Both the position numbers and the translations under genes were made by a program. This document shows, in pieces, positions 1 to 64,000 of a stretch of 64,000 nt of DNA. Within the stretch, counting starts at the first letter, position 1; each line of letters starts with the position of its first letter. The notes under the pieces were generated by a model. That model was not told the origin of the DNA. It saw nothing but the letters and a program-made list of their open reading frames with translations, and made no database searches. Source of the DNA: Candidatus Alcyoniella australis (GTDB lineage Bacteria; Lernaellota; Lernaellaia; JAVCCG01; Alcyoniellaceae); NCBI GenBank assembly GCA_030765605.1, contig JAVCCG010000133.1, positions 1-64,000 on the forward strand, given 5' to 3'.

Positions 1-2590
1 GCGATATCGCAGCCTCGGTGTTGTTCAGCGGGTCCTTGTTGATTAGCACGATCGCCAGGCTCTCGTCGTGGCCGTAGGCTTGGGCCGTGATGTAGGGCGT
101 GCCGCTGAGCTTCACGGTGTTCCAATCGCGCGTGCCGTACTGTCCGGCGGTCTCGATGGTGCGGTAGACCGTGCAGTCGGAGTCCTGGCACACGTCGACC
201 GCGATCTTGGGCGCGTACAGCGCCGGGTCGCGGCGCAGGGTGACGTAGTCCCAGACCGCGTTGCCGCCCAGTTCTTTGGCTCCGGGCTTGCGCCGCAGGA
301 ACACATGGAACTTGGCGGTCTGCTCGCGGTCGTAGAGTGTGATCTGGCGCGTGAGCTTGGTCCAGCCGTGGCTGTCGAAGATCCCCAGCGGATTGGCGGT
401 TTGGATGTACTGGTCCGCGGCGTTGCGTGCCTGGACCTCAAGCGTCGCGTTGCTCAGCAGGTCTTGGGTGCGAATGTAGCCCTCGAGCAGGTACGCCGAT
501 GGATCCTCGGCCCGCAGGTAGTAACGCTGGTACACGTGGTAGTAGTTGGGATTGCCGGTGAAGGTCACCTCGGCGCAGCGATCGCCCTCGAGGCAGTCGC
601 TGTCGATCACCTCGGTGTTGGTCAGCGTGCCGTTGGGCCACCAATAGAGGTTGTCGTAGGCGCCGACGTCGGAAAGCTCGAAACTCGGATCGCACAGCAG
701 GTTGGGGGTGTGCACGTCCAGCTGGTCCGTGCTGGTGCTGTAGGTCAGTGAGTAGCGGCTCTCTGGCTCGACCTCCACGGTCTGGAACAGCACCTCGGTG
801 TAGGCCGGGTTGTTGTTCGGCGCGTCGGCGAACTCGATTTGCAGCACGCAGTTCTCTGCGCCGCACTCCACCGAGGTCGATGCGCCCGAGGGATCGCCCT
901 GGTAGGTCCAGCCGTTGAGGTCGTCCTCGAAATCGCCGTTGGTCAGCAGGTTGGCCGACTGGAACGGATCCTCGTCGTCCGGGGTGAGGGTCATCCGGTC
1001 GAAGAAAGCGCTGCCGCTGATGTAGTGCTCGATGTCGGGGTTGTGGATATTGCCCGGGCCGCAGGCGTCGACCCCCACGCCGATTTCGCGGTGACGCAAC
1101 ATGCGCACGCGGATGAAGGACTCGTCCGCGCCGGTGGTGATCGAGCCGTAGGCCGACACGCCGTTGCGACCGACGTTGTCGAAGGTCAGGACTTTTACGT
1201 CGGTGACCAGCGGGGTCGCGGCTTGCAGATCTTGGACCAACATCTCGAACAGCAGCTGATTGGGCCGCGAATAGGCGCCGCTGTTGTCGGGTTGGATCAT
1301 GCCGTACATGCCGCGCGGCAGTTCCTCGTCGGTGTCGGCCAGGTTGTGCAGCGAGGCCATCTGCACGGTCTGACCCAGGCGGCTCAGGCGCACCAGCACG
1401 TCGGCGTTGAACATCGCACCCAACAGCGAGTAGCGCAGGTGGCGGAACGGACAGGGCGGCGGTGTCTGGCCGGGGAAGTTGGTCTCTTGTTCGGCGAAGG
1501 TCAGGCCGGTATTGAAGCTGGCGATGGCGATTAAAGTCGAGCTCGACCGCGATGGCTGATCCTGCCACACGTAGTCCTTCAAATCGTTCAGGGCGGTCAC
1601 CCTGGTCACCAGCTCGCGCGGCGCGGCCAGCGTGGCGGCGACTATCTGTTCCAGCAGCAGCTCGAGGTCGCGGCCGTAAAGGTCGCACAGCTCGGGCGCG
1701 AAATCGGGACGCAGGAAGTGGATCACCAGATAGTCCGGCCAGTATTGGTCGTCTACGCCCGAGTCGACGAAGGTCCGTAAAAACGCCTCGGCCTCGTTGG
1801 CGTCGCGCACCTCATAGGCATCGGCGCCGATCTTGATATCGGGGTCGACCGCTTTCATCGCCTGGCTGAACTCGAGAAACGCCTGGGCGTAGATCTCGGG
1901 GCTGATCGCCTGGTAACCCTGGGAGACCGCGCCCTCGGTGCCGAAGCCCTCCCACGGCTGGGAGTCGAGCTCCCAGTAGGTCACGCGGTCCTGCTTGTCG
2001 GTGCCGTTGATGTAGGTCACGTAATCCACAGCGCTCTGGATCACCTCGCTGCCCGCGACATCGGCGGTGATCGGATCATAAAGCGAGACCTGCAGGATCG
2101 GCTCGGCCCCCACCTCGCGGGCGAAGGTCAGGAATTCGTCGGTGCCAAAGGGGATCAGCACGCCGCCGGAGCCCACGCCCTGACGCCAATCCATCTGGCG
2201 CACCTGCATGCCGCCTGGATAGCGTAGCGTGGCCAGGCCGGCCGCTTGGGTCAACGCGAGCACGTCCGGCGCGTAGCAGCCGTAGATATCCTCGCCGCAG
2301 TCTTGGGCATCCGGATCCCACACACCGCCGCCGTTGGCGCTGAAGTGGCCGCCGCTGATTACATTGGCGCCATAGAACGAAGGGCTTACCGTGCTCAACG
2401 ATAGATCGAGATCAATTTCGATAATCGCCTCGCGGTCGGCCATGTCGCTCAGGTGCTGGCGCTCGCTCTCGTCGGCCAGCCCCGCGTTCGCATTGCCCGC
2501 CGAGCAGACCAGGGCCGCGGCTGCCAACACGAACAGGGTTGTCGTGAGCCGGAACGGTCTGAAACAAAAGGATTTAGGTGGTCGTGACAT
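1..2590 (-). CDS. Exported GH51-like (arabinofuranosidase-fold) protein with two CBM-like domains, 3' end beyond window
   Basis: This frame stays open from ATG 2590 (AGGAGGG Shine-Dalgarno 7 nt upstream) to the window edge, at least 863 codons, so the C-terminus is missing. It has a cleavable signal peptide (residues 1 to about 40). The next part resembles the GH51/GH79 clan-A barrel: FYGANVISGG near residue 75, LRYPGG at about 121-126 (the family's LRFPGG), YWELDSQPW at 205-213 and IAIASFNTG at 354-362. In the family the last two sites read like GNEPW (acid/base Glu) and end in a nucleophilic Glu. Here both Glu are replaced. From about 547 (NLLTNGDFEDD) and again from about 629 (NLLCDPSFE) come two beta-sandwich domains of CBM4/9 type. 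I infer a secreted, glycan-binding protein, possibly without hydrolase activity. Family assignment rests on motif reading only. Confidence 0.7.
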   Translation of the reverse strand, partial: MSRPPKSFCFRPFRLTTTLFVLAAAALVCSAGNANAGLADESERQHLSDMADREAIIEIDLDLSLSTVSPSFYGANVISGGHFSANGGGVWDPDAQDCGEDIYGCYAPDVLALTQAAGLATLRYPGGMQVRQMDWRQGVGSGGVLIPFGTDEFLTFAREVGAEPILQVSLYDPITADVAGSEVIQSAVDYVTYINGTDKQDRVTYWELDSQPWEGFGTEGAVSQGYQAISPEIYAQAFLEFSQAMKAVDPDIKIGADAYEVRDANEAEAFLRTFVDSGVDDQYWPDYLVIHFLRPDFAPELCDLYGRDLELLLEQIVAATLAAPRELVTRVTALNDLKDYVWQDQPSRSSSTLIAIASFNTGLTFAEQETNFPGQTPPPCPFRHLRYSLLGAMFNADVLVRLSRLGQTVQMASLHNLADTDEELPRGMYGMIQPDNSGAYSRPNQLLFEMLVQDLQAATPLVTDVKVLTFDNVGRNGVSAYGSITTGADESFIRVRMLRHREIGVGVDACGPGNIHNPDIEHYISGSAFFDRMTLTPDDEDPFQSANLLTNGDFEDDLNGWTYQGDPSGASTSVECGAENCVLQIEFADAPNNNPAYTEVLFQTVEVEPESRYSLTYSTSTDQLDVHTPNLLCDPSFELSDVGAYDNLYWWPNGTLTNTEVIDSDCLEGDRCAEVTFTGNPNYYHVYQRYYLRAEDPSAYLLEGYIRTQDLLSNATLEVQARNAADQYIQTANPLGIFDSHGWTKLTRQITLYDREQTAKFHVFLRRKPGAKELGGNAVWDYVTLRRDPALYAPKIAVDVCQDSDCTVYRTIETAGQYGTRDWNTVKLSGTPYITAQAYGHDESLAIVLINKDPLNNTEAAIS

Positions 2591-3020
2591 AATCGACCCT
2601 CCTCATTCCCGGCCCCATTGTAGAGATACAGCGGGCGATCGGCATGCACAGCGGATGCGGGCCGCGCCCAGGCACGTAAAACCCCAGATGGTAATTGTAA
2701 ATTTTTCCGACTTAGATTGTCAATCGACCAAGGCACAGTACAATCCGGATATTCACCCACGCAAGCGCATGTTTTTTCAGCAAATGGGATCTTCTGCCGC
2801 GCTGTTGACCGGTCGCGGAGGCGGCTTTGAGCCGCCCGCAAAGCTCGCGTATTGCGCTGGTCGTTGGCCAACGAACCGCGCCGCGTCGTGCAGAGCAGCG
2901 TTGATCTTAAGCGTGGAGTGCTTCCTTGTATTTGCGGCACCTTGCGCGCCTCGTTGACGAAACCTCATGAATAATCCAGGCTAGGTTCAGATGCCGTCGC
3001 ACTGCAGGAGGAGGTAACCA
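2591..3020. other. Intergenic region with repeat remnants
   Basis: The 430-bp gap lies between two divergent genes. I see no convincing gene: the open frames here lack ribosome sites and family likeness. The stretch 2815-2880 resembles the 80-bp repeat found at 31.3 kb, for example GGAGGCGGCTT followed by CGCTGGTCGTTGG. The stretch from about 2931 is a right-end copy of the dispersed inverted-repeat element. A strong AGGAGGAGG ribosome site at 3007-3015 serves the aminopeptidase. Confidence 0.6.
2931..2984 (+). repeat. Right-end copy of dispersed inverted-repeat element (degenerate)
   Basis: The sequence GCGGCACCTTGCGCGCCTCG and the following TCATGAATAATCCAGGCTA match the right end of the 186-bp element at 17589-17774 (GCGGTGTCTTGTGTGCCTCG, then TCATGAATAATCCGGGTTA). 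A possible diverged left end, AATCCGGATATTCA, lies near 2741. The interior does not match the other copies, so this is either a decayed or a mosaic copy. It ends 37 bp before the aminopeptidase start, in the same orientation as the other copies relative to the downstream gene. Confidence 0.6.
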
Positions 3021-4166
3021 ATGCTGGATCCGCGCGTAACCGAGCTGGCCGAAATCCTTGTAAACTATTCCACCAAGGTAAAAAAAGGCGATACCGTGCT
3101 GATTCACGGCGTGGGCCTGGAGACGCTGCCGATCGTCAAGCAGCTGCATAAGCTGGCCCTGTTGCGCGGCGCCAAGCTCGTCAAGTACGAGTTCATCGTG
3201 CCCGACATTGAGCTGGATTTCTACAACCTGGCCAAGCCCTCCCAAGCGGCCTACCAGCGGCCCCACGAGCTGGAGTTTATGAAGAGCGTCGATTGCTTTA
3301 TCGGCGTGCGCAGCCCTGAGAACTCGATGGTCTTTGCCAACGCCGAGGTCAAGAACATGCAGGCCGCACAGAAGGCGACCCACGCGATCCTCGACGAGCG
3401 CGTGCGCAACTCGCGCTGGGTGGTCACACGCTTCCCGACCCAGGGCGCGGCCCAGGACGCCAAGATGAGCCTGGAGCAGTTCACCGAATTTTTCTTCCGC
3501 GCCACGTGCATCGACTACCCGGCCCTGCGCAAGCACCAGCAGCAGTTGGTGCGGATCATGTCGCGCACCGATCAGGTGCAGATCAAATCCGCGGACACCG
3601 ACCTGCGCTTTTCAATCAAGGGCATCGGCGCGGTCAACTGCTGCGGCGAGCGCAACGTGCCCGACGGCGAGGTCTTCTCGGCGCCGGTACGCGACTCGGT
3701 GGAAGGCTACCTCACCTACAACTGCCCGAGCATTTACCAGGGCCGCGAGTTCAACAACGTGCGCCTCGAGTTTTCCAAGGGCAAGATCGTCAAGGCCGAG
3801 GCCGGAGCGCTGAGCGCCGAGCTGAACAAGGTATTCGACACCGATCCCGGCGCGCGCTACATCGGCGAGTTCGCAATCGGCACCAACCATGCGATCACCA
3901 CGCCGATGCGCAACATCCTGTTCGACGAAAAAATCGGCGGCTCGATCCACTTCACCCCGGGCATGGCCTACGACGAGACCGACAACGGCAACCGCAGCGC
4001 CGTGCACTGGGACTTGGTCAAGGTGCTCAAGCCCGAGTACGGCGGCGGCGAGATCTGGTTCGACAATAAGCTGATCCAGCGCAACGGCGAGTTCGTGCAT
4101 TCTAAATTGTTGGCGCTCAACCCGCCCAAGGCCGCCAAGGCCAAGGGTCGCAGGAAGAAAAACTAG
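3021..4166 (+). CDS. Aminopeptidase, peptidase family M29
   Basis: This 381-residue protein matches the M29 (AmpS/AmpT/PepS-type) metallo-aminopeptidases, which remove N-terminal residues from peptides with a two-metal centre. The C-terminal half shows the family's metal-site pattern: NVPDGEVFSAP (E217), GEFAIGTN (E283), FDEKIGGSIHF (E303, H310), Y317 and VHWD (H329, D331). Length is close to the family norm (about 370-410). There is no signal peptide, so it should act in the cytoplasm. The start is set by a strong AGGAGGAGG site. It lies 6 bp before polA on the same strand and is probably cotranscribed with it. Confidence 0.9.
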   Translation: MLDPRVTELAEILVNYSTKVKKGDTVLIHGVGLETLPIVKQLHKLALLRGAKLVKYEFIVPDIELDFYNLAKPSQAAYQRPHELEFMKSVDCFIGVRSPENSMVFANAEVKNMQAAQKATHAILDERVRNSRWVVTRFPTQGAAQDAKMSLEQFTEFFFRATCIDYPALRKHQQQLVRIMSRTDQVQIKSADTDLRFSIKGIGAVNCCGERNVPDGEVFSAPVRDSVEGYLTYNCPSIYQGREFNNVRLEFSKGKIVKAEAGALSAELNKVFDTDPGARYIGEFAIGTNHAITTPMRNILFDEKIGGSIHFTPGMAYDETDNGNRSAVHWDLVKVLKPEYGGGEIWFDNKLIQRNGEFVHSKLLALNPPKAAKAKGRRKKN

Positions 4167-4172
4167 CACCGG

Positions 4173-6827
4173 ATGTCCGACAAGCTGACACTGGTCGACG
4201 GCAGCGCCTACATCTTCCGGGCGTTCTACGCGATCCGCCATCTGAGCAACAGCCGCGGCCTGCCCACCAACGCGGTTTACGGTTTCGTGACCATGCTGCG
4301 CAAGCTGCTGCGCGAGCGTCCGCCACAGGCTGTGGCCGTGGTCTTCGACACCAAGGCGCCGACCTTTCGCCATGAGATGTACTCCGAGTACAAGGCCAAC
4401 CGACCCGCGCCGCCGCCTGAGCTGGTGCCGCAGTTCGAGCTGGTGCGGCGCGCGGTGCGCGCGTTCAATCTGCCGTGCCTCGAGCTCGACGGTTACGAGG
4501 CCGACGACCTGATCGCCACGCTGGCCCGGCGTGCGCAACTCAGCGGCTGGCAAGTCGAGATCGTCAGCTCGGACAAGGATCTGTACCAGGTGGTCGGCGA
4601 TGGCGTGCTGCTGTTCGATCCGCTCAAGGACCGCGAGATCGGCCCGCAGCAGGTTAAGCAGCGCTTCGGCTCGGTGCGCCAAGCTGTCGACGTGATGGGC
4701 CTGGCCGGCGATGCGGGGGACAACGTGCCCGGCGTACCCGGGATCGGCGAAAAGACAGCGCTCAAACTGCTGGCGCAGTACGGCAGTTTCGATAACGTGC
4801 TCTCGGCCGCGGGAACGATCAAGGGCAAGCTCGGCGAACGGCTGCGCGAGCACGAGCAGCAGGCGCGGCTGAGCCGCAAACTGGTAACTCTCGATTACCA
4901 TGTGCCGCTTGATGTTGATTTGGACGATTTAGCGCTATGCGAGCCCGACCAGCAGGCGCTGCACGAGCTGTTCAGCGAGCTGGAGTTCGACGCCCTGCTG
5001 GCCACGATCTCCGATGCCAAGAGCGTGGACCAGAGCAACTACCGGCTGATTCTCGACGAGTCGCAGCTGCAACAGGTTGTGGAGCAGATCCGCGCGGCGG
5101 GCCGACTGAGTGTGGATACCGAGACCAGCTCCGAGCGCCCGATGCTCGCCAAGCTGGTCGGCGTCAGCCTCTGCTGGGAAGACGAGTCCGCGGCCTACCT
5201 GCCCCTGGCGCACGACAGCGAGGGCAGCGAGCGCCAGCTCGAGATGCAACGGGCGTTGGAGATCCTCGGTCCGCTGCTGCGCGACCCGGCGCTGCCCAAG
5301 GTCGGGCACAACATTAAGTACGACCAGATCGTGTTCGCCAACGCCGGGATCGAACTACGCGGCGTGGCCGGCGACAGCATGCTCGCCTCCTACCTGTTGG
5401 CTCCGGATAAGCGGCAACACAACCTGTCCGAGGTGGCGATTTCCACGCTGGGGCACAGGGCCACGTCCTATACCGACGTCTGCGGTAAGGGTAAGGCGCA
5501 GATCCCGTTCGCCGCGGTGGCGCTCGATACCGCGCGCGACTACTCGTGCGAGGATGCTCATCTGTCGTGGCTGCTCGAACAGCAGCTTAGCGAGCGGCTC
5601 GAGCAACAGGGCCTGGAGAGTCTCTACCACGAGCTCGAGGTGCCGCTAATCGACGTGCTGGCGCGGATGGAGCGCCAAGGCGTGCTGCTCGAGCGTTCGA
5701 TCCTCGAACGGCTCTCGATCGAGCTGGCCGGATCGCTGGAAATTCTGCGCGCCAAGATCTATCGCAGCGCGGGCGCGGAGTTCAACATCCAGTCGCCCAA
5801 GCAGATCGCGCCGATCCTGTTTGAGAAGCTCGGCCTGCCGGTAATTAAAAAGACCAAGACCGGCCCGAGCACCGACGTCAGCGTACTCGAACAGCTCGCG
5901 CCGCTGCACGAATTGCCGCAGATGCTGCTGGAATACCGCAGCATGTCCAAGCTCAAAGGAACCTATGCCGACGCCCTGCCCGGGCTGATCAATCCGCACA
6001 CCTTGCGCATTCACACATCGTTCAACATGACCTCCACGGCCACCGGTCGACTGTCGAGTTCGGATCCGAACCTGCAGAACATCCCGGTGCGCACGCCCGA
6101 GGGGCGGCGAATCCGCGAGGCGTTCATCGCGCCGCCGGGCTGCGTGCTGCTCTGCGCCGACTACAGCCAGATCGAGCTGCGGATCATGGCGCGGCTCTCC
6201 GGCGACGCGGGGATGTGCGACGCGTTCGAGCGCGGCCAGGACGTGCACCGTCGCACTGCGGGCGAGATCTTCGACAAGCCGCCGGACCAGGTCAGCGACG
6301 AGGAACGCCGCCGGGCCAAGACCATCAACTTCGGCATCATCTACGGCATCAGCGCCTTCCGCCTCGGCCGCGAGCTGGGGATCGAGGTCGGCGAGGCCAA
6401 GCGTTTCATGGACCGTTACTTCGAACGCTACAGCGGCGTGGCGCGCTACATGGAACAACAGGTGGAGCAGGCGCGCGAGCACGGCTACGTCGAGACGCTG
6501 CTCGGCCGCCGTCGCGCGTTGCCCGACATCAACGGCCGCGACCACAACATGCGGATGTTCGCCGAGCGCGTGGCGGTCAACACCCCGATCCAGGGCACAG
6601 CCGCTGACATCATCAAGCGCGCGATGCTCGAGGTCGACCGCGAGATCGGGCGCGTCCAAGGCGCGCGGATGCTCTTGCAGGTCCACGACGAGCTGGTGTT
6701 CGAGGTGCCGCAAGAGCGGGCCGATGAGCTGTCCCAGCTGGTGGTCGGGCTGATGAAGAGCGCTTCGTCGGAGGTGCCGATCGAGGTCGATGTGGGCCGC
6801 GGTCGCAACTGGGCCGAGGCGCACTGA
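4173..6827 (+). CDS. polA: DNA polymerase I
   Basis: This 884-residue protein has all three PolA domains. The 5'-3' exonuclease/FEN domain covers residues 1 to about 290 (VDGSAYIFRAFYA, SSDKDLYQVV, GDAGDNVPGVPGIGEKTA). The 3'-5' exonuclease looks active: SVDTET near 315 (Exo I), HNIKYD (Exo II) and YSCED (Exo III). The polymerase domain carries motif A DYSQIELR near 662, motif B RRAKTINFGIIYG near 715 and motif C VHDELVFEVP near 836. The enzyme processes Okazaki fragments and fills repair gaps. It follows the aminopeptidase by 6 bp with only a weak ribosome site, suggesting translational coupling. Confidence 0.97.
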   Translation: MSDKLTLVDGSAYIFRAFYAIRHLSNSRGLPTNAVYGFVTMLRKLLRERPPQAVAVVFDTKAPTFRHEMYSEYKANRPAPPPELVPQFELVRRAVRAFNLPCLELDGYEADDLIATLARRAQLSGWQVEIVSSDKDLYQVVGDGVLLFDPLKDREIGPQQVKQRFGSVRQAVDVMGLAGDAGDNVPGVPGIGEKTALKLLAQYGSFDNVLSAAGTIKGKLGERLREHEQQARLSRKLVTLDYHVPLDVDLDDLALCEPDQQALHELFSELEFDALLATISDAKSVDQSNYRLILDESQLQQVVEQIRAAGRLSVDTETSSERPMLAKLVGVSLCWEDESAAYLPLAHDSEGSERQLEMQRALEILGPLLRDPALPKVGHNIKYDQIVFANAGIELRGVAGDSMLASYLLAPDKRQHNLSEVAISTLGHRATSYTDVCGKGKAQIPFAAVALDTARDYSCEDAHLSWLLEQQLSERLEQQGLESLYHELEVPLIDVLARMERQGVLLERSILERLSIELAGSLEILRAKIYRSAGAEFNIQSPKQIAPILFEKLGLPVIKKTKTGPSTDVSVLEQLAPLHELPQMLLEYRSMSKLKGTYADALPGLINPHTLRIHTSFNMTSTATGRLSSSDPNLQNIPVRTPEGRRIREAFIAPPGCVLLCADYSQIELRIMARLSGDAGMCDAFERGQDVHRRTAGEIFDKPPDQVSDEERRRAKTINFGIIYGISAFRLGRELGIEVGEAKRFMDRYFERYSGVARYMEQQVEQAREHGYVETLLGRRRALPDINGRDHNMRMFAERVAVNTPIQGTAADIIKRAMLEVDREIGRVQGARMLLQVHDELVFEVPQERADELSQLVVGLMKSASSEVPIEVDVGRGRNWAEAH

Positions 6828-6850
6828 GCCGCAGGCTGATCTGGAAAACG

Positions 6851-8512
6851 TTGGAGGGTCGGATGAACAACCCAGGCAAGGTCGGGCTGCTGGCAATCGC
6901 CGTCTGTCTGCTGTTTGCCGTGCCGGCCGTGGCCGATGAGGGCCTGCTGTGGTCGATCGAACTCGACCGCGCGCCGAGTTCGATCTGCCTGTTGGCCAAC
7001 GGCAGCTACCTTGCGATGAGCTTTGAGGGACGTATCGATTTATTGCGCCGCGGCGACAACGGCGAGGCGCGCTGGACCTACAACTCCGACGATCCGGACG
7101 CCGAGCTGCTGCTGCGCGCCGACCGCTTCGACATCTATTTCTACGGCCTTGAGTTTGGCGACGAATCGTGGTCCGTGCTGCGGTGGTCCACCGGATCAGC
7201 TGATCCGCTGTGGCGCACGGAGCTGCCCGACGATTTGGAGCCGATCGGCCTTAATGGATTTGCCGTTGATTCGCGCGGCGAGCTGGCCGCGGTGCTCGCG
7301 GCCGATAGCGGGGACAACGCGGTGCTGTTGTTGATCGACCACAGCGGCGAGCTGCAACGCTATGAGCCCGAGTCGCTGATTGCGCCCGCCGCGCTGTCGC
7401 TGAGCTCGGGCGGCGCGCGCGCGGCGATCCGGGGCTCGCGCATCGTGCTGCTCGACCTCGAGGCCCTCGCGCCCCTAGCAGCGCTGGACGCCGAGCCCGA
7501 GTCGAGCCTGGCCCTATCCGGCGATGGATCAATGCTGCTGTTGGCCGAGGCCGACTCGCTGTTGCTCTACCACTACGCCGATGGCGCGCTCGAATCGGTT
7601 TGGAGCTATGAGCTGGCCGAGCCGACGAGGCGCGCGGCGTACACGGTCCTGGCGCGCGACGGGGCCTACGGCGCGGCCGCGATCTTTGATCAGGACGACC
7701 CGTTCGCCCTGGAGTTGCTGTTCGTGCGTGACGGCGATTCGCCGCTGGTCAACGCTCTGAGCCTGACCCCCGGACAGGGCGAGCAGCTTGACGGCATCGC
7801 CGATTTGGCTGCGGACGACGACGCCGAGTTCGTGCTGCTGGCGACCCTGGGATTTGAGGGCGAGCAAAGCGACCACGAGCTGCTGGCAGCCCGGCGCGGC
7901 GAGGGCGCGGCGCTGTTCGCGTTCAACGCTGCGGGATCGGCCCTCGCTGCCGACATCTCGCCCGGTGGAGTTTACGGTGCGGCCGCCGGTGTCATCGGGC
8001 ATACGGACCAGCGCGAGGCGGGTGGCTGGTTGGCGATGTTCAAAATCGAAGAGGCCGTGCCTCCCCCGTCCGACGACGACGACGACGGCGAACGGCACTA
8101 CGACGACGACTACAATGATGAAGACGACGCCGAGCTGCTGTCCGATCTGTGCGCGTGTTTCTGTGCCGTGACCTGCGCTTCCTGCATGTCTGAGGGCTGC
8201 ACGTGCGGGGACGATGATGATGATGACGACGACGACGACGACATCGTGGACGACGACGACGATGATGATGATGACATCGTGGACGATGACGACATTGTCG
8301 ATGACGACCAAGACGACGATGACGACGATGATGACGACGACACGGATGAGAGCGGCAACGACGATAAGTCGGGCTGCGGCTGCGCCCTGAACGTGCCTCC
8401 GTCCGGAGGCTCGCTGCCCTGGATCGTTTTATTCATGATCCTGTTGTATTTCAGAAGGTCGGCCGCGCTCCAAACTGCAACCATTCGCCGCGGTAATACG
8501 CCGGGGCGTTGA
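6851..8512 (+). CDS. Exported beta-propeller-like protein with poly-Asp linker and MYXO-CTERM-like tail
   Basis: This 553-residue protein starts with a signal peptide (MNNPGKVGLLAIAVCLLFAVPAVADE), preceded by GGAGGG. Residues about 30-395 form repeats of short strands with spaced Trp, Gly and Asp that look like a beta-propeller, but I cannot name the family. Next comes a Cys-rich segment (DLCACFCAVTCASCMSEGCTCG), then several long Asp runs broken by IV, and finally SGCGCAL, a hydrophobic stretch (LPWIVLFMILLYF) and RR. A Cys motif, one helix and basic residues is the layout of MYXO-CTERM-type sorting tails, so surface or outer-membrane anchoring is inferred. The last 62 bp overlap the convergent gene, and 20 residues follow the RR, which is long for such a tail. 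Confidence 0.75.
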   Translation: MEGRMNNPGKVGLLAIAVCLLFAVPAVADEGLLWSIELDRAPSSICLLANGSYLAMSFEGRIDLLRRGDNGEARWTYNSDDPDAELLLRADRFDIYFYGLEFGDESWSVLRWSTGSADPLWRTELPDDLEPIGLNGFAVDSRGELAAVLAADSGDNAVLLLIDHSGELQRYEPESLIAPAALSLSSGGARAAIRGSRIVLLDLEALAPLAALDAEPESSLALSGDGSMLLLAEADSLLLYHYADGALESVWSYELAEPTRRAAYTVLARDGAYGAAAIFDQDDPFALELLFVRDGDSPLVNALSLTPGQGEQLDGIADLAADDDAEFVLLATLGFEGEQSDHELLAARRGEGAALFAFNAAGSALAADISPGGVYGAAAGVIGHTDQREAGGWLAMFKIEEAVPPPSDDDDDGERHYDDDYNDEDDAELLSDLCACFCAVTCASCMSEGCTCGDDDDDDDDDDDIVDDDDDDDDDIVDDDDIVDDDQDDDDDDDDDDTDESGNDDKSGCGCALNVPPSGGSLPWIVLFMILLYFRRSAALQTATIRRGNTPGR

Positions 8513-10451
8513 TCAACCCCGCGGGCGATTCCCCGCGCCAGGCCGCGACGATTTCCACGATCTCATTCTCCAGCGGCAGTCGATACAGCGCGCACCAGCC
8601 GCCCCCCGCGTCCTTCAGCGCCCACAGGTTCTCACCGAGCACCCAGGCCGCAAGCGTACGCCCGGACGGCAGCGCGTCGATCACGGTCCACGGCATCTCG
8701 CTCCCCGCATCCAGGGGCTTGGCCCAGGCCCACTCGTAACGACGCCAGAAGATCGAGCGGCTGATTGCGGCCACATCCAGCCGCGCCTCGCTCTCGCGCG
8801 GCAGACCCGAGTCGCGCGGCACAAACACCACGTAGCGCTGGCCGATGCCGAAGAAGTTGCCCGAGCGCTCGCGCCAGCCGCTGAAACTTTGCGCGGGCAC
8901 GTAGCCCAGACGGCCCGCGGCGAGTCTCGCCAGAAACCGCGGCCAGTGCGGGAACGCGGCGCGCTGGTACAGCGTCTGCCAGGCCAGGGCATTATCCACG
9001 ATCAGCGCCTGTGGCGGCTGCGCGCTGCGCGTTAGCTCGGCCCCGCTGCGCTGTTGCGCCTCGGGCTTGACCTTCAGCCGCGGCTGGTCAAAGGGCAGCA
9101 CCTCGCTGGGCGAATAGCTCCAGACCACTGCCTGCGGACCGAGGTGATCCAGCAGCCAGCGCTGCATCGGCCTGCGGCCGTCCGTGGCCAGGTCGGCCTC
9201 GAGCATCGCGACCTGCGCGGCCATGCCCAGGGCGCACAGCACGAGCAGCACGTTGATCAGCGTTCGCCGCAAGCTGGTTTCGGATTTCAGCCAACGGTCC
9301 GCCACCGCGCCGAATAACAGTAGGCCGATCAGATTCAGCGGCAGCACGTACTGGTAAAGGATCTGGCCGAACGGCACCTGGATCAGCAGGAACAACCCGA
9401 GCACCGGCGCGAGCAGTGCGGCCAGTGCCCTCCGGTCGCGCGCGCCCCAGACCGCGCCCCACAGCGCGGCCGCGCCGCCGAGTAGGTTGACCTCGAACAG
9501 CACCGCCACGCTCAGCGCGGCGATGGGCAGCAGGTTGCTTAGCGGGTTGCCCGCTTTCCAGAAGAACGAGCCGGACCCGGCCTCAGCGCTGCCGCCGGAG
9601 ATGTAGTAGCGCAAATGCGCGTTCAGCGGACCCAGGTCGAGAAAAGCCAGGTTCGCCGCCAGGTAGATCGCCAGCGCCGCGCCGCAGTATGCAGCCAAAC
9701 GGCCCAGCGCGGCGTTGCGCCGCCGTAGCGCCTGGTAGAGCATCAACGCGCCCCATCCCGCGCCGCAGGCCGCCGCGTACTCCTTGGTGGCCGCGGCCAA
9801 TCCCACGAACAGCCCCAACAGCGCCGCACGCCGTAGCGTGGGCCGCAGCGCATCGCCCGCAGCCACGAACAGCGCGGCGCTTAGCCATAACGTGGTCTGC
9901 GGCGTGACCCCCGCGGTGTGCGAAAAGTAGACCTGCATCGGGCACAGCGCGCAAAGCCCCGCGCCGATGATCGCCGCGCGCAATCCGAACAGCCGATTGG
10001 CCGCCAGCAGCAGCAGCGCGATGCTCAACGCGCCGAGCAGCGCCGAGAACAAGCGCGAGATAAAAATCAGTCGGCCGGCAGTGCGCTGGTCGTCGATACG
10101 TGCGGTGTGCGACGCGCGGTCGAGCTGCACCCGGCCATCGGCGAGTGCGGGCAACAGCACGGGAAGCTGGGCCGCCAGCAGAGTCAGCGGCGGCAGCGTG
10201 CCGTAGACCGGCTCGCCCAGATTTGGAAACGTCGCCAGCAAAGTCAGAGGCGCGGACGGCGCCAGGCTGTCAAAGTAGGCCGAGCTTTGCGAAGGCAGCA
10301 GGAAGTTCACGCCCAGCAGGTTGAGCAACAACGACAGAGCCGACACGCACAGCACCGCGACAATCAGTGCCTTGCGGGAGCGCGAACGAGTGCGGCCTGC
10401 GACCATGCGGCATGCTAGCCCGGCGTCGATCGTGCGGGCAAGCAATCGCAT
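8451..10451 (-). CDS. GT39/PMT_2-type membrane glycosyltransferase (ArnT-like)
   Basis: This 666-residue protein has about eleven hydrophobic helices in its first 430 residues, then a soluble C-terminal domain. The first periplasmic loop contains FPNLGEPVYGTLPPL, and the helix pattern (LIFISRLFSALLGALSIALLLLAA, AATKEYAA) is that of the GT-C superfamily, family 39. These enzymes move a sugar from a polyprenyl-phosphate donor to a lipid or protein on the outer face of the inner membrane. The substrate cannot be read from sequence. The start at 10451 is uncertain, as M17 (MVAGRTRS) is also possible. It is divergent from the DUF2079-like gene, with about 40 bp between, and its 3' end overlaps the gene at 6851-8512. 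Confidence 0.75.
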   Translation of the reverse strand: MRLLARTIDAGLACRMVAGRTRSRSRKALIVAVLCVSALSLLLNLLGVNFLLPSQSSAYFDSLAPSAPLTLLATFPNLGEPVYGTLPPLTLLAAQLPVLLPALADGRVQLDRASHTARIDDQRTAGRLIFISRLFSALLGALSIALLLLAANRLFGLRAAIIGAGLCALCPMQVYFSHTAGVTPQTTLWLSAALFVAAGDALRPTLRRAALLGLFVGLAAATKEYAAACGAGWGALMLYQALRRRNAALGRLAAYCGAALAIYLAANLAFLDLGPLNAHLRYYISGGSAEAGSGSFFWKAGNPLSNLLPIAALSVAVLFEVNLLGGAAALWGAVWGARDRRALAALLAPVLGLFLLIQVPFGQILYQYVLPLNLIGLLLFGAVADRWLKSETSLRRTLINVLLVLCALGMAAQVAMLEADLATDGRRPMQRWLLDHLGPQAVVWSYSPSEVLPFDQPRLKVKPEAQQRSGAELTRSAQPPQALIVDNALAWQTLYQRAAFPHWPRFLARLAAGRLGYVPAQSFSGWRERSGNFFGIGQRYVVFVPRDSGLPRESEARLDVAAISRSIFWRRYEWAWAKPLDAGSEMPWTVIDALPSGRTLAAWVLGENLWALKDAGGGWCALYRLPLENEIVEIVAAWRGESPAGLINAPAYYRGEWLQFGARPTF

Positions 10452-10492
10452 GCGCCGCGCCGCTGATGACTTGGGCAGCGTTCCCCGTTAGC

Positions 10493-12136
10493 ATGCATTC
10501 AATGGATCGAGGGAGCACATCGCGCGCAGCGGCAGTGCTGCTGATCGTGGCCATCGTGGCGCACACGATCATCTTCTCTTGGCTGCTGATCGACCGCCAC
10601 CGGGCGCTGGTGACTCACGATCCGCGGGACGAGGCGGTCAACAACCAGATCATCTGGCACACGGCCCACGGCAATCCGGTGCTGAGCACGATCAAGGGCA
10701 ACATGCGCTTTCACGGCCATTTCCGGCCGGTGTTTTTCGTCGCCGCCCTACCCTGGCTGGTCTGGCCCCACGCCTCGAGCTACTACTTCGCCACCAGCCT
10801 GACCATTGCCCTGGGTGCGCTGTGGGTTTTTAAAATCGCGCGGCGCAAGTTTCTCTCCGATTGGCAGGCCCTGGGCTGGTCCACGGCGTTCCTGCTTTTC
10901 CTGCCGCTGAACGAAATCAACCTGGGCAACTACGACCCGGAGGTGTTCGCGATTTTGCCGCTGGTGATCGGCTTCGACCTCTACCTGCGAAAGCGGCTGG
11001 GGCTGTTCATGCTCGCCGCGGCCGCGACCCTGGCCTGTAAAGAGAACCTCGGAATTGTGCTCGTGGGCTACTCGCTGCACGCGATGCTCTCGCGTCGCGG
11101 ACTCAAATGGGTGCTGCTGCCCGGGCTGGTGGGCGCGGGCTGGATGGCAGTGTGCATCAAGCTGATCATCCCGCTGTATTACCCGATGCACAATTTCGTC
11201 TATCTGCGATTTTTACACGAGCAACCCAAACTCAGCGCACTGGTGTTGTACGTGGTGACCCAGCCGCTGGACGCCCTGGCCCGCGTGGCCTGGGCCGAGC
11301 ACCTCGATCTGGCGCGCCGCGTGCTGCGCTCGGCAGGCTATCTGCCGCTGTTCTCGCCGCTGACCCTGGTGTTGGCGCTGCCCACGGCCGCGCTGGTCTT
11401 TTTGCAGTACCTGCCGGTGAACGCGCGTCAGACCCACCTGCTCACCGGCGCGGTGCCTTTCGTATTTCTCGCCGCGCTACTCGGCGCGCGCTGGATCTCC
11501 GACCGCCTGGGCCGCTTGCTTGCCGCGCGCAACATCGATTCGCGCGTTGCGGCGCGCGGGCTTTGTCTCTACGTGCTGTTGTCCTCGCTGCTGCTTAACT
11601 TTGGCTCGGGGATTTTCGGCCTGGGTCAGGACTACGGCGGGCCGGGCAGCCCGCCGGGCTCGGTCAGCTCGATCTACGATGGACGGAACTTCTTACAGAC
11701 CGACTTCACGCGCAAGGCCGCTGCCGCGTTGGCGCAGATTGATGATCACGACAGCGTGATGACCAATGACCGCTTTTTGCTCGCACTCTCCGAGCGCGCC
11801 ATGGTCTGGGAGATCGGCACTGCCGTGCGCATGCCGCGGCCCGACGTGGTGTTGATCAACCTCACCGGATTCGAGTGCCACAACTGCACCTACAATCCGC
11901 TGCTGCCCGGACACCTGGAGATGCTCGCTGACTGGGCCGAGTCCGGCGAGTATCAATCGCTGTGCGTGGACCAGGAGATCGTGTTCATGCGTAAAAATCG
12001 CGGTGCGGGTCGCGGCGATCCGCGGCCTGCGGCCCTGTTGCGCGTAATCGCCGAGGTCAGGCGTCAGGAGTTGCATCAATCGCTGGCAGCCCAGGCGCAA
12101 CTGGGCTGGCGCAACATCAGCCAGGGCAGGCCGTAA
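10493..12136 (+). CDS. DUF2079-like polytopic membrane protein (GT-C superfamily)
   Basis: The frame is open from 10367, but the true start is more likely ATG 10493 or 10502 (MHSMDRGS/MDRGSTSR). Earlier starts would overlap the divergent gene. About ten hydrophobic helices are visible. The first periplasmic loop carries DPRDEAVNNQIIW and NMRFHGHFRPVFF, and a later one ACKENLGI. This matches the DUF2079 pattern of conserved Asp and HF.P residues seen in predicted GT-C glycosyltransferases. A soluble C-terminal part (about residues 420-545) includes a Cys pair, FECHNCTYN. The function is likely extracytoplasmic sugar or lipid transfer, with unknown substrate. No clear ribosome site precedes either ATG. 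Confidence 0.7.
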   Translation: MHSMDRGSTSRAAAVLLIVAIVAHTIIFSWLLIDRHRALVTHDPRDEAVNNQIIWHTAHGNPVLSTIKGNMRFHGHFRPVFFVAALPWLVWPHASSYYFATSLTIALGALWVFKIARRKFLSDWQALGWSTAFLLFLPLNEINLGNYDPEVFAILPLVIGFDLYLRKRLGLFMLAAAATLACKENLGIVLVGYSLHAMLSRRGLKWVLLPGLVGAGWMAVCIKLIIPLYYPMHNFVYLRFLHEQPKLSALVLYVVTQPLDALARVAWAEHLDLARRVLRSAGYLPLFSPLTLVLALPTAALVFLQYLPVNARQTHLLTGAVPFVFLAALLGARWISDRLGRLLAARNIDSRVAARGLCLYVLLSSLLLNFGSGIFGLGQDYGGPGSPPGSVSSIYDGRNFLQTDFTRKAAAALAQIDDHDSVMTNDRFLLALSERAMVWEIGTAVRMPRPDVVLINLTGFECHNCTYNPLLPGHLEMLADWAESGEYQSLCVDQEIVFMRKNRGAGRGDPRPAALLRVIAEVRRQELHQSLAAQAQLGWRNISQGRP

Positions 12137-12241
12137 GGGGGAGGGGCTTCGCACGGTGAAGAGAGGGCGCGGGGAATACATCGAGCATTCGGGGGGCTCT
12201 TCCCCTTGCGCTCCAATGCTTAGCAGGGAATTCCTGTTCTA

Positions 12242-12264
12242 CCTCCACGCACTACATGCGGAGG
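12242..12264 (-). terminator. Hairpin after ptuB (weak terminator candidate)
   Basis: CCTCCGC (minus strand) pairs with GTGGAGG across a 9-nt loop, including one G-U pair, 18 nt past the ptuB stop. No T-run follows, so intrinsic termination is doubtful. The rest of 12137-12282 shows nothing else I can interpret. Confidence 0.3.
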
Positions 12265-12282
12265 TGTCCGCGGGGCGAGACC

Positions 12283-13017
12283 TCATATTTTACCCCCGTA
12301 GGCCAAACCATCTGGATTGGGCGTAGGGGAAACCAGCGTCATTTTTGCCGGATCAAAACAGCCGCTCGCTGCAGTCCCATCAAACGCTCCCACCAACCGT
12401 TGCTGCATGTCTAAGTCGCCGTTGAAAACGGTCATCCATACGCTGAAAAAACCGCTTGCTTCAGCAAGCTCAACAGCAATTGTACGAAGACTCTGATTTG
12501 CGGGATCGTCATCGATGAGCCGCTTAGCTTCTTGGGCTTTCAAGAAGGCTTCCATACGCTGGTCATAGCGGTCGATGGCTACCGCTCTGCCGTTTTCATC
12601 TGTAATAAGCGGACCCTGCTTGTCCAAGCCGACAAGTTTGAGGGTGTTCGCGGCGGCGGAGCTGACAGCGGAATTCAGTCCGTTGCGAACCACAACCGTG
12701 CCATCCTGGCGATAGCAGTAAGCTGCAAAGGTATTATCACGGTCAGGCAACAACACTTCGGACAAGACGACATCCTTATCTCTCTTGGTCGAGTTGCAGT
12801 TGACGCAAGCCAGCAGGAAGTTGTCCCATCTTCCACTAAGGTGAGCATATTTTGGGAGACCCTTGGGCTGGATGTGTTCAACCGCGAGTTGCGTCGCTAT
12901 CCGGCGTTCGCAATAGCTGCAGTAGCTCCCCAATCGACTGATCAGATACGGCTGAGCCGCTGCATAATCCTTGAAGTCTTTGTTCTGTGGTGATGCATTG
13001 CGTCGTATCGGCCGCAT
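12283..13017 (-). CDS. ptuB: HNH endonuclease, Septu PtuB-like
   Basis: This 244-residue protein has an N-terminal HNH nuclease core: CSYC at 33-36, VEHIQPKG from 46 (His 48), and WDNFLLACVNCNSTK at 64-78 with the second Cys pair (C71, C74). This layout with zinc Cys pairs is that of PtuB/McrA-type HNH nucleases. It begins 3 nt after the ptuA stop, so the two are one operon. In Septu defence systems PtuA (ATPase) and PtuB (HNH) form a complex that degrades DNA on phage infection. The remainder (about 90-244) has no motif I recognise. Base composition is less GC-rich than neighbouring genes, consistent with acquisition as a defence cassette. Confidence 0.82.
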   Translation of the reverse strand: MRPIRRNASPQNKDFKDYAAAQPYLISRLGSYCSYCERRIATQLAVEHIQPKGLPKYAHLSGRWDNFLLACVNCNSTKRDKDVVLSEVLLPDRDNTFAAYCYRQDGTVVVRNGLNSAVSSAAANTLKLVGLDKQGPLITDENGRAVAIDRYDQRMEAFLKAQEAKRLIDDDPANQSLRTIAVELAEASGFFSVWMTVFNGDLDMQQRLVGAFDGTAASGCFDPAKMTLVSPTPNPDGLAYGGKI

Positions 13018-13020
13018 CGT

Positions 13021-14325
13021 TTACTCACCAAGCTTGGCTGCGCGTTTCATCTCGAGGAACGCCTGAAACGCGGGGTTGTCGGCATACGGGGCAATCGAAT
13101 CGGCGAGACGCTTTTGGTATTCCTCCAGCTTTTCTTCCGGGGCCATTTGGGCTTCTTCGAGTGTTTCGAGGTAGGTCCGAGCCACCTGTTTCATTTCTTG
13201 GTATCGCGCACTTACCTGCGGGTTCGAGACTCCCTGTATGCCGCGAGCGATGTCTTCGAGTGGCAGATCTCCAAGATTAGCTGTCGGTTGTCCTTCGAGC
13301 ATGATCAGCTCTTCACCAGATCGAAGCGCCTGGATAAGAAACGGAGAGTGTGTTGTACAGATGAACTGAAGTTTGGGGAACGTCGTCCGCAGATCCTCGA
13401 TGACCTGTCGTTGCCATTTGGGGTGCAGGTGCAGATCGAGTTCATCGATCATCACGACCCCGGAGGTCTCCAACAGCACGCGATCCCCGAGGTGCGGGTT
13501 GAGCGTTGCGGCCTTGCGCGCCAAGTCCCCCACCACTGCAAGCATACAGCGTTGACCGTCGCTGAGATTGTTAAAGGGTTGTCTTGTGCCATTTTCGAAC
13601 TCGACGATGACCTCGCCGTACTCGGCATCAAAGTAGACATCTTTTGCACCCTGGACGTTTTGCACCAACGCCGAGCGTGCCGTAGCAAACACCGGCGTCT
13701 GAAAGCCGCGTTGCTGAAACGCCTTCCAGGACTGACGGGCGATCCACTCGATGAGATCGGAGACCGACAGGCGGGGATCAACGCTATTACGATACGCGTC
13801 TAGCCGGGACAACCCGGCCTTTTCCTTGATTTTCTTACTGCTCTTGACTCGCGCTTGCTCGCGGGGAACGTCCCAAAGCCGAGCCGTGCTGTAATAGGAG
13901 ATGATGGGTAGGGAAATCGGCTCGCCAGCCCGGACTTTTTCGTCACTCTCCGATGCCAAGTCTTTAATGGAACGGGCGTCTCCGTAGCTCGTTCGTCCAC
14001 CTGTATAGTTAAGAGAACGCTTCCACGTCAGGTCATTTCCCAGAATTCTACCGTGCGCCTCCACGATGCACGGGTATTGGTGCTCCCAGTTGACGCCATC
14101 AGCAGTGATAAACCCTTCCAGCCGGGCCTCTCCCGCCTTAATATGGCGAGTGTCGTAGCCGCGTAAGCCGAGAAACCAGCTTCCCGCAGCAATCGACAGC
14201 GCTTCCAGCACCGAGGTTTTCCCTAGCCCGTTGTCGCCAACGACCAAGTTGAACTCGGGATGAAACGATAACTCCCGGTGCTTGAATCCCTTAAAATTAT
14301 TTATTACGAGACGGTCAATGCGCAT
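13021..14325 (-). CDS. ptuA: AAA/ABC-type ATPase, Septu PtuA-like
   Basis: This 434-residue protein is a RecF/OLD-type ATPase. It has Walker A GDNGLGKT at 30-37, an ABC-like signature LSDGQRCML from 254, Walker B VVMIDELD at 290-297 followed by LHLHPKWQ, and the switch His in CTTHSPF (H326). The order ATPase then HNH nuclease, 3 nt apart, is diagnostic for Septu. In the known systems ATP binding holds the nuclease in check, and nucleotide depletion or a phage trigger releases it. There is no reverse transcriptase or DUF3800-type gene next to the pair, so it is not a PtuAB-type retron. A minus-strand TATACT at 14434-14429 may be its -10 box, but no good -35 is visible. Confidence 0.85.
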   Translation of the reverse strand: MRIDRLVINNFKGFKHRELSFHPEFNLVVGDNGLGKTSVLEALSIAAGSWFLGLRGYDTRHIKAGEARLEGFITADGVNWEHQYPCIVEAHGRILGNDLTWKRSLNYTGGRTSYGDARSIKDLASESDEKVRAGEPISLPIISYYSTARLWDVPREQARVKSSKKIKEKAGLSRLDAYRNSVDPRLSVSDLIEWIARQSWKAFQQRGFQTPVFATARSALVQNVQGAKDVYFDAEYGEVIVEFENGTRQPFNNLSDGQRCMLAVVGDLARKAATLNPHLGDRVLLETSGVVMIDELDLHLHPKWQRQVIEDLRTTFPKLQFICTTHSPFLIQALRSGEELIMLEGQPTANLGDLPLEDIARGIQGVSNPQVSARYQEMKQVARTYLETLEEAQMAPEEKLEEYQKRLADSIAPYADNPAFQAFLEMKRAAKLGE

Positions 14326-14367
14326 TGGCGGCCCCTTGTCCGGTTTTGTATCCCTATTTTTCGTAAA

Positions 14368-14384
14368 GCTGCCACATAGGCAGC
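14368..14384 (-). promoter_or_regulatory. Hairpin in the ptuAB leader
   Basis: GCTGCC and GGCAGC form a perfect 6-bp stem with a 5-nt loop, 43 nt upstream of the ptuA start and downstream of the candidate -10 box. It could be a leader-RNA hairpin or an operator. The surrounding 14326-14498 gap is AT-richer than the flanks and holds two GTATAC motifs about 20 bp apart. Confidence 0.3.
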
Positions 14385-14498
14385 CTGTTATGCAATGTGT
14401 TCGTATACGGTCGGACTGAGATAGCCTGAGTATACCGCACTGTATTTACGATAATAGAAGAGCTGGGTCTATTCGTGGACTTTAATGGTGGCACCCGG

Positions 14499-15206
14499 CT
14501 ACCTCAACGATGTCTCAAGCTCCGCTTGAATGGCCGCTCGGGCTTGGGCGAGCAGGGCGTCGCGGTCGTCGATGGTCATGCCCGTGGTGAGGATTGGCGG
14601 CAGCACGCTGACCGTCACCTCGCCGGGTCGCGGCGAGATCGCGCCGGGCTTGAGCACCTCGCGGGTTCCCTTGATACAGATCGGCACCAGCGGCACCCCG
14701 GCACGGATCGCCAGGATGAACGCCCCCTTTTTAAATTCTCCCAGGGAGCCATCCGGGCTGCGTAGGCCCTCGGGAAACACGAATACGCTACGACCGGACG
14801 CTACCATCTTTGCCGCACGATCCACGCTCGCGTGGCGCCGGCGCTGGCTGTGGCGGTCGATCACCACCACGCCCATGGCCAGGATTGCGCTGCCGAAAAT
14901 CGGGTAGTACAGCAGGCTGCGTTTGGCCATGAAGCTCAGCTGGCAACGGAGAGTAACAAACAACGAGGGCGCGTCGAGGTGCGAGAGGTGATTGCTGACA
15001 AAGACGTAGGGCTGATGCGGGTCCAGCGGCTGGGCAATACGGCTGCTGACCTTAACTCCGGCGACCATCAGCAGCATCGCCGACCACCAGCGCGCCACCA
15101 CGCAGACCGCGCGCTTGGAGTGCGAGGGCAGTCCGACGATGTGCGCCAGCAGTCCCGCCAGTGCGGTGGAGACGATCATATGTAGAACGAACAGCAGGCC
15201 GCGCAT
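14499..15206 (-). CDS. plsC: 1-acyl-sn-glycerol-3-phosphate acyltransferase
   Basis: This 235-residue protein belongs to the PlsC/LPLAT family, which acylates lysophosphatidic acid to phosphatidic acid at the inner membrane. It shows the catalytic NHLSHLD (HX4D), the substrate motif FPEGLRSPDG, and the later VPLVPICIKGT block. N-terminal hydrophobic residues (LLFVLHMIVSTALAGLLAHIVG) anchor it in the membrane. The start follows the lptG stop by 10 nt with GAGGGG as ribosome site, so plsC is probably the third gene of the lptF-lptG operon. Confidence 0.92.
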   Translation of the reverse strand: MRGLLFVLHMIVSTALAGLLAHIVGLPSHSKRAVCVVARWWSAMLLMVAGVKVSSRIAQPLDPHQPYVFVSNHLSHLDAPSLFVTLRCQLSFMAKRSLLYYPIFGSAILAMGVVVIDRHSQRRRHASVDRAAKMVASGRSVFVFPEGLRSPDGSLGEFKKGAFILAIRAGVPLVPICIKGTREVLKPGAISPRPGEVTVSVLPPILTTGMTIDDRDALLAQARAAIQAELETSLR

Positions 15207-15216
15207 CGTCAGCCCC

Positions 15217-16329
15217 TCATTGCTGCATGTTGACCATCATCAGCACGCCGATCATGCCGAAGGCGATGTGGCTCGACCAGGCCGCGGCGGTCGGCGGCAG
15301 CACGCCGGAGTGCCCCAGCGAGAGGCTCAACGCGAGCACGATCCAATAGACAACGCCGATGGTCAGGGCCACGCCGATCCCCAGGGCCACGCCTCCGCTG
15401 CGGCCGGTCTTGAGCGCAAAGGGGATGCCCAACAGCGCCATGACGAAGCTCACCAGCGGGAACGAGAGTTTGCCCTGCAGGTCGACCTCGTAGCGCGTGG
15501 CATCGTCGCCCGACTCGCGGACCTTACGCACGTGGTCGCGCAGCTCGGCAAAGCCCATCTCCTCGGGCTTTTTACGCTCGATTTTCAAATCGTCGATAGT
15601 CTCGGCCAGGACGAACCGGTAGCGGGTGAACGTCGTCTGCATCTCCACTTCGTCGCCGACGAATCGGCGATAGACGCCGTCGTAGAAGGTCCAGGCGCGG
15701 CCCGCCTCGGCCGAGGGATCGTATTGTGCGAACTGGGCATGGCCGCGACGGATCAGCCGGAACTGCTCGTCGAAGCGGAACAGCGAGACGTTCTCGATCC
15801 GCCCCTTGTCCGGGTAGAGGTTGGCGATGTAATAGATCGACTCGGGCCAGCCCTCGGCCCGCGAGCTGCGGTACCAGATCCGCTTCTTGCGGAACTGCGC
15901 CCGCGGCTCTTTGCCCTTGATCTCCTCGCGCCAGACCTGCTCGCTCATCGCGTTGGTGTAGGGCACGACGAACTCGTTGACCGCGAAGCTCACGCCGGAG
16001 ATCATCAGCGCGAAGAGCAGCACCGGCGAAGTCACCCGCAAAATCGAGACGCCGCCGGCCTTCATCGCCGTAATCTCGGAGTTGCGGCTGAGGATCGAGA
16101 GCGAGATCAGCGTGGCCAGCAGTACGCTGACCGGGATCATCTGGAAAGCGATCAAGGGCACCTTGTAGCCGATGTAGCGTGCGATCTCCGAGGCCGTGGC
16201 CTGATTTTTGAACATGATGTTGCTGCGGTCGATGAAGTCGACCAGCATGTAGATCAGAATGAAGGCCAACAGGCACATCACAAACAGCTTGAGGAACTCG
16301 GCCAGTACGTAGCGCGTGAGTACCCTCAT
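15217..16329 (-). CDS. lptG: LPS export ABC transporter permease LptG
   Basis: This 370-residue protein belongs to the YjgP/YjgQ family. It has N-terminal helices (MRVLTRYVLAEFLKLFVMCLLAFILIYMLVDFIDR), a large periplasmic beta-jellyroll region (about 100-260) and three C-terminal helices. With LptF and LptB it drives lipopolysaccharide out of the inner membrane. The start is ATG 16329, because it overlaps the lptF stop as ATGA. A longer frame upstream is only antisense-like extension inside lptF. lptB itself is not in the window. Confidence 0.9.
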   Translation of the reverse strand: MRVLTRYVLAEFLKLFVMCLLAFILIYMLVDFIDRSNIMFKNQATASEIARYIGYKVPLIAFQMIPVSVLLATLISLSILSRNSEITAMKAGGVSILRVTSPVLLFALMISGVSFAVNEFVVPYTNAMSEQVWREEIKGKEPRAQFRKKRIWYRSSRAEGWPESIYYIANLYPDKGRIENVSLFRFDEQFRLIRRGHAQFAQYDPSAEAGRAWTFYDGVYRRFVGDEVEMQTTFTRYRFVLAETIDDLKIERKKPEEMGFAELRDHVRKVRESGDDATRYEVDLQGKLSFPLVSFVMALLGIPFALKTGRSGGVALGIGVALTIGVVYWIVLALSLSLGHSGVLPPTAAAWSSHIAFGMIGVLMMVNMQQ

Positions 16330-17585
16330 TGGCTGTCGTCCTTGCGATCGGAGCGCTTGCTGCTGTAGATCTTGGTCGTCATCAACTCGACGATCTTCTC
16401 GCCGATCGTGCCGATCCAGGTCAGCAGTTTGATCTCGCGCTCGGTGGTGCGGGCCCACAGCAGGTAGACCCCCAACATCAGGAACATCACGTTGGGCACC
16501 CAGAGCATTACCGCCGGGTGCAGCCAGCCGCGCCAGCCGACGTTCTCTCCCACCCGGAACAGGACGTAGTAGACGCACAGCACCAGCAGCCCGACCGTGA
16601 AGCCGCGGCTGCGCCCCGAACGCACCGGCGCGATCCCCAGCGGGATGCCGGCCACGGCGAACACCAGGCAGGCGAAGGGAAAGGCGAAGCGCCGATGGAA
16701 CTCGGTGAGCGCCCGGCGGTATTTGTAGGCCAGCCAGGCCCGGCGATCCTCGTCGGAGTTCGGGTCGGGATTTTGAACCACCTCGAGCCGCCGCTTGATC
16801 TCGCGGGCGAGCTCGAGCTGTCCCATGTGCAAATACTCCTTTTCGAAGTCCTCGCCGCCCAGCGGCAGGTCGACCTTGAAGTTGGTGTCGTAGACGTCGA
16901 AGCGCACGATCTCGTACTCGTCCTGGTTTTCGGAACTGCGGTGGATCGAGCCGCTCTCAAGGCGGATCGTCAGCAGGTCGGTGCCGGGGCGCGGAATCAA
17001 GCGACCGTACTCGGCGACGACGATCGTCGGCGCGCGCTCGTCGCGGGTGTCCGAGACAAAGACCTGCTCCATCCGCTCGTCCTTGGGGTTAATGCGGTTG
17101 ACGTAGAGCACCAGGTCCTCGAGGTCGGTCTTGAACACCCGCTCCTCCAGGGCGATCAGCACCTTGGAGCGCGCGAGCTTGAGCTTGAGCAGCTCGAGAT
17201 TGTACAGTCCCGCGGGCGCGGCCTGCAGCGTGATGAACGCCGCGAACGCGGTGACGATCAACCCCAGCAGCAATACCGGCCACAGGTGCTTGTGCAGACC
17301 AATGCCGCTGGCCTTCATCGCGATGATCTCCGAATCGCCCGAGAGCCGGTTGAATGCCAGCAGCACGGCGAGCAGAAACGAGATCGGCATGGTGAACACA
17401 GTCAGCGGCAGGATCAGATAGAGCAGCAGCCGCAGCACGTCGGCGACCTCGACCCCGTAGCTCACCACCAGGTCGACCAGCTGCAGGATCTGGAACATCA
17501 TCACCACGAACGTGAAGATGAACAGGCCCATGATAAACGGGACCAGCACCTCGCGGATTACATACCAAGTGAGGGTGCGCGACAT
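16326..17585 (-). CDS. lptF: LPS export ABC transporter permease LptF
   Basis: This 419-residue YjgP/YjgQ-family permease pairs with LptG. It starts MSRTLTWYVIREVLVPFIMGLFIFTFVVMM, has a central periplasmic beta-rich domain (about 100-280) and the C-terminal helices with RFAFPFACLVFAVAGIPLGI. FPFACLVFAVAGIPLGI is a typical family stretch. It is the first gene of a three-gene run, lptF-lptG-plsC. The dispersed repeat element at 17589-17774 begins 3 bp before its start codon, so the promoter must lie in or beyond that element. Confidence 0.9.
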   Translation of the reverse strand: MSRTLTWYVIREVLVPFIMGLFIFTFVVMMFQILQLVDLVVSYGVEVADVLRLLLYLILPLTVFTMPISFLLAVLLAFNRLSGDSEIIAMKASGIGLHKHLWPVLLLGLIVTAFAAFITLQAAPAGLYNLELLKLKLARSKVLIALEERVFKTDLEDLVLYVNRINPKDERMEQVFVSDTRDERAPTIVVAEYGRLIPRPGTDLLTIRLESGSIHRSSENQDEYEIVRFDVYDTNFKVDLPLGGEDFEKEYLHMGQLELAREIKRRLEVVQNPDPNSDEDRRAWLAYKYRRALTEFHRRFAFPFACLVFAVAGIPLGIAPVRSGRSRGFTVGLLVLCVYYVLFRVGENVGWRGWLHPAVMLWVPNVMFLMLGVYLLWARTTEREIKLLTWIGTIGEKIVELMTTKIYSSKRSDRKDDSQ

Positions 17586-17588
17586 CGA

Positions 17589-17774
17589 TTAACCCGGAAT
17601 ATTCATGAAGCTCCTACTGCGGCGCACAATACGCTCGCAATAACTTCGTCATCCTCACCGATCCGTCCTCGACGTACCGTAGCGGGTACGCCTGCGGAGT
17701 ATCGGCTCGGCTTTCTCATTCTTGCGGTGTCTTGTGTGCCTCGTCAACGAACCCTCATGAATAATCCGGGTTAA
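17589..17774 (+). repeat. 186-bp element with 20-bp terminal inverted repeats (MITE-like)
   Basis: The left end TTAACCCGGAATATTCATGA and the right end (reverse complement TTAACCCGGATTATTCATGA) match at 19 of 20 positions. Inside is a hairpin, CGTACC-GTAGC-GGGTACG, and the conserved stretches ACTGCGG-GCACAAT and GCTCGCAATAAC. A second full copy is at 43705-43887. Their interiors are similar, while the inverted ends differ in sequence yet stay self-complementary, which points to selection for structure. No coding capacity is seen. It fills the gap between divergent lptF and ftsK. Confidence 0.8.
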
Positions 17775-17827
17775 GTGTAGGTAATGCGCCGAAGCTGTGC
17801 AATCGAAGGTAGCGCGCCGCGCGCACG

Positions 17828-17855
17828 TTTACATTGCACGCTGATCGGGTAGAAT
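17828..17855 (+). promoter_or_regulatory. Sigma-70-type promoter of ftsK
   Basis: TTTACA at 17828-17833 and TAGAAT at 17850-17855 are separated by 16 bp. Transcription would begin near 17862, about 24 nt before the ftsK start. Confidence 0.55.
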
Positions 17856-17885
17856 CGGCCGCGGGCCTGTTTATCGGATAGGGTG

Positions 17886-20583
<2,698 letters not shown>

Positions 20584-20603
<20 letters not shown>

Positions 20604-21246
20604 CGCGGTGCTGGCGTGGCTCACCGTGCTGGCGCTGCTGACGTTGACGGCTGCGGCGCTCGCGCAACAGGACGAGCTGATCGATAAGCTGCAGCAGAGC
20701 TACAGCAACACCAAGACCTTTCGCGCCAAGTTCACCCAGGAGTCGACCAACAAGCAGACCGGGCTGACCTCTGTGGTCAGCGGCAGCGTGGCTTTTAAAA
20801 AGCCGGGCATGATGCGTTGGGATTACGACGAGCCGCACGCCAAGAGCATGATCACCGACGGCTATACCCTCTGGATCTATCTGCCGGCGCAAAAGCAGGT
20901 GTTTATGGAGCGCTTCAACCGGCACTACTCCAGCCAGCTGCCGGTGCTGTTCCTCTCCGGCGGCGCTGACCTGCGCGAGCAGTTCGAGATCCAGCCCGGA
21001 CCGGCTGCAGACGACGGCGTCCAGGCCTATACGCTCAATCCCAAGGTGCCGACGCCGGGCTTTTCGCAGATGACGCTATTAATCGATCCGCAGAAAATGC
21101 ACGTGGTGGGGACAATTTTCATCGACGCCTACGGCAACACCACCAAGGTCGGCTTCTCGAAGATCGAGACCGACGTGCCGTTACCCGAGGGATTCTTTAT
21201 CTTCACGCCGCCCGCGGACGTGGAGGTGATCACCTCGCCGCAATAA
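20584..21246 (+). CDS. lolA: Outer-membrane lipoprotein carrier protein LolA
   Basis: This 220-residue periplasmic carrier takes lipoproteins from the LolCDE exporter to the outer membrane. It has a signal peptide (ending near ALAQQ) and the family pattern [28 protein letters not shown] and [15 protein letters not shown] chose the TTG at 20584, inside the end of ftsK. It has GGGAGGTG at a good distance and gives the signal peptide its basic N-terminus (MARSR). The GTG at 20608 would lack both. The 20-bp overlap with ftsK suggests coupling. Confidence 0.9.
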
Positions 21247-21261
21247 AATTAGGGGGCAAAG

Positions 21262-21747
21262 ATGCCGAGCTTCGACGTAGTGAGTCAGGTGGACCTGCAA
21301 GAGGTGCGCAACGCGGTCAACAACTCCAATAAAGAGATCAGCACGCGCTACGACTTTAAAAAGAGCAACAGCAAGATCGAGCTGACCGACGACGGGGTCT
21401 GGCTGTACTCGGACGACGAATTCAAGATCAAGGCTGTCGAGCAGGTGCTCAAGGAGAAGCTGGTCAAGCGCCAGGTTCCGCTGCGCGCCATGAGTTTTGG
21501 CAAGATCGAGCAGATGGGACTGCGGCAGGTCAAGCAGCTGGCCAAGATCCAACAGGGTATCCCCGAGGAAAAGGCCAAGCAGATCGTCAAGCTGGTTAAG
21601 AAGACCGGCCTGAGGGTCCAGTCGCAGATCATGGGCGACCAGGTGCGGATCTCGGGCAAAAAGCGCGACGCCCTGCAAGAGGTGATCGCCCTTCTCAAAG
21701 ACCAGGACCTGGGTATCGACATGCGTTACATCAATTTCAGGGATTAG
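21262..21747 (+). CDS. yajQ: YajQ family nucleotide-binding protein
   Basis: This 161-residue protein matches YajQ throughout: MPSFDVVSQVD, NAVNNSNKEISTRYDFK near residue 20, and the end DLGIDMRYINFRD. The family has two ferredoxin-like domains. Some members bind cyclic di-GMP or nucleotides and act in regulation. It sits 15 bp after lolA with a GGGGG-containing ribosome site and ends just before a strong terminator, so it is the last gene of the ftsK-lolA-yajQ unit. Confidence 0.95.
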   Translation: MPSFDVVSQVDLQEVRNAVNNSNKEISTRYDFKKSNSKIELTDDGVWLYSDDEFKIKAVEQVLKEKLVKRQVPLRAMSFGKIEQMGLRQVKQLAKIQQGIPEEKAKQIVKLVKKTGLRVQSQIMGDQVRISGKKRDALQEVIALLKDQDLGIDMRYINFRD

Positions 21748-21769
21748 GCTCTTCCTGGGCGGAAAAAAC

Positions 21770-21799
21770 GGGCGGCCCCAGGCGGGCCGCCCATTTTAT
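21770..21799. terminator. Bidirectional intrinsic terminator
   Basis: GGGCGGCCC at 21770-21778 pairs with GGGCCGCCC at 21784-21792. ATTTTATT follows on the plus strand and a T6 run follows on the minus strand, so it can end both yajQ and the convergent lipoprotein gene. Confidence 0.85.
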
Positions 21800-21818
21800 T
21801 GGATGTTCGTGGACAGGA

Positions 21819-22253
21819 TCAGGAAGCTGGAACGTCCGGGCACGCGTCCCAGCACTCGACGAAGTCCGAGTAGCACTGCTGGTCGTCGGCCCCCAGATCA
21901 AGGCAATCGTTGAGCGCGTCAGTGCAGTCGGAAAGGCAACTCACCCACGGCGCATCGCCATAGCCGTTGGCCTCGAGGCAGTCCAGATAGGGCCCCAGAT
22001 CTTCGGCGTAGCAATCCAGGGCGTCTTCCCAATTCGCACCCGCGGCATCCAGGCAGGCGATCAAGGCGTTGTACTCGGTGTCGCACTCGCCCGAGTACTC
22101 GTCGTCGTCGTCATCGTCGTCGTCGTCGTCATCGTCATCGTCCAGGGTGTCGTCGTCGTCATCATCGTCGTCGTCGCCACCGCAGGAGATCAGCGGAACA
22201 ACTGTCAGCGCCAGGCCCAGCACAAAGGCCAGTAACAGCCACCATTTTTTCAT
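21819..22253 (-). CDS. Small Cys-rich poly-Asp lipoprotein
   Basis: The start is ATG 22253 (MKKWWLLL), preceded by GGAGGAAAC; five earlier codons in frame are not needed. It encodes 144 residues: a lipoprotein signal ending in LISC (lipobox), a run of Asp in two blocks separated by TL, and a domain of about 90 residues. That domain has regularly spaced Cys (GECDTEYNALIACLD, CYAEDLGPYLDCLE, SCLSDCTDALNDCLD, CYSDFVECWDAC), suggesting disulphide-linked helical hairpins. The Asp run probably acts as a spacer between lipid anchor and domain. I do not recognise a family. Confidence 0.75.
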   Translation of the reverse strand: MKKWWLLLAFVLGLALTVVPLISCGGDDDDDDDDDTLDDDDDDDDDDDDDDEYSGECDTEYNALIACLDAAGANWEDALDCYAEDLGPYLDCLEANGYGDAPWVSCLSDCTDALNDCLDLGADDQQCYSDFVECWDACPDVPAS

Positions 22254-22349
22254 GCCTGTTTCCTCCATTTATGAGTCGATTTTAATCATTGTACCGCGCC
22301 GGCGAGCTGTCAACAGAAAACAGGCGCGGCGCTTAATCGTTTGGGGATA

Positions 22350-22381
22350 AAGAAAAGCCCGCAAGGCGATGCTTGCGGGCT
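22350..22381 (-). terminator. Intrinsic terminator of tRNA-Lys
   Basis: On the minus strand AGCCCGCAAG pairs with CTTGCGGGCT over a 6-nt loop and is followed by TTTCTTT, 12 nt downstream of the tRNA 3' end. Confidence 0.8.
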
Positions 22382-22393
22382 CGAAGTGCAGTG

Positions 22394-22466
22394 TAGGACT
22401 GCGGGGACTCGAACCCCGAACAAATGGATTAAGAGTCCACTGCTCTACCAATTGAGCTACAGTCCC
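22394..22466 (-). tRNA. tRNA-Lys (anticodon CTT)
   Basis: The 73-nt cloverleaf reads GGGACTG (acceptor), TAGCTCAATTGGTAGAGCA (D arm), anticodon loop ACTCTTAATC with CTT, then the T arm GGGGTTCGAGTCCCC and CAGTCCT. The acceptor's first pair is G-U. CCA is not encoded. Confidence 0.95.
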
Positions 22467-22526
22467 GGGCGAATACTGGCGAATATTACGGAAGCGAGCT
22501 ACTTAGGTCAAGCCCCCGCAACCCGA

Positions 22527-23426
22527 TCAATCGGCGGGTGGTTCAAAGGGGTCCGGCGCTTGGGTAAACGGATCGACCCGGCGTAAATAGGCTTTACCGC
22601 CGAGCAGCCAGGCGAAGCGCCGCACGCTGCCCATGTCCTTGGCCTGGGTGCGGTGCTGCCTGGTGAACTCGGACATCATCTTTACGCAGCTCATGCCCTC
22701 GGCGCAGGGCTGTTTGATATCGAAGGTCTCGGTGTACGGCCCGGGGTCGGCCTTGCCCACCATGCGCATCGGCCAATAGCGGTTGAGCATGTAGTAGCAG
22801 TTGGGCACGTGGTACGGCGCAAGCCCCCCCAGCTCGCGTTGCGGGTCGTCGGCCGCGACCACGGCCTGCATTGCCAAGCGCGATGAGAGCTGATGCTCAG
22901 GGTGTCCGGTGAATCCGCGGTCCGGACTGAAGGTCAGCAGCACGTCGGGCCGAAAGTCGCGGATCGCCTCGGCGATAACCTCGATCGGGTCGCCGATCCC
23001 CTGGTCGGTCCAGATCCGCGCGATCTCGTCACGCGGTGGAAAGCTCTTGGCGGGTAGCGGCGCGTTCCAATATTCGCGGTGGTCAAGTTGCGCGTGGTAC
23101 AGCTCGGCGACTCGTTTCATCTCCTCGTGACGTACAGCGCCCAGGCTTGGCTCGCAGCCCTCGGGCAGCAGACACTCGCCGCCGTCGCCGCGGGTCAGCA
23201 CCAGCATGTACACGCGATTGCCCAAGGTCGGCCCGGCCAGGGCCAGCACCGGCCCGGACAACGCCTCGTCGTCGGGATGCGGAGCGACCCACATCACCGA
23301 GGCTCCGGCCTCGATCAGCTGTTGCAACGTAGGATGCTCGGCGTCGGCGGCTGCAACGGATAGCGGCAAGAACAGAGCGGCCAGCGCGGCCGCGACTGCA
23401 AAATTAAGAATCGAGCGGAATCTCAT
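22527..23426 (-). CDS. Exported PIG-L family deacetylase
   Basis: This 299-residue protein belongs to the PIG-L/LmbE zinc deacetylases, which remove acetyl groups from N-acetylglucosamine-containing molecules. The catalytic and metal motif PHPDDE is at 49-54, and the third metal ligand region GHPEHQL is near 185. A signal peptide (MRFRSILNFAVAAALAALFLPLSVAAA) places it in the periplasm or outside. ATG 23426 is the start, with GGAGGTG 5 nt upstream. Its substrate is unknown, and the neighbours give no pathway hint. Confidence 0.9.
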   Translation of the reverse strand: MRFRSILNFAVAAALAALFLPLSVAAADAEHPTLQQLIEAGASVMWVAPHPDDEALSGPVLALAGPTLGNRVYMLVLTRGDGGECLLPEGCEPSLGAVRHEEMKRVAELYHAQLDHREYWNAPLPAKSFPPRDEIARIWTDQGIGDPIEVIAEAIRDFRPDVLLTFSPDRGFTGHPEHQLSSRLAMQAVVAADDPQRELGGLAPYHVPNCYYMLNRYWPMRMVGKADPGPYTETFDIKQPCAEGMSCVKMMSEFTRQHRTQAKDMGSVRRFAWLLGGKAYLRRVDPFTQAPDPFEPPAD

Positions 23427-23521
23427 CGGCACCTCCGAGTATGCAATATACGCCCGGAGACACCTTGAACCAAGTAATGACGCAGCGCGTCATGAGGCGA
23501 GGGGAATCCGTTCGACGATGC

Positions 23522-23722
23522 TCAATTGGCCAGCAGCTCGGCGGTGCGCTCCAGACGCTTTCGCTCGGTGATGTGCTTGCGCTCCATATCTTGCTGGATC
23601 TGCGCGGTGAACAGCACGATGTTCTCCCCGCAAACCGGGCAGGTGATGGTAATCCGTGGCTTGTTCGTTTTCAGCTTGATGATGACTAGTCTCTCTTGGC
23701 AACGTTCGCAGGTGATTATCAT
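23522..23722 (-). CDS. Small zinc-ribbon protein
   Basis: This 66-residue protein has two CxxC pairs (CERC at 5-8, CPVC at 28-31) that would bind one zinc, then a helical basic tail (MERKHITERKRLERTAELLAN). GGAGGAGG precedes the start by 6 nt, which supports a real gene despite its size. It is a stand-alone gene. Function unknown; nucleic-acid binding is a guess from the fold class. Confidence 0.7.
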   Translation of the reverse strand: MIITCERCQERLVIIKLKTNKPRITITCPVCGENIVLFTAQIQQDMERKHITERKRLERTAELLAN

Positions 23723-24039
23723 TGGTTCCTCCTCCTGGAATCCGACTTGTTATGGCCATTACAATTCATGGATCGTGCCAAGGGTGTAAAAGGGAACCTG
23801 CCGGCGGCTGGGCTCTAAGCGAGATCAGCAAATAAAGAACTAAATATCAAGGTGATAGGAGGTGTCGCCGCATTTGAGAATGATGCTTTGGACGCCCCTG
23901 TTTAGGTCTGCGACCCCCCTACTCCGGCCAGATCGCGGCGCAGATGGGATGTAGAATCGTAATTGTAAATAGTAAAAAGTAAGGTGCTGATACCGCGGGG
24001 CAATCAGGGTCGGAAGGGCGCTTGTGCGGCTTGGGCCCA
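23723..24039. other. Intergenic region without recognised feature
   Basis: About 315 bp between divergent genes. The part 23838-23875 and 23950-23990 is AT-rich and probably carries promoters. One AGGAGG at 23857-23862 precedes only a 30-codon open frame with no family likeness, which I do not call. Confidence 0.5.
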
Positions 24040-25092
24040 ATGGATTACTATGACCGGGATTTGAGGATGGGACGTTTTCGCACGCTGTTGTTCGCGCTGG
24101 TCGCGGTGTTGCTGTTTTTCGCGGCGGTGGAGGGACTGCTGCGCCTCAGCGGCTGGGCCCGTTCGCCCTTGGACGAGGTCTACTCGGACATCTACGACGT
24201 GGAATACGTGATGAGTCCGGGCAGCCCCAATCCTTACAACGAACACAAGCCCGAAAAGCTCAATATCGTGGGCTTGCGCGGCGAGACCTTCCCCATTGAG
24301 CGCGAGCCGGGCGTGCTGCGCGTAATCTGTCTGGGCGACTCGACCACCTTTGGCATGGGCGAGCTCGAGGAATGCTATCCGTACATGCTGCAAGAGCAGC
24401 TTGAGCAGCATCTGGGCTCGAACAAGGCGCAGGTGCTCAACGCCGGGATTCCCGGGACCGGGTTCACCCAACAGTTGTTGTTTTTTCAACGCCGGATGCG
24501 GCCCTATCGGCCCGACGTTGTTGCTCTGACCGGTGGGCCAAATTACCGTCCTGATATCAAGCAGTACCGTGATAGATTGAAGTCGGAACGCTTCCAGCGG
24601 CTGTACTCGATGCGCGGATGGTTTTCGCGGTTCGACACATACCGTTTGTTACGGCGGTTGGTCAAGGGTCCGGCCGTGCGGTTCGCCATGGACGACTCGC
24701 AGATCGATCCGGCGACCATCGAGACCGGCAGCTATCTGATGGATTATTGGGAAGATTTAGCGCACATGCGCGAACTGTCGCAGCAGGACGGCTTTAAATT
24801 GGTGTTTCTCAACGTGCCGCACCTCGAGTTGATTCAGGAGATGCAGAGCAGGGGGGTCCAGCCGGGGACCGAGCAGTACCGTGAAGTGTTGTGGATGTTC
24901 ACGCCGGACCACGTAACCCCCCGATTTGCAGAGAAATACGGCTGTCAGTTTGTGGATTCGGTTCCGGAATTTTTGTTGATTAAGGCCGACGAAACACTGT
25001 TTTTCGATCCCAATCACCCCGCGGCCAAGGGCAACCGGATTATCGCCCGCGCCGTGGCCCAAGGGATTTTACAGGCCATCGCCCAGCCTTAA
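24040..25092 (+). CDS. Membrane-anchored SGNH/GDSL-hydrolase-like protein
   Basis: The protein is about 350 residues long. An N-terminal anchor (GRFRTLLFALVAVLLFFAAVEGLLRL) is followed by an SGNH-hydrolase fold: ICLGDSTTFGMGE (block I Ser), VLNAGIPGTGF (block II Gly), ALTGGPNYR (block III Asn) and DPNHPAAKG (block V Asp and His). The family includes esterases and O-acetyl-transferring or de-acetylating enzymes of cell-surface polymers, so an envelope esterase is inferred. The start is uncertain: TTG 24022 has the best ribosome site (GGAAGGG), while ATG 24040 or 24067 gives a cleaner N-terminus. Confidence 0.78.
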   Translation: MDYYDRDLRMGRFRTLLFALVAVLLFFAAVEGLLRLSGWARSPLDEVYSDIYDVEYVMSPGSPNPYNEHKPEKLNIVGLRGETFPIEREPGVLRVICLGDSTTFGMGELEECYPYMLQEQLEQHLGSNKAQVLNAGIPGTGFTQQLLFFQRRMRPYRPDVVALTGGPNYRPDIKQYRDRLKSERFQRLYSMRGWFSRFDTYRLLRRLVKGPAVRFAMDDSQIDPATIETGSYLMDYWEDLAHMRELSQQDGFKLVFLNVPHLELIQEMQSRGVQPGTEQYREVLWMFTPDHVTPRFAEKYGCQFVDSVPEFLLIKADETLFFDPNHPAAKGNRIIARAVAQGILQAIAQP

Positions 25093-25109
25093 CCCGTTGG
25101 GCGAAAAGT

Positions 25110-25131
25110 AAAGATCGATTTCTCGATCTTT
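25110..25131 (+). terminator. Hairpin after the SGNH gene
   Basis: AAAGATCGA and TCGATCTTT form a 9-bp stem with a TTTC loop, 17 nt after the stop. Only TTT follows, so termination may be weak. Confidence 0.45.
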
Positions 25132-25150
25132 CCACCCCCTCTTAATCCGA

Positions 25151-25168
25151 TTGTTCCACGTGGAACAA
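25151..25168. promoter_or_regulatory. parS-like ParB-binding palindrome 1
   Basis: TTGTTCCACGTGGAACAA is a perfect 18-bp palindrome. Its 16-bp core matches the widely conserved chromosomal parS form (TGTTYCACGTGRAACA). It is one of two copies placed exactly 100 bp apart, each followed by ACTGTGGA. Confidence 0.75.
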
Positions 25169-25169
25169 C

Positions 25170-25290
25170 TGTGGAAAAGATGTTGCGCACAGGTATTCAC
25201 ACAATGTGGATAGATTCTATAACTAGATGATTAATAAGGGGAAAGTCGCTGTGTTCCACGTGGAACAACTGTGGATGGAGCTGTGGGTAG
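25170..25290. other. Cluster of DnaA-box-like sites, replication-origin candidate
   Basis: Compared with TTWTNCACA (either strand), these sites are seen: TGTGGAAAA at 25170-25178 (full match on the other strand), GTATTCACA at 25193-25201 and TGTGGATAG at 25205-25213 (one mismatch each), TGTGGATGG at 25270-25278 and TGTGGGTAG at 25282-25290 (two mismatches each). An AT-rich stretch (about 25210-25237) could be an unwinding element. No dnaA, parAB, mnmG or rpmH is nearby, so this may be oriC, or a parS/DnaA-titration site near it. Confidence 0.5.
25252..25267. promoter_or_regulatory. parS-like ParB-binding palindrome 2
   Basis: TGTTCCACGTGGAACA is a perfect 16-bp palindrome and shares its downstream AACTGTGGA with copy 1. 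Such sites normally cluster around the replication origin. Confidence 0.75.
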
Positions 25291-25306
25291 TCAATCAACA
25301 GTCCGC

Positions 25307-26353
25307 TTAGCACTTCATCGGGCAGCGGCCGATCTTCTCGCGGGTGATCAGGCCCGCTAGACGACCTTGATCGATAACCGGCAGGGCGAAGAGGTTGCTG
25401 TTGCGCATCCGCCGCAGCACATCCACCAGCGGCTCGGCCGGGCTCGCCGGCTGGGGAATCTGGCGCACGATGTCGCTTACTCGCACGTCGAACTCCTCGC
25501 GCTTGAGCGCGGGAATCAGGTCGACCCGCGAGACCATGCCCACCAGGCGTCCCTGGTCGATTACCGGCACGTCCTCCTGCATCGTGTGGCGCAGGCTCGA
25601 GGACAGGGAGCCCAGGGTTTCCTCGGGAGTGGTCCAATAGACCGGCGCGAGCATTGCGCGCCAGGCGGGGATGTCCTTTAACGTGCGCTCGAGCTCGGCC
25701 TCCTGACGCTCGGCATTGGCCCCGAGGTAAACGAAGACCGCGATCAGCATCAGGAAGAAGTTGCCGCTGAACAGACCGATCACGCCGAAACCGATGGCAA
25801 CCACTTGGCCAACCTTGCCCGCCACTTCCGTGCCCCAGGTGTGTCCTTTGGCTGAAGCCAGGATGCCGCGCAGAATGCGGCCACCGTCCATCGGCAGGGC
25901 TGGAACCAGGTTGAATGCTCCGAGAAAACCGTTAATAAACGCCAGGGTGGACAGATAATGGGTCAAGTAGCTCTCGGCGCCCAACGTGAAGTACGAGCCT
26001 GCGGCGATTCCGCCGAGCAGCAGGGCCAGGCCGAAACTAGTCAGCGGTCCGGCGGCCGCGACCACGATCTCGCCTGAGGGCTTGGTCGGCATGCGATCGA
26101 GTGCAGCCACTCCGCCGATAGGCAGCAAGGTGATGCTGCGGGTGTTGATGTCGTAACGCCGCGCGGTCAGCGCGTGGCCCAATTCATGAATCACCACGCC
26201 CACGAACACGCCGAGTACGATCAGCAATCCCTCGGGTCCGCCAAATCCGGTGCTGGCCGGGCTCAGCAGTACGAACAGCAGCAGCAAGAAGAACGTCAGG
26301 TGAATTCTTATTGGAATTCCAGATATTTGCATTATCGTGAACGACCACTTCAC
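25307..26353 (-). CDS. Site-2-protease (M50) with tandem CBS domains
   Basis: This 348-residue membrane metalloprotease has HELGH at 56-60 and the third zinc ligand in NLVPALPMDGGRIL (D156), inside about five helices. Two CBS domains (about 225-345) follow, which in this family may sense adenine nucleotides. Such enzymes cut membrane-embedded substrates, often anti-sigma factors; no such partner lies nearby. The start is GTG 26353, since AGGAGAGG is 6 nt upstream. Its 3' end borders the parS/DnaA-box region. Confidence 0.9.
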   Translation of the reverse strand: MKWSFTIMQISGIPIRIHLTFFLLLLFVLLSPASTGFGGPEGLLIVLGVFVGVVIHELGHALTARRYDINTRSITLLPIGGVAALDRMPTKPSGEIVVAAAGPLTSFGLALLLGGIAAGSYFTLGAESYLTHYLSTLAFINGFLGAFNLVPALPMDGGRILRGILASAKGHTWGTEVAGKVGQVVAIGFGVIGLFSGNFFLMLIAVFVYLGANAERQEAELERTLKDIPAWRAMLAPVYWTTPEETLGSLSSSLRHTMQEDVPVIDQGRLVGMVSRVDLIPALKREEFDVRVSDIVRQIPQPASPAEPLVDVLRRMRNSNLFALPVIDQGRLAGLITREKIGRCPMKC

Positions 26354-26528
26354 TGGAACCTCTCCTCTTTTTATTCAACTCACTAGACAACAATATAGTG
26401 ACGAAGTTGCGGATATTCAACCATGACGCAGATCAGAAGGACGAAGATTTATAAAATAACCCGGGCCGGGCTTGAGCATTGACGCGCTGCTTAGCATGAA
26501 TTAATGTAATCGGCAATAAGAATCGAGA

Positions 26529-27731
26529 TTGGACGTGTTGGGAAACAAACCCTCCAGACGCCGTTTTTTACGCATGTGCAGCTACAGCGCACTGGCCGTG
26601 TCGCTGACGGGCTGCAACGATCAAGATGAGAGCTCAAGCGCGCGCGGCGGGGGAGACGACGACGATTCACCCTATCAAGCGGATCAGGCTGGCATTGGCA
26701 GAAGCTTCGACGCCGACTGCCCGAACGTAACGCTCCGGCTAGAGGATGGACGGATCTCGCACTGCGGATTCAACCCATACGACCTCAACGGCGACGGGCC
26801 GTTTATCACGGATTGCCCACAAGATTATTTTGATTTCTGCAATCTGGCCGGGGATTACGCGCAACCGTGCAAGGCTGAGGACATCGCGGATTTGCTGCAG
26901 CGCATCGCCACGGGCGAGGTGGACCCGTCCGACCCGCTGGACACTAACGAGTTGCAGCATGAGCTTTGCACGCGGCTCAACATCGAGTTTTTACTGGACA
27001 ATTTCGACTCGCGGCCGTTGACCGTGACCACCACCAGGGTCGAGCGCTATGCTGACTATGAGCTGCGCTCGTTGTTGTTCGAGGACGAGTTCGTCGGCGA
27101 GTTCAACGGTTTCCTGCTGCTGCCCAATGATGCGTGCAACGTACCGGCGGTGGTCGTCTCTCCCGGACACGCCGGCAGTTCCAAAGCCTGGATCGATGTC
27201 TATTTCGGCAATTATTTGCCGCAAAACGGCTATGCCTTGTTGGCGCTTTCCATGCGCTGTATGGCTGCGCCCAATGTGCCGGCAGAATACGATGTGACCC
27301 GTGCCCTGACCCTCGATGGCTTCACGTTTATCGGACTGCAGGTCTATGAACAGTTGCTGGGATTGAAGTACCTGCGCTTCCTGGGTTGCCGCGATGTCGC
27401 TGTCGACGGCAACCGCCTGGGACTGATCGGCCACTCGGGCGGCAGTACTGTCGGCAACTTGCTGATTCGTGCAGCGCCGGAGGCGGTAAAGGTTTATATC
27501 TCTGATTTTAAAAGTGAATATATCAACAGCGGTGAGAGCTGGAATCTCGGTAAAGTACCCCATGACTTTGCGCCTGGGGCCTGGCAGCTACACTATCTGA
27601 TCAACAATTTTGATACCGCGACCATGCCTGTGCTCGAGCTGCCCTACGGCTATGCCGAGGATGGACAGTCAATACCCGATGGCACGCGGCGGATAATCGA
27701 GTTTTTGGATCAGGAGTTGAAAAAGCGATAG
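26529..27731 (+). CDS. Tat-exported lipoprotein, alpha/beta-hydrolase
   Basis: This 400-residue protein begins with a twin-arginine motif (SRRRFLRM), a hydrophobic stretch and a lipobox (LTGC), so it is a Tat-dependent lipoprotein. A short linker with GGGDDDD follows. The C-terminal half (about 170-400) is an alpha/beta-hydrolase of dienelactone-hydrolase/acetyl-xylan-esterase type: VVVSPGHAGS (oxyanion region) and LGLIGHSGGSTVG with nucleophilic Ser in GHSGG. The substrate is unknown. The start is uncertain: TTG 26529 fits the Tat n-region and GTG 26535 is an alternative, and neither has a clear ribosome site. It converges with the acyl-CoA synthetase, with only 7 bp between stops. Confidence 0.78.
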   Translation: MDVLGNKPSRRRFLRMCSYSALAVSLTGCNDQDESSSARGGGDDDDSPYQADQAGIGRSFDADCPNVTLRLEDGRISHCGFNPYDLNGDGPFITDCPQDYFDFCNLAGDYAQPCKAEDIADLLQRIATGEVDPSDPLDTNELQHELCTRLNIEFLLDNFDSRPLTVTTTRVERYADYELRSLLFEDEFVGEFNGFLLLPNDACNVPAVVVSPGHAGSSKAWIDVYFGNYLPQNGYALLALSMRCMAAPNVPAEYDVTRALTLDGFTFIGLQVYEQLLGLKYLRFLGCRDVAVDGNRLGLIGHSGGSTVGNLLIRAAPEAVKVYISDFKSEYINSGESWNLGKVPHDFAPGAWQLHYLINNFDTATMPVLELPYGYAEDGQSIPDGTRRIIEFLDQELKKR

Positions 27732-27738
27732 GCGGCGG

Positions 27739-29529
27739 TCAATCGTTGTACATCGCATCGATCAGATCTTTGTAGCGTTGATTGACCACGTTGCGCTTGA
27801 CCTTCTGGGTGGGCGTAACCTCGCCGCGCTCGATGGTCAGCTCCTCACCGAGCATTTGGAAGCGCTTGATTGTCTCGTAGCGCGGCAGGTCGGCGTTGAC
27901 CTTGTCGACCATGCTTTGCACGAACTCGAGCACCATGGGGTGGTGTACCAGCTCACGCGGCTCGATTTTGCCGATTCCCGTGGTCTTGGCCCACTGAACG
28001 ATCTCGTCCGGGTCCAGAGCGATCAGTGCGCTCAAATATTTACGCCGGTCGCCGATGACCACGGCTTGGCTTATATAACCAGTTGATTTTAAAGCATTTT
28101 CTATCGGTTGCGGTGCGATATTCTTCCCCCCGGCCGTGACGATGATGTCCTTTTTCCGGTCGGTGATCCGCAGGAAGCCATCGTCGTCGATCACGCCGAT
28201 ATCGCCGGTGAGGAAATATCCCTGATCGTCAAAGGCCTCGGCAGTGGCCTCGGGGTCGTTGTAATATTCGCTGAAGATCGATTCGCCACGCACGCAGATC
28301 TCGCCGTCCGCTGCAATTTTGATCTCCACACCGTCGATGACCTGTCCCACCGTGCCAAATCGCAGGCTATCGGGTCGGTTGACCGTGCAGGGGGCGGCGG
28401 TTTCGGTCAGGCCGTAGCCCTCGAGGATCGTCAGGCCGCAGGCGTCGAAAAACTCGATGATTTCAACCGAAAGCGGAGCGCCTCCGCTGATCATTGTCCG
28501 CACGCGGCCGCCGAAAACCTGCTGGATCTTGTTGTAGACCAGCTTCTGGGCCAGTCCGTGCTGGAGATTGAGTCCCAGGGGAATGGCCTTGTTGTCGCGG
28601 TTTAGCTCTGACCAGCGTTTGCCCACACTGACCGCCCAGTTGAAGATCGCCCGACGTCGGGGATTGGCGCGGGAGATCTCGGCCAGTACGCGGGCGTGGA
28701 TCTTCTCGTAGAGCCGCGGGACCATACTGAAGGTCGTGGGCCGGACCTCTTGGAAGTTTTCCACCAATTTATCCAGGCTCTCGGCGTAGGCACCGCTGAT
28801 GCCGATGTAGACCCCGGCGTAGTTGCTGGTGCGCTGGAGGATGTGCGCCAGTGGGAGCACCACAAGGCCCAGGTCGTCGGGCCTGATGCCCACGGCCTCG
28901 ACCGAAGCCTTCATCACCGCGAGCATCGTACGGTGGGTCAGCACCACCCCTTTGGGATCGCCCGTGGTGCCCGAGGTATAGACGATGATCGCCTTATCCT
29001 CAGGCTTGATCGATGCCAGAGTCTCGTCGAACCATTGCCGCAGCTCGCCCTCGTAGAGCGACTTTCCCAGGTCCAACGCGTTGTCGAATGAAATCAGTTC
29101 CAGGCCCTGGGCCTGGGGCGGCTCGCCGTTGAACAGCACAATTCGTTTGAGCGTGGGCATCTGCTCGCGGGCGTTGATCAGCTTTTGCGCTTGGTCTACA
29201 TCCTCGACAAAGCACGTGCCGACCAAGGCGTGGTTGACGATGAACGCGCACTGTTTTGCAGTCGATGTCTCGTAGATGCCGATGGTGATCAAGGCGGCGG
29301 CCATCACGCCCATGTCGGCCGTGGACCACTCGAGGTTCGAGTGGGAGATCACGCCGACACGGTCGCCGCGCTGATGACCCCAGTGGTGCAGTGCACAGGA
29401 GACGTAGCGCGCATTGAGCTGGGTGGTGGCGTGCGGCTGTTCGATCCATGTGCCGTCGCGCTTGACCAGGGCATACCCCTGACGGCCTTCGCTCTCGAAC
29501 AGGGCTGACGGGACGCTATTATATTCCAT
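27739..29529 (-). CDS. Long-chain acyl-CoA synthetase (AMP-forming)
   Basis: This 596-residue member of the ANL superfamily activates fatty acids to acyl-CoA through acyl-AMP. It has the P-loop motif IVYTSGTTGDPKGVV near 182-196, the core LEGYGLTETAAP, the TGDIG-region with ITDRKKD (hinge), and a C-terminal VTPTQKVKR where the catalytic Lys usually lies. The closest type is the FadD15/LACS group. GGAGGTTGCA precedes ATG 29529. It is monocistronic here. Confidence 0.93.
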   Translation of the reverse strand: MEYNSVPSALFESEGRQGYALVKRDGTWIEQPHATTQLNARYVSCALHHWGHQRGDRVGVISHSNLEWSTADMGVMAAALITIGIYETSTAKQCAFIVNHALVGTCFVEDVDQAQKLINAREQMPTLKRIVLFNGEPPQAQGLELISFDNALDLGKSLYEGELRQWFDETLASIKPEDKAIIVYTSGTTGDPKGVVLTHRTMLAVMKASVEAVGIRPDDLGLVVLPLAHILQRTSNYAGVYIGISGAYAESLDKLVENFQEVRPTTFSMVPRLYEKIHARVLAEISRANPRRRAIFNWAVSVGKRWSELNRDNKAIPLGLNLQHGLAQKLVYNKIQQVFGGRVRTMISGGAPLSVEIIEFFDACGLTILEGYGLTETAAPCTVNRPDSLRFGTVGQVIDGVEIKIAADGEICVRGESIFSEYYNDPEATAEAFDDQGYFLTGDIGVIDDDGFLRITDRKKDIIVTAGGKNIAPQPIENALKSTGYISQAVVIGDRRKYLSALIALDPDEIVQWAKTTGIGKIEPRELVHHPMVLEFVQSMVDKVNADLPRYETIKRFQMLGEELTIERGEVTPTQKVKRNVVNQRYKDLIDAMYND

Positions 29530-29775
29530 TGCAACCTCCGGCGCTGCCCGCCAGTTTAGTCTCGATCATTAGGTTAGTCCATTGCTCGGATTTCCCCGAT
29601 GTTATGTTTTGTGAATCACCGCTTGAATGATAGAGTTAACAACCAAAAACCTCGATCCGTAATACATAGAGATTCTCCATCCAACATTGACGTCGGGATC
29701 GCAGCATCTCGACGTTGCAGGCCTTGACGAAGATCAAGCAGGCCAGGGTGGAGACGACGACCGAGGAGACCGCCG

Positions 29776-30033
29776 ATGGATGATTGGAAGAGTCTTCATA
29801 GTACATCCCAGAACGGCTCGGGCGGCAGGATCATTATCTACTCGATGCTCTCGTCGGCGATCGCGTTGATGGCCCTGGCCGTGCTGCTGGCAAACGGTAC
29901 TCTGGGCGCGCCGCCGTGGCTGCTGACCATGGGAGTCGGCTCCGGTGCGCTGATCCTGATTTTCGCCCTGACGGCCTTTGGCCTGTCGGTGGGTGCCGGC
30001 TTGCTTTCCTACCTGCGCTACCGCGGCCGTTAA
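29776..30033 (+). CDS. Small two-helix membrane protein
   Basis: This 85-residue protein has two hydrophobic helices (about 19-40 and 48-78) joined by a short loop with PPW, and it ends in YLRYRGR. GGAGACC precedes the start. It is followed by a strong terminator, which supports transcription. No family recognised. Confidence 0.6.
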   Translation: MDDWKSLHSTSQNGSGGRIIIYSMLSSAIALMALAVLLANGTLGAPPWLLTMGVGSGALILIFALTAFGLSVGAGLLSYLRYRGR

Positions 30034-30041
30034 TAAGCAAA

Positions 30042-30066
30042 GGGCAGGTCCCGGCGGGACCTGCCC
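30042..30066. terminator. Strong hairpin terminator between convergent genes
   Basis: GGGCAGGTCCC and GGGACCTGCCC form an 11-bp stem with a 3-nt loop. A short T-rich tract follows on the minus strand (TTTGCTTATT) and CTATTG on the plus strand, so it may serve both genes. Confidence 0.75.
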
Positions 30067-30092
30067 CTATTGAACATCTGGTTTGGCTGGAA

Positions 30093-30761
30093 TCAGTCGG
30101 AACGGCGGCGCATCAAGCTGAGCTTCAGCCCGTGCTTGCGCATCATCGCCTGGAAGTTCGGTCGCTGCATGCCGACCTGTTTGGCTGCCTTGGTTACGTT
30201 GTATTCGTTGCGCTGCAGCGCATCGACCACGAACGCCTTTTCGATCGGCACGACGGCGCTTTCGCGCAGCACCTTTTTGGCGCGCTTGAGCTGCTGGCTG
30301 TCGACGGGGACCTTGTCGGGCATGTTGGCCATGACAGTATCCGGGCCGCGTAGCTCGAGCTGCTCGGAGAGCTTGAGCTTGGCCAGCTTGAGCTGGCGGA
30401 CTTCCAGTGCGCGCTCGGCGGCGACCATCAGCTCCTCGTTCATGAACGGGCGTACGAGCATCTGGCAGGAGTGGTCCTTGAGCATCTCAAGCGATCCTCC
30501 CAGATCCTGCTCGTTGATCATCGCGATCACGGCGATGTTCGGCTGGACGTTGAAGACCTTCTTGATCAGCTCACCGCCCTTGTAACCGTTCATTCCCAGG
30601 TCTACTACCGCGATGTCGAACCCACCGCTCTCCAGCGACTTTAAAAGTTCGTCGCTGACCGGAGTGGCTACTACTTTCTCGACACGGCCCTTGAGGGCGT
30701 CCATCAACATCCCGGCGAGGCTGACTTCACTGTCGCCGACAATTATCCTGATTCGCTCCAT
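30093..30761 (-). CDS. Receiver-like regulator with C-terminal Fis-type HTH
   Basis: The start is ATG 30761 (MERIRIIVGDSE), with AAGGAG 7 nt upstream. It encodes 222 residues. Residues 1-120 resemble a response-regulator receiver: AVVDLGMNG holds the phospho-acceptor Asp. However, the acidic pair is reduced (VGDSE), the conserved Thr/Ser is replaced (VIAMINE), and the conserved Lys is Arg (LVRPF). Residues about 175-222 form a Fis/NtrC-type helix-turn-helix (VVDALQRNEYNVTKAAKQVGMQRPNFQAMMRKHGL). There is no sigma-54 AAA domain. It may be an orphan DNA-binding regulator not controlled by phosphorylation. No kinase gene is adjacent. Confidence 0.82.
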   Translation of the reverse strand: MERIRIIVGDSEVSLAGMLMDALKGRVEKVVATPVSDELLKSLESGGFDIAVVDLGMNGYKGGELIKKVFNVQPNIAVIAMINEQDLGGSLEMLKDHSCQMLVRPFMNEELMVAAERALEVRQLKLAKLKLSEQLELRGPDTVMANMPDKVPVDSQQLKRAKKVLRESAVVPIEKAFVVDALQRNEYNVTKAAKQVGMQRPNFQAMMRKHGLKLSLMRRRSD

Positions 30762-31305
30762 TGAATGCTCCTTCTGCTGAAACAAATAATTTTGTTCGCC
30801 AATGTAATGCAACATCAGTGCCGTTTGCGTTTTTACAAGATATTTATTGCAACTGTATATTAACCCTGGATTTTATGCAAAAGAAAATCATGACTTAAAA
30901 TGCCAATAATGTAATTAATGTAACATTAAAGAGTCACGTTGTCTCAATTATGGTGCATAAAACGCTGGAAAAGGTCAAGGAAGGCTCCGATGCTTAATAC
31001 TTAAATAAACACAAAAAACAATGGTTTATTATCGATGTGGTCGAGAATAGCTCTTTTTTTTAACCTTCTGACGCATAAATTTCCTTAACATCAAGAAGGT
31101 TCGTATATTTAGAATGAGACATTACGATTTGAAGGATCGCCAGCCTGCAAATGGGAAGAGGGCGGGAGGAGGGATAATATTGCGGTTAACAATATTGTAT
31201 GGAGGCTCGCGGAAAGCTGATTTGAGCAGCGGCAAGGTGCGCGAACAACGCTGGTTGCAATGCGATGACTCGCCCCACGACAGCGCCCTTGGAGGCGGCT
31301 TGGAG
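30762..31305. other. AT-rich intergenic region with inverted repeats
   Basis: About 540 bp precede the tandem repeat. The part 30780-31110 is strongly AT-rich and must carry the promoter of the regulator gene, but no single site stands out. AATATTG and CAATATT form an inverted repeat at 31176-31196. The segment 31227-31285 resembles the 80-bp unit that follows (ACGCTGGTTGCAATGC). Open frames here lack ribosome sites and are not called. Confidence 0.5.
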
Positions 31306-31465
31306 TCGCTACAAAACACGCGCAGTACGCTGGTTGTAATGCCAATATCCACTCCGCAGCGAAAGTAGGGTGGTGGGTAATAGTGCCGCTACAAAACACG
31401 CGCAGTACGCTGGTTGTAATGCCAAGATCCACTCCGCGGCGAAAGTAGGGTGGTGGGTAATAGTA
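31306..31465 (+). repeat. 80-bp unit in two tandem copies
   Basis: The stretch from CGCTACAAAACACGCGCAG through ATCCACTCCGC to GGTGGTGGGTAATAGT occurs twice, 80 bp apart, with very few differences over 77 bp. A weaker third copy lies just upstream (about 31227). An inverted copy follows the rnf operon at 36893-36980, and a weaker plus-strand copy is at 2815-2880. The unit is non-coding in any convincing frame. It sits about 140 bp before rnfA. Confidence 0.85.
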
Positions 31466-31509
31466 TTGAGCAACAATATTCCCACAATATTTCAGGATAG
31501 TTGTCGGGC

Positions 31510-31538
31510 TTGACTTGGGCGCGTGTCTCTGCTAATTT
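31510..31538 (+). promoter_or_regulatory. Sigma-70-type promoter of the rnf operon
   Basis: TTGACT at 31510-31515 and TAATTT at 31533-31538 are 17 bp apart, giving a leader of about 65 nt before rnfA. Confidence 0.5.
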
Positions 31539-31608
31539 TTGGCGCGTTTCAGGCACCCCGCCGCCCGCTGAAATACGTATGATAACCACTAGAGTTTAAG
31601 ACAGCATT

Positions 31609-32184
31609 ATGGGCACCCTACTGCTGGTCATCGTCTCTGCCGTTCTGGTCAACAACTTTGTCTTGGCGAAATTCCTCGGGATTTGCCCGTTCCTGGGCGT
31701 GTCGCGCAAGGTCGAGACCGCCCTGGGAATGTCGATGGCCGTGCTGTTCGTGATGACCGTGGCCGGCGTTGTCACCTATTTCGTGCAGCAGGTGTTGGTC
31801 CGTTTCCAGATCGAGTACCTGCAGACCATCGCTTTTATTCTGGTAATCGCCACCTTGGTGCAACTGGTCGAGATCGTATTGCAGAAGATCTCGCCGGCGC
31901 TGTACCAGGCACTGGGAATCTTCCTGCCGCTGATCACCACCAACTGCGCGGTGCTCGGCGTGGCCGTAATCAACGTACAAAAGGATTACGACTTCGTCAC
32001 CACGCTGGTGCACAGTCTGGGCGCGGCCATCGGCTTCGGTCTGGCGCTGGTGCTGTTTGCCGGCATCCGCGAGCGAATCGAGAGCGCGGATGTGCCTGAG
32101 AGCTTCAAAGGCACGGCCCTGGCCCTGGTTACCGCCGGACTGCTGAGCTTGGCGTTCATGGGCTTCAGCGGCCTGGTGCGCTGA
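31609..32184 (+). CDS. rnfA: Rnf electron transport complex subunit A
   Basis: This 191-residue protein has six membrane helices. It matches RnfA/RsxA ([35 protein letters not shown]), including the conserved Cys residues that hold the membrane-embedded [2Fe-2S] site shared with RnfE. Rnf couples ferredoxin oxidation with NAD+ reduction and Na+ or H+ pumping. It is the first gene of rnfABCDGE. The order A-B-C-D-G-E is that of proteobacteria rather than the C-D-G-E-A-B order of acetogens. Confidence 0.96.
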
Positions 32185-32195
32185 GGGACGCGCGC

Positions 32196-33053
32196 GTGCT
32201 GGCCTCGATCCTGACCCTGACGATCCTGGGACTGACCGCGGCTCTGGGCCTGGCCATCGCCAAGAAGAGCTTTGCGGTCCAGCGCGACCCGCGGGTCGAG
32301 CAACTGATGCCGATCCTGCCCGGGGTCAACTGCGGCTCGTGCGGCTATCCGGGCTGCAACGGGTTTGCCGAGGCCCTGGCCGCAGGCAAGGCCGAGATCA
32401 ACCAGTGCCCGGTGGGCGACGCGGAGCTCAAGCGTCAGATCGCGCAGATCCTGGGCGTGGACTACTCCGCGGCCCAGCGCCGCGTGGCGCTGATCATCTG
32501 CGGCGGGACCTTTACCCACGCCAAGCACGGCTACGAGTACGACGGCGTGCGCTCGTGCCGCGCGGCCCAGCTCGTGCTCGGCGGCGACAAGGAGTGCCCC
32601 TACGGCTGTCTGGGCTACGGCGACTGCACCAAGGTCTGCCCCTTCGGCGCCATGGAGATCCGCCAGGGTGTGAGCTTCGTCAACGAGGAGCTGTGCACGG
32701 CCTGCGGCAATTGCATCCGCGTCTGCCCGCGCAACGTGATCCGCCTGGTCGACTACCCGGTGGAGCGGGTACACGTGATGTGCAACAGCGTGGACAAGGG
32801 CGGCCTGGTGCGCAAGTACTGCGACGTGGGGTGCATCGCCTGCACCAAGTGCGTCAAGGCCTGCCCCGAGGGGGCGATCGTCTTTGAGAACAACCTGGCG
32901 CGTGTCGACTATTCCAAATGCACGCGTTGCGGCGAGTGCGTCAAAGTCTGCCCGACCCACGCGATCATCGACCTCGATCCCGAGGGGACGTCGCATCTTG
33001 CGCAAGTAGAACCGTCGACGCGTCAACCCGATCAGGCCCAGGCCGCGGGATGA
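32196..33053 (+). CDS. rnfB: Rnf complex ferredoxin-like subunit B
   Basis: This 285-residue protein has an N-terminal membrane helix. Next is the NCGSCGYPGCNGFAEAL iron-sulphur (Fes) domain near 45-60, then four Cys motifs in the C-terminal half (CPYGCLGYGDCTKVCP, CTACGNCIRVCP, CDVGCIACTKCVKACP, CTRCGECVKVCP). This makes it a multi-cluster form, longer than the E. coli protein of about 190 residues and like the long RnfB of anaerobes. It is the likely entry point for electrons from ferredoxin. The start is GTG 32196, 11 nt after rnfA. Confidence 0.95.
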   Translation: MLASILTLTILGLTAALGLAIAKKSFAVQRDPRVEQLMPILPGVNCGSCGYPGCNGFAEALAAGKAEINQCPVGDAELKRQIAQILGVDYSAAQRRVALIICGGTFTHAKHGYEYDGVRSCRAAQLVLGGDKECPYGCLGYGDCTKVCPFGAMEIRQGVSFVNEELCTACGNCIRVCPRNVIRLVDYPVERVHVMCNSVDKGGLVRKYCDVGCIACTKCVKACPEGAIVFENNLARVDYSKCTRCGECVKVCPTHAIIDLDPEGTSHLAQVEPSTRQPDQAQAAG

Positions 33054-34387
33054 GGCTCTTCGAGTTCCCCGGCGGCGTCCACCCGGACGACCACAAGGAG
33101 CTGACGCGCTCCAAGCCGCTCGAGGCGCTGAGCGCGCCCGAGCTGCTCAACGTGTCGATGGCTCAACACCTGGGCGCCCCGGCCCAGCCGTTGGTCAAGC
33201 CCGGAGAACGGGTGCTGGTCGGCCAAAAGATCGGCGAGCCGCGCGGCTTCATCTCGGCGGCGGTTCACAGCCCGGTCAGCGGCAAGGTCAAACGCCTGAC
33301 CCAGGTGCCGCACCCGGAGCTCGGCCGTTGCCAGGCGGTGCTGATAGAGAACGACGGCGAGGACGAGCGCGGCTATCAGCCGCCCGAGCGTCCGTGGTCC
33401 GAGCTCGAGCCCAAACGCTTGGTCGAGCTGCTGGCCGAGGCCGGAGTCGTGGGCCTGGGCGGCGCAACCTTCCCCTCGCACGTCAAGCTCTCGCCGCCGG
33501 AGAACAAGCCGATCGACACGGTGATTCTCAACGGCGTGGAGTGCGAGCCGTACTTAACCTCGGACCATCGGCTGATGCTCGAACGGCCCGACGACGTGGT
33601 CCTAGGACTTAAAATTGTCCGCAGCATACTGGGGGCCAAGCAGGCGCTGATCGCCGTGGAGTCCAACAAGTCCGACGCCGCGGCCAAACTCTCGGCCAAG
33701 CTGATCCACGGCGACAGCGGGATCGAGATCGTAGTCCCGCGGGTCCGCTATCCCCAGGGCGCCGAAAAGCAGCTGATCTACGCCTGCACCAAACGTCGCG
33801 TGCCCAACGGCGGCCTGCCGATGGACGTGGGCTGCGTTGTGCACAACGTGGGCACCGCCGTGGCGATCCGCGACGCGCTGGTCGATGGGCGACCGCTGAT
33901 TTCGCGCGCGTTGACGATCACCGGCATGGGGGTCGACACTCCCAAAAACCTGTTAGCGGCCATCGGCACGCCACTGAGCGCGCTGGTCGATGCCTGCGGC
34001 GGACTGAAGAGCGGCACAGTTAAGGTGATCAGCGGCGGCCCGATGATGGGCATCGCGCTGGGCACGTTGGACCAGCCGATGATCAAGAGCACCGGCGGGC
34101 TGCTGTGCCTGACCGCTTCGGAGACCTTCAAGCCCGAGCAGGGTCCGTGCATCCGTTGCGGCCGCTGCATTCGCGCCTGCCCGATGCGGTTGCAGCCGAC
34201 CCTGATCGCCGCCCGCACTAAACTCGACGACTTCGACGAGTGCCTGCGGATCGGTGCGCGCGATTGTATGGAATGCGGTTGCTGCGCCTATAGCTGCCCG
34301 GCGGGCATCCCGCTGGTGCAGTACATCAAACTTGCCAAGTCCGAGATCGCGCAGCTACAGCGCCGCCGCAAAGAGGAGGCGAGGTGA
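33050..34387 (+). CDS. rnfC: Rnf complex subunit C
   Basis: This 445-residue peripheral subunit binds FMN and NADH and two [4Fe-4S] clusters. It starts MRLFEFPGGVHPDDHKELTR at ATG 33050, overlapping the rnfB stop as ATGA; frame extending upstream to 32918 is within rnfB. GLGGATFPSHVKL and ILNGVECEPYLTSDHRLM are the flavin/NADH-site motifs. CIRCGRCIRACPM and CMECGCCAYSCPAGIPL hold the two clusters. Confidence 0.96.
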   Translation: MRLFEFPGGVHPDDHKELTRSKPLEALSAPELLNVSMAQHLGAPAQPLVKPGERVLVGQKIGEPRGFISAAVHSPVSGKVKRLTQVPHPELGRCQAVLIENDGEDERGYQPPERPWSELEPKRLVELLAEAGVVGLGGATFPSHVKLSPPENKPIDTVILNGVECEPYLTSDHRLMLERPDDVVLGLKIVRSILGAKQALIAVESNKSDAAAKLSAKLIHGDSGIEIVVPRVRYPQGAEKQLIYACTKRRVPNGGLPMDVGCVVHNVGTAVAIRDALVDGRPLISRALTITGMGVDTPKNLLAAIGTPLSALVDACGGLKSGTVKVISGGPMMGIALGTLDQPMIKSTGGLLCLTASETFKPEQGPCIRCGRCIRACPMRLQPTLIAARTKLDDFDECLRIGARDCMECGCCAYSCPAGIPLVQYIKLAKSEIAQLQRRRKEEAR

Positions 34388-35412
34388 GCCAGCCCGCGCA
34401 GCTGTTCCACGCCGGCCCCTCGCCGCATATCAGGCAGCCGGAGAGTACCCGGCGGATCATGCTCTGGGTGATCGTCGCCCTGCTGCCGGCCGCGCTCTAC
34501 GGCGTCTACCTCTTTGGCGCCAACGCCGCGCTGGTGCTGGTGCTATGCACCGGGTTCGCGGTGGTGCTCGAGGCGCTGTGGCAGCGGATGATCGGACGCC
34601 CGATGGTGGTCGGCGACGGCTCGGCCGCACTGACCGGACTGCTGCTGGCGCTCAACCTGCCGCCTAACGCGCCGTGGTGGATGTGCCTGATCGGCGCGGC
34701 CGTGGCCGTGATCGTGGCCAAGGGCGTGTTCGGCGGACTGGGGCAGAACGTATTCAACCCGGCGCTGGTCGCGCGGGTCTTTTTGCTGATCAGCTTCCCG
34801 GTGCAGATGACCGACTACGCGCCGCCCGCCGCGCCGTTCGGCACGGGCGCTGCCGTGGACGCGGCGAGCTACGCCACGCCGCTGGCCGCAATGAAGGAGC
34901 AACTGCTGACCAGCGGTGTGCTCGGGCCGCTGGAGCACGGATTCACGCGGCTGTCCGGGATCACCGGCAACATGGGCGGCAGCCTGGGCGAAATGTCGTT
35001 CCTGCTGCTGCTGCTCGGCGGCGCGTTCCTGCTAGTGCGGCGCGTAATCACCTGGCAGATCCCGGCAAGCTTTATCGGCACGGTAGTCGCGCTGACCGGC
35101 CTGATGCACGTAATCGATCCCGCGCGCTACGCCGACCCGCTGTTCCACCTGGTTACCGGCGGCCTGATGCTCGGCGCGTTCTTTATGGCCACCGACTACG
35201 TCACCAGCCCGATGACCGCCAAGGGACAGCTGATCTTCGGCGTGCTGTGCGGCCTGCTGACCGTGGTGATCCGGCTCTGGGGCGGCTACCCCGAGGGCGT
35301 GAGCTTCGCGATCCTGCTGGGCAACGCGGCCGTGCCCTTGATCGACCGCTACACCATGCCCAAGGTCTTCGGCTCGACGCGCGGCAAGCCGGCCAAGGAG
35401 GCCCGGGCATGA
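34384..35412 (+). CDS. rnfD: Rnf complex subunit D
   Basis: This 342-residue integral membrane protein has about nine helices. It carries the DAASYATPLA motif, whose Thr takes covalent FMN in RnfD/NqrB proteins, and GGLGQNVFNPALVARVFLLISFP. It is part of the ion-translocating core. It starts with GTG 34384, overlapping the rnfC stop as GTGA. Confidence 0.95.
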   Translation: MSQPAQLFHAGPSPHIRQPESTRRIMLWVIVALLPAALYGVYLFGANAALVLVLCTGFAVVLEALWQRMIGRPMVVGDGSAALTGLLLALNLPPNAPWWMCLIGAAVAVIVAKGVFGGLGQNVFNPALVARVFLLISFPVQMTDYAPPAAPFGTGAAVDAASYATPLAAMKEQLLTSGVLGPLEHGFTRLSGITGNMGGSLGEMSFLLLLLGGAFLLVRRVITWQIPASFIGTVVALTGLMHVIDPARYADPLFHLVTGGLMLGAFFMATDYVTSPMTAKGQLIFGVLCGLLTVVIRLWGGYPEGVSFAILLGNAAVPLIDRYTMPKVFGSTRGKPAKEARA

Positions 35413-36194
35413 GGGGCATGGCCAAGATGGTGCTGGTGCTCAGCGCGATCTGCCTGTGCGCGGCCGCGGGCCTCTCCGGGGTCTACGCCCTGACCAAGGG
35501 ACCGATCGCCGAGGCCCAACGCCAGGAGAAGATTGCCGCGATCAGCCAGGTGATGCCCGAGGGTCCGGCGCTGAGCAACGACCCGTTGGCCGACGTGCTC
35601 TACATTAACGAGTTCGACGGCAAGGTCGCGTCCGAACGGCCGGCCGATCTTGCGGGCTGGCGTACGCTGCACATCTGCCGCCGCGGCGATCAGATCGCCG
35701 GGCTGGCGATGGAGATCGCGAGCAAGAACGGCTACTCGGGATCGATCAAACTGATCGTCGGCCTCGACCTCGAGGGCCAGGTGCTCGGCGTGCGCGTGTT
35801 GCAGCATTCCGAGACTCCCGGGCTGGGCGCCAAGATCGAGCAGGGCTGGTTCCTCGAGCGCCTGGTATGGGTCGATCCAAAAACCAAGGCCGAGCGCTGG
35901 TCCACGGGCAACCTCGACCGGCTCTACGTGACCAAGGACAACGGCGCGGTGGACGCGATCTCCGGCGCGACCATCAGCCCGCGCGCCGCGTGCGAGGCGT
36001 TACGCCAAGGTTTGGAGCTCTACGCTCAAGCCCTGCCCAAAATCAAACAACTTTTGAAACCGCAGCCCGAACCGCCCGCGTCCGACGCCACGCTCGAGGG
36101 TGCGGGCGATACGCTGCACGCGGCGATGCAGAGCTTTTACAGCCGATCGATCGCCGGGCCGCAGGCCGCCACAGAGCAGGAGGCGGGGCAGTGA
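35409..36194 (+). CDS. rnfG: Rnf complex subunit G
   Basis: This 261-residue protein has one N-terminal membrane helix and a periplasmic FMN-binding domain with [13 protein letters not shown], where the Thr of SGAT binds FMN covalently. The upstream [13 protein letters not shown] is a second family motif. Start is ATG 35409, overlapping the rnfD stop; the frame open from 34674 is a shadow inside rnfD. The C-terminus has an extra tail of about 40 residues rich in Pro, Ala and Gln. Confidence 0.95.
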
Positions 36195-36799
36195 ATACGC
36201 TGGCCAGGGAATTCAGCAAAGGGCTGTGGGCCGAGCACCCGATCTTCCGGCTGGTGCTGGGCATGTGCCCGACTTTGGCCGTAACCACCTCGGTTGAGAA
36301 CGGCCTGGGCATGGGCCTGGCCACGACCTTCGTGCTGCTGTGCTCCAACACCTTGATTTCGGCATTGCGCAAGATCATCCCCTCGGGCGTGCGTATCCCG
36401 GCGTTTATCGTGGTCATCGCCAGCTTCGTCACCATCGTCGACCTGGTGATGAAGGGCTACTTCCTCTCGCTGAACAAGGCCCTGGGCCTGTTCATTCCGC
36501 TGATCGTGGTCAACTGCATCATCCTGGGTCGGGCCGAGGCATTCGCCAACCGCAACCCGCTGCTCCCCAGCGTGCTCGACGGCCTGGGCATGGGCGTGGG
36601 CTTCACCCTGGGGCTGGTGGTGCTCGGCGCAATGCGCGAGGTGCTGGGCAACGGCACGATTCTCGGGGTCTCGCTGTTCGGCCAGGGCTTCCTGCCGGTG
36701 TTGGTTTTCGTACTGCCGCCCGGCGCGTTCATTGGTTTGGGATTGCTGCTGGCGGCGATGAACCGCCTCAATCGACCGCGCTCCGGCAAAATCTATTAG
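36191..36799 (+). CDS. rnfE: Rnf complex subunit E
   Basis: This 202-residue six-helix protein is paralogous to RnfA. It has [18 protein letters not shown] and [16 protein letters not shown], with the Cys pair of the membrane iron-sulphur site. It starts at GTG 36191, overlapping the rnfG stop. A short GCAGCT-TGG-AGCTGC hairpin follows the stop directly (36800-36814) but has no T-run. Confidence 0.95.
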
Positions 36800-36892
36800 G
36801 CAGCTTGGAGCTGCACAAAAACTCGCACAGCACGACCATCATTGTTCAACGCCAAGCCCCGCGTCGCGCCTACTCAAATATTGTCATCACAA

Positions 36893-37016
36893 TATTTAAT
36901 CCCCACCTTCATCCGACGCGGAGTGGATCGTTGTATTAGGACTAGCGGACTGCGCGAGTTTTGCTCCGGCTCCAAGCCGGGCGCGTTGACGAAGCTCGTT
37001 AAATATTCCAGGCTAG
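36893..37016 (-). repeat. Inverted copy of the 80-bp repeat joined to a right end of the TIR element
   Basis: Read on the minus strand, 36980-36893 aligns with the unit at 31306-31465 (GGCTTGGAG, then CGCGCAGT-CGCT, then ATCCACTCCGC and GGTGGGGATTA), at roughly 75 per cent by eye. The following 36981-37016 (CGCGTTGACGAAGCTCG then AAATATTCCAGGCTAG) matches the right end of the inverted-repeat element, in plus orientation. AAATATTG and CAATATTT just before (about 36884-36903) repeat the inverted motif seen at 31176. The block ends 4 bp before the next gene's start codon. Confidence 0.7.
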
Positions 37017-37020
37017 CCCC

Positions 37021-37434
37021 ATGAAACGGGTAGACATGATCCGCTGCACTCTGCTCGATCGCGACAACGACGAGCGAGCTGCGTACTACCTGCCCAAGGC
37101 GGTGTACGACATGTGGAAGTACATCGTGACGCAGCAGGGCGCTTACGAAATCGAACAAGTGTTGATTTCCAGCTGGGTCGATGAGGAGGGCTATTCCTAC
37201 GAGCGCGGTCTGCGCGGCGACCATCACGTGGAGCCGGTGGTTGAGGTCTGTTTAAACGTGCGCCGCATGGCCGAGGAGGACGAAGCCAAGCCGACCATGC
37301 GCTACATTGCCGCCTCGCGCTTTGACAAGGCGCTGGAATACCTCAAGAGCTCGGGCCTCGATCAGATCACGTTCGATGGCAGCGAGGTCACACGCGGCTA
37401 CTTTTTGGTGGTCGAGGAACTGCCTCTGCCTTGA
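37021..37434 (+). CDS. Hypothetical cytoplasmic protein
   Basis: This 137-residue soluble protein (MKRVDMIRCTLLDRDNDERAAYYLPKAV) is mixed alpha/beta with no motif I recognise. Its start codon is 4 bp after the repeat block, and there is no clear ribosome site; the repeat end (AGGCTAGCC) may supply one. The next gene begins 62 bp later, on the same strand. Confidence 0.65.
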   Translation: MKRVDMIRCTLLDRDNDERAAYYLPKAVYDMWKYIVTQQGAYEIEQVLISSWVDEEGYSYERGLRGDHHVEPVVEVCLNVRRMAEEDEAKPTMRYIAASRFDKALEYLKSSGLDQITFDGSEVTRGYFLVVEELPLP

Positions 37435-37496
37435 TGGCCACCTTGGGCAGGGGCTAGAATACACAGAATATTCCGATTGTCTGAAAGGTACCTCTG

Positions 37497-38321
37497 ATGT
37501 CAGCTATGTACCGGCCGTTCACCTATGCGGCGCTGATGGCTCTATGCGTGCTATTCATCTTCAGCGGACTGGGCTGCAGCAAGGCCGGTCCGCGTTACGA
37601 CGAGGTGTTCAGCTCGGGCCAAGCGTTCGTCAAGCTGTGCCACGACGTGGACAAGCTCGAGGCGATCGTGCCGCTGGGCATGGAGCATCCCTACGAGATC
37701 GACGCCGAACACCTGGCGTTTGTGCTCGAGCAGGTGACGTTTCAGGAGTACGGATTTTTAAAGTGGCGCGACCGCGGCCGCCTGTTCTACGACGAGGAGG
37801 TCGCGGAGTTGGCCCAGCCGCTGAGCCAGGCCCTGGCCCAGGCCGGTCCGGACCAGGTGATTGTCTTCCGCAGCTCGGCGCGCAAGCGCGATCTGCTGCT
37901 GCCCACCAATCGGCTGACCAGCGGCATGCTGTTCCACTCCGGCGGCGAGCTGCAACTGGTGATCGGCAACCTCAATTGGGAGCAGATCGATCCGGACGCC
38001 GAGTACTATCAGGACGACCCGCGCGAACGAACGCTGCTCACGCCCTACCGGCTGGTCGTCGACGAGCTGATGACCCGGCCGCCGGTGGACAAGAACGAGC
38101 GTCTTCTCAAGCGCGAGCACAACAACTGGCTGCAGTTCGACGTCCAGGCGCTGCTGGCGCTAGCCCAGCCCGAGGAGGAACCTGCGTCGCCTGTGGTTGT
38201 CGTACCTGTGGCGCCCAATGTGGAGCAGCGACTGCAAACACTCAAGGAGCTGTACGAGCAGGAGTTGATCACCCAAGAGGAGTACGAGCAGAAGCGGCAG
38301 GAGATTCTCGACGAGCTGTGA
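37497..38321 (+). CDS. Lipoprotein with C-terminal SHOCT domain
   Basis: This 274-residue protein has a lipoprotein signal (lipobox SGLGC near residue 27). A middle domain of about 190 residues, with FLKWRDRGRLFYDEEV and VIVFRSSARKRDLL, is not recognised. The end, RLQTLKELYEQELITQEEYEQKRQEILDEL, is a typical SHOCT (short C-terminal) helix pair, often involved in oligomerisation. GAAAGG precedes the start. It is followed closely by alr. Confidence 0.8.
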   Translation: MSAMYRPFTYAALMALCVLFIFSGLGCSKAGPRYDEVFSSGQAFVKLCHDVDKLEAIVPLGMEHPYEIDAEHLAFVLEQVTFQEYGFLKWRDRGRLFYDEEVAELAQPLSQALAQAGPDQVIVFRSSARKRDLLLPTNRLTSGMLFHSGGELQLVIGNLNWEQIDPDAEYYQDDPRERTLLTPYRLVVDELMTRPPVDKNERLLKREHNNWLQFDVQALLALAQPEEEPASPVVVVPVAPNVEQRLQTLKELYEQELITQEEYEQKRQEILDEL

Positions 38322-38342
38322 GACGCGCAGCGTAGGATTGCG

Positions 38343-39482
38343 ATGAACACCAATCGACCGACATTCGCCAACATCGACCTCAGTGCGCTGGAGCACAACT
38401 ACCGTGCGATCCGCGAACGGATCGGCCCCGACGTGGGAATGATGGCGATCGTCAAGGCCAATGCTTACGGTCACGGAGCGGTGCCGATTGCCTCGAACCT
38501 CGAGCGGTTGGGCGCCGACGCGTTTGGCGTAGCGTTTGCCGAGGAGGGGATCGAGCTGCGCGAGGGCGGCATCACGCGGCCGATCGTGGTCCTGGGCGGG
38601 CTGTACTTCGGCGAGACGGGCAAGGCGGTGAAGTACGGCCTGACCCCGGTCGTGCACTCGCTGGAGAACGCACGCTCGTTGGCGCTGCAGGCTGCGGAGC
38701 TCGGCGTGCGACTGGACGTCCACGTCAAGATCGACACCGGGATGAACCGCATCGGCCTGCGCGCGCCGGATTGCGTGGACGAGGTGCTGCACATCGCGGC
38801 GCTGGGCAGCCTGCGCGTGCAGGGGCTGCTGAGCCATCTGGCCACGGTCGAGCCGGACTTCGGTGGTCCGGGAAAAAATCAGCACGAGCTGTTTATCGAG
38901 ACGATCGGCCTGCTCGCCGAACGCGGCCTGACCCCGCCGCTGGTGCATATGGACAATTCGATGGGCGTGATGGCCGCGCCCCACGAGCGTTTCGTGATGG
39001 TGCGGCCGGGGCTCTCGCTTTACGGCGCGTGGGCCGATCCGGCATTTGTCGGCAGCATGGACCTACGTCCCGTAATGAGCCTGACCACCGAGATCGTGCA
39101 TCTCAAGACAGTGCCCCCCGGATCGCCGATCAGTTACGGCGGAACTTTCGTTACCAAGCGCGAATCACGGATCGCCACGATCCCCATGGGCTACGCCGAC
39201 GGCCTGCCGCGCAATCTGGGCAACCGCGGCGAGGCGCTGGTGCGCGGGCGGCGCGCGCCGATCGCCGGAGCGGTCTGCATGGACATGGCGATGCTCGACG
39301 TCAGCGACGTGCCCGATGTGCGGCGTGGCGACCGAGCCGTGCTGATCGGCTCCCAGGGCGACCAGCGGATCACGGCCGACGATTGGGCGCGGGCGCTGGA
39401 CACGATCTCCTACGAGGTCTTCTGCAACATCGGCTCGCGGGTCTCGCGGCTCTACGTGCAGAGCGACAGCGCGGAGCTTTAA
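38343..39482 (+). CDS. alr: Alanine racemase
   Basis: This 379-residue PLP enzyme makes D-alanine for peptidoglycan. The PLP Lys is K38 in VKANAYGHG, and the catalytic Tyr is in MGYADGLPR near 283. HVKIDTGMNRIGL is a further family motif. The mlaE gene starts directly after its stop, so the two are in one operon. Confidence 0.96.
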   Translation: MNTNRPTFANIDLSALEHNYRAIRERIGPDVGMMAIVKANAYGHGAVPIASNLERLGADAFGVAFAEEGIELREGGITRPIVVLGGLYFGETGKAVKYGLTPVVHSLENARSLALQAAELGVRLDVHVKIDTGMNRIGLRAPDCVDEVLHIAALGSLRVQGLLSHLATVEPDFGGPGKNQHELFIETIGLLAERGLTPPLVHMDNSMGVMAAPHERFVMVRPGLSLYGAWADPAFVGSMDLRPVMSLTTEIVHLKTVPPGSPISYGGTFVTKRESRIATIPMGYADGLPRNLGNRGEALVRGRRAPIAGAVCMDMAMLDVSDVPDVRRGDRAVLIGSQGDQRITADDWARALDTISYEVFCNIGSRVSRLYVQSDSAEL

Positions 39483-40253
39483 TTGCTGAGGCCAATCGAG
39501 GCTCTGGGCAAGGCCCTGATCGACATGGTCGAGCAGGTCGGCCAGATCGGCATCGTGTTTCTCTGGACCCTCTATTGGTTGTTCCGTCCGCCGTACCGCC
39601 TGCGCCTGCTGGTTCGACAGTTCGATTTCGTCGGCGTGGGATCGATCTTCATCATCACACTCAGCGCGGTGTTCACCGGCGCGGTGTTCAGCCTGCAAAG
39701 CAGCTACGCCTTTCGGATGTTCGAGGCCAACACGATGATCGGCCCCACGGTGGTGCTCTCGTTGACCCGCGAACTAGGACCGGTGCTCGCGGCGCTGATG
39801 ATCGCCGGCCGCTGCGGATCGTCGATGGCCGCCGAGCTGGGCACGATGCGCGTTACCGACCAGATCGACGCGTTGGAGTCGATGGCCGTCAACCCGATAC
39901 ATTACCTGGTCGTGCCGCGAGTGGTGGCCAGCGTGGTGATGATGCCGATCCTGGCCTCGTTGTTCGACTTCGCGGGCACCATCGGCAGCTATTTCGTTTG
40001 CACCAATCTACTGGGCCTAAGCGCGGTGGAGTTTCTCAACGACGTGATTTACTACGTGGACGTGGACGACTATTACAACGGGATTATCAAGGCCGGATTC
40101 TTCGGTTTGATAATCTCTGTAATCGGTTGCTACAAAGGCTATTATGTCGAGGGCGGCGCCGCGGGCGTGGGTCGTGCAACGACCCAGAGCGTGGTGATCG
40201 CCTCGGTGACAGTGCTGGTTTCGGATTACTTTCTCAGCGCATTATTGTTTTAA
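39483..40253 (+). CDS. mlaE: Lipid-transport ABC permease MlaE
   Basis: This 256-residue MlaE-family permease has five or six helices. It shows SLQSSYAFRMFEAN, LTRELGPVLAALMIAGRCGSSMAAELGTMRVTDQIDALESM and PRVVASVVMMPIL, the family core. The start is TTG 39483, immediately after the alr stop, with GGAG 7 nt upstream; no ATG occurs until residue 15. With MlaF and MlaD it moves phospholipids between inner and outer membrane. Confidence 0.93.
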   Translation: MLRPIEALGKALIDMVEQVGQIGIVFLWTLYWLFRPPYRLRLLVRQFDFVGVGSIFIITLSAVFTGAVFSLQSSYAFRMFEANTMIGPTVVLSLTRELGPVLAALMIAGRCGSSMAAELGTMRVTDQIDALESMAVNPIHYLVVPRVVASVVMMPILASLFDFAGTIGSYFVCTNLLGLSAVEFLNDVIYYVDVDDYYNGIIKAGFFGLIISVIGCYKGYYVEGGAAGVGRATTQSVVIASVTVLVSDYFLSALLF

Positions 40254-40264
40254 GGCAGGGCAAG

Positions 40265-41128
40265 ATGGGCATGAGCGAACCACGCAGCCGCGACAACATT
40301 ATCGAGCTGATCGAGCTTGAGAAGAGTTTCGGCGACAAGCGTGTGCTCAACAAGCTGAGCCTCGAGATCCCGCGCGGCTCGATCACGATTTTGCTCGGCC
40401 GTTCCGGCGGGGGCAAGTCGGTAACGCTCAAGCACATCATCGGCCTGTTGCGGCCCGACAGCGGCCGGGTGCTGATCGACGGCGAGGAGATCACCGACCT
40501 GGCGCCGACCGAGATCAACCGCGTGCGGCGTAAGTTCGGCGTGCTGTTCCAGGGCGCGGCGCTGTTCGACTCGATGAGCGTCGGCGAGAACGTGGCCTTT
40601 CCGCTGATCGAACACGCGCGGCTGTCGCGGGCCAAGGTCGCCGAGAAAGTGGCCCAGGCCCTGTCCAACGTCGGCCTGGCCGGGGTGGAAGCGATGTGGC
40701 CCTCGAACCTCTCCGGCGGCATGGCCAAGCGGGTGGGGCTGGCGCGGGCCATGGTGCTCGAGCCCGAGATCATCCTCTTCGACGAGCCGACCAGCGGCCT
40801 GGACCCGCTGATGGCCGACGCGATCTACAAGCTGATCTCGGATACCCAGCACCGCAACAACCTGACCAATTTTATCATCTCCCACGATGTGCAGCTGGCG
40901 ATGACCATCGCCGACAAGATCGCGCTGATCCACGAGGGACGGATCATCGAGCAGGGCGACCCGCAGAGCTTCAGACTCTCGACAAACCCCTATGTGCGGC
41001 AATTCCTCGAGGGCAGCAGCACGGGGCCGATCGACGTGGTTGCCGAGTCCAAGGGCCTCGACGGTAAAACCCCGTTGCCGCTGGACGCCGAGCAGGCAAT
41101 CCGCGAACACGCTGAGGGACCGCGATGA
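40265..41128 (+). CDS. mlaF: Lipid-transport ABC ATPase MlaF
   Basis: This 287-residue ABC ATPase has Walker A GRSGGGKS, signature LSGGMAKRVGLARA, Walker B IILFDEPTSGLDP and the switch in ISHDV. LFQGAALFDSMSVGENVAFPL is typical of the Mla subgroup. ATG 40265 is chosen by its position after mlaE and GCAGGG; frame upstream of it lies inside alr and mlaE. A C-terminal tail of about 35 residues has no known role. It overlaps mlaD as ATGA. Confidence 0.93.
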   Translation: MGMSEPRSRDNIIELIELEKSFGDKRVLNKLSLEIPRGSITILLGRSGGGKSVTLKHIIGLLRPDSGRVLIDGEEITDLAPTEINRVRRKFGVLFQGAALFDSMSVGENVAFPLIEHARLSRAKVAEKVAQALSNVGLAGVEAMWPSNLSGGMAKRVGLARAMVLEPEIILFDEPTSGLDPLMADAIYKLISDTQHRNNLTNFIISHDVQLAMTIADKIALIHEGRIIEQGDPQSFRLSTNPYVRQFLEGSSTGPIDVVAESKGLDGKTPLPLDAEQAIREHAEGPR

Positions 41129-42642
41129 AACGCCGCTTTTCCACCGAGCTCAAGGTCGGACTGTTCTTCATCGTGATGTTATTGATGATCGCCTTTATCA
41201 GCCTGCGGCTGGGCAACATCAACCTGTTCGAGGAACGCGGCTACGTGGTCTGGGCGGTGTTCGACACCGCCGCCGGCGTCAACCCCGAGACCGAGGTGCT
41301 CTACGCCGGAATCCGCATCGGCCGGGTCGATGCAATCAAACTGCACGAGGGCAAGGCGCGGATCGAGATGCTGGTCCTGCCCGGGGTCAAGCTCGAGCGC
41401 GACTGCTCGATCGCGCTGATGAGCAAGGGATTCCTCGGCGCGCGCTACATGGAGATCTCGCCGGGCACTGTCGGCGCCGAGCCGCTCAAGGACGGCGACC
41501 AAATTAAGAGGGTCACCGCGCCGTTCGATATTTCATCTGTGGGCGGAGAGCTCAACGTGGTGGTCGACGATATTCAGGCGATTACCGCCAACTTGCGCGA
41601 CGTGCTGGGCGACGAACAGGGGCTGGTGGCACTCGAACAGATTTTGGAGAACGTGCGCGGCGTAACCGAGCAGGCCAACCAGATGGCCACGGACAACCAA
41701 CGCGAGCTGCACCGCATCCTGAGCAACCTGGCGGTGATCACCGAGAGCCTGGCGCGGGTCAGCTCGGCCAACGACGATGCGATGTCCGCCGCCCTGGGCG
41801 ACCTACCCGAAATCACCGAAAACCTGCGCGTGATAACCGAGAACCTCTCGCGCATCGTGCAGAACAACTCCGATGGCATGGACAGCGCCATGTCGCGCAT
41901 CGCCGACTCCTCCGAGCAGCTGCGCGGTACGCTGAGCAACCTCAACGAGATCACCGCCAAGATCAACGCGGGCGAGGGCACGTTGGGCAAGCTGGTCAAC
42001 GACGAGGAGACCATCTCCAAGCTCAACGAGACCCTCGACGGCGTCAAGGAGCTGGTGAGCACCGCGCGCAACACGCGCACCGAGGTCGGCTACCGCGCCG
42101 ACTACTACGCCGACCCCGAAGATTGGCGGCACTCGATCGACCTGCGGATCAGCCCGCGGCCGGATAAGTACGTGCAGATCGGCGTGGTCAGCTCCGAGAT
42201 GGGCTCGACCAAGCGCACCGATACCCGCACCGAGACCACGACCAACCCCGGCGAGGACGACGAGAAAAAAGTCGTTGAGGAAGAGATTAAGACGGTCACC
42301 TCCGACCAGTACCGCTTTACCGCGCTCTACGCCCGGCGCTTCCACGACTTGGTGGTGCGCGGCGGGCTGATCGAGAGCGAGGGCGGCGTGGGGTTGGACT
42401 ACTACTTCTTCCAGGACCACCTGCTGCTCTCGGCCGAGGCCTTTGACTTTGACGCGGACCGCGATCCGCGGCTGCGCGCGGTGCTCAACCTACGGCTGCT
42501 CGAACACATCTACCTCGGCGGCGGAGTCGACGACTACACCGACAACTTCGAGGACCCACTGTGGTTCGTCGGCGCCGGACTGATGATCCGCGACGACGAC
42601 CTGTCATGGCTACTGACCCGTATTCCCACTCCGGGATTCTAA
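41125..42642 (+). CDS. mlaD: MlaD-type MCE protein with C-terminal beta-barrel-like domain
   Basis: This 505-residue protein has an N-terminal inner-membrane helix (GLFFIVMLLMIAFISL) and one MCE domain (about 38-120; VLYAGIRIGRVDAI, LMSKGFLGARYMEISPG). A long helical region with coiled-coil spacing follows (about 135-320). The last 170 residues are alternating polar/apolar strands rich in Tyr and Gly (FTALYARRFHDLVVRGGLIESEGGVGLDYYF, LNLRLLEHIYLGGG) and end in Phe, as outer-membrane barrels do. This suggests a protein that spans from inner to outer membrane, like the MlaD-barrel fusion described in Veillonella. E. coli MlaD is only about 180 residues. Confidence 0.88.
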   Translation: MKRRFSTELKVGLFFIVMLLMIAFISLRLGNINLFEERGYVVWAVFDTAAGVNPETEVLYAGIRIGRVDAIKLHEGKARIEMLVLPGVKLERDCSIALMSKGFLGARYMEISPGTVGAEPLKDGDQIKRVTAPFDISSVGGELNVVVDDIQAITANLRDVLGDEQGLVALEQILENVRGVTEQANQMATDNQRELHRILSNLAVITESLARVSSANDDAMSAALGDLPEITENLRVITENLSRIVQNNSDGMDSAMSRIADSSEQLRGTLSNLNEITAKINAGEGTLGKLVNDEETISKLNETLDGVKELVSTARNTRTEVGYRADYYADPEDWRHSIDLRISPRPDKYVQIGVVSSEMGSTKRTDTRTETTTNPGEDDEKKVVEEEIKTVTSDQYRFTALYARRFHDLVVRGGLIESEGGVGLDYYFFQDHLLLSAEAFDFDADRDPRLRAVLNLRLLEHIYLGGGVDDYTDNFEDPLWFVGAGLMIRDDDLSWLLTRIPTPGF

Positions 42643-42663
42643 ATAATTATTGAGGAGGCCCAG

Positions 42664-43611
42664 TTGAGAAGAAATCTGATTTTGATCGTTGTGCTGATCG
42701 CCTCGATCGTCGTGGCCGCGGTTGTGGTCTCGGCGCAGGACAAGGTATTCGAGGTCAAGTTCACCCCGCGTTGCACCAACGGCACCAAGATGATCCCGGA
42801 TTCGGCCGGGTGGGAATTTGTGCCCGATCGGCCGATGACGATCTCGATTCCGGACATTCCGCTGAGCGCGGATGAGAAGGAACAGCTCTACAGCGGCGAG
42901 CCGATCTGCAAGATGTTGCCCGGCCAGGGCGACAAGAAGATCGGTTGGATGCGCTTTTTCGCGCCGTTCGACCCGGTGACCGCCTACTGGGTAATCACCG
43001 ACTCGGGGCGATTCAGCCAGCAGGACGAATCGTTCCCCTCCACCGGCTCGCTGTTCCGCAAGCGCCACACCTTCATGCCGTATTGCTTTGACAACGCGAT
43101 CTGCCCGGCCGAGGACATGCTGTGGAACCTGCAGTACCTGGTGATGCCGCTGGTCAAACCGCGGATGGTCTGCACCTCGCTGTGCCGCAACCGCGACAAC
43201 TTCCCCTGGGAGTCGGCCTGGTGGTCCAGCCCAAACTTCTATTGCATGGACAAGATCGAGGCCGAGCTGCAAGACGAGCTCAAAGAGGCTGTGCGCATCT
43301 CACGCAACCGCGGCGCCTGGCATGTGAGCATGCTGCCGCAGGAGTTCCGCCGCACGGCCGGCGATCTCAATCGTGCGCAGATTCTCTACATCGTCGATAC
43401 CGAGGCCGGCGGCTCGCTGGGCAACCTGCAGAGCATTTCCAACGCGGCCACCCAGAAGGCGCTGCCCAACCTGGCGGCCAACGTGACGTTCATCGGCGAG
43501 CGTTGGGAGTGGTTCATGAAGAAGTACCATCCGGCGGATGATCTGCAACGCTTCCACGCTGAGCAGACCGAATATCGCAGCATTTGGGGTCCGCAGTTCA
43601 ACGCCAAATAG
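42664..43611 (+). CDS. Exported protein of unknown function in the mla operon
   Basis: This 315-residue protein has a signal peptide or anchor (RRNLILIVVLIASIVVAAVVVSAQ). The start is TTG 42664, with GAGGAGG 6 nt upstream. It contains seven Cys (for example FTPRC, MVCTSLC, NFYC) and many Trp and Tyr, and has no family motif I know. It follows mlaD by 21 bp and ends at a strong terminator, so it is the last gene of the alr-mla transcript. It holds the place where mlaC would be in E. coli but does not resemble MlaC. Confidence 0.75.
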   Translation: MRRNLILIVVLIASIVVAAVVVSAQDKVFEVKFTPRCTNGTKMIPDSAGWEFVPDRPMTISIPDIPLSADEKEQLYSGEPICKMLPGQGDKKIGWMRFFAPFDPVTAYWVITDSGRFSQQDESFPSTGSLFRKRHTFMPYCFDNAICPAEDMLWNLQYLVMPLVKPRMVCTSLCRNRDNFPWESAWWSSPNFYCMDKIEAELQDELKEAVRISRNRGAWHVSMLPQEFRRTAGDLNRAQILYIVDTEAGGSLGNLQSISNAATQKALPNLAANVTFIGERWEWFMKKYHPADDLQRFHAEQTEYRSIWGPQFNAK

Positions 43612-43637
43612 GCGGCAAAGAGACAATGCATCTGTTC

Positions 43638-43673
43638 CGCGCCCCCGGAGATCTGGGGGCGCGTTCTGTTTTT
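43638..43673 (+). terminator. Intrinsic terminator of the mla operon
   Basis: CGCGCCCCC at 43638-43646 pairs with GGGGGCGCG at 43655-43663, and TTCTGTTTTT follows. Confidence 0.85.
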
Positions 43674-43704
43674 GAGGCTAAGTGGCGATGATTATCACGC
43701 GTCC

Positions 43705-43887
43705 TAACCCGCATTTCTCACGAGGGGTCTACTGCGGTGCACAATCTGCTCGCAATAACAGCGTCATCCTCGCCGATCCATGCTCGACGTACCGCAGAGG
43801 GTACGTCTGCGCAGAATCGACTCGTCTTCCTTGTTCTTGCGGCATCTTGCACGCCTCGCTACGAACCCTCGTGAGAAATGCGGGCTA
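43705..43887 (+). repeat. 183-bp element with 22-bp terminal inverted repeats (MITE-like), second full copy
   Basis: The left end starts TAACCCGCATTTCTCACGAG and the right end is its reverse complement with one mismatch in 22. The interior shares ACTGCGG-GCACAAT, GCTCGCAATAAC, a CGTACC-GGGTACG hairpin and the TTCTTGCGG region with the copy at 17589-17774. Compared with that copy, the inverted ends carry paired changes (ATATTCATGA against CATTTCTCACGA) on both sides. The right end contains the start codon of the next gene. Confidence 0.82.
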
Positions 43888-44243
43888 AATTCGAGCGCAT
43901 TGTTCAGCGCGCGCTGGACACGATCCCGGACGAGTTCCAGGAGTACATCGCGCAGGTGCCGGTGCTGGTCGAGGATCGGCCGGACCCCGAGCTGCTGGCC
44001 GAGCTGGGCATGGACCCGGACGAGCTGCTGTTCGGGGTGTTCCTCGGCGTGCCCGTGGGCGAGCTCAGTGTGTTCGACGTGGTAACCGACGTGCCGCGGA
44101 TCGTGATCTTCCGCGAGGATCTGAGCCAGGCGTTCCCCGACGAGGCCGAGCTTTGCCACGAGATCCAGACCACGGTGCTGCACGAGGTGGCGCACCTGTT
44201 CGGCCTGGACGAGGCGCGGCTGGATGAACTGGGGTTCGGTTGA
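43878..44243 (+). CDS. Minimal zincin-type metallopeptidase (PF06262-like)
   Basis: This 121-residue protein has the motif HEVAHLFGLDEARLDELG near residues 103-120, the extended HExxHxxGxxD zinc site, at the very C-terminus. The preceding PRIVIFREDL strand fits the minimal one-domain metallopeptidase family. No signal peptide is present, so it is cytoplasmic. The only usable start, ATG 43878, lies within the right inverted repeat of the preceding element, so codons 1-3 come from the repeat. Confidence 0.82.
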   Translation: MRAKFERIVQRALDTIPDEFQEYIAQVPVLVEDRPDPELLAELGMDPDELLFGVFLGVPVGELSVFDVVTDVPRIVIFREDLSQAFPDEAELCHEIQTTVLHEVAHLFGLDEARLDELGFG

Positions 44244-44262
44244 CGCGGGAAAGAATCCGGAC

Positions 44263-44886
44263 TTAGCCCGCGTTGAGTTCGAGCTCCACCGCGGCATGCA
44301 GCAGCTGCAACACCATGCGTTCGTTTGGATCGTCCGTATTCTTCAGCAGCATACGCAGATGTTTGCGCGCGGGCTCATAGCGGCTCAGGGCATAACTGAG
44401 AAAGGCGACCCTCCACCGGTAACGGCGGACTTGGGCCGTGTTGCTTTCCGGTCGTTTCAGCGTGTCTTGCAGCATTATCCGGTAATGCTGCAATGATGAG
44501 CGATAGTCGCCGGTGCGGAAGTACATCGAGGCCAGACCGCGATGTGGGCAGTTGGCGAATCCTTTGCCCGCGTTGACGTCGATCGCTTGGGTCAGCAGCT
44601 CCTCGCCCAACTTCTCGAATCCCTCCTCGTGGGCATACTCCATGCCCAGAGTGACCAACGGAGCATAGGCCCCGCGCTGTGTGGCCGTACGCAACATGGC
44701 CTGGATCTCGGGTTGCGATGTGTCGTGGAGGTCGAATCCAACGTAATACAGGAACGAGTCAAAGCCGTCCTTGGCCTTGCCCTGAGGAGTGCTTTCGATC
44801 TGGAGCGGCTCGTGCAGCAGGTTGTCCGCCGCAGCCAGGCTGGCGGCGAGCAGCCGACCGACGTACGGCCCAATAAGGGCGCGCAA
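44263..44886 (-). CDS. TPR-like protein, start uncertain
   Basis: This frame of up to 207 codons contains helical repeat segments (APLVTLGMEYAHEEGFEKLGEELLTQAID, CPHRGLASMYFRTGDYRSSLQHYRIML, YRWRVAFLSYALSRYEPARKHLRMLL) that read as TPR units. The only upstream start is TTG 44886, without a ribosome site, and a stop lies 16 codons earlier. An ATG in another frame lies at about 44910, so the N-terminus may be frameshifted or truncated. The function is unknown. Confidence 0.55.
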   Translation of the reverse strand: MRALIGPYVGRLLAASLAAADNLLHEPLQIESTPQGKAKDGFDSFLYYVGFDLHDTSQPEIQAMLRTATQRGAYAPLVTLGMEYAHEEGFEKLGEELLTQAIDVNAGKGFANCPHRGLASMYFRTGDYRSSLQHYRIMLQDTLKRPESNTAQVRRYRWRVAFLSYALSRYEPARKHLRMLLKNTDDPNERMVLQLLHAAVELELNAG

Positions 44887-44910
44887 TGTGGCGCACCGTT
44901 GATTTGTCCA

Positions 44911-44932
44911 TCTAGATAAAATTGTCTAGATA
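44911..44932. promoter_or_regulatory. Paired TCTAGATA boxes
   Basis: TCTAGATA occurs twice in the same orientation, 14 bp apart, in the short AT-rich gap between two minus-strand genes. Each box contains the palindrome TCTAGA. It may be an operator or part of a promoter for the TPR-like gene. Confidence 0.3.
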
Positions 44933-44942
44933 CGGCTATAAA

Positions 44943-46280
<1,338 letters not shown>

Positions 46281-46391
46281 CGTTTGGCTCCCAGGAAAAC
46301 GGGTCGTCTATTTTTCTATTATAGCATCTCTGGACGATGATTCGTGGGTGACCGTTGTGACTTGGTCGGTTTTCCGAGGTAAAATTTGATT

Positions 46392-46961
46392 ATGAAAACA
46401 CGAGCGCTGTCGATCTTCGTCTCCGGTCTGATCCTAGCCTCGCTGCTGCTTGGCGCCTGCGGCCAAAAGGAGCGCGAGGCCCTGACCCTGGCGCGGGGCG
46501 AGGGGACCTACCAAGCCTATCGACGCTTTGCCGCCGAGTATCCCAGCAACTCCGACGGCCAATATTTCCTGGCCGTAGTCGGCCTGGTGACCGGCCGCGA
46601 CCCGATCACCGATCCGGTGTTGCAAACTGCGGTGGAGACCGCGCCGGACAGGGTGCGCAACGGCTACGAGCTTCGCGCGCAGTATCGCGCCGCGGTTGCT
46701 GAGGCCGACAGTTGCGTACTTCATTGTTCGGATGCGTTCATTGACTGTTCGCTGGCAGCCAAGGATCCGGCGGGGGAGGTCGACTACCCGGCCCTGGACA
46801 ACTGCACGGGCGGCCTGGGCGTGTGCACCGACGCCTGCGATCCGCTGGTTGAAACCGCGCGCGAACACGCCGAGGTCTATTCCGTTGAGTTGGGGCTGAT
46901 CGAACACGACGCCTCGCTGACGATCCTGGTGCTCGAACGCGAGCAGATCGAGACGCCCTAA
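46392..46961 (+). CDS. Small lipoprotein of unknown function
   Basis: ATG 46392 gives MKTRALSIFVSGLILASLLLGAC, a lipoprotein signal with lipobox LGAC. The 189-residue product has a helical middle and six clustered Cys (DSCVLHCSDAFIDC, DNCTGGLGVCTDAC). No family recognised. Its stop overlaps the stop of the convergent cupin gene by 4 bp. Confidence 0.72.
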   Translation: MKTRALSIFVSGLILASLLLGACGQKEREALTLARGEGTYQAYRRFAAEYPSNSDGQYFLAVVGLVTGRDPITDPVLQTAVETAPDRVRNGYELRAQYRAAVAEADSCVLHCSDAFIDCSLAAKDPAGEVDYPALDNCTGGLGVCTDACDPLVETAREHAEVYSVELGLIEHDASLTILVLEREQIETP

Positions 46962-47323
46962 CGCTGTTTGCGGTTGTAGTCGTCCTCAAGGCGGACGATG
47001 TCGTCCTCTTCCAGGTAGTCGCCGCGCTGGACCTCGATGAAAATCACGGTCTGATCGCCGGGGTTGGCGATGCGGTGGGCCGCGCCCACGGGAATGTCAA
47101 CGGCCAGGCCGGGCTCGAGATCGAGCTGTTCGCCCTCAAGGATCACCAGGGCCGTGCCGCGCACCACGAGCCAGTGCTCGCTACGGCGCCTGTGGAACTG
47201 ATAGCTCAGCCGATGGCCGGGCTCGACCTCGATCCGCTTGACCTTGAATCCGGGCTGGTGCTCAAGCACCTCCCAGCGTCCCCACGGCGCTGTCGATTTT
47301 AGCTTGTCGTGCATGCCTGGCAT
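46958..47323 (-). CDS. Cupin-domain protein (mannose-6-phosphate isomerase type II-like)
   Basis: This protein of about 121 residues consists of one cupin: WGRWEVLEHQPGFKVKRIEVEPGHRLSYQFHRRRSEHWLVVRGTA. It resembles the isomerase domain at the C-terminus of bifunctional mannose-1-phosphate guanylyltransferases. The His and Glu of SYQFHRRRSEHW and the later AAHRI fit the metal ligands. The start may be ATG 47323 or ATG 47314. It may interconvert fructose-6-P and mannose-6-P, or be a sugar-binding relative. Confidence 0.8.
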   Translation of the reverse strand: MPGMHDKLKSTAPWGRWEVLEHQPGFKVKRIEVEPGHRLSYQFHRRRSEHWLVVRGTALVILEGEQLDLEPGLAVDIPVGAAHRIANPGDQTVIFIEVQRGDYLEEDDIVRLEDDYNRKQR

Positions 47324-47391
47324 TGTCCGCGAGGCCCAACGGCTAGTCAACCACTGCAACAACCGCCTCTCTTGGTTTATGATTGCGCCCG

Positions 47392-48279
47392 ATGCGCTAC
47401 GAGGGGACCGTCTACCGACCGCCGAGCGAGGCCAACAGCCTGTTGATTCAGGCCACTGTTGGCTGTCCGCACAACCGTTGCGCTTTTTGCGAGATGTACC
47501 GCGACAAGCGCTTCCGCATCCGGCCCACCGCTGAGCTGCTCGAGGATCTGCAAAGCGCGCGCGAGGTCTACGGCAGCCAGGTGCGCTCGCTGTTCTTTCC
47601 TGACGGCAATTCGATCGTGCTCAAGACCGACGAGCTGGCGCGCGTGATCCAGCGCGCCTACGAGCTGTTCCCGCGCCTGGAGCGGGTCACGACCTACGGC
47701 AGCGCCAAGTTCCTGATCCGTAAGAGCTTCGATGATCTGCAACGCCTGCGTGCCGCCGGGCTGACGCGGATCCACGCCGGCATGGAGTCCGGCGACGCAG
47801 TCACCTTGGAGCGGATCAACAAGGGCGCGGACCCGCAGACCATGATCGAGGCCGGACGCCGCGTCAAAGAGGCGGGGATCGAGCTCAGCGAATATGTGAT
47901 GATCGGCATCGGCGGGGTCGAGCGCACGCGCGAACACGCCATTGCCAGCGGCCAGGTGCTCTCGGCCGTGGACCCGGACTTCATCCGCATCCGCACCTTT
48001 GTGCCGCGGCCGGGCACGCCGCTTTATGAGCGGTGGCAACGCGGCGAATTCGCGCTGGTCGACGCCTACCAGGCGCTGGACGAGACCGCGTTGCTGATCG
48101 AGCACATCGACGGAACCTCCGAGCTGCACTCGGACCACATCAGCAACTTCATCGACGTCGCGGGCCGTTTCCCCGAGGACAAATCCGCAATGCTCGCGGT
48201 CCTACAGCAGGCCAAAACCCGGCCGCGCTCAGCCTTTCGCCCTCCCACCGAGGAGCTGATTCACCTGATGAGCCTCTAA
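47392..48279 (+). CDS. Radical SAM protein
   Basis: This 295-residue protein has a radical-SAM cluster motif GCPHNRCAFCEMY, spaced C-x4-C-x2-C (C25, C30, C33) rather than the classic C-x3-C-x2-C. This GCxHNxC form occurs in a known group of Elp3/HemN-like radical SAM proteins of unclear function. Later motifs are HAGMESGD (SAM binding) and SEYVMIGIGG. Start ATG 47392 is preferred over TTG 47383. No substrate can be inferred; the neighbouring cupin is divergent. Confidence 0.85.
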   Translation: MRYEGTVYRPPSEANSLLIQATVGCPHNRCAFCEMYRDKRFRIRPTAELLEDLQSAREVYGSQVRSLFFPDGNSIVLKTDELARVIQRAYELFPRLERVTTYGSAKFLIRKSFDDLQRLRAAGLTRIHAGMESGDAVTLERINKGADPQTMIEAGRRVKEAGIELSEYVMIGIGGVERTREHAIASGQVLSAVDPDFIRIRTFVPRPGTPLYERWQRGEFALVDAYQALDETALLIEHIDGTSELHSDHISNFIDVAGRFPEDKSAMLAVLQQAKTRPRSAFRPPTEELIHLMSL

Positions 48280-48391
48280 CGCGTCCCGCCTGGGGAACGC
48301 GAACCGAGTTGTTGACAACTCCAGTTGGAGCCGACAGGATGCTTTTGGCAACCCGAAAAAAAGACACCGCTTTTCTATCCCGGGAGGTCAG

Positions 48392-49108
48392 ATGAGACCG
48401 ACCATTTTGATCATCGCCCTGGCGTCCGCGTTGCTATTGCTGGTGGCCGCCCCGGCCCAAGCGCTGCATGTGCAGATGGATCTGCCGCAGATCGTTGAGC
48501 AGGCCCAGCTGGTGTTCATTGGAACGCCGGTCGAAGTCAGCTGCGAGCACAACCACGCAGGCGCGATTCAGACGCGCTATCGGCTGGACGTGGAGCGCAC
48601 GCTCAAGGGGTCCGGGCTGTTGTCCGACCAGAACAGCCTGGAGCTGACCTTTGCCGGCGGCGAGATCGGCGAACAGGCGATGGTGGTCAGCGGCGTGCCT
48701 CAACTGGCTCTGGACCAGCGCTACGTACTGCTGGTGCTGCACGACGGCCAATCCTACCTCAGCCCGATCGTGGGCCAGCATCAGGGATTGTTCATGGTGC
48801 AGACCGAGCCGGCCACCGGCCGCGAGCTGGTGCTGACCGCCGATGGCCGGATGATCGAGAAGATCGAGAACGGCCGGTTGGTCGTCGGCGCGCGGGTGGA
48901 GCTGGACCAGCTCGGACGGCTGCAGGCGGTCGTCGAGCAGACCCCGCAGGCCAACCCAGAGCCGCCGGTCAGCCTGGACCCGGACAAGGTGCGGGTGCTC
49001 GACCACCGCTCGGCCGAGCAGCCCTTTGTTGACACGCAACGCGCCATGCCCCTCAACGAGTTTCTCGAGACGCTGTCCGCGATGATCGCGCAGGACCAGG
49101 CGCAGTAG
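48392..49108 (+). CDS. Exported protein upstream of matrixin-like protease
   Basis: This 238-residue protein has a signal peptide ending near APAQA. The mature part starts LHVQMDLPQIVEQAQLVFIGTPVEVSC and is mostly beta (LTFAGGEIGEQAMVVSGVPQLALDQRYVLLVL), as in proteins often encoded next to exported matrixin-type metalloproteases. GGGAGG precedes the start. TTGACA at 48312-48317 may be its -35 box, but the -10 (CAGGAT) is poor. It is 9 bp from the protease gene, so the two are cotranscribed. Confidence 0.72.
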   Translation: MRPTILIIALASALLLLVAAPAQALHVQMDLPQIVEQAQLVFIGTPVEVSCEHNHAGAIQTRYRLDVERTLKGSGLLSDQNSLELTFAGGEIGEQAMVVSGVPQLALDQRYVLLVLHDGQSYLSPIVGQHQGLFMVQTEPATGRELVLTADGRMIEKIENGRLVVGARVELDQLGRLQAVVEQTPQANPEPPVSLDPDKVRVLDHRSAEQPFVDTQRAMPLNEFLETLSAMIAQDQAQ

Positions 49109-49117
49109 GGGGAACGG

Positions 49118-50407
49118 ATGAGCGACCGAGCATCGAAGATAAAGATCGCGCTGCTGTGCTTTGCCCTGCTGCTGGCCGCAGGCCTGGCTCTGGCCGACGT
49201 GCCACACAGCCGGACCCGCGACGTGCCGTACACCATCAACCAGTTCCCGTCGAGCTATGATCCCTGGGAGCAGTACGACGAGTCGTTGATGTATCAATGG
49301 GACACCTTTGCCAACGTGATGTATCCCGCCTCAAGCCCGCCGGGCACATTCGGGGCGGGCAATGGCAAGAACGAATACGCCGGGTTTCTGACCAACTCCC
49401 AGGTGGACTCGTACTATGGCTTCACCTGGGGCGGGGCCGCGGCCATGACCATTAGCTGGTGGGATCACACCGGACACATCTCGGAATCGGACATCGCCTG
49501 GAACGCGCACCTGAATTGGACAACCGATATCGAGGATTACCTGGAAGACTCCTCGATTTTGCCCTATCAGCTGGCCACGATCCACGAGCTGGGGCACACC
49601 TTCGGCCTGGACGACTACGACTATGACAAGTCCGATGATAAGTCGGTCGGCTACGAGACCGTGATGAACTACTCACACCCCTGGCACAACTACGCTCTGG
49701 GATTGGACGATGGCCAGACCGTGCAGAAGATGTACCCCAGCCGCCAGAATACGGTGCACGACCTCGGAATTTACGACTTCCACTGCACCAGCCAGTTCTC
49801 CTGCCCGGACGCGAGCAAGTCCACCGGCTCGGTGGCCTGCGGCCGCTCGTTCGAGATCGACGGCATACAGATCGCCAACCTGGGCAATTACAGCGAGTCC
49901 AACGTCTCGGCCACGTTCTATCTTTCCGAGGACATCAATATCAGCTCCTCGGACGTGAAACTGGGCACGATCAGCTTCGGCAGCCTGGCCAGCCGCTCGC
50001 GCAGTATCGTCGATGTGGAGTTGACGGTCCCCTCCGACACTGACATCGACACCTACTACGTGGGCGCGATCATCTCCGGCGCTTCGGGTGACGCGCTGTC
50101 GGAGAACAACTCGATGTTTCTGCCCGGGCAGATCAGGGTCACCTCAAGCGGCGGCGGCGGTGGCGACGACGACGAGCCCAACGACCCGCAGGACTGCGAA
50201 CGCTTCTGCGAGGTGATAGATAGCTGCTCCCTGGCCTCGGAGATCGACGTTTCGTCCTGGGACGAGTGCGTGAACCTGTGCGAGATCATTCGCCATTCGG
50301 TGCTCGAGTGCGTGCTCGATGCCACCTACTGCTCCGAGGTCGCGGACTGCATCGGTGCAGGCGACGACTCAAGCTCCGACGATGAGGAAGACGCCTGCTG
50401 CGGCTGA
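49118..50407 (+). CDS. Exported matrixin-like zinc metalloprotease with Cys-rich tail
   Basis: This 429-residue protein has a signal peptide (ending LALAD) and a catalytic domain (about 30-210) with HELGHTFGLDD (HExxHxxGxxD), followed by ETVMNYSHPW as Met-turn. Next is a beta domain (about 215-345, with VDVELTVPSDTDIDTYYVGAIISG) resembling CARDB/adhesion-type modules. After GGGGGDDDE comes a tail with eleven Cys (CERFCEVIDSC, CVNLCE, CVLDATYC, ACCG). It should digest extracellular protein. A CGGCTGA/TCAGCCG hairpin covers its stop codon (50401-50421). Confidence 0.87.
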   Translation: MSDRASKIKIALLCFALLLAAGLALADVPHSRTRDVPYTINQFPSSYDPWEQYDESLMYQWDTFANVMYPASSPPGTFGAGNGKNEYAGFLTNSQVDSYYGFTWGGAAAMTISWWDHTGHISESDIAWNAHLNWTTDIEDYLEDSSILPYQLATIHELGHTFGLDDYDYDKSDDKSVGYETVMNYSHPWHNYALGLDDGQTVQKMYPSRQNTVHDLGIYDFHCTSQFSCPDASKSTGSVACGRSFEIDGIQIANLGNYSESNVSATFYLSEDINISSSDVKLGTISFGSLASRSRSIVDVELTVPSDTDIDTYYVGAIISGASGDALSENNSMFLPGQIRVTSSGGGGGDDDEPNDPQDCERFCEVIDSCSLASEIDVSSWDECVNLCEIIRHSVLECVLDATYCSEVADCIGAGDDSSSDDEEDACCG

Positions 50408-50492
50408 TTGATCTTCAGCCGTGGCGAGGAACGCCCCACGTACTATAGAATTATGGGTGTCCCCGAAACTTCGGATCTCTTCCCTTGAGCAT

Positions 50493-50518
50493 GTCAGAAT
50501 AAGGTGCTAAATTCTGAC
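50493..50518. promoter_or_regulatory. Inverted repeat upstream of phd-parE module (operator candidate)
   Basis: GTCAGAAT and ATTCTGAC form a perfect 8-bp inverted repeat with a 10-bp spacer, 31 bp before the antitoxin start. Toxin-antitoxin operons of this class are usually autoregulated by the antitoxin binding such palindromes. Confidence 0.5.
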
Positions 50519-50549
50519 CTGTCGGAAGCGTGAACGAGGAGCGGGGCTT

Positions 50550-50837
50550 ATGAACCTGAAAGACGACGTTAGGCCGATCACCTACCTAAAGAACAACACC
50601 GCGGAGTTGGTGCGGGACGTTTCGCAGGACGGCCGAACCGTGCTGATTACGCAGAACGGCGAGGCCAAGGTCGTGGTGATGGACGTGGATACCTACTCCC
50701 GTTGGCGCAATGCCCTGGCGCTGATGAAGATGATCTCCCAGGGCGAGGCTGATGTTGACGCGGGCCGGGTGCTGACCCAGGACGAGGCGTTCGCAAGGGC
50801 GGAAAGGACAATCGAGCGGGCCACCGCCGATGAGTGA
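50550..50837 (+). CDS. Phd/YefM-family antitoxin
   Basis: This 95-residue protein begins DDVRPITYLKNNTAELVRDVSQDGRTVLITQNGEAKVVVMDVDTYSRW, the Phd/YefM DNA-binding fold. The C-terminal part (about 60-95) would wrap the toxin. It precedes the ParE-like toxin and overlaps it by 8 nt, the normal order for this type II module. AGGAGCGGGG precedes the start. Confidence 0.9.
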   Translation: MNLKDDVRPITYLKNNTAELVRDVSQDGRTVLITQNGEAKVVVMDVDTYSRWRNALALMKMISQGEADVDAGRVLTQDEAFARAERTIERATADE

Positions 50838-51177
50838 GCGTAAATATAAAGTGCTCTGGGCTGAAAGCGGAGCACGCGACCTGGAGGAGATCGTCCTGCA
50901 CATCGCCCAGGACTCTCCGGGCAACGCGCGCAAAGGACTCAAACGGCTGAGGGACAAGGCCGCGGCCCTGGAGACTCTTCCCCTGCGCGGTCGGGTCGTG
51001 CCCGAGCTGGCCCGCCTGGGCCTGCGCTCCTGGCGCGAGCTGATGTTGAAACCCTATCGCATTGTCTATCGCGTTGATTCCCAAACCGTGCTGGTCCTGG
51101 CGCTCATCGACTCCCGCCGCGACCTGGAAGACCTGCTGCTCGAACGCATGGTAAGACCGGCAGATTTACAGTTATAA
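50830..51177 (+). CDS. ParE/RelE-family toxin
   Basis: This 115-residue protein has the RelE/ParE fold: KVLWAESGARDLEEIVLHIAQDSPGNA, KAAALETLPLRGRVVPELA, WRELMLKPYRIVYRVDSQTVLVLALID. ParE toxins poison DNA gyrase and RelE toxins cut mRNA; the ARDLEEI and lack of typical RelE catalytic residues favour the ParE side, without certainty. Translation is coupled to the antitoxin by the overlap. Confidence 0.9.
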   Translation: MSERKYKVLWAESGARDLEEIVLHIAQDSPGNARKGLKRLRDKAAALETLPLRGRVVPELARLGLRSWRELMLKPYRIVYRVDSQTVLVLALIDSRRDLEDLLLERMVRPADLQL

Positions 51178-51470
51178 CGTCCGGTAGATTAATCGTTTGA
51201 TATCAATCGCTTTCCGTCATCCTGAAACGGAGGCGAAGGATCTACGCGCGCATGGTGAATTTTGTTGTAACCAGGAGAGGGAAAATTGAGGGCTCATCCC
51301 TACCACTCCGTCTGGAAATCCAATCCGAAAACACGAATGAGATTAAACATGATGGCTTCTAAAGATGGTTTATTTTATAATAATATCAGTGTGGGTAGCC
51401 ACGAATAGAAGACTCGCTGTAAGTAATTTGATTTACCTTATAGGTTAATCAAACTTGACAAAGGCTTCCT
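51178..51470. other. AT-rich intergenic region between two toxin-antitoxin modules
   Basis: Base composition drops sharply here and stays low to about 52.9 kb. A TTGATATCAA palindrome is at 51197-51206. A short palindromic repeat CGTCATCCTG...AGGCGAAGGATCT occupies 51215-51243, similar to GTCATCCTGA-GAAGGATCT repeats common in environmental genomes. TTTGATTTACCTTATAGGTTAATCAAA-like inverted sequence near 51427-51452 may be the higBA operator. Confidence 0.5.
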
Positions 51471-51812
51471 ATGGAAATAATATATAAGTCGAAAAAGCTA
51501 GAAAATGCTTTCATGAAAAGGAAACAAGGCGTGCAGGAGTGGGGTGATCAAAACGCAAAGAAACTATTCCTGAGGCATACACAACTACAAGCTGCTGACA
51601 ACCTGGCAATTTTCAGCACATTACCCGCAACTGGCTTCGAACAATTGAGAGGCGACCGAAAAACTCAGTTCGCCTGTTACGGGAAACACCCCTTCCGGCT
51701 CATTTTCGAAGCAGCCCATGATCCGGTACCTAGACAATCAGATGGTGGTGTGGACTTGGTTTTAGTGACAAGAATCCGAATCATTGAGGTGGTCGACTAT
51801 CATGGCGACTGA
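51471..51812 (+). CDS. higB: HigB-like toxin
   Basis: This 113-residue protein resembles RelE-superfamily host-killing toxins of HigB type: MEIIYKSKKLENAFMKRK, GFEQLRGDRKTQFACYGKHPFRLIFEA and IIEVVDYHGD at the end. Such toxins cleave mRNA at the ribosome. The toxin precedes its antitoxin and overlaps it by 11 nt, the reversed order typical of higBA. The codon use is AT-rich compared with neighbours, which suggests horizontal transfer. Confidence 0.85.
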   Translation: MEIIYKSKKLENAFMKRKQGVQEWGDQNAKKLFLRHTQLQAADNLAIFSTLPATGFEQLRGDRKTQFACYGKHPFRLIFEAAHDPVPRQSDGGVDLVLVTRIRIIEVVDYHGD

Positions 51813-52902
51813 ACGACAAAAAAAAGCCAAACCCGACTATGCGATTCCTCCTGGAGAAACGCTGTCTGAAACGCTCCATGCCTTGGGTATGACCCAGAAG
51901 GAATTTGCGATCAGAACGGGGCTTTCGGAAAAACATATAGTGTCCATTCTTCAAGGCAACGCTCCGATAACGCCTGAAACTGCATTGAAATTTGAAACGG
52001 TTCTGGGAGTTCACGCTAGCTTTTGGAACAACCTTGAGAGAAATTACAGAGACACCCTAGCCCGATTGGAGAAAGAGAAACGACTTCAGCAGGATATCGC
52101 ATGGCTCGACAATATTCCTGTTGCCACAATTGTTAAGCATGGATGGATTAAAAAAAACAAAGAAAAATCTATGAAACTTCAAGAGGTTCTCTCATTTTAT
52201 GGCGTCTCGTCGCCAAAGGAATGGGATAAGCTTTGGGCAAATGTCCGTTTCGCCGCGAGGCAAAGTAAGGCTTTTGAAACTGACCCCGGTGCAGTATCCG
52301 CATGGATGCGGATTGGTGAGCTTCGTGCGCAAGATATTGCCTGTCAACCATATAACCATGACCGGTTCCGTGAGGTTTTAGGGGAAGTCCGAGATTTAAC
52401 TGTAAGAAGTGCAAGAGACTTTCAGCCGAGAATAATCCAATGGTGCGCAGAGGCCGGCGTAGCTGTCGTTTTTGTAAAAGAGCTCCCGAGAATACGCCTA
52501 AATGGTATTACTCGCTGGCTAAACCCCAACAAGGCGTTAATCCAGCTCTGCCTACGTCACAAAAGCAACGCCCAGTTATGGTTTACTTTCTTCCACGAGG
52601 CCGGGCATATCCTTAAGCATGGGAAAAGAGACCTTTTTTTGGAGAACGATGAATACCAAGATAGTCAAAAAGAAAAGGAGGCAGATAAATTTGCCTCCGA
52701 TTTTTTAATTCCACCTCGTGAATGGGACTCTTTTTTATCCGAACACATCGATTGCTCTTACTCTAGGGATGATATTAAAACGTTCGCAGCAAGGGTCGGC
52801 ATTGCACCGGGGATCGTTGTCGGTAGGCTTCAGCACGAGAGGCTTATTCGTTATTCTCATTGCAATGACTTGAAGGTTAAGCTGGTCTGGAGTTCCAACT
52901 AA
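51802..52902 (+). CDS. higA: HigA-type antitoxin fused to ImmA/IrrE metallopeptidase
   Basis: This 366-residue protein has an N-terminal HTH (about 28-65, MTQKEFAIRTGLSEKHIVSILQGNAPITPETALKFE) as in HigA antitoxins. The C-terminal half is an ImmA/IrrE peptidase domain with FFHEAGHILKHG near 264 (HExxH) and EKEADKFASDFLIP as third zinc ligand. ImmA-type peptidases cleave repressors, so the fusion could process itself or another regulator. Start ATG 51802 is inside higB. Composition is AT-rich, like higB. Confidence 0.88.
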   Translation: MATERQKKAKPDYAIPPGETLSETLHALGMTQKEFAIRTGLSEKHIVSILQGNAPITPETALKFETVLGVHASFWNNLERNYRDTLARLEKEKRLQQDIAWLDNIPVATIVKHGWIKKNKEKSMKLQEVLSFYGVSSPKEWDKLWANVRFAARQSKAFETDPGAVSAWMRIGELRAQDIACQPYNHDRFREVLGEVRDLTVRSARDFQPRIIQWCAEAGVAVVFVKELPRIRLNGITRWLNPNKALIQLCLRHKSNAQLWFTFFHEAGHILKHGKRDLFLENDEYQDSQKEKEADKFASDFLIPPREWDSFLSEHIDCSYSRDDIKTFAARVGIAPGIVVGRLQHERLIRYSHCNDLKVKLVWSSN

Positions 52903-52905
52903 TAA

Positions 52906-53880
52906 TCAAGGCCCTTCCGAGCTTCCGCGGGTTTTATCGGGTTCGGCGGGTTGGGGCAGGCCGGGTTCATAGAGGGTGATGGTCAGGCCGTCGCGGTCGC
53001 GGGCGCCGATCACGTATTTGCGCAGGCGAGGCCAGATTTGGTCCATGGTCTGGTAATAAAGTCGGGTGTAGGCGTTGCGGCGGTCGGTTCCGACCTCAGC
53101 GGCGAGCAGTTTGAAGCGTTCGGCCTCGCCCGTGGCGCGGTTGACGCGTTCTTGCTGGTAGGTCTCGCCCTCGCTACGGGCGCGGTTGGCCTCGGCGCGG
53201 GCCCGGGGCATGGCCTGGTTGGCGTAGCCGTCGGCCTCGTTGATCAGGCGACTGCGGTCCTCGCGGGCGCTGGAGACCTCGTTGAACGAGGCGGCCACCC
53301 CGCGCGGGTTGATGATCTGATCGACCTGCATCGAGCTGATGCTCAGGCCGCTGGAATAGGCGTCCATGTCGGCCTGGATGTCGCGCATCACCTCGGCGGC
53401 GATGATCGACTTATCGGTGGTCAGGGCGTCGTCTACGGCCATGGCGGCCAGTCGGCGCGTGACCGCGGCCTCGCCGCTGATGCGCACCAGCTCGTGGGGA
53501 TCAAAGGTGTTGAGCAGGAACGCAGCCGGGTCGTTGATCGTGTAGCGCACCACGAGCATCACCACGATCCAGTTGCGGTCGCCGGTGAGGAACTGGCGTT
53601 GGAATACGCCCGCGATGTCCGAGACTTGTTCCTGGCCGACCTCGAAGCCGATGCCGCGCTGTTTGAGGTCGGTGACGTTGGGCCGGTCCACGCGCTCAAC
53701 GGGCCAGGGCAGGTGGTAGTGGATGCCCGGCGGCACGCGGTTTTCGGTCACCGCGCCGAAGCGCCGCACCACGCCCTGCTGGTTGTAATCCACGATGTAC
53801 AGGCCCGAGGCCAGGTAGATCAGCAGCAGCGCGGCCGCGCATAGCAGCGAGAGCAGGCGTAGCCGGCGGCTTTGGGCCAC
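52906..53880 (-). CDS. SPFH-domain membrane protein, HflK/HflC-like
   Basis: This 324-residue protein has one N-terminal helix (LLSLLCAAALLLIYLASGLYIV) and an SPFH/band-7 domain (QQGVVRRFGAVTENRVPPGIHYHLPWPVERVDRPNVTDLKQRGIGF), then a long helical region. The pattern of DLKQRGIGF and LLTGDRN-like FLTGDRNWI is HflK-type. It begins with GTG 53880, 1 nt after the preceding stop. It is the third of three SPFH proteins in the operon. HflK/C complexes cage FtsH; no ftsH is in the window. Confidence 0.85.
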   Translation of the reverse strand: MAQSRRLRLLSLLCAAALLLIYLASGLYIVDYNQQGVVRRFGAVTENRVPPGIHYHLPWPVERVDRPNVTDLKQRGIGFEVGQEQVSDIAGVFQRQFLTGDRNWIVVMLVVRYTINDPAAFLLNTFDPHELVRISGEAAVTRRLAAMAVDDALTTDKSIIAAEVMRDIQADMDAYSSGLSISSMQVDQIINPRGVAASFNEVSSAREDRSRLINEADGYANQAMPRARAEANRARSEGETYQQERVNRATGEAERFKLLAAEVGTDRRNAYTRLYYQTMDQIWPRLRKYVIGARDRDGLTITLYEPGLPQPAEPDKTRGSSEGP

Positions 53881-53881
53881 G

Positions 53882-54826
53882 TTAGTCGACCTTTCCCGAG
53901 ACCAGTAGCTTGAGCACCTCGGCGTCGGAATCGAGCACTATCACGGTCTGTTCGTCGAGGAACTTGCGGTAGCTCTCCAGGGTGCGCGTCAGCTTGTACA
54001 GTTCGGGGTCCGAGCTGTAGGCCTCGGCGTAAATCCGGGCCGCAACCGCGTCGCCCTCGCCCTTGGTCTGCTCGGCGTCGCGATAGGCCTCGGTGAGAAT
54101 CCGGCTGACCTCTTTGTCGGTCTCGGCCTTGATCTTCTCGGCCTCCTCTTCGCCCTCGGCGCGGTACTTTTTGGCAATGCGCTGGCGCTCGGAGCGCATC
54201 CGGCGGTAGACCGAGGCGCGCGTGCCCTCGGGGAAGCCGAAGCGCCGCAGGCCGACGTCGACGACCTCCACCCCCAGCTCCTCGCGGGCCGCGGATCGGC
54301 AGCGCTCGGTTGCGACCTGCATGATCTGCTCGATCTGCACGCCGTCGGGCTCAACCGAGAGCAGGACGGAGAGCTCTGACTTGCCCAGCACGTCGCTGAC
54401 CTCGCTGAGCAGCATCGAGCTTAAGCGCACCTCGGCCGTGCGCCGGTCCTTGACCGTGCGGATGAACAGTCGCGGATCGGCGATGCGCCAGCAGGCGTAG
54501 GCCTCGTAGACCAGCGGTTTTTTATCTTGGGTCAGCACCTCGGCCGGCCGCGCGTCGAGCACCATCAGCCGCGCGTCAAAGCGGTGCACCGACTGGATCG
54601 GGTCGGGCCACTTGAAGTACAGCCCGGGCTTGTCCAGCACGCGCACCGGGTCGCCCAGGAACGTCAGCAGCCCCAGCTCGGACTGGTCGATGGTGAACAG
54701 CATGTTGTTCAACAGCAGGAAGCAGATGATCAGCAGGCCGACCACGATCAGCCAGGTCCGGGCAGCCCCCGCGGTCGCCGCTGCCGGGCCGGGGTCGGGC
54801 CCGCTGTTTGTCGCATCGTGGCTCAT
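53882..54826 (-). CDS. hflC: SPFH-domain membrane protein, HflC-like
   Basis: This 314-residue protein has one N-terminal helix (TWLIVVGLLIICFLLLNNMLF) and an SPFH domain with QSELGLLTFLGDPVRVLDKPGLYFKWPDPIQSVHRFDARL, DARPAEVLTQDKKPLVYEAYACWRI and GVEVVDVGLRRFGFPEGTRASVYRRMRSERQRIAKKYRAEGEEEAEKI. The last stretch is characteristic of HflC. It overlaps the upstream CDF-SPFH gene as ATGA. The assembly partner is probably the adjacent SPFH proteins. Confidence 0.9.
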   Translation of the reverse strand: MSHDATNSGPDPGPAAATAGAARTWLIVVGLLIICFLLLNNMLFTIDQSELGLLTFLGDPVRVLDKPGLYFKWPDPIQSVHRFDARLMVLDARPAEVLTQDKKPLVYEAYACWRIADPRLFIRTVKDRRTAEVRLSSMLLSEVSDVLGKSELSVLLSVEPDGVQIEQIMQVATERCRSAAREELGVEVVDVGLRRFGFPEGTRASVYRRMRSERQRIAKKYRAEGEEEAEKIKAETDKEVSRILTEAYRDAEQTKGEGDAVAARIYAEAYSSDPELYKLTRTLESYRKFLDEQTVIVLDSDAEVLKLLVSGKVD

Positions 54827-56538
54827 CGTGTCCTCCTCTGGCCATCGGGCTCGGTCATGCGCAAATCGATTGCACCGGGGCTTAGGTGCGAGGGCACGAT
54901 CACCTTGCGCCGCCCGGCCAGTGCCGCCTCAAGGGTCTCGAGGGTCAGTCGGTATTCGTGCAGCCGCCGCTGTCCGCGGATCGCCGCGGCAAGTTGGGTG
55001 AAGCGCGAGGCCTCGCCCCCAGCGCGCATGGTCGTGCTGGCGCGGTAGCCCTCGGAGTCGAACAGGATGCGCACCGCATCGCCGCGGGCGCGGGCGATTT
55101 TCTCGTTGTTGTAGCCCTGGGCGTCGTTGATCGCTTTCTCTTTGTCCTCGAGGGCCGAGTAGACTTCGCGGAAGTCCTCGACCACCTGCACCGGCGGATG
55201 CACGTCCTGCAAATAGACCGCGAGGATCGACAGGCCGGTGCCCATGGCCGTCAGACGGCATTGGGCGCGCGCGGCCACGGCCTGCTCCACGTCGCGGCGT
55301 TCCCAGATCAGCGCCTGCTCGAAGTTGAGTCCGGCGACCTCGCCGTGCAGCGCCGACTCCACTGCCGCGGTCACCATCCGCTCGATGTCGGCCACTCCCA
55401 GCAGCGCCGCCGCCGGGTCGGAGAGGCTGTACTGCACCACGAGGTTGACGTCGAGCATGTTCTCGTCGCCGGTGAGCACCAGCGCCTCGTCGATCTTCTT
55501 TTGGTAGACCCCTGCGGTGTGCAGGCTATCCCACTCGTAGTTCGAGCGCAGGCGTACCGTGCTTACCGGACCCTGGGGCAGGCTGCGGAAGCCGACCTCG
55601 AGTTGGCGTACCCGTTGCGGCTCCACGGTGATCACGCGCTCAATGGGCGCCGGGGCCAGCCAGTGCAGTCCGGGCTGTAGCGGCTGGCCTTGCAGGCCGC
55701 CCCAGCGCAGCCGCAGGCCGACCTGGTCCGGGCCGACCATGGTCAGTCCGCTGAGCACCCACAGCACGAGCACCAGTAGCGCCGTGCAGGCCAGCAGCCC
55801 GCGCCGACGGACGGCCACCCGTTCCCAGAGGCGTTCGCCGACCAGCTTGCGGCCGACCAGCCCCAGGAAGCCGTAACGCCGATGCTGCTCAGCCCCGTGT
55901 TTGGAGCGGGTCAGCAGGCCCAGCAGCGCACCGATTCCCACGTCAAGGCCGATGCCCGCGACCAACACCACGATCAGCGCGGCCACCGGCCGATCGAGCC
56001 GCAGTCCGATCACCTGGCCCATCAGCGCTAAAATCACGGCCAGCGAGGTCATTACGTCCATGCTGGTATGGCGGCTGTCCGCGGTCAGCGAGGGCGAGCC
56101 GGTCTCGCGTCCGGCGCGCGCCTGATAGCGCGCCAAGCCCCAGTTGATCAGCGCGAAGCAAAAGGTGGCCACAATCGCTGCGGGCAGCCATTCGCCGCGC
56201 ACTTGCAGCGAGGGGCGGCCGATCATCAGGCCGATGCGCAGGGCCGCGCCGAGAATCATCAGCGAGATCAGCAGCGCCACCAGGTTTTCGATCAGCACCG
56301 CTTGGCTTGGACGACGCTCGCCCAGCCGTACGCCGACCAGCACCATTGCCGAGACCACCATGTCCGAGAGGCTGTGCAGCGCGTCGGCGACCATCGCCAT
56401 GCTGCCCACCAGCAGGCCAAAAAGCGCCTCGCCAAGCACCAGCAGCAAGTTCACCGCGATGCTCACCTTGGCCACGCGGGCGCGGCGCGGCGCATCCGTA
56501 GTCTGTGGCTGCTGTTGCGTCGGGTGGCTCGTTGACAT
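54823..56538 (-). CDS. Fusion of CDF-type cation-transporter membrane domain and HflK-like SPFH domain
   Basis: Residues 1 to about 210 (of 571) form five to six helices with cation-diffusion-facilitator motifs: GSMAMVADALHSLSDMVVSAMVL (H55xxxD59) and SLTADSRHTSMDVMTSLAVIL (H157xxxD161). These are the two halves of the CDF transport site, both intact. The usual cytoplasmic CDF domain is absent. Instead, after a further helix (LLACTALLVLVLWVLSG, about 248-264), residues 265 to about 540 are an SPFH domain of HflK type (DQVGLRLRWGGLQGQPLQPGLHWLAPAPIERV, LTGDENMLDVNLVVQYSL). It is first in an operon with two more SPFH proteins. Metal transport and protease-scaffold roles may be linked. Confidence 0.85.
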   Translation of the reverse strand: MSTSHPTQQQPQTTDAPRRARVAKVSIAVNLLLVLGEALFGLLVGSMAMVADALHSLSDMVVSAMVLVGVRLGERRPSQAVLIENLVALLISLMILGAALRIGLMIGRPSLQVRGEWLPAAIVATFCFALINWGLARYQARAGRETGSPSLTADSRHTSMDVMTSLAVILALMGQVIGLRLDRPVAALIVVLVAGIGLDVGIGALLGLLTRSKHGAEQHRRYGFLGLVGRKLVGERLWERVAVRRRGLLACTALLVLVLWVLSGLTMVGPDQVGLRLRWGGLQGQPLQPGLHWLAPAPIERVITVEPQRVRQLEVGFRSLPQGPVSTVRLRSNYEWDSLHTAGVYQKKIDEALVLTGDENMLDVNLVVQYSLSDPAAALLGVADIERMVTAAVESALHGEVAGLNFEQALIWERRDVEQAVAARAQCRLTAMGTGLSILAVYLQDVHPPVQVVEDFREVYSALEDKEKAINDAQGYNNEKIARARGDAVRILFDSEGYRASTTMRAGGEASRFTQLAAAIRGQRRLHEYRLTLETLEAALAGRRKVIVPSHLSPGAIDLRMTEPDGQRRTR

Positions 56539-56608
56539 TCAGGACCGCATCCTATTATGAAAAACGTGCTACCTGTTGTACACGCTGCCGATCATGCTGT
56601 CCAGACGG

Positions 56609-57655
56609 CTATTTAACGCTGATGGCTCCAGGTTCGCCGTCAATGATTTTGCCGACAACCCAGCCGGGGAACGGCCCTTGCGCGAGCCCTTCGAGCATCT
56701 TTTCGGCGTTGCCCGGCGGCAGTGCGGCCAGCAGTCCGCCCGAGGTCTGGGCGTCGGCCGCCAGCATCAGCAGGTCCGGGTCGGCTCCGGGCAGACGGAT
56801 CAGGCCGGGTTCGACGTACTTAAGGTTGGCGTGGGTGCCGCCGGGGATCAGCCCCTCGCGGATGAGCTCGAGCACGCCGGGCATTTGCGGCAGGGACGCG
56901 AGATCGATTTGCGCGGCCACGCCCGAGGCGTTGCACATCTCCCACAGGTGGCCCAGCAGGCCGAAGCCCGTGACGTCGGTCAGCGAGTGCACGTCCGCGG
57001 CGATCGCCGCGCGCATCCCTTGCTCGTTGAGCAGGCAGGCGGATTGCACCAGCGCGTCGATCTGTTGCGGCTGCGCGGACTCGGCCTTGATTGCCGTGGC
57101 GATCAACCCGGTTCCCAGGGGTTTAGTTAATACCAGCACGTCGCCGGGACGCGCCGTGGCGTTGGTCAGCACGCGATCGGGGTGCACCAGGCCGACCACG
57201 GCCAGGCCGTACTTGGGTTCGGGATCGTCCACGGTGTGGCCGCCGAGCACCATGCAGTGCGCCTCGGCTGCGGCGTCGTACCCGCCGCGTAAAATCGCCG
57301 CGACCAGCTCGTCGGGCAGCTTGCCTTGGGGAATCGACAGCAGGTTCAGCGCGGCGAACGGTTCGCCGCCCATGGCGTAGACGTCGGAGAGCGCGTTGAC
57401 CGCGGCAATGCGGCCGAACAGGTAGGGGTCATCGACGATCGGCGTGAAGAAGTCGGTGGTCAGCACCAGGGCGCGCTCGTCATCGAGGCGCACCACCGCG
57501 GCGTCGTCAGGCACGGCCGTGCCGACGATGATCCGCGCGTCCTGCGGTACGGGCAGGTGCTTCAGTATCTTTTGCAGCGCTCCCGGCGCCAGCTTACAGG
57601 CTCAGCCTGCGCCGTGAGAAAGCTGCGTGAGCTTGATCCGCTCCATCCGCTCCAT
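56609..57655 (-). CDS. selD: Selenide, water dikinase with in-frame selenocysteine codon
   Basis: SelD makes selenophosphate from selenide and ATP. Reading through one TGA at 57604-57602 extends the frame upstream to ATG 57655 and restores the conserved N-terminus, RIKLTQLSHGAG-U18-AC20-K21. E. coli has LTQYSHGAGCGCK, so U18 stands at catalytic Cys17 and K21 at the essential Lys20. The rest (GTAVPDDAAVVRL, TTDFFTPIVDDP, GGHTVDDPEPKYGLAVVG, DVTGFGLLGH) is typical. The length becomes 348 residues, the family norm, whereas a start after the TGA would remove the active site. GGAG precedes the start, 22 nt after the acs-type gene. ATG 57646 is an alternative start. Confidence 0.9.
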
Positions 57656-57677
57656 CCGCTCCGATTGGTTGTTGCGT

Positions 57678-59792
57678 CTATGCGACGGGGATGATCCTGG
57701 CGTCTACCGCCAGCACCCCCTTGCCCTTGGGATACACCCGCAACGGGTTGATGTCCATCTCGCTGATCCAGGGCTGCTCCGCGGCCAGTATCGAGAGCTT
57801 GACCAGCGTCTGCTCCAGGGCGGCCAGGTCGGACGGGCCGCGGCCGCGCGTGCCGTGGAGGATCTTGGAGCCGCGCAGTTGCTCGACCATACTGCGCGCC
57901 TCGGCGCGGTCGAAAGGCGCCACGCGCAGCACCGTGTCGCCGAGCACCTCGGTGTAAATCCCGCCCCAGCCGAGCATCACGATCGGACCGAAGTCGTTAT
58001 CCTGCTTGAATCCCAGGATCAGCTCCAGGCCCTGGTCCGCGTATTTTTGCACCAGCGCGCCGCGGATTTGGGCTCGGGGGTAGGCCGTGTTGATCGCAGC
58101 CATCATTTTGTCCCAGCCCTCGCGCACCTCGGCCACGGTGCGCAGGTCGAGCAGCACGCCGCCGCAATCGCTCTTGTGGGTCACGTCCGGGCTCTCGACC
58201 TTAAGCGCCACGGGCAGGCCGATCTCGCGCGCGGCCTTGACCGCGCCTCCCACGGACGTGGCCAGCTTGCCGCGGATCGCCGGGATGGCGTAGGCCTCGA
58301 GCACCTCCAACGCCTGGCGGTTCAGCGATGCCTGGCCGCGCGTGGACTCGCGGATCGCGTCCACGCGCTCAAGGTCGCGCCCCTTGATCTTGGGCACGCG
58401 GTACGCGCCGCAGCGCTGCTGCAGATTGACGTGGTTGTCGCGGCTGATCGCCAGGGCGCGCACCGCCTCCTCGGGCGTGGTGAAGATCGGGAAGTCGAAC
58501 ATCTCCTTGAGCCGCCGCGCCTCGGAGTGCCAGGAGATCAGTCCCATGGCCACCGGCTTGTTGTGCTTGCGGTTGAGCTCGGCCAGGAAGCTGATCATCT
58601 CCTCGGGGATGCGCGGGTCGTAGCGGCTGATGTAAGTGAACAGGAAGCAGATCGCGTCGAACTGCGGACGCGAGACCACGTCGGCCAGGATGTGCTTGTA
58701 GGCATCCAGGTCGTACAGGTCGCCCAGGTCCATCGGGTTGTCCAGCTTGATTACCTTAGCGCGCAGCTTCTCCTCGGCGTTGGCGATCACTTCGCGCGGG
58801 AACGGCGGCAGCTCGAAGCCGAACTTTTCGCAGTGGTCTGCGGCTATAATCGCGTGGCCGCCCGAGCGGCTGATGATCGCCAGCCGGTTGCCCTTCATTG
58901 CCGGCAGCGAGAGCGCCTTGGCCGCGTCGATCATCTGGTTGATCTCGTCGCAGCGCAGGGCGCCGGCCTGCTTGATCGCCGCGTCGACCACCGCGTCGTC
59001 GCTGACCATCGCGCTGGTGTGGCTGGCCGCGATCTTCTGCGCGGCCCGGCCGATGTTCGACTTGTGCACGATGATCGGCTTGCGGGCCTTGCGCATTTCG
59101 AGGAAGAACTCGCGGCCGCGGCTGAAGCCCTCGAGGTAGACGCAGATCGTATGCGTCTGCTCGTCGCGCAGCAGCACCGGCAGCAGGTCGACCTCGTCGA
59201 CGTCGAGCTTGTTGCCCAGCGAGGCGAACTTGGCCATGCCCACGTGCTCTTTGAGAAACTCCTGGATGTAGGAAATGCCCACGCCGCCGGACTGCGAGAG
59301 CACCGAGACGTGCCCTTTGAACATCTGCGGCATGGTCGGGAAGGGCACGCACAGGCCGTTGTCCATGTTGATCACGCCGATGCCGTTGGGCCCGACAAAG
59401 CGCATGCCGTAGTCCTGCGCGATCTGGGCCGCGCGATCGGCGAGCAGCGCGCCCTTGCGGCCGTACTCGGAGAATCCCGCCGACTGCACGTAGGCGAACT
59501 TGACGCCGTGGCGGCCGCACTGTTCGAGGATGTCGGGTAGCGTATGCGCCGGGGTGAGGATCGCGGCCGCGTCCAGCGGTGCCGGAACGTCGGACACGTT
59601 GCGGTAGATCTTCATTCCGAACACCACGCCGCCCGAGCGCCCGACCGGATAGATCTCGCCGGTGAAGCCCATGGTCAGCAGGTTTTCGACGATGCCGCGG
59701 GCCAGGTTGGTCTTGCGCGGACTGACGCCGATCACTGCCAGGCGTTGGGGATTGAAAAGGTTGTCCAGGGGCTCGGCTGCGCGTGCAGTCAT
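57678..59792 (-). CDS. Acetate/acyl-CoA ligase (ADP-forming), fused alpha-beta
   Basis: This 704-residue protein joins a CoA-binding Rossmann domain (about 14-135, LAVIGVSPRKTNLARGIVENLL), a succinyl-CoA-ligase-like domain with SQSGGVG and the phospho-His region AASHTSAM near 255-265, and a C-terminal ATP-grasp domain (about 485-700; ALKVESPDVTHKSDCGGVLLDL, PRAQIRGALVQKYA). These enzymes make ATP and acetate from acetyl-CoA in anaerobes and archaea, or run in reverse. GGGAGGTG precedes the start. It is 22 nt upstream of selD. Confidence 0.92.
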   Translation of the reverse strand: MTARAAEPLDNLFNPQRLAVIGVSPRKTNLARGIVENLLTMGFTGEIYPVGRSGGVVFGMKIYRNVSDVPAPLDAAAILTPAHTLPDILEQCGRHGVKFAYVQSAGFSEYGRKGALLADRAAQIAQDYGMRFVGPNGIGVINMDNGLCVPFPTMPQMFKGHVSVLSQSGGVGISYIQEFLKEHVGMAKFASLGNKLDVDEVDLLPVLLRDEQTHTICVYLEGFSRGREFFLEMRKARKPIIVHKSNIGRAAQKIAASHTSAMVSDDAVVDAAIKQAGALRCDEINQMIDAAKALSLPAMKGNRLAIISRSGGHAIIAADHCEKFGFELPPFPREVIANAEEKLRAKVIKLDNPMDLGDLYDLDAYKHILADVVSRPQFDAICFLFTYISRYDPRIPEEMISFLAELNRKHNKPVAMGLISWHSEARRLKEMFDFPIFTTPEEAVRALAISRDNHVNLQQRCGAYRVPKIKGRDLERVDAIRESTRGQASLNRQALEVLEAYAIPAIRGKLATSVGGAVKAAREIGLPVALKVESPDVTHKSDCGGVLLDLRTVAEVREGWDKMMAAINTAYPRAQIRGALVQKYADQGLELILGFKQDNDFGPIVMLGWGGIYTEVLGDTVLRVAPFDRAEARSMVEQLRGSKILHGTRGRGPSDLAALEQTLVKLSILAAEQPWISEMDINPLRVYPKGKGVLAVDARIIPVA

Positions 59793-59825
59793 AGTCCGAC
59801 ACCTCCCTTGTGCCTTGGGGAACGG

Positions 59826-60398
59826 CTATTTCTTTGTCTTTTTGGCTTGCTTGCTCTGCTGCGCCGACTGATCGTCGAGAAAGCGCTCCAGTCCGCGGTT
59901 GATCTTCTTTAGGTTGGGCTCGATCATTTTCAGCACGAATTTCTCGGTCTGCCCAATCAGCCGGTTGGCAACCAGTTTGGGCATGAAGCGCACCGAGCTG
60001 AAGTCCAGTAGGAGTTCGCCGTTGACGGTGATCACCGTCTGCTCGCCGTCGGGTTCCATCACGTTGCAGCCGCTGGCCTCGACGTATTGCTTGAGCAGCG
60101 GGAATTCCATCCGCCAGTAGACCGCGTTCTCGGACGCGACCCAGCGGGCGTGGTCGAGCCAGGTCAGGCGGCTGACGTCGTAGCGCTTGGCCAACGGCCG
60201 TAGGAACGAGGGGATCTTGCTGCCGCTGGTCCACTCGTTGAGCAACTTGATTTGGTCGGGATCGGTCTCGTCGCGCTCGAGCAGCGTGATTGTTTCGATG
60301 TCGTCCATGTACTCGGAGAACTCGTCCAGCCGGTCACGGTAGGTCTGGTAGACCGTATCCCGCGGGTGGCGGATGCGATCGCTGAACTCGAACTTCAT
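59826..60398 (-). CDS. SRPBCC/START-like domain protein
   Basis: This 190-residue protein starts MKFEFSDRIRHPRDTVYQTYRDRLDEFSEYMDDIETITLLER. The pattern of a strand, a helix near the N-terminus and a long C-terminal helix (LIGQTEKFVLKMIEPNLKKINRGLERFL) fits the SRPBCC/START-type lipid-binding fold. It ends in a Lys-rich tail. ATG 60398 is preferred over 60401, because GGAG is then 6 nt away. The ligand is unknown. It lies 33 bp upstream of the acyl-CoA ligase. Confidence 0.6.
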   Translation of the reverse strand: MKFEFSDRIRHPRDTVYQTYRDRLDEFSEYMDDIETITLLERDETDPDQIKLLNEWTSGSKIPSFLRPLAKRYDVSRLTWLDHARWVASENAVYWRMEFPLLKQYVEASGCNVMEPDGEQTVITVNGELLLDFSSVRFMPKLVANRLIGQTEKFVLKMIEPNLKKINRGLERFLDDQSAQQSKQAKKTKK

Positions 60399-60435
60399 CA
60401 TTACTCCCTGCGGTAATTATTGGGTCGGCCGCCGA

Positions 60436-63264
60436 TCATAGCGGCGGCGGCGAGACAGCCCGCATCTTTACATCCGAGGGCAGCACCAGCAGTCCGCCGA
60501 GCATGCTGATGTCGGACTGTCCGCTGATCAGCACCTCCATTCGGCCGTCGTCGTTGAAGAACATCCGGCCGGTTTGCTCCAGGGCCAGCTCGTGCTCGAG
60601 TAGCGCGTTGAGGATTCCGTTGCGCACCGTGAAGTAGGTCATCATCGAGATGTTCATCTGCGGCAGACCGTCGTCGGCCTCGACCACCGGGGCCATACCG
60701 GTCTGGAAAACGTCGATGGTGATCGGACCCATGCCCACGGGCCCGGGATCGCCCGGCGACTTGTCGTCGTCGTCCATCGTCAGGCCCATTGAGGTGGAGG
60801 TGGCGTAGAGCACGATGCCGCTGGAGAGCGAGATGTCCAGGTACGGCTCGCCGTCGCGGTCGTAGGCCAGCCCCCTGACGAACGAGACCATCTCGCCGCT
60901 GACGTAGCTGGGCCAGACGATCAAGGCGGAGAGGATCTCAATTTGATTCTCGGGCGTGGGCGTTTCGGTGTCGTCGAAGAAGCCGTTGCCGTCGGTGTCG
61001 GAGATCGGGTCGGCGTGTAAAAACAGCTCGACGTCGGCCGTGGGCTCGACCGCGGTGAAGTCCAGGCGGTAGTCCTCGCCGCCGGGCTCCAGGTCGTTGT
61101 CCGTGTCGAGCTGCGCGCTGCCGTAGGAACGGATTTCCTCGCTGAGCTGCAGGCGGTAGCGCCGCCCGGGGGTCAGCGGCTCGTCGGGGATGATCACCAG
61201 CTTGCGCCAGTCGACCACGCTGGTGGCGTTCACCAGGGTGCCCGCGTCGATGTCGTAGAGCAGTACGGTGTCGCCGTAGTACATCGTTTCGCGGTTCATC
61301 ACCTGGGTGAAGAACACCGTGGGCCACAGGTTGCACGGGTAGGTCGAGCCGTACTCGTTGGGCACGTCCATGGTCCCCAGCTTGGGCGGCCAGTACGACC
61401 AGGCGGCCGCGTTGGTCGAGAACGTCGTGCCCCAACGCTCGGTCAGGGCGTTGCCCGCCAAGTCGCAAAGTCCGGGTTCGGCGAACACGCCGTAGGCGGA
61501 GGAGGGCTCAAGCGGCTCGATCGGCCGCAGCGCGACCTTGGCGCCGTCCACGCTCACCGCGCAGGGCACCTGCTCTTCGTCCGCGTTGTAGAGCTTGACG
61601 AACTCGATGGTCGTCGGGTCGAGCGCCTCGTTGAAAAAGACGATCACCGGCGACTCGACCGGCACCAGCTTGGACGACTGCTGCGGCAGGCTCGAGAGCG
61701 CCTGCGGCGGCGTGCGGTCGGCCTTGCGCTGCGGCGTGCCGGGGTAGGGAATCTGGTAGAGCGAGATCGTGGTCGGGATCGACTCGCCGGCCAGCTTGAG
61801 CTCGGAGTAGCCCATCAGCTCGAGCACCATCTCGCCGTCCTCGCGCACGTAGCTCACGCCCACCAGTTCGACCCCCAGGATCTGCTGGGTCATGTTCGAG
61901 TTGGCGGTCGGATCCTCGGCCGTGAGCGAGATGTCCATCACCAGGGTCAGCGCGGGAAGCACCTCGGTGTTGCCAACATAGTCGCGGCTGTCGCGCAAAT
62001 AGCCCGACACGTCGCTGAGCATCTCGATGGTCAGCGGGCCGGTGACCAGCCCGGCGGGAATCTTGCCGCCGAGCATCGCGCTCATGCTGCTGGTGATCAG
62101 TTTTTCGCCGGCGCGGATCGTCAGCGGAATCTGCGAGAAGTCGCCGGTCTCGCCCAGCTCGCTGAACAGCGCGCCGCCCACGTACAACACGGACTCGCCC
62201 AGCAGTTTGCTGTCGGCGATCATCGTGTTCGCCGGACGGCCGGTCAGCGGGCTCAGCGGCATGTCTTCCGGGTCGAGGGCCTCGTGCAGGTCGCCGTCCG
62301 CGGCCGAGGGCCAGGCGTCGGTGATCAGCCGGCGTCGCGGCTCAGTGCTTTGCGGGTAGAAGCTCCAGACGAACGCCTGCTGCAACCCCGCGCCGTTCAG
62401 ATCGTGGATCGCGGCAACGGCCACATCGTCATCGTCGTCGTCATCATCGTCGTCGGCCTTGGATGATTCATCGTCGTCGGCGTCCGGGTACTCGAAGGGG
62501 TCGGCCTCGATGGTCAGCTCGTAGGGCAGCTTCGGGTTGAGGTCGTCGAGCGGATCGATCACCACCAGGTTGCCCTGCACAAAGACCCGCGCTGCCACCA
62601 GCTCGCCGGGCTCGTCCGCCGGACCCTCGTCCTGTTGGTCGTCGTCATCATCATCGTCGGCCTTGGCGTCTTCGCCGGCCACGCGCAGATGCACGCTTTG
62701 GCCGTAGATCACGCTTTGGGCAACGATGGGCTCGGAAAACGCAATGCGGAAGGTCGAGATGTCCAGCACCTCGTCCTGGGCCGGGTTGGTGTAGGCGACA
62801 GTGGGGAAGGCGCTGGAGTCGGGCCGGTCGGGCTTGGTCTGGAACACGATCTGCTGGATCTTACCGTCCATCAGCGGCGCGCGTCCCTGGAAGTCGCGCA
62901 CGCCGTTGCGCAGTCGCACGCGGTAGCTCTGGTTGCCGCGCAGGGGGACCAGCGGAGTCAGTTCCACCGAGCTGCGGTGTAGGGTCAGCTTGTGGTCCAC
63001 GGACTCGGTGCCGCCGCGCTCGAGCAGCCGCACAAAGCTCACCTGCCCCTCGACGGTCGCCGGGTCGATCGGCGCGGAGAACGCCAGGTGCACCCGGGCA
63101 TGCACCGGCACCTGCTGCATCCCCTGATAGGGGTAGGCCGCGAGCAGGGTGAAGTTGTCGATCTTTGAAGTCTCGAGCCCGGCGTCGTCGTCCTTTTCGG
63201 AGCAGGCGGCGAACAGGGCCAAAGACACAATCAGCAAGATGCAGATCAATCCGCGCTGATACAT
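60436..63264 (-). CDS. Large lipoprotein with bacterial Ig-like (Big_5) domains and poly-Asp inserts
   Basis: ATG 63264 follows AGGAGG by 6 nt. The 942-residue product has a lipoprotein signal with lipobox FAAC. At least three SbsA/Big_5-type Ig-like domains are visible: AAYPYQGMQQVPVHARVHLAFSAPIDPATV, VAYTNPAQDEVLDISTFRIAFSEPIV and SKLVPVESPVIVFFNEALDPTTIEFV, each with an xxF-xxPxxP pattern. Two Asp-rich inserts (about 207-215 and 266-285) lie in the N-terminal third. The final 170 residues are unassigned. It is probably a surface lipoprotein, cotranscribed with the upstream FadL-like gene. Confidence 0.82.
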   Translation of the reverse strand: MYQRGLICILLIVSLALFAACSEKDDDAGLETSKIDNFTLLAAYPYQGMQQVPVHARVHLAFSAPIDPATVEGQVSFVRLLERGGTESVDHKLTLHRSSVELTPLVPLRGNQSYRVRLRNGVRDFQGRAPLMDGKIQQIVFQTKPDRPDSSAFPTVAYTNPAQDEVLDISTFRIAFSEPIVAQSVIYGQSVHLRVAGEDAKADDDDDDDQQDEGPADEPGELVAARVFVQGNLVVIDPLDDLNPKLPYELTIEADPFEYPDADDDESSKADDDDDDDDDDVAVAAIHDLNGAGLQQAFVWSFYPQSTEPRRRLITDAWPSAADGDLHEALDPEDMPLSPLTGRPANTMIADSKLLGESVLYVGGALFSELGETGDFSQIPLTIRAGEKLITSSMSAMLGGKIPAGLVTGPLTIEMLSDVSGYLRDSRDYVGNTEVLPALTLVMDISLTAEDPTANSNMTQQILGVELVGVSYVREDGEMVLELMGYSELKLAGESIPTTISLYQIPYPGTPQRKADRTPPQALSSLPQQSSKLVPVESPVIVFFNEALDPTTIEFVKLYNADEEQVPCAVSVDGAKVALRPIEPLEPSSAYGVFAEPGLCDLAGNALTERWGTTFSTNAAAWSYWPPKLGTMDVPNEYGSTYPCNLWPTVFFTQVMNRETMYYGDTVLLYDIDAGTLVNATSVVDWRKLVIIPDEPLTPGRRYRLQLSEEIRSYGSAQLDTDNDLEPGGEDYRLDFTAVEPTADVELFLHADPISDTDGNGFFDDTETPTPENQIEILSALIVWPSYVSGEMVSFVRGLAYDRDGEPYLDISLSSGIVLYATSTSMGLTMDDDDKSPGDPGPVGMGPITIDVFQTGMAPVVEADDGLPQMNISMMTYFTVRNGILNALLEHELALEQTGRMFFNDDGRMEVLISGQSDISMLGGLLVLPSDVKMRAVSPPPL

Positions 63265-63274
63265 CGCCAACCTC

Positions 63275-64000
63275 CTAGAAGCCGAAGGAGAAGGTCAGTG
63301 CGCCGGTGTGGACTGTGCCCTCGCTCTGGAATTTGTAGCCGTCCGAGGTCTTGGTGGTCCGCGGAACCAGGTAGTGGAACTGGTAGGCCAGGTCGACCTT
63401 GATCGGCTGATTGAGCTTGGGAACGTCGATCCAACTGAAGCCGTATCCCAGGGAGGCGGCGTGCTTGTCGTTGTCCACGATCACGAAGCCCAACACGTTG
63501 GGCATGTCCTCGTAGGGCCGGTAGGTGCCGATGCCGTCCACTGGGGTCATGTCGTAGAAGTAGCCCGCGCGCAGGGTGTGGGCCTCGCTGATGTTCCACT
63601 CGATCCCTAGGCGCGGCACGAATGTGTCGCGGAAGTCGAACTGCGAATCGCGCCGGGCGTCGTCCTTCTCCTCGACGATGTCGACAAAACGCGACCACTG
63701 GTGCCAGGTGAAGTCAAAGGCCAGCAGCAGCTCCGGGGAGATGTCGTAGGCCACGCCCAGGGCGACCTGCATCGGGATGAACGCGTCGCGGTAGCTCAGC
63801 TTGAGCGGCAGGGTCGCCAGCGGCGAGCCGCCCACCGTGGCCAGGGTGTCGGCGGTGATCGGTCCCATCTCGCCGAAGTTCTCCGCGCGCCAGGTCAGCC
63901 CGATGTTGATCGGCTCCAGCCGCACCAGCGCCGAGACGATCGGCGTGGGGTAGGTGTCGGAGCCCAGGCTCATCGATTCGTTGGTGGCGTTGCCGCCCAG
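63275..64000 (-). CDS. FadL/TodX-type outer-membrane transport protein, 5' end beyond window
   Basis: The frame remains open to the window edge, so only the C-terminal 241 residues are seen. It has alternating strands typical of a barrel: PLKLSYRDAFIPMQVALGVAYDISPELLLAFDFTWHQW, PRLGIEWNISEAHTLRAGYFYDMTPVD, ASLGYGFSWI. It ends TGALTFSFGF with the C-terminal Phe expected for BamA-dependent insertion. PSLRLGxEY-like PRLGIEW is a FadL family feature. FadL proteins take up hydrophobic compounds such as fatty acids. The lipoprotein gene starts 10 bp after its stop. Confidence 0.85.
   Translation of the reverse strand: MGGNATNESMSLGSDTYPTPIVSALVRLEPINIGLTWRAENFGEMGPITADTLATVGGSPLATLPLKLSYRDAFIPMQVALGVAYDISPELLLAFDFTWHQWSRFVDIVEEKDDARRDSQFDFRDTFVPRLGIEWNISEAHTLRAGYFYDMTPVDGIGTYRPYEDMPNVLGFVIVDNDKHAASLGYGFSWIDVPKLNQPIKVDLAYQFHYLVPRTTKTSDGYKFQSEGTVHTGALTFSFGF

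Follow-up and report, generated by a model that had tools for sequence, protein, structure and literature searches.

The dispersed repeats of the 64-kb window (the whole stretch of DNA analysed here) are probably MITEs with ends of the IS1380 type, carrying a conserved, structured hairpin which folds in the minus strand and appears to have exchanged its terminal inverted repeats (TIRs); a role of the hairpin at the RNA level is hypothetical. Its occurrence in many genomes, sometimes between quite different ends, suggests an undescribed mobile RNA-like element; more tentatively, one mobile structured-RNA family might extend across much of the bacterial domain, the hairpin being the part under selection and the TIRs, of the IS1380 type or other, serving as interchangeable vehicles. 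MITE interiors usually count as arbitrary or decayed filler. In the present case, about 13% and 32% of the genomes in two sampled sets share an interior whose fold is conserved, with pairing that is strand-specific; this interior is also found between unrelated end repeats, yet it has no entry in Rfam. If the hairpin acts as an RNA, a large class of anonymous intergenic repeats of uncultivated bacteria, and probably of Geobacter, would be united under a single name, with a function open to testing; if it does not, it would represent a strong natural case of palindrome maintenance.

The copies found in the window are collected in Table 1. The bodies of the two full-length elements, A and B, measure 177-178 bp between 4-bp direct repeats and score 203 and 207 bits, respectively (E about 1e-44, both copies being part of the covariance model); TIR-like ends number four in the window, against 0.01 expected from shuffling. 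The initial annotation had listed two full and two right-end copies: both full copies are indeed present, with TIRs and 4-bp duplications, although B starts one base earlier than had been given, while the right-end copies have to be redefined, the one at 2931-2984 belonging to the right-hand portion of a longer variant of 268-270 bp, and the one at 36981-37016 being a TIR-like piece of a weak fragment to which the covariance model assigns no score. A minus-strand gene (17585) has its start codon 3 bases away from the left end of element A. In the case of element B, the right TIR contains the start codon called for the zincin-like gene (ATG CGG GCT AAA), which the insertion therefore seems to have provided.

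Table 1. Copies of the repeat and associated features in the 64-kb window.
Feature	Position	Strand	Remarks
Element A, full-length	17589..17774	+	Target duplications TTAA at 17589-17592 and 17771-17774; body 17593-17770
Element B, full-length	43704..43888	+	Target duplications CTAA at 43704-43707 and 43885-43888; body 43708-43884
Right part of 268-270-bp variant	2820..2984	+	GGCGGCTTTGAGCCGCC insert present; left end absent; right flank CTAG
Weak, rearranged end fragment	36945..37016	+	Right TIR-like part 36981-37016 and inverted GGCGGC-type hairpin copy
Structured core of A	17608..17755	-	Hairpin with internal loops, apical stem CGTAC/GTACG; minus is the folded strand
Zincin-like ORF (name from the initial annotation)	43878..44243	+	Called start codon within right TIR of element B

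In the assembly to which the window belongs (4.29 Mb in 157 contigs), a BLAST search with element A as the query gave 46 matches on both strands, about 31 of them full length, and a search for the end sequence gave 159 ends, compared to 6 with a reversed control pattern; a large number of ends stand alone. Convergent ends are overwhelmingly spaced by 178-180 bp, with a few derivatives of 268-270 and 69-118 bp; the mean pairwise identity of 31 copies from this genome is 82%, and the family is therefore not brand new. The 268-270-bp variant, complete at C79:19572-19841 and C98:92214-92481, contains in its interior an additional GGCGGCTTTGAGCCGCCCGCAAAGCTCGCG hairpin segment, lone fragments of which are found in contig C63 and at C133:71179; the piece of the window from about 2820 begins where the GGCGGCTTTGAGCCGCC hairpin of these complete copies begins. 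The 69-118-bp deletion derivatives (C66:27228-27296, C48:26204-26278, C28:1210-1287 and C119:29980-30069) retain both ends. Candidates for an autonomous element, sought between ends 0.5-3.5 kb apart, were discarded: those of 986 and 963 bp in the same genome, and those of 1.67 kb in genome G044 and of 1197 and 2317 bp in genome G268, are apparently ordinary genes between solo ends. No match to the elements was obtained by BLAST against plasmids and phages.

The TIR of the element, CC[CT]G[GC]ATTATTCATGA, belongs to the set of ends of the IS1380 family. Duplication of the target was assessed on the flanks of 39 paired ends by comparing the last bases on the left with the first on the right at lengths from 2 to 9: at length 4 the two flanks share 102 of 156 letters, a value reached by none of 5000 permutations of the pairing, which give 84.9 (sd 3.7); the effect is strongest at this length, the others showing no significant one, and the consensus of the flanks, CTAG, conforms to YTAR. 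Comparable ends, taken from elements on named plasmids, are those of IS1380-family elements in Azotobacter chroococcum (CCCGGATTTCTCATGA) and in Nostoc (CCCGGATTTCTCACAA) and those of ISBdi2 (CCCGTCTTATTCGTGA, flanked on both sides by CTAG). An intact IS1380 element of 1738 bp from Fermentibacterota, matching the NF033539 equivalog, has CCCGGATCCATCACACC between TTAG duplications. In two further genomes the end of the local IS1380 matches that of the local element: TTAG followed by CCCGCATTTCTCACCA beside an intact, 391-bit IS1380 transposase (genome G283; right end only found), and TTAG followed by CCCGCATTTCTCATCAG at an IS1380 remnant (genome G373). The likeness to the IS1380 family (NF033539 / PF13701; IS1380A, ISBdi2, ISSp1) thus concerns a TIR of the form CCCGGAT..TCA and YTAR-like 4-bp duplications, whereas the element differs in having no transposase gene and a conserved interior not known from IS; in its own genome, a fragmented assembly of 157 contigs, no recognisable IS1380 transposase was found. 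Short length, absence of a transposase gene, many intergenic copies, IS1380-type TIRs and a 4-bp duplication of the parental type are all observed, and they support the view that the repeats are non-autonomous MITEs; the suggestion of the initial annotation that they may be non-autonomous transposons is supported by the TIRs, the YTAR duplication and the IS1380-type ends. They would be moved in trans by a DDE transposase of the IS1380 family into YTAR sites, with formation of the 4-bp duplication.

The interior of the element is best read as a conserved hairpin and not as leftover IS sequence. The core forms a hairpin of about 120-145 bp, with conserved motifs around the internal loops and the apical CGTAC/GTACG stem; its stems vary by compensation, while the mismatched motifs persist across genomes in which the stems are altered. 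It had been noted from the two full copies that the TIRs differ in sequence but remain self-complementary; over 31 copies of the genome, 27 pairs of the palindrome occur in at least two Watson-Crick types. A broader model (R2), built on the opposite strand from 29 diverse copies, shows compensatory double changes in 50 of 53 pairs and a covariation score of 0.602, compared to 0.214 (sd 0.011) after shuffling (reached in none of 500 shuffles) and to 0.10-0.17 with slid partners. Single elements, too, fold far better than their shuffles (z from -6 to -14). The idea of selection for a folded form, against which a lack of compensatory changes was to have counted, is thus strengthened across genomes by covariation; part of the covariation could still be yielded by quasi-palindrome correction without selection, and a function of the hairpin is what we infer. 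In a MAFFT alignment the unpaired columns of the core are on average no more conserved than the paired ones, and the elements match no Rfam family, tRNAs being the only hits that reach a gathering score.

The same core is flanked by IS1380-type ends in many genomes and by other ends elsewhere. In genome G268 it lies between GAGCCAATTGCAAAATTAT ends (656 ends, elements of 178 bp), with exact 4-bp duplications, which are not YTAR, in 25 of 40 elements; in other genomes it lies between GGGTCTGTCGCGAAACTAA, TGAGCCCACGTTGAGCGA, AGGAGCCTGCCGGTGAAAC and further end types. Shorter elements of the core type have still other arms, e.g. GGCTGTTCAAAAAGG, and several of them adjoin tRNA genes. The finding of one core between IS1380-type and several unrelated TIRs is what argues for a structured passenger changing its transposon ends. 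In G268 (loci L231-L250) there are about 330 copies with GAGCCAATTGCAAAATTAT ends, of a median identity of 91%, and many contigs end at copies, the mark of a strong, fairly recent expansion. Core-type hairpins were also seen a few bases from tRNA genes (Met, Cys, Val and a Ser/Arg cluster; loci L202, L251, L255 and L263).

The distribution of the hairpin was followed with two covariance models, whose E-values are rough because of a shortened calibration; most genomes have no match at 1e-4. The model built from copies of the own genome only (R1) recovered full-length homologues in Fermentibacterota/Aegiribacteria (E about 1e-23) and had hits in 19 of 290 whole genomes, counting the own genome; with R2, the same hairpin of ~185 bp was found in 49 of 385 bacterial genomes and in 61 of 191 genomes from the phylum of genome G142, a set which includes single-contig genomes. 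BLAST gave no match to the element in relatives of the same class; in one of these (genome G005), diverged copies were detected by covariance model. A putatively viral contig from IMG/VR (L183) contains two core-type copies, at 754-867 and 5433-5546.

Were only double-stranded DNA important, G.T and A.C mismatches would be equally common on either strand. The alifold energy of the alignment is -61.5 kcal for the minus strand and -38.4 kcal for the plus strand; on the pairs agreed by the folds of both strands, the minus strand has 29 G.U against 8 A.C cells (P=7.5e-4), or 16:3 when one element is taken per genome. An initial count on the plus-strand fold had looked balanced, and was superseded by these symmetric tests. 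In a held-out test on elements outside the model-building set, aligned arm to arm with no strand preference, the core shows 61 G.U against 27 A.C (P=3.7e-4) and 76 G.A against 7 C.T, while the end repeats show no strand bias (9:6 for G.U and A.C); in the own genome alone, with fixed mismatches excluded, the bias is 66:35 (P=0.003). The end repeats lack the bias seen in the core, which indicates that the former act as sites in DNA while the latter acts as a single strand that is folded, the results pointing to the strand opposite to the plus strand of the initial annotation. Both compensatory changes and a strand-specific tolerance of G.U, as expected of a structured RNA, are seen, and the folded minus strand would be RNA rather than single-stranded DNA; strand-specific mutation could account for part of the bias, and the counts, being taken over related copies, lack full independence. 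It may be hypothesised that the fold makes a transcribed insertion tolerable or stable at the RNA level, for example through internal loops that interrupt the duplex against RNase III; a regularly interrupted duplex, with a harmless or stable transcript, would allow insertions to persist beside genes.

One alternative is a plain MITE, whose palindrome would owe its maintenance solely to template-switch (quasi-palindrome) correction and to binding of the transposase, the folded strand having no function. Paired changes can arise by palindrome repair, a known route of mutation, and the balanced mismatches of the TIR part agree with such an origin; that mismatched motifs are conserved across genomes despite changed stems, that the core is biased both in G.U over A.C (61:27) and in G.A over C.T (76 against 7), and that it is conserved across genomes and TIR types, all speak against it, and we consider this explanation unlikely. 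About equally unlikely appears a core acting as a hairpin of single-stranded DNA and not as RNA, e.g. as the substrate of a transposition coupled to the lagging strand or as a protein-bound cruciform: the unit is mobile, a strand bias is present and G.T pairs are tolerated in single-stranded DNA too, but the TIRs and 4-bp duplications indicate double-strand DDE transposition, and the G.A-rich internal loops, which are typical of RNA, fit an RNA better.

Two other alternatives depend on the position of the copies, 41 of which were placed relative to genes that a simple caller had predicted over 1.02 Mb: 12 lie in divergent, 21 in tandem and 8 in convergent gaps, a split matching that of intergenic length (28/54/18%), and 9 of the 21 tandem copies are co-directional with the genes, 12 being against them. 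The initial annotation had the right ends pointing toward gene starts and the elements tamed as leader RNAs or promoters; such a role agrees with the four pieces of the window, which all precede plus-strand genes, and with the compensatory changes, but the genome-wide scan, proposed there for enrichment and orientation before start codons, gave random orientation, and placement tracks intergenic space. Moreover, 8 of the 41 are located where the ends of two genes converge, and it is, if anything, the left end that is nearer to a gene (23 of 33 full copies; P=0.035, uncorrected, among several tests and possibly chance). Given the random placement genome-wide, the promoter or leader reading rests on four pieces of the window that lie there by chance; as a general rule it is refuted, and the reading is very improbable, although individual copies may still work in this way. 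Hardly more probable is a bidirectional terminator or 3'-end insulator: the hairpin is strong (z from -6 to -14), some copies abut stop codons and 8 placements are convergent, but convergent gaps are not enriched (20% of copies against 18% of intergenic length), 12 copies lie in divergent gaps and a T-run is absent from the ends in the alignment. For the MITE reading preferred here, copies would build up where insertion is harmless, and hence in intergenic DNA and in either orientation. In about 11 of the 41 cases, the copy adjoins or overlaps a neighbouring gene's stop codon (e.g. C22:23665, C119:111810, C72:58312 and C143:32092); since the YTAR target includes TAG/TAA, stop codons would seem to be places where landing does no harm.

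Among known systems, the prokaryotic MITEs treated in a review (PMC10969869), such as QMITE of Coxiella and Chunjie of Geobacter uraniireducens, resemble the element in a length below 500 bp, TIRs, target duplication, a stable hairpin and truncated or REP-like derivatives; the present element differs in that its interior is shared by many families of bacteria and by copies with different types of TIR, and no family of this kind is named in the parts of the review considered here (PMC10969869). In G. metallireducens, "24 predicted short RNA elements" were reported as intergenic and multicopy, with the central palindrome GRCGTAGCGCTGCTACGCC, similar sequences occurring in other Geobacter and in Desulfotalea (PMC2700814, Additional file 4). 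Compared by this central motif alone, they agree with the apical stem GACGTA..TACGCC of the core, and are therefore probable members of the hairpin family; they differ in having been described as an anonymous family of one genus and one other genome, TIRs and a wider structure being unmentioned (PMC2700814). Desulfotalea-1, likened here by description only, is a candidate structured element from Proteobacteria, doubtful as an RNA and without an Rfam number (PMC2864571). A search of the open-licence literature yielded no description of the cross-genome hairpin family. The REP/REPIN elements with RAYT transposases are likewise palindromic, multicopy and intergenic. TIRs accompanied by target duplications are not known from REPs; the element, having TIRs and a 4-bp duplication, differs from them in both. 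Its 69-118-bp derivatives, for their part, resemble REP-type palindromes.
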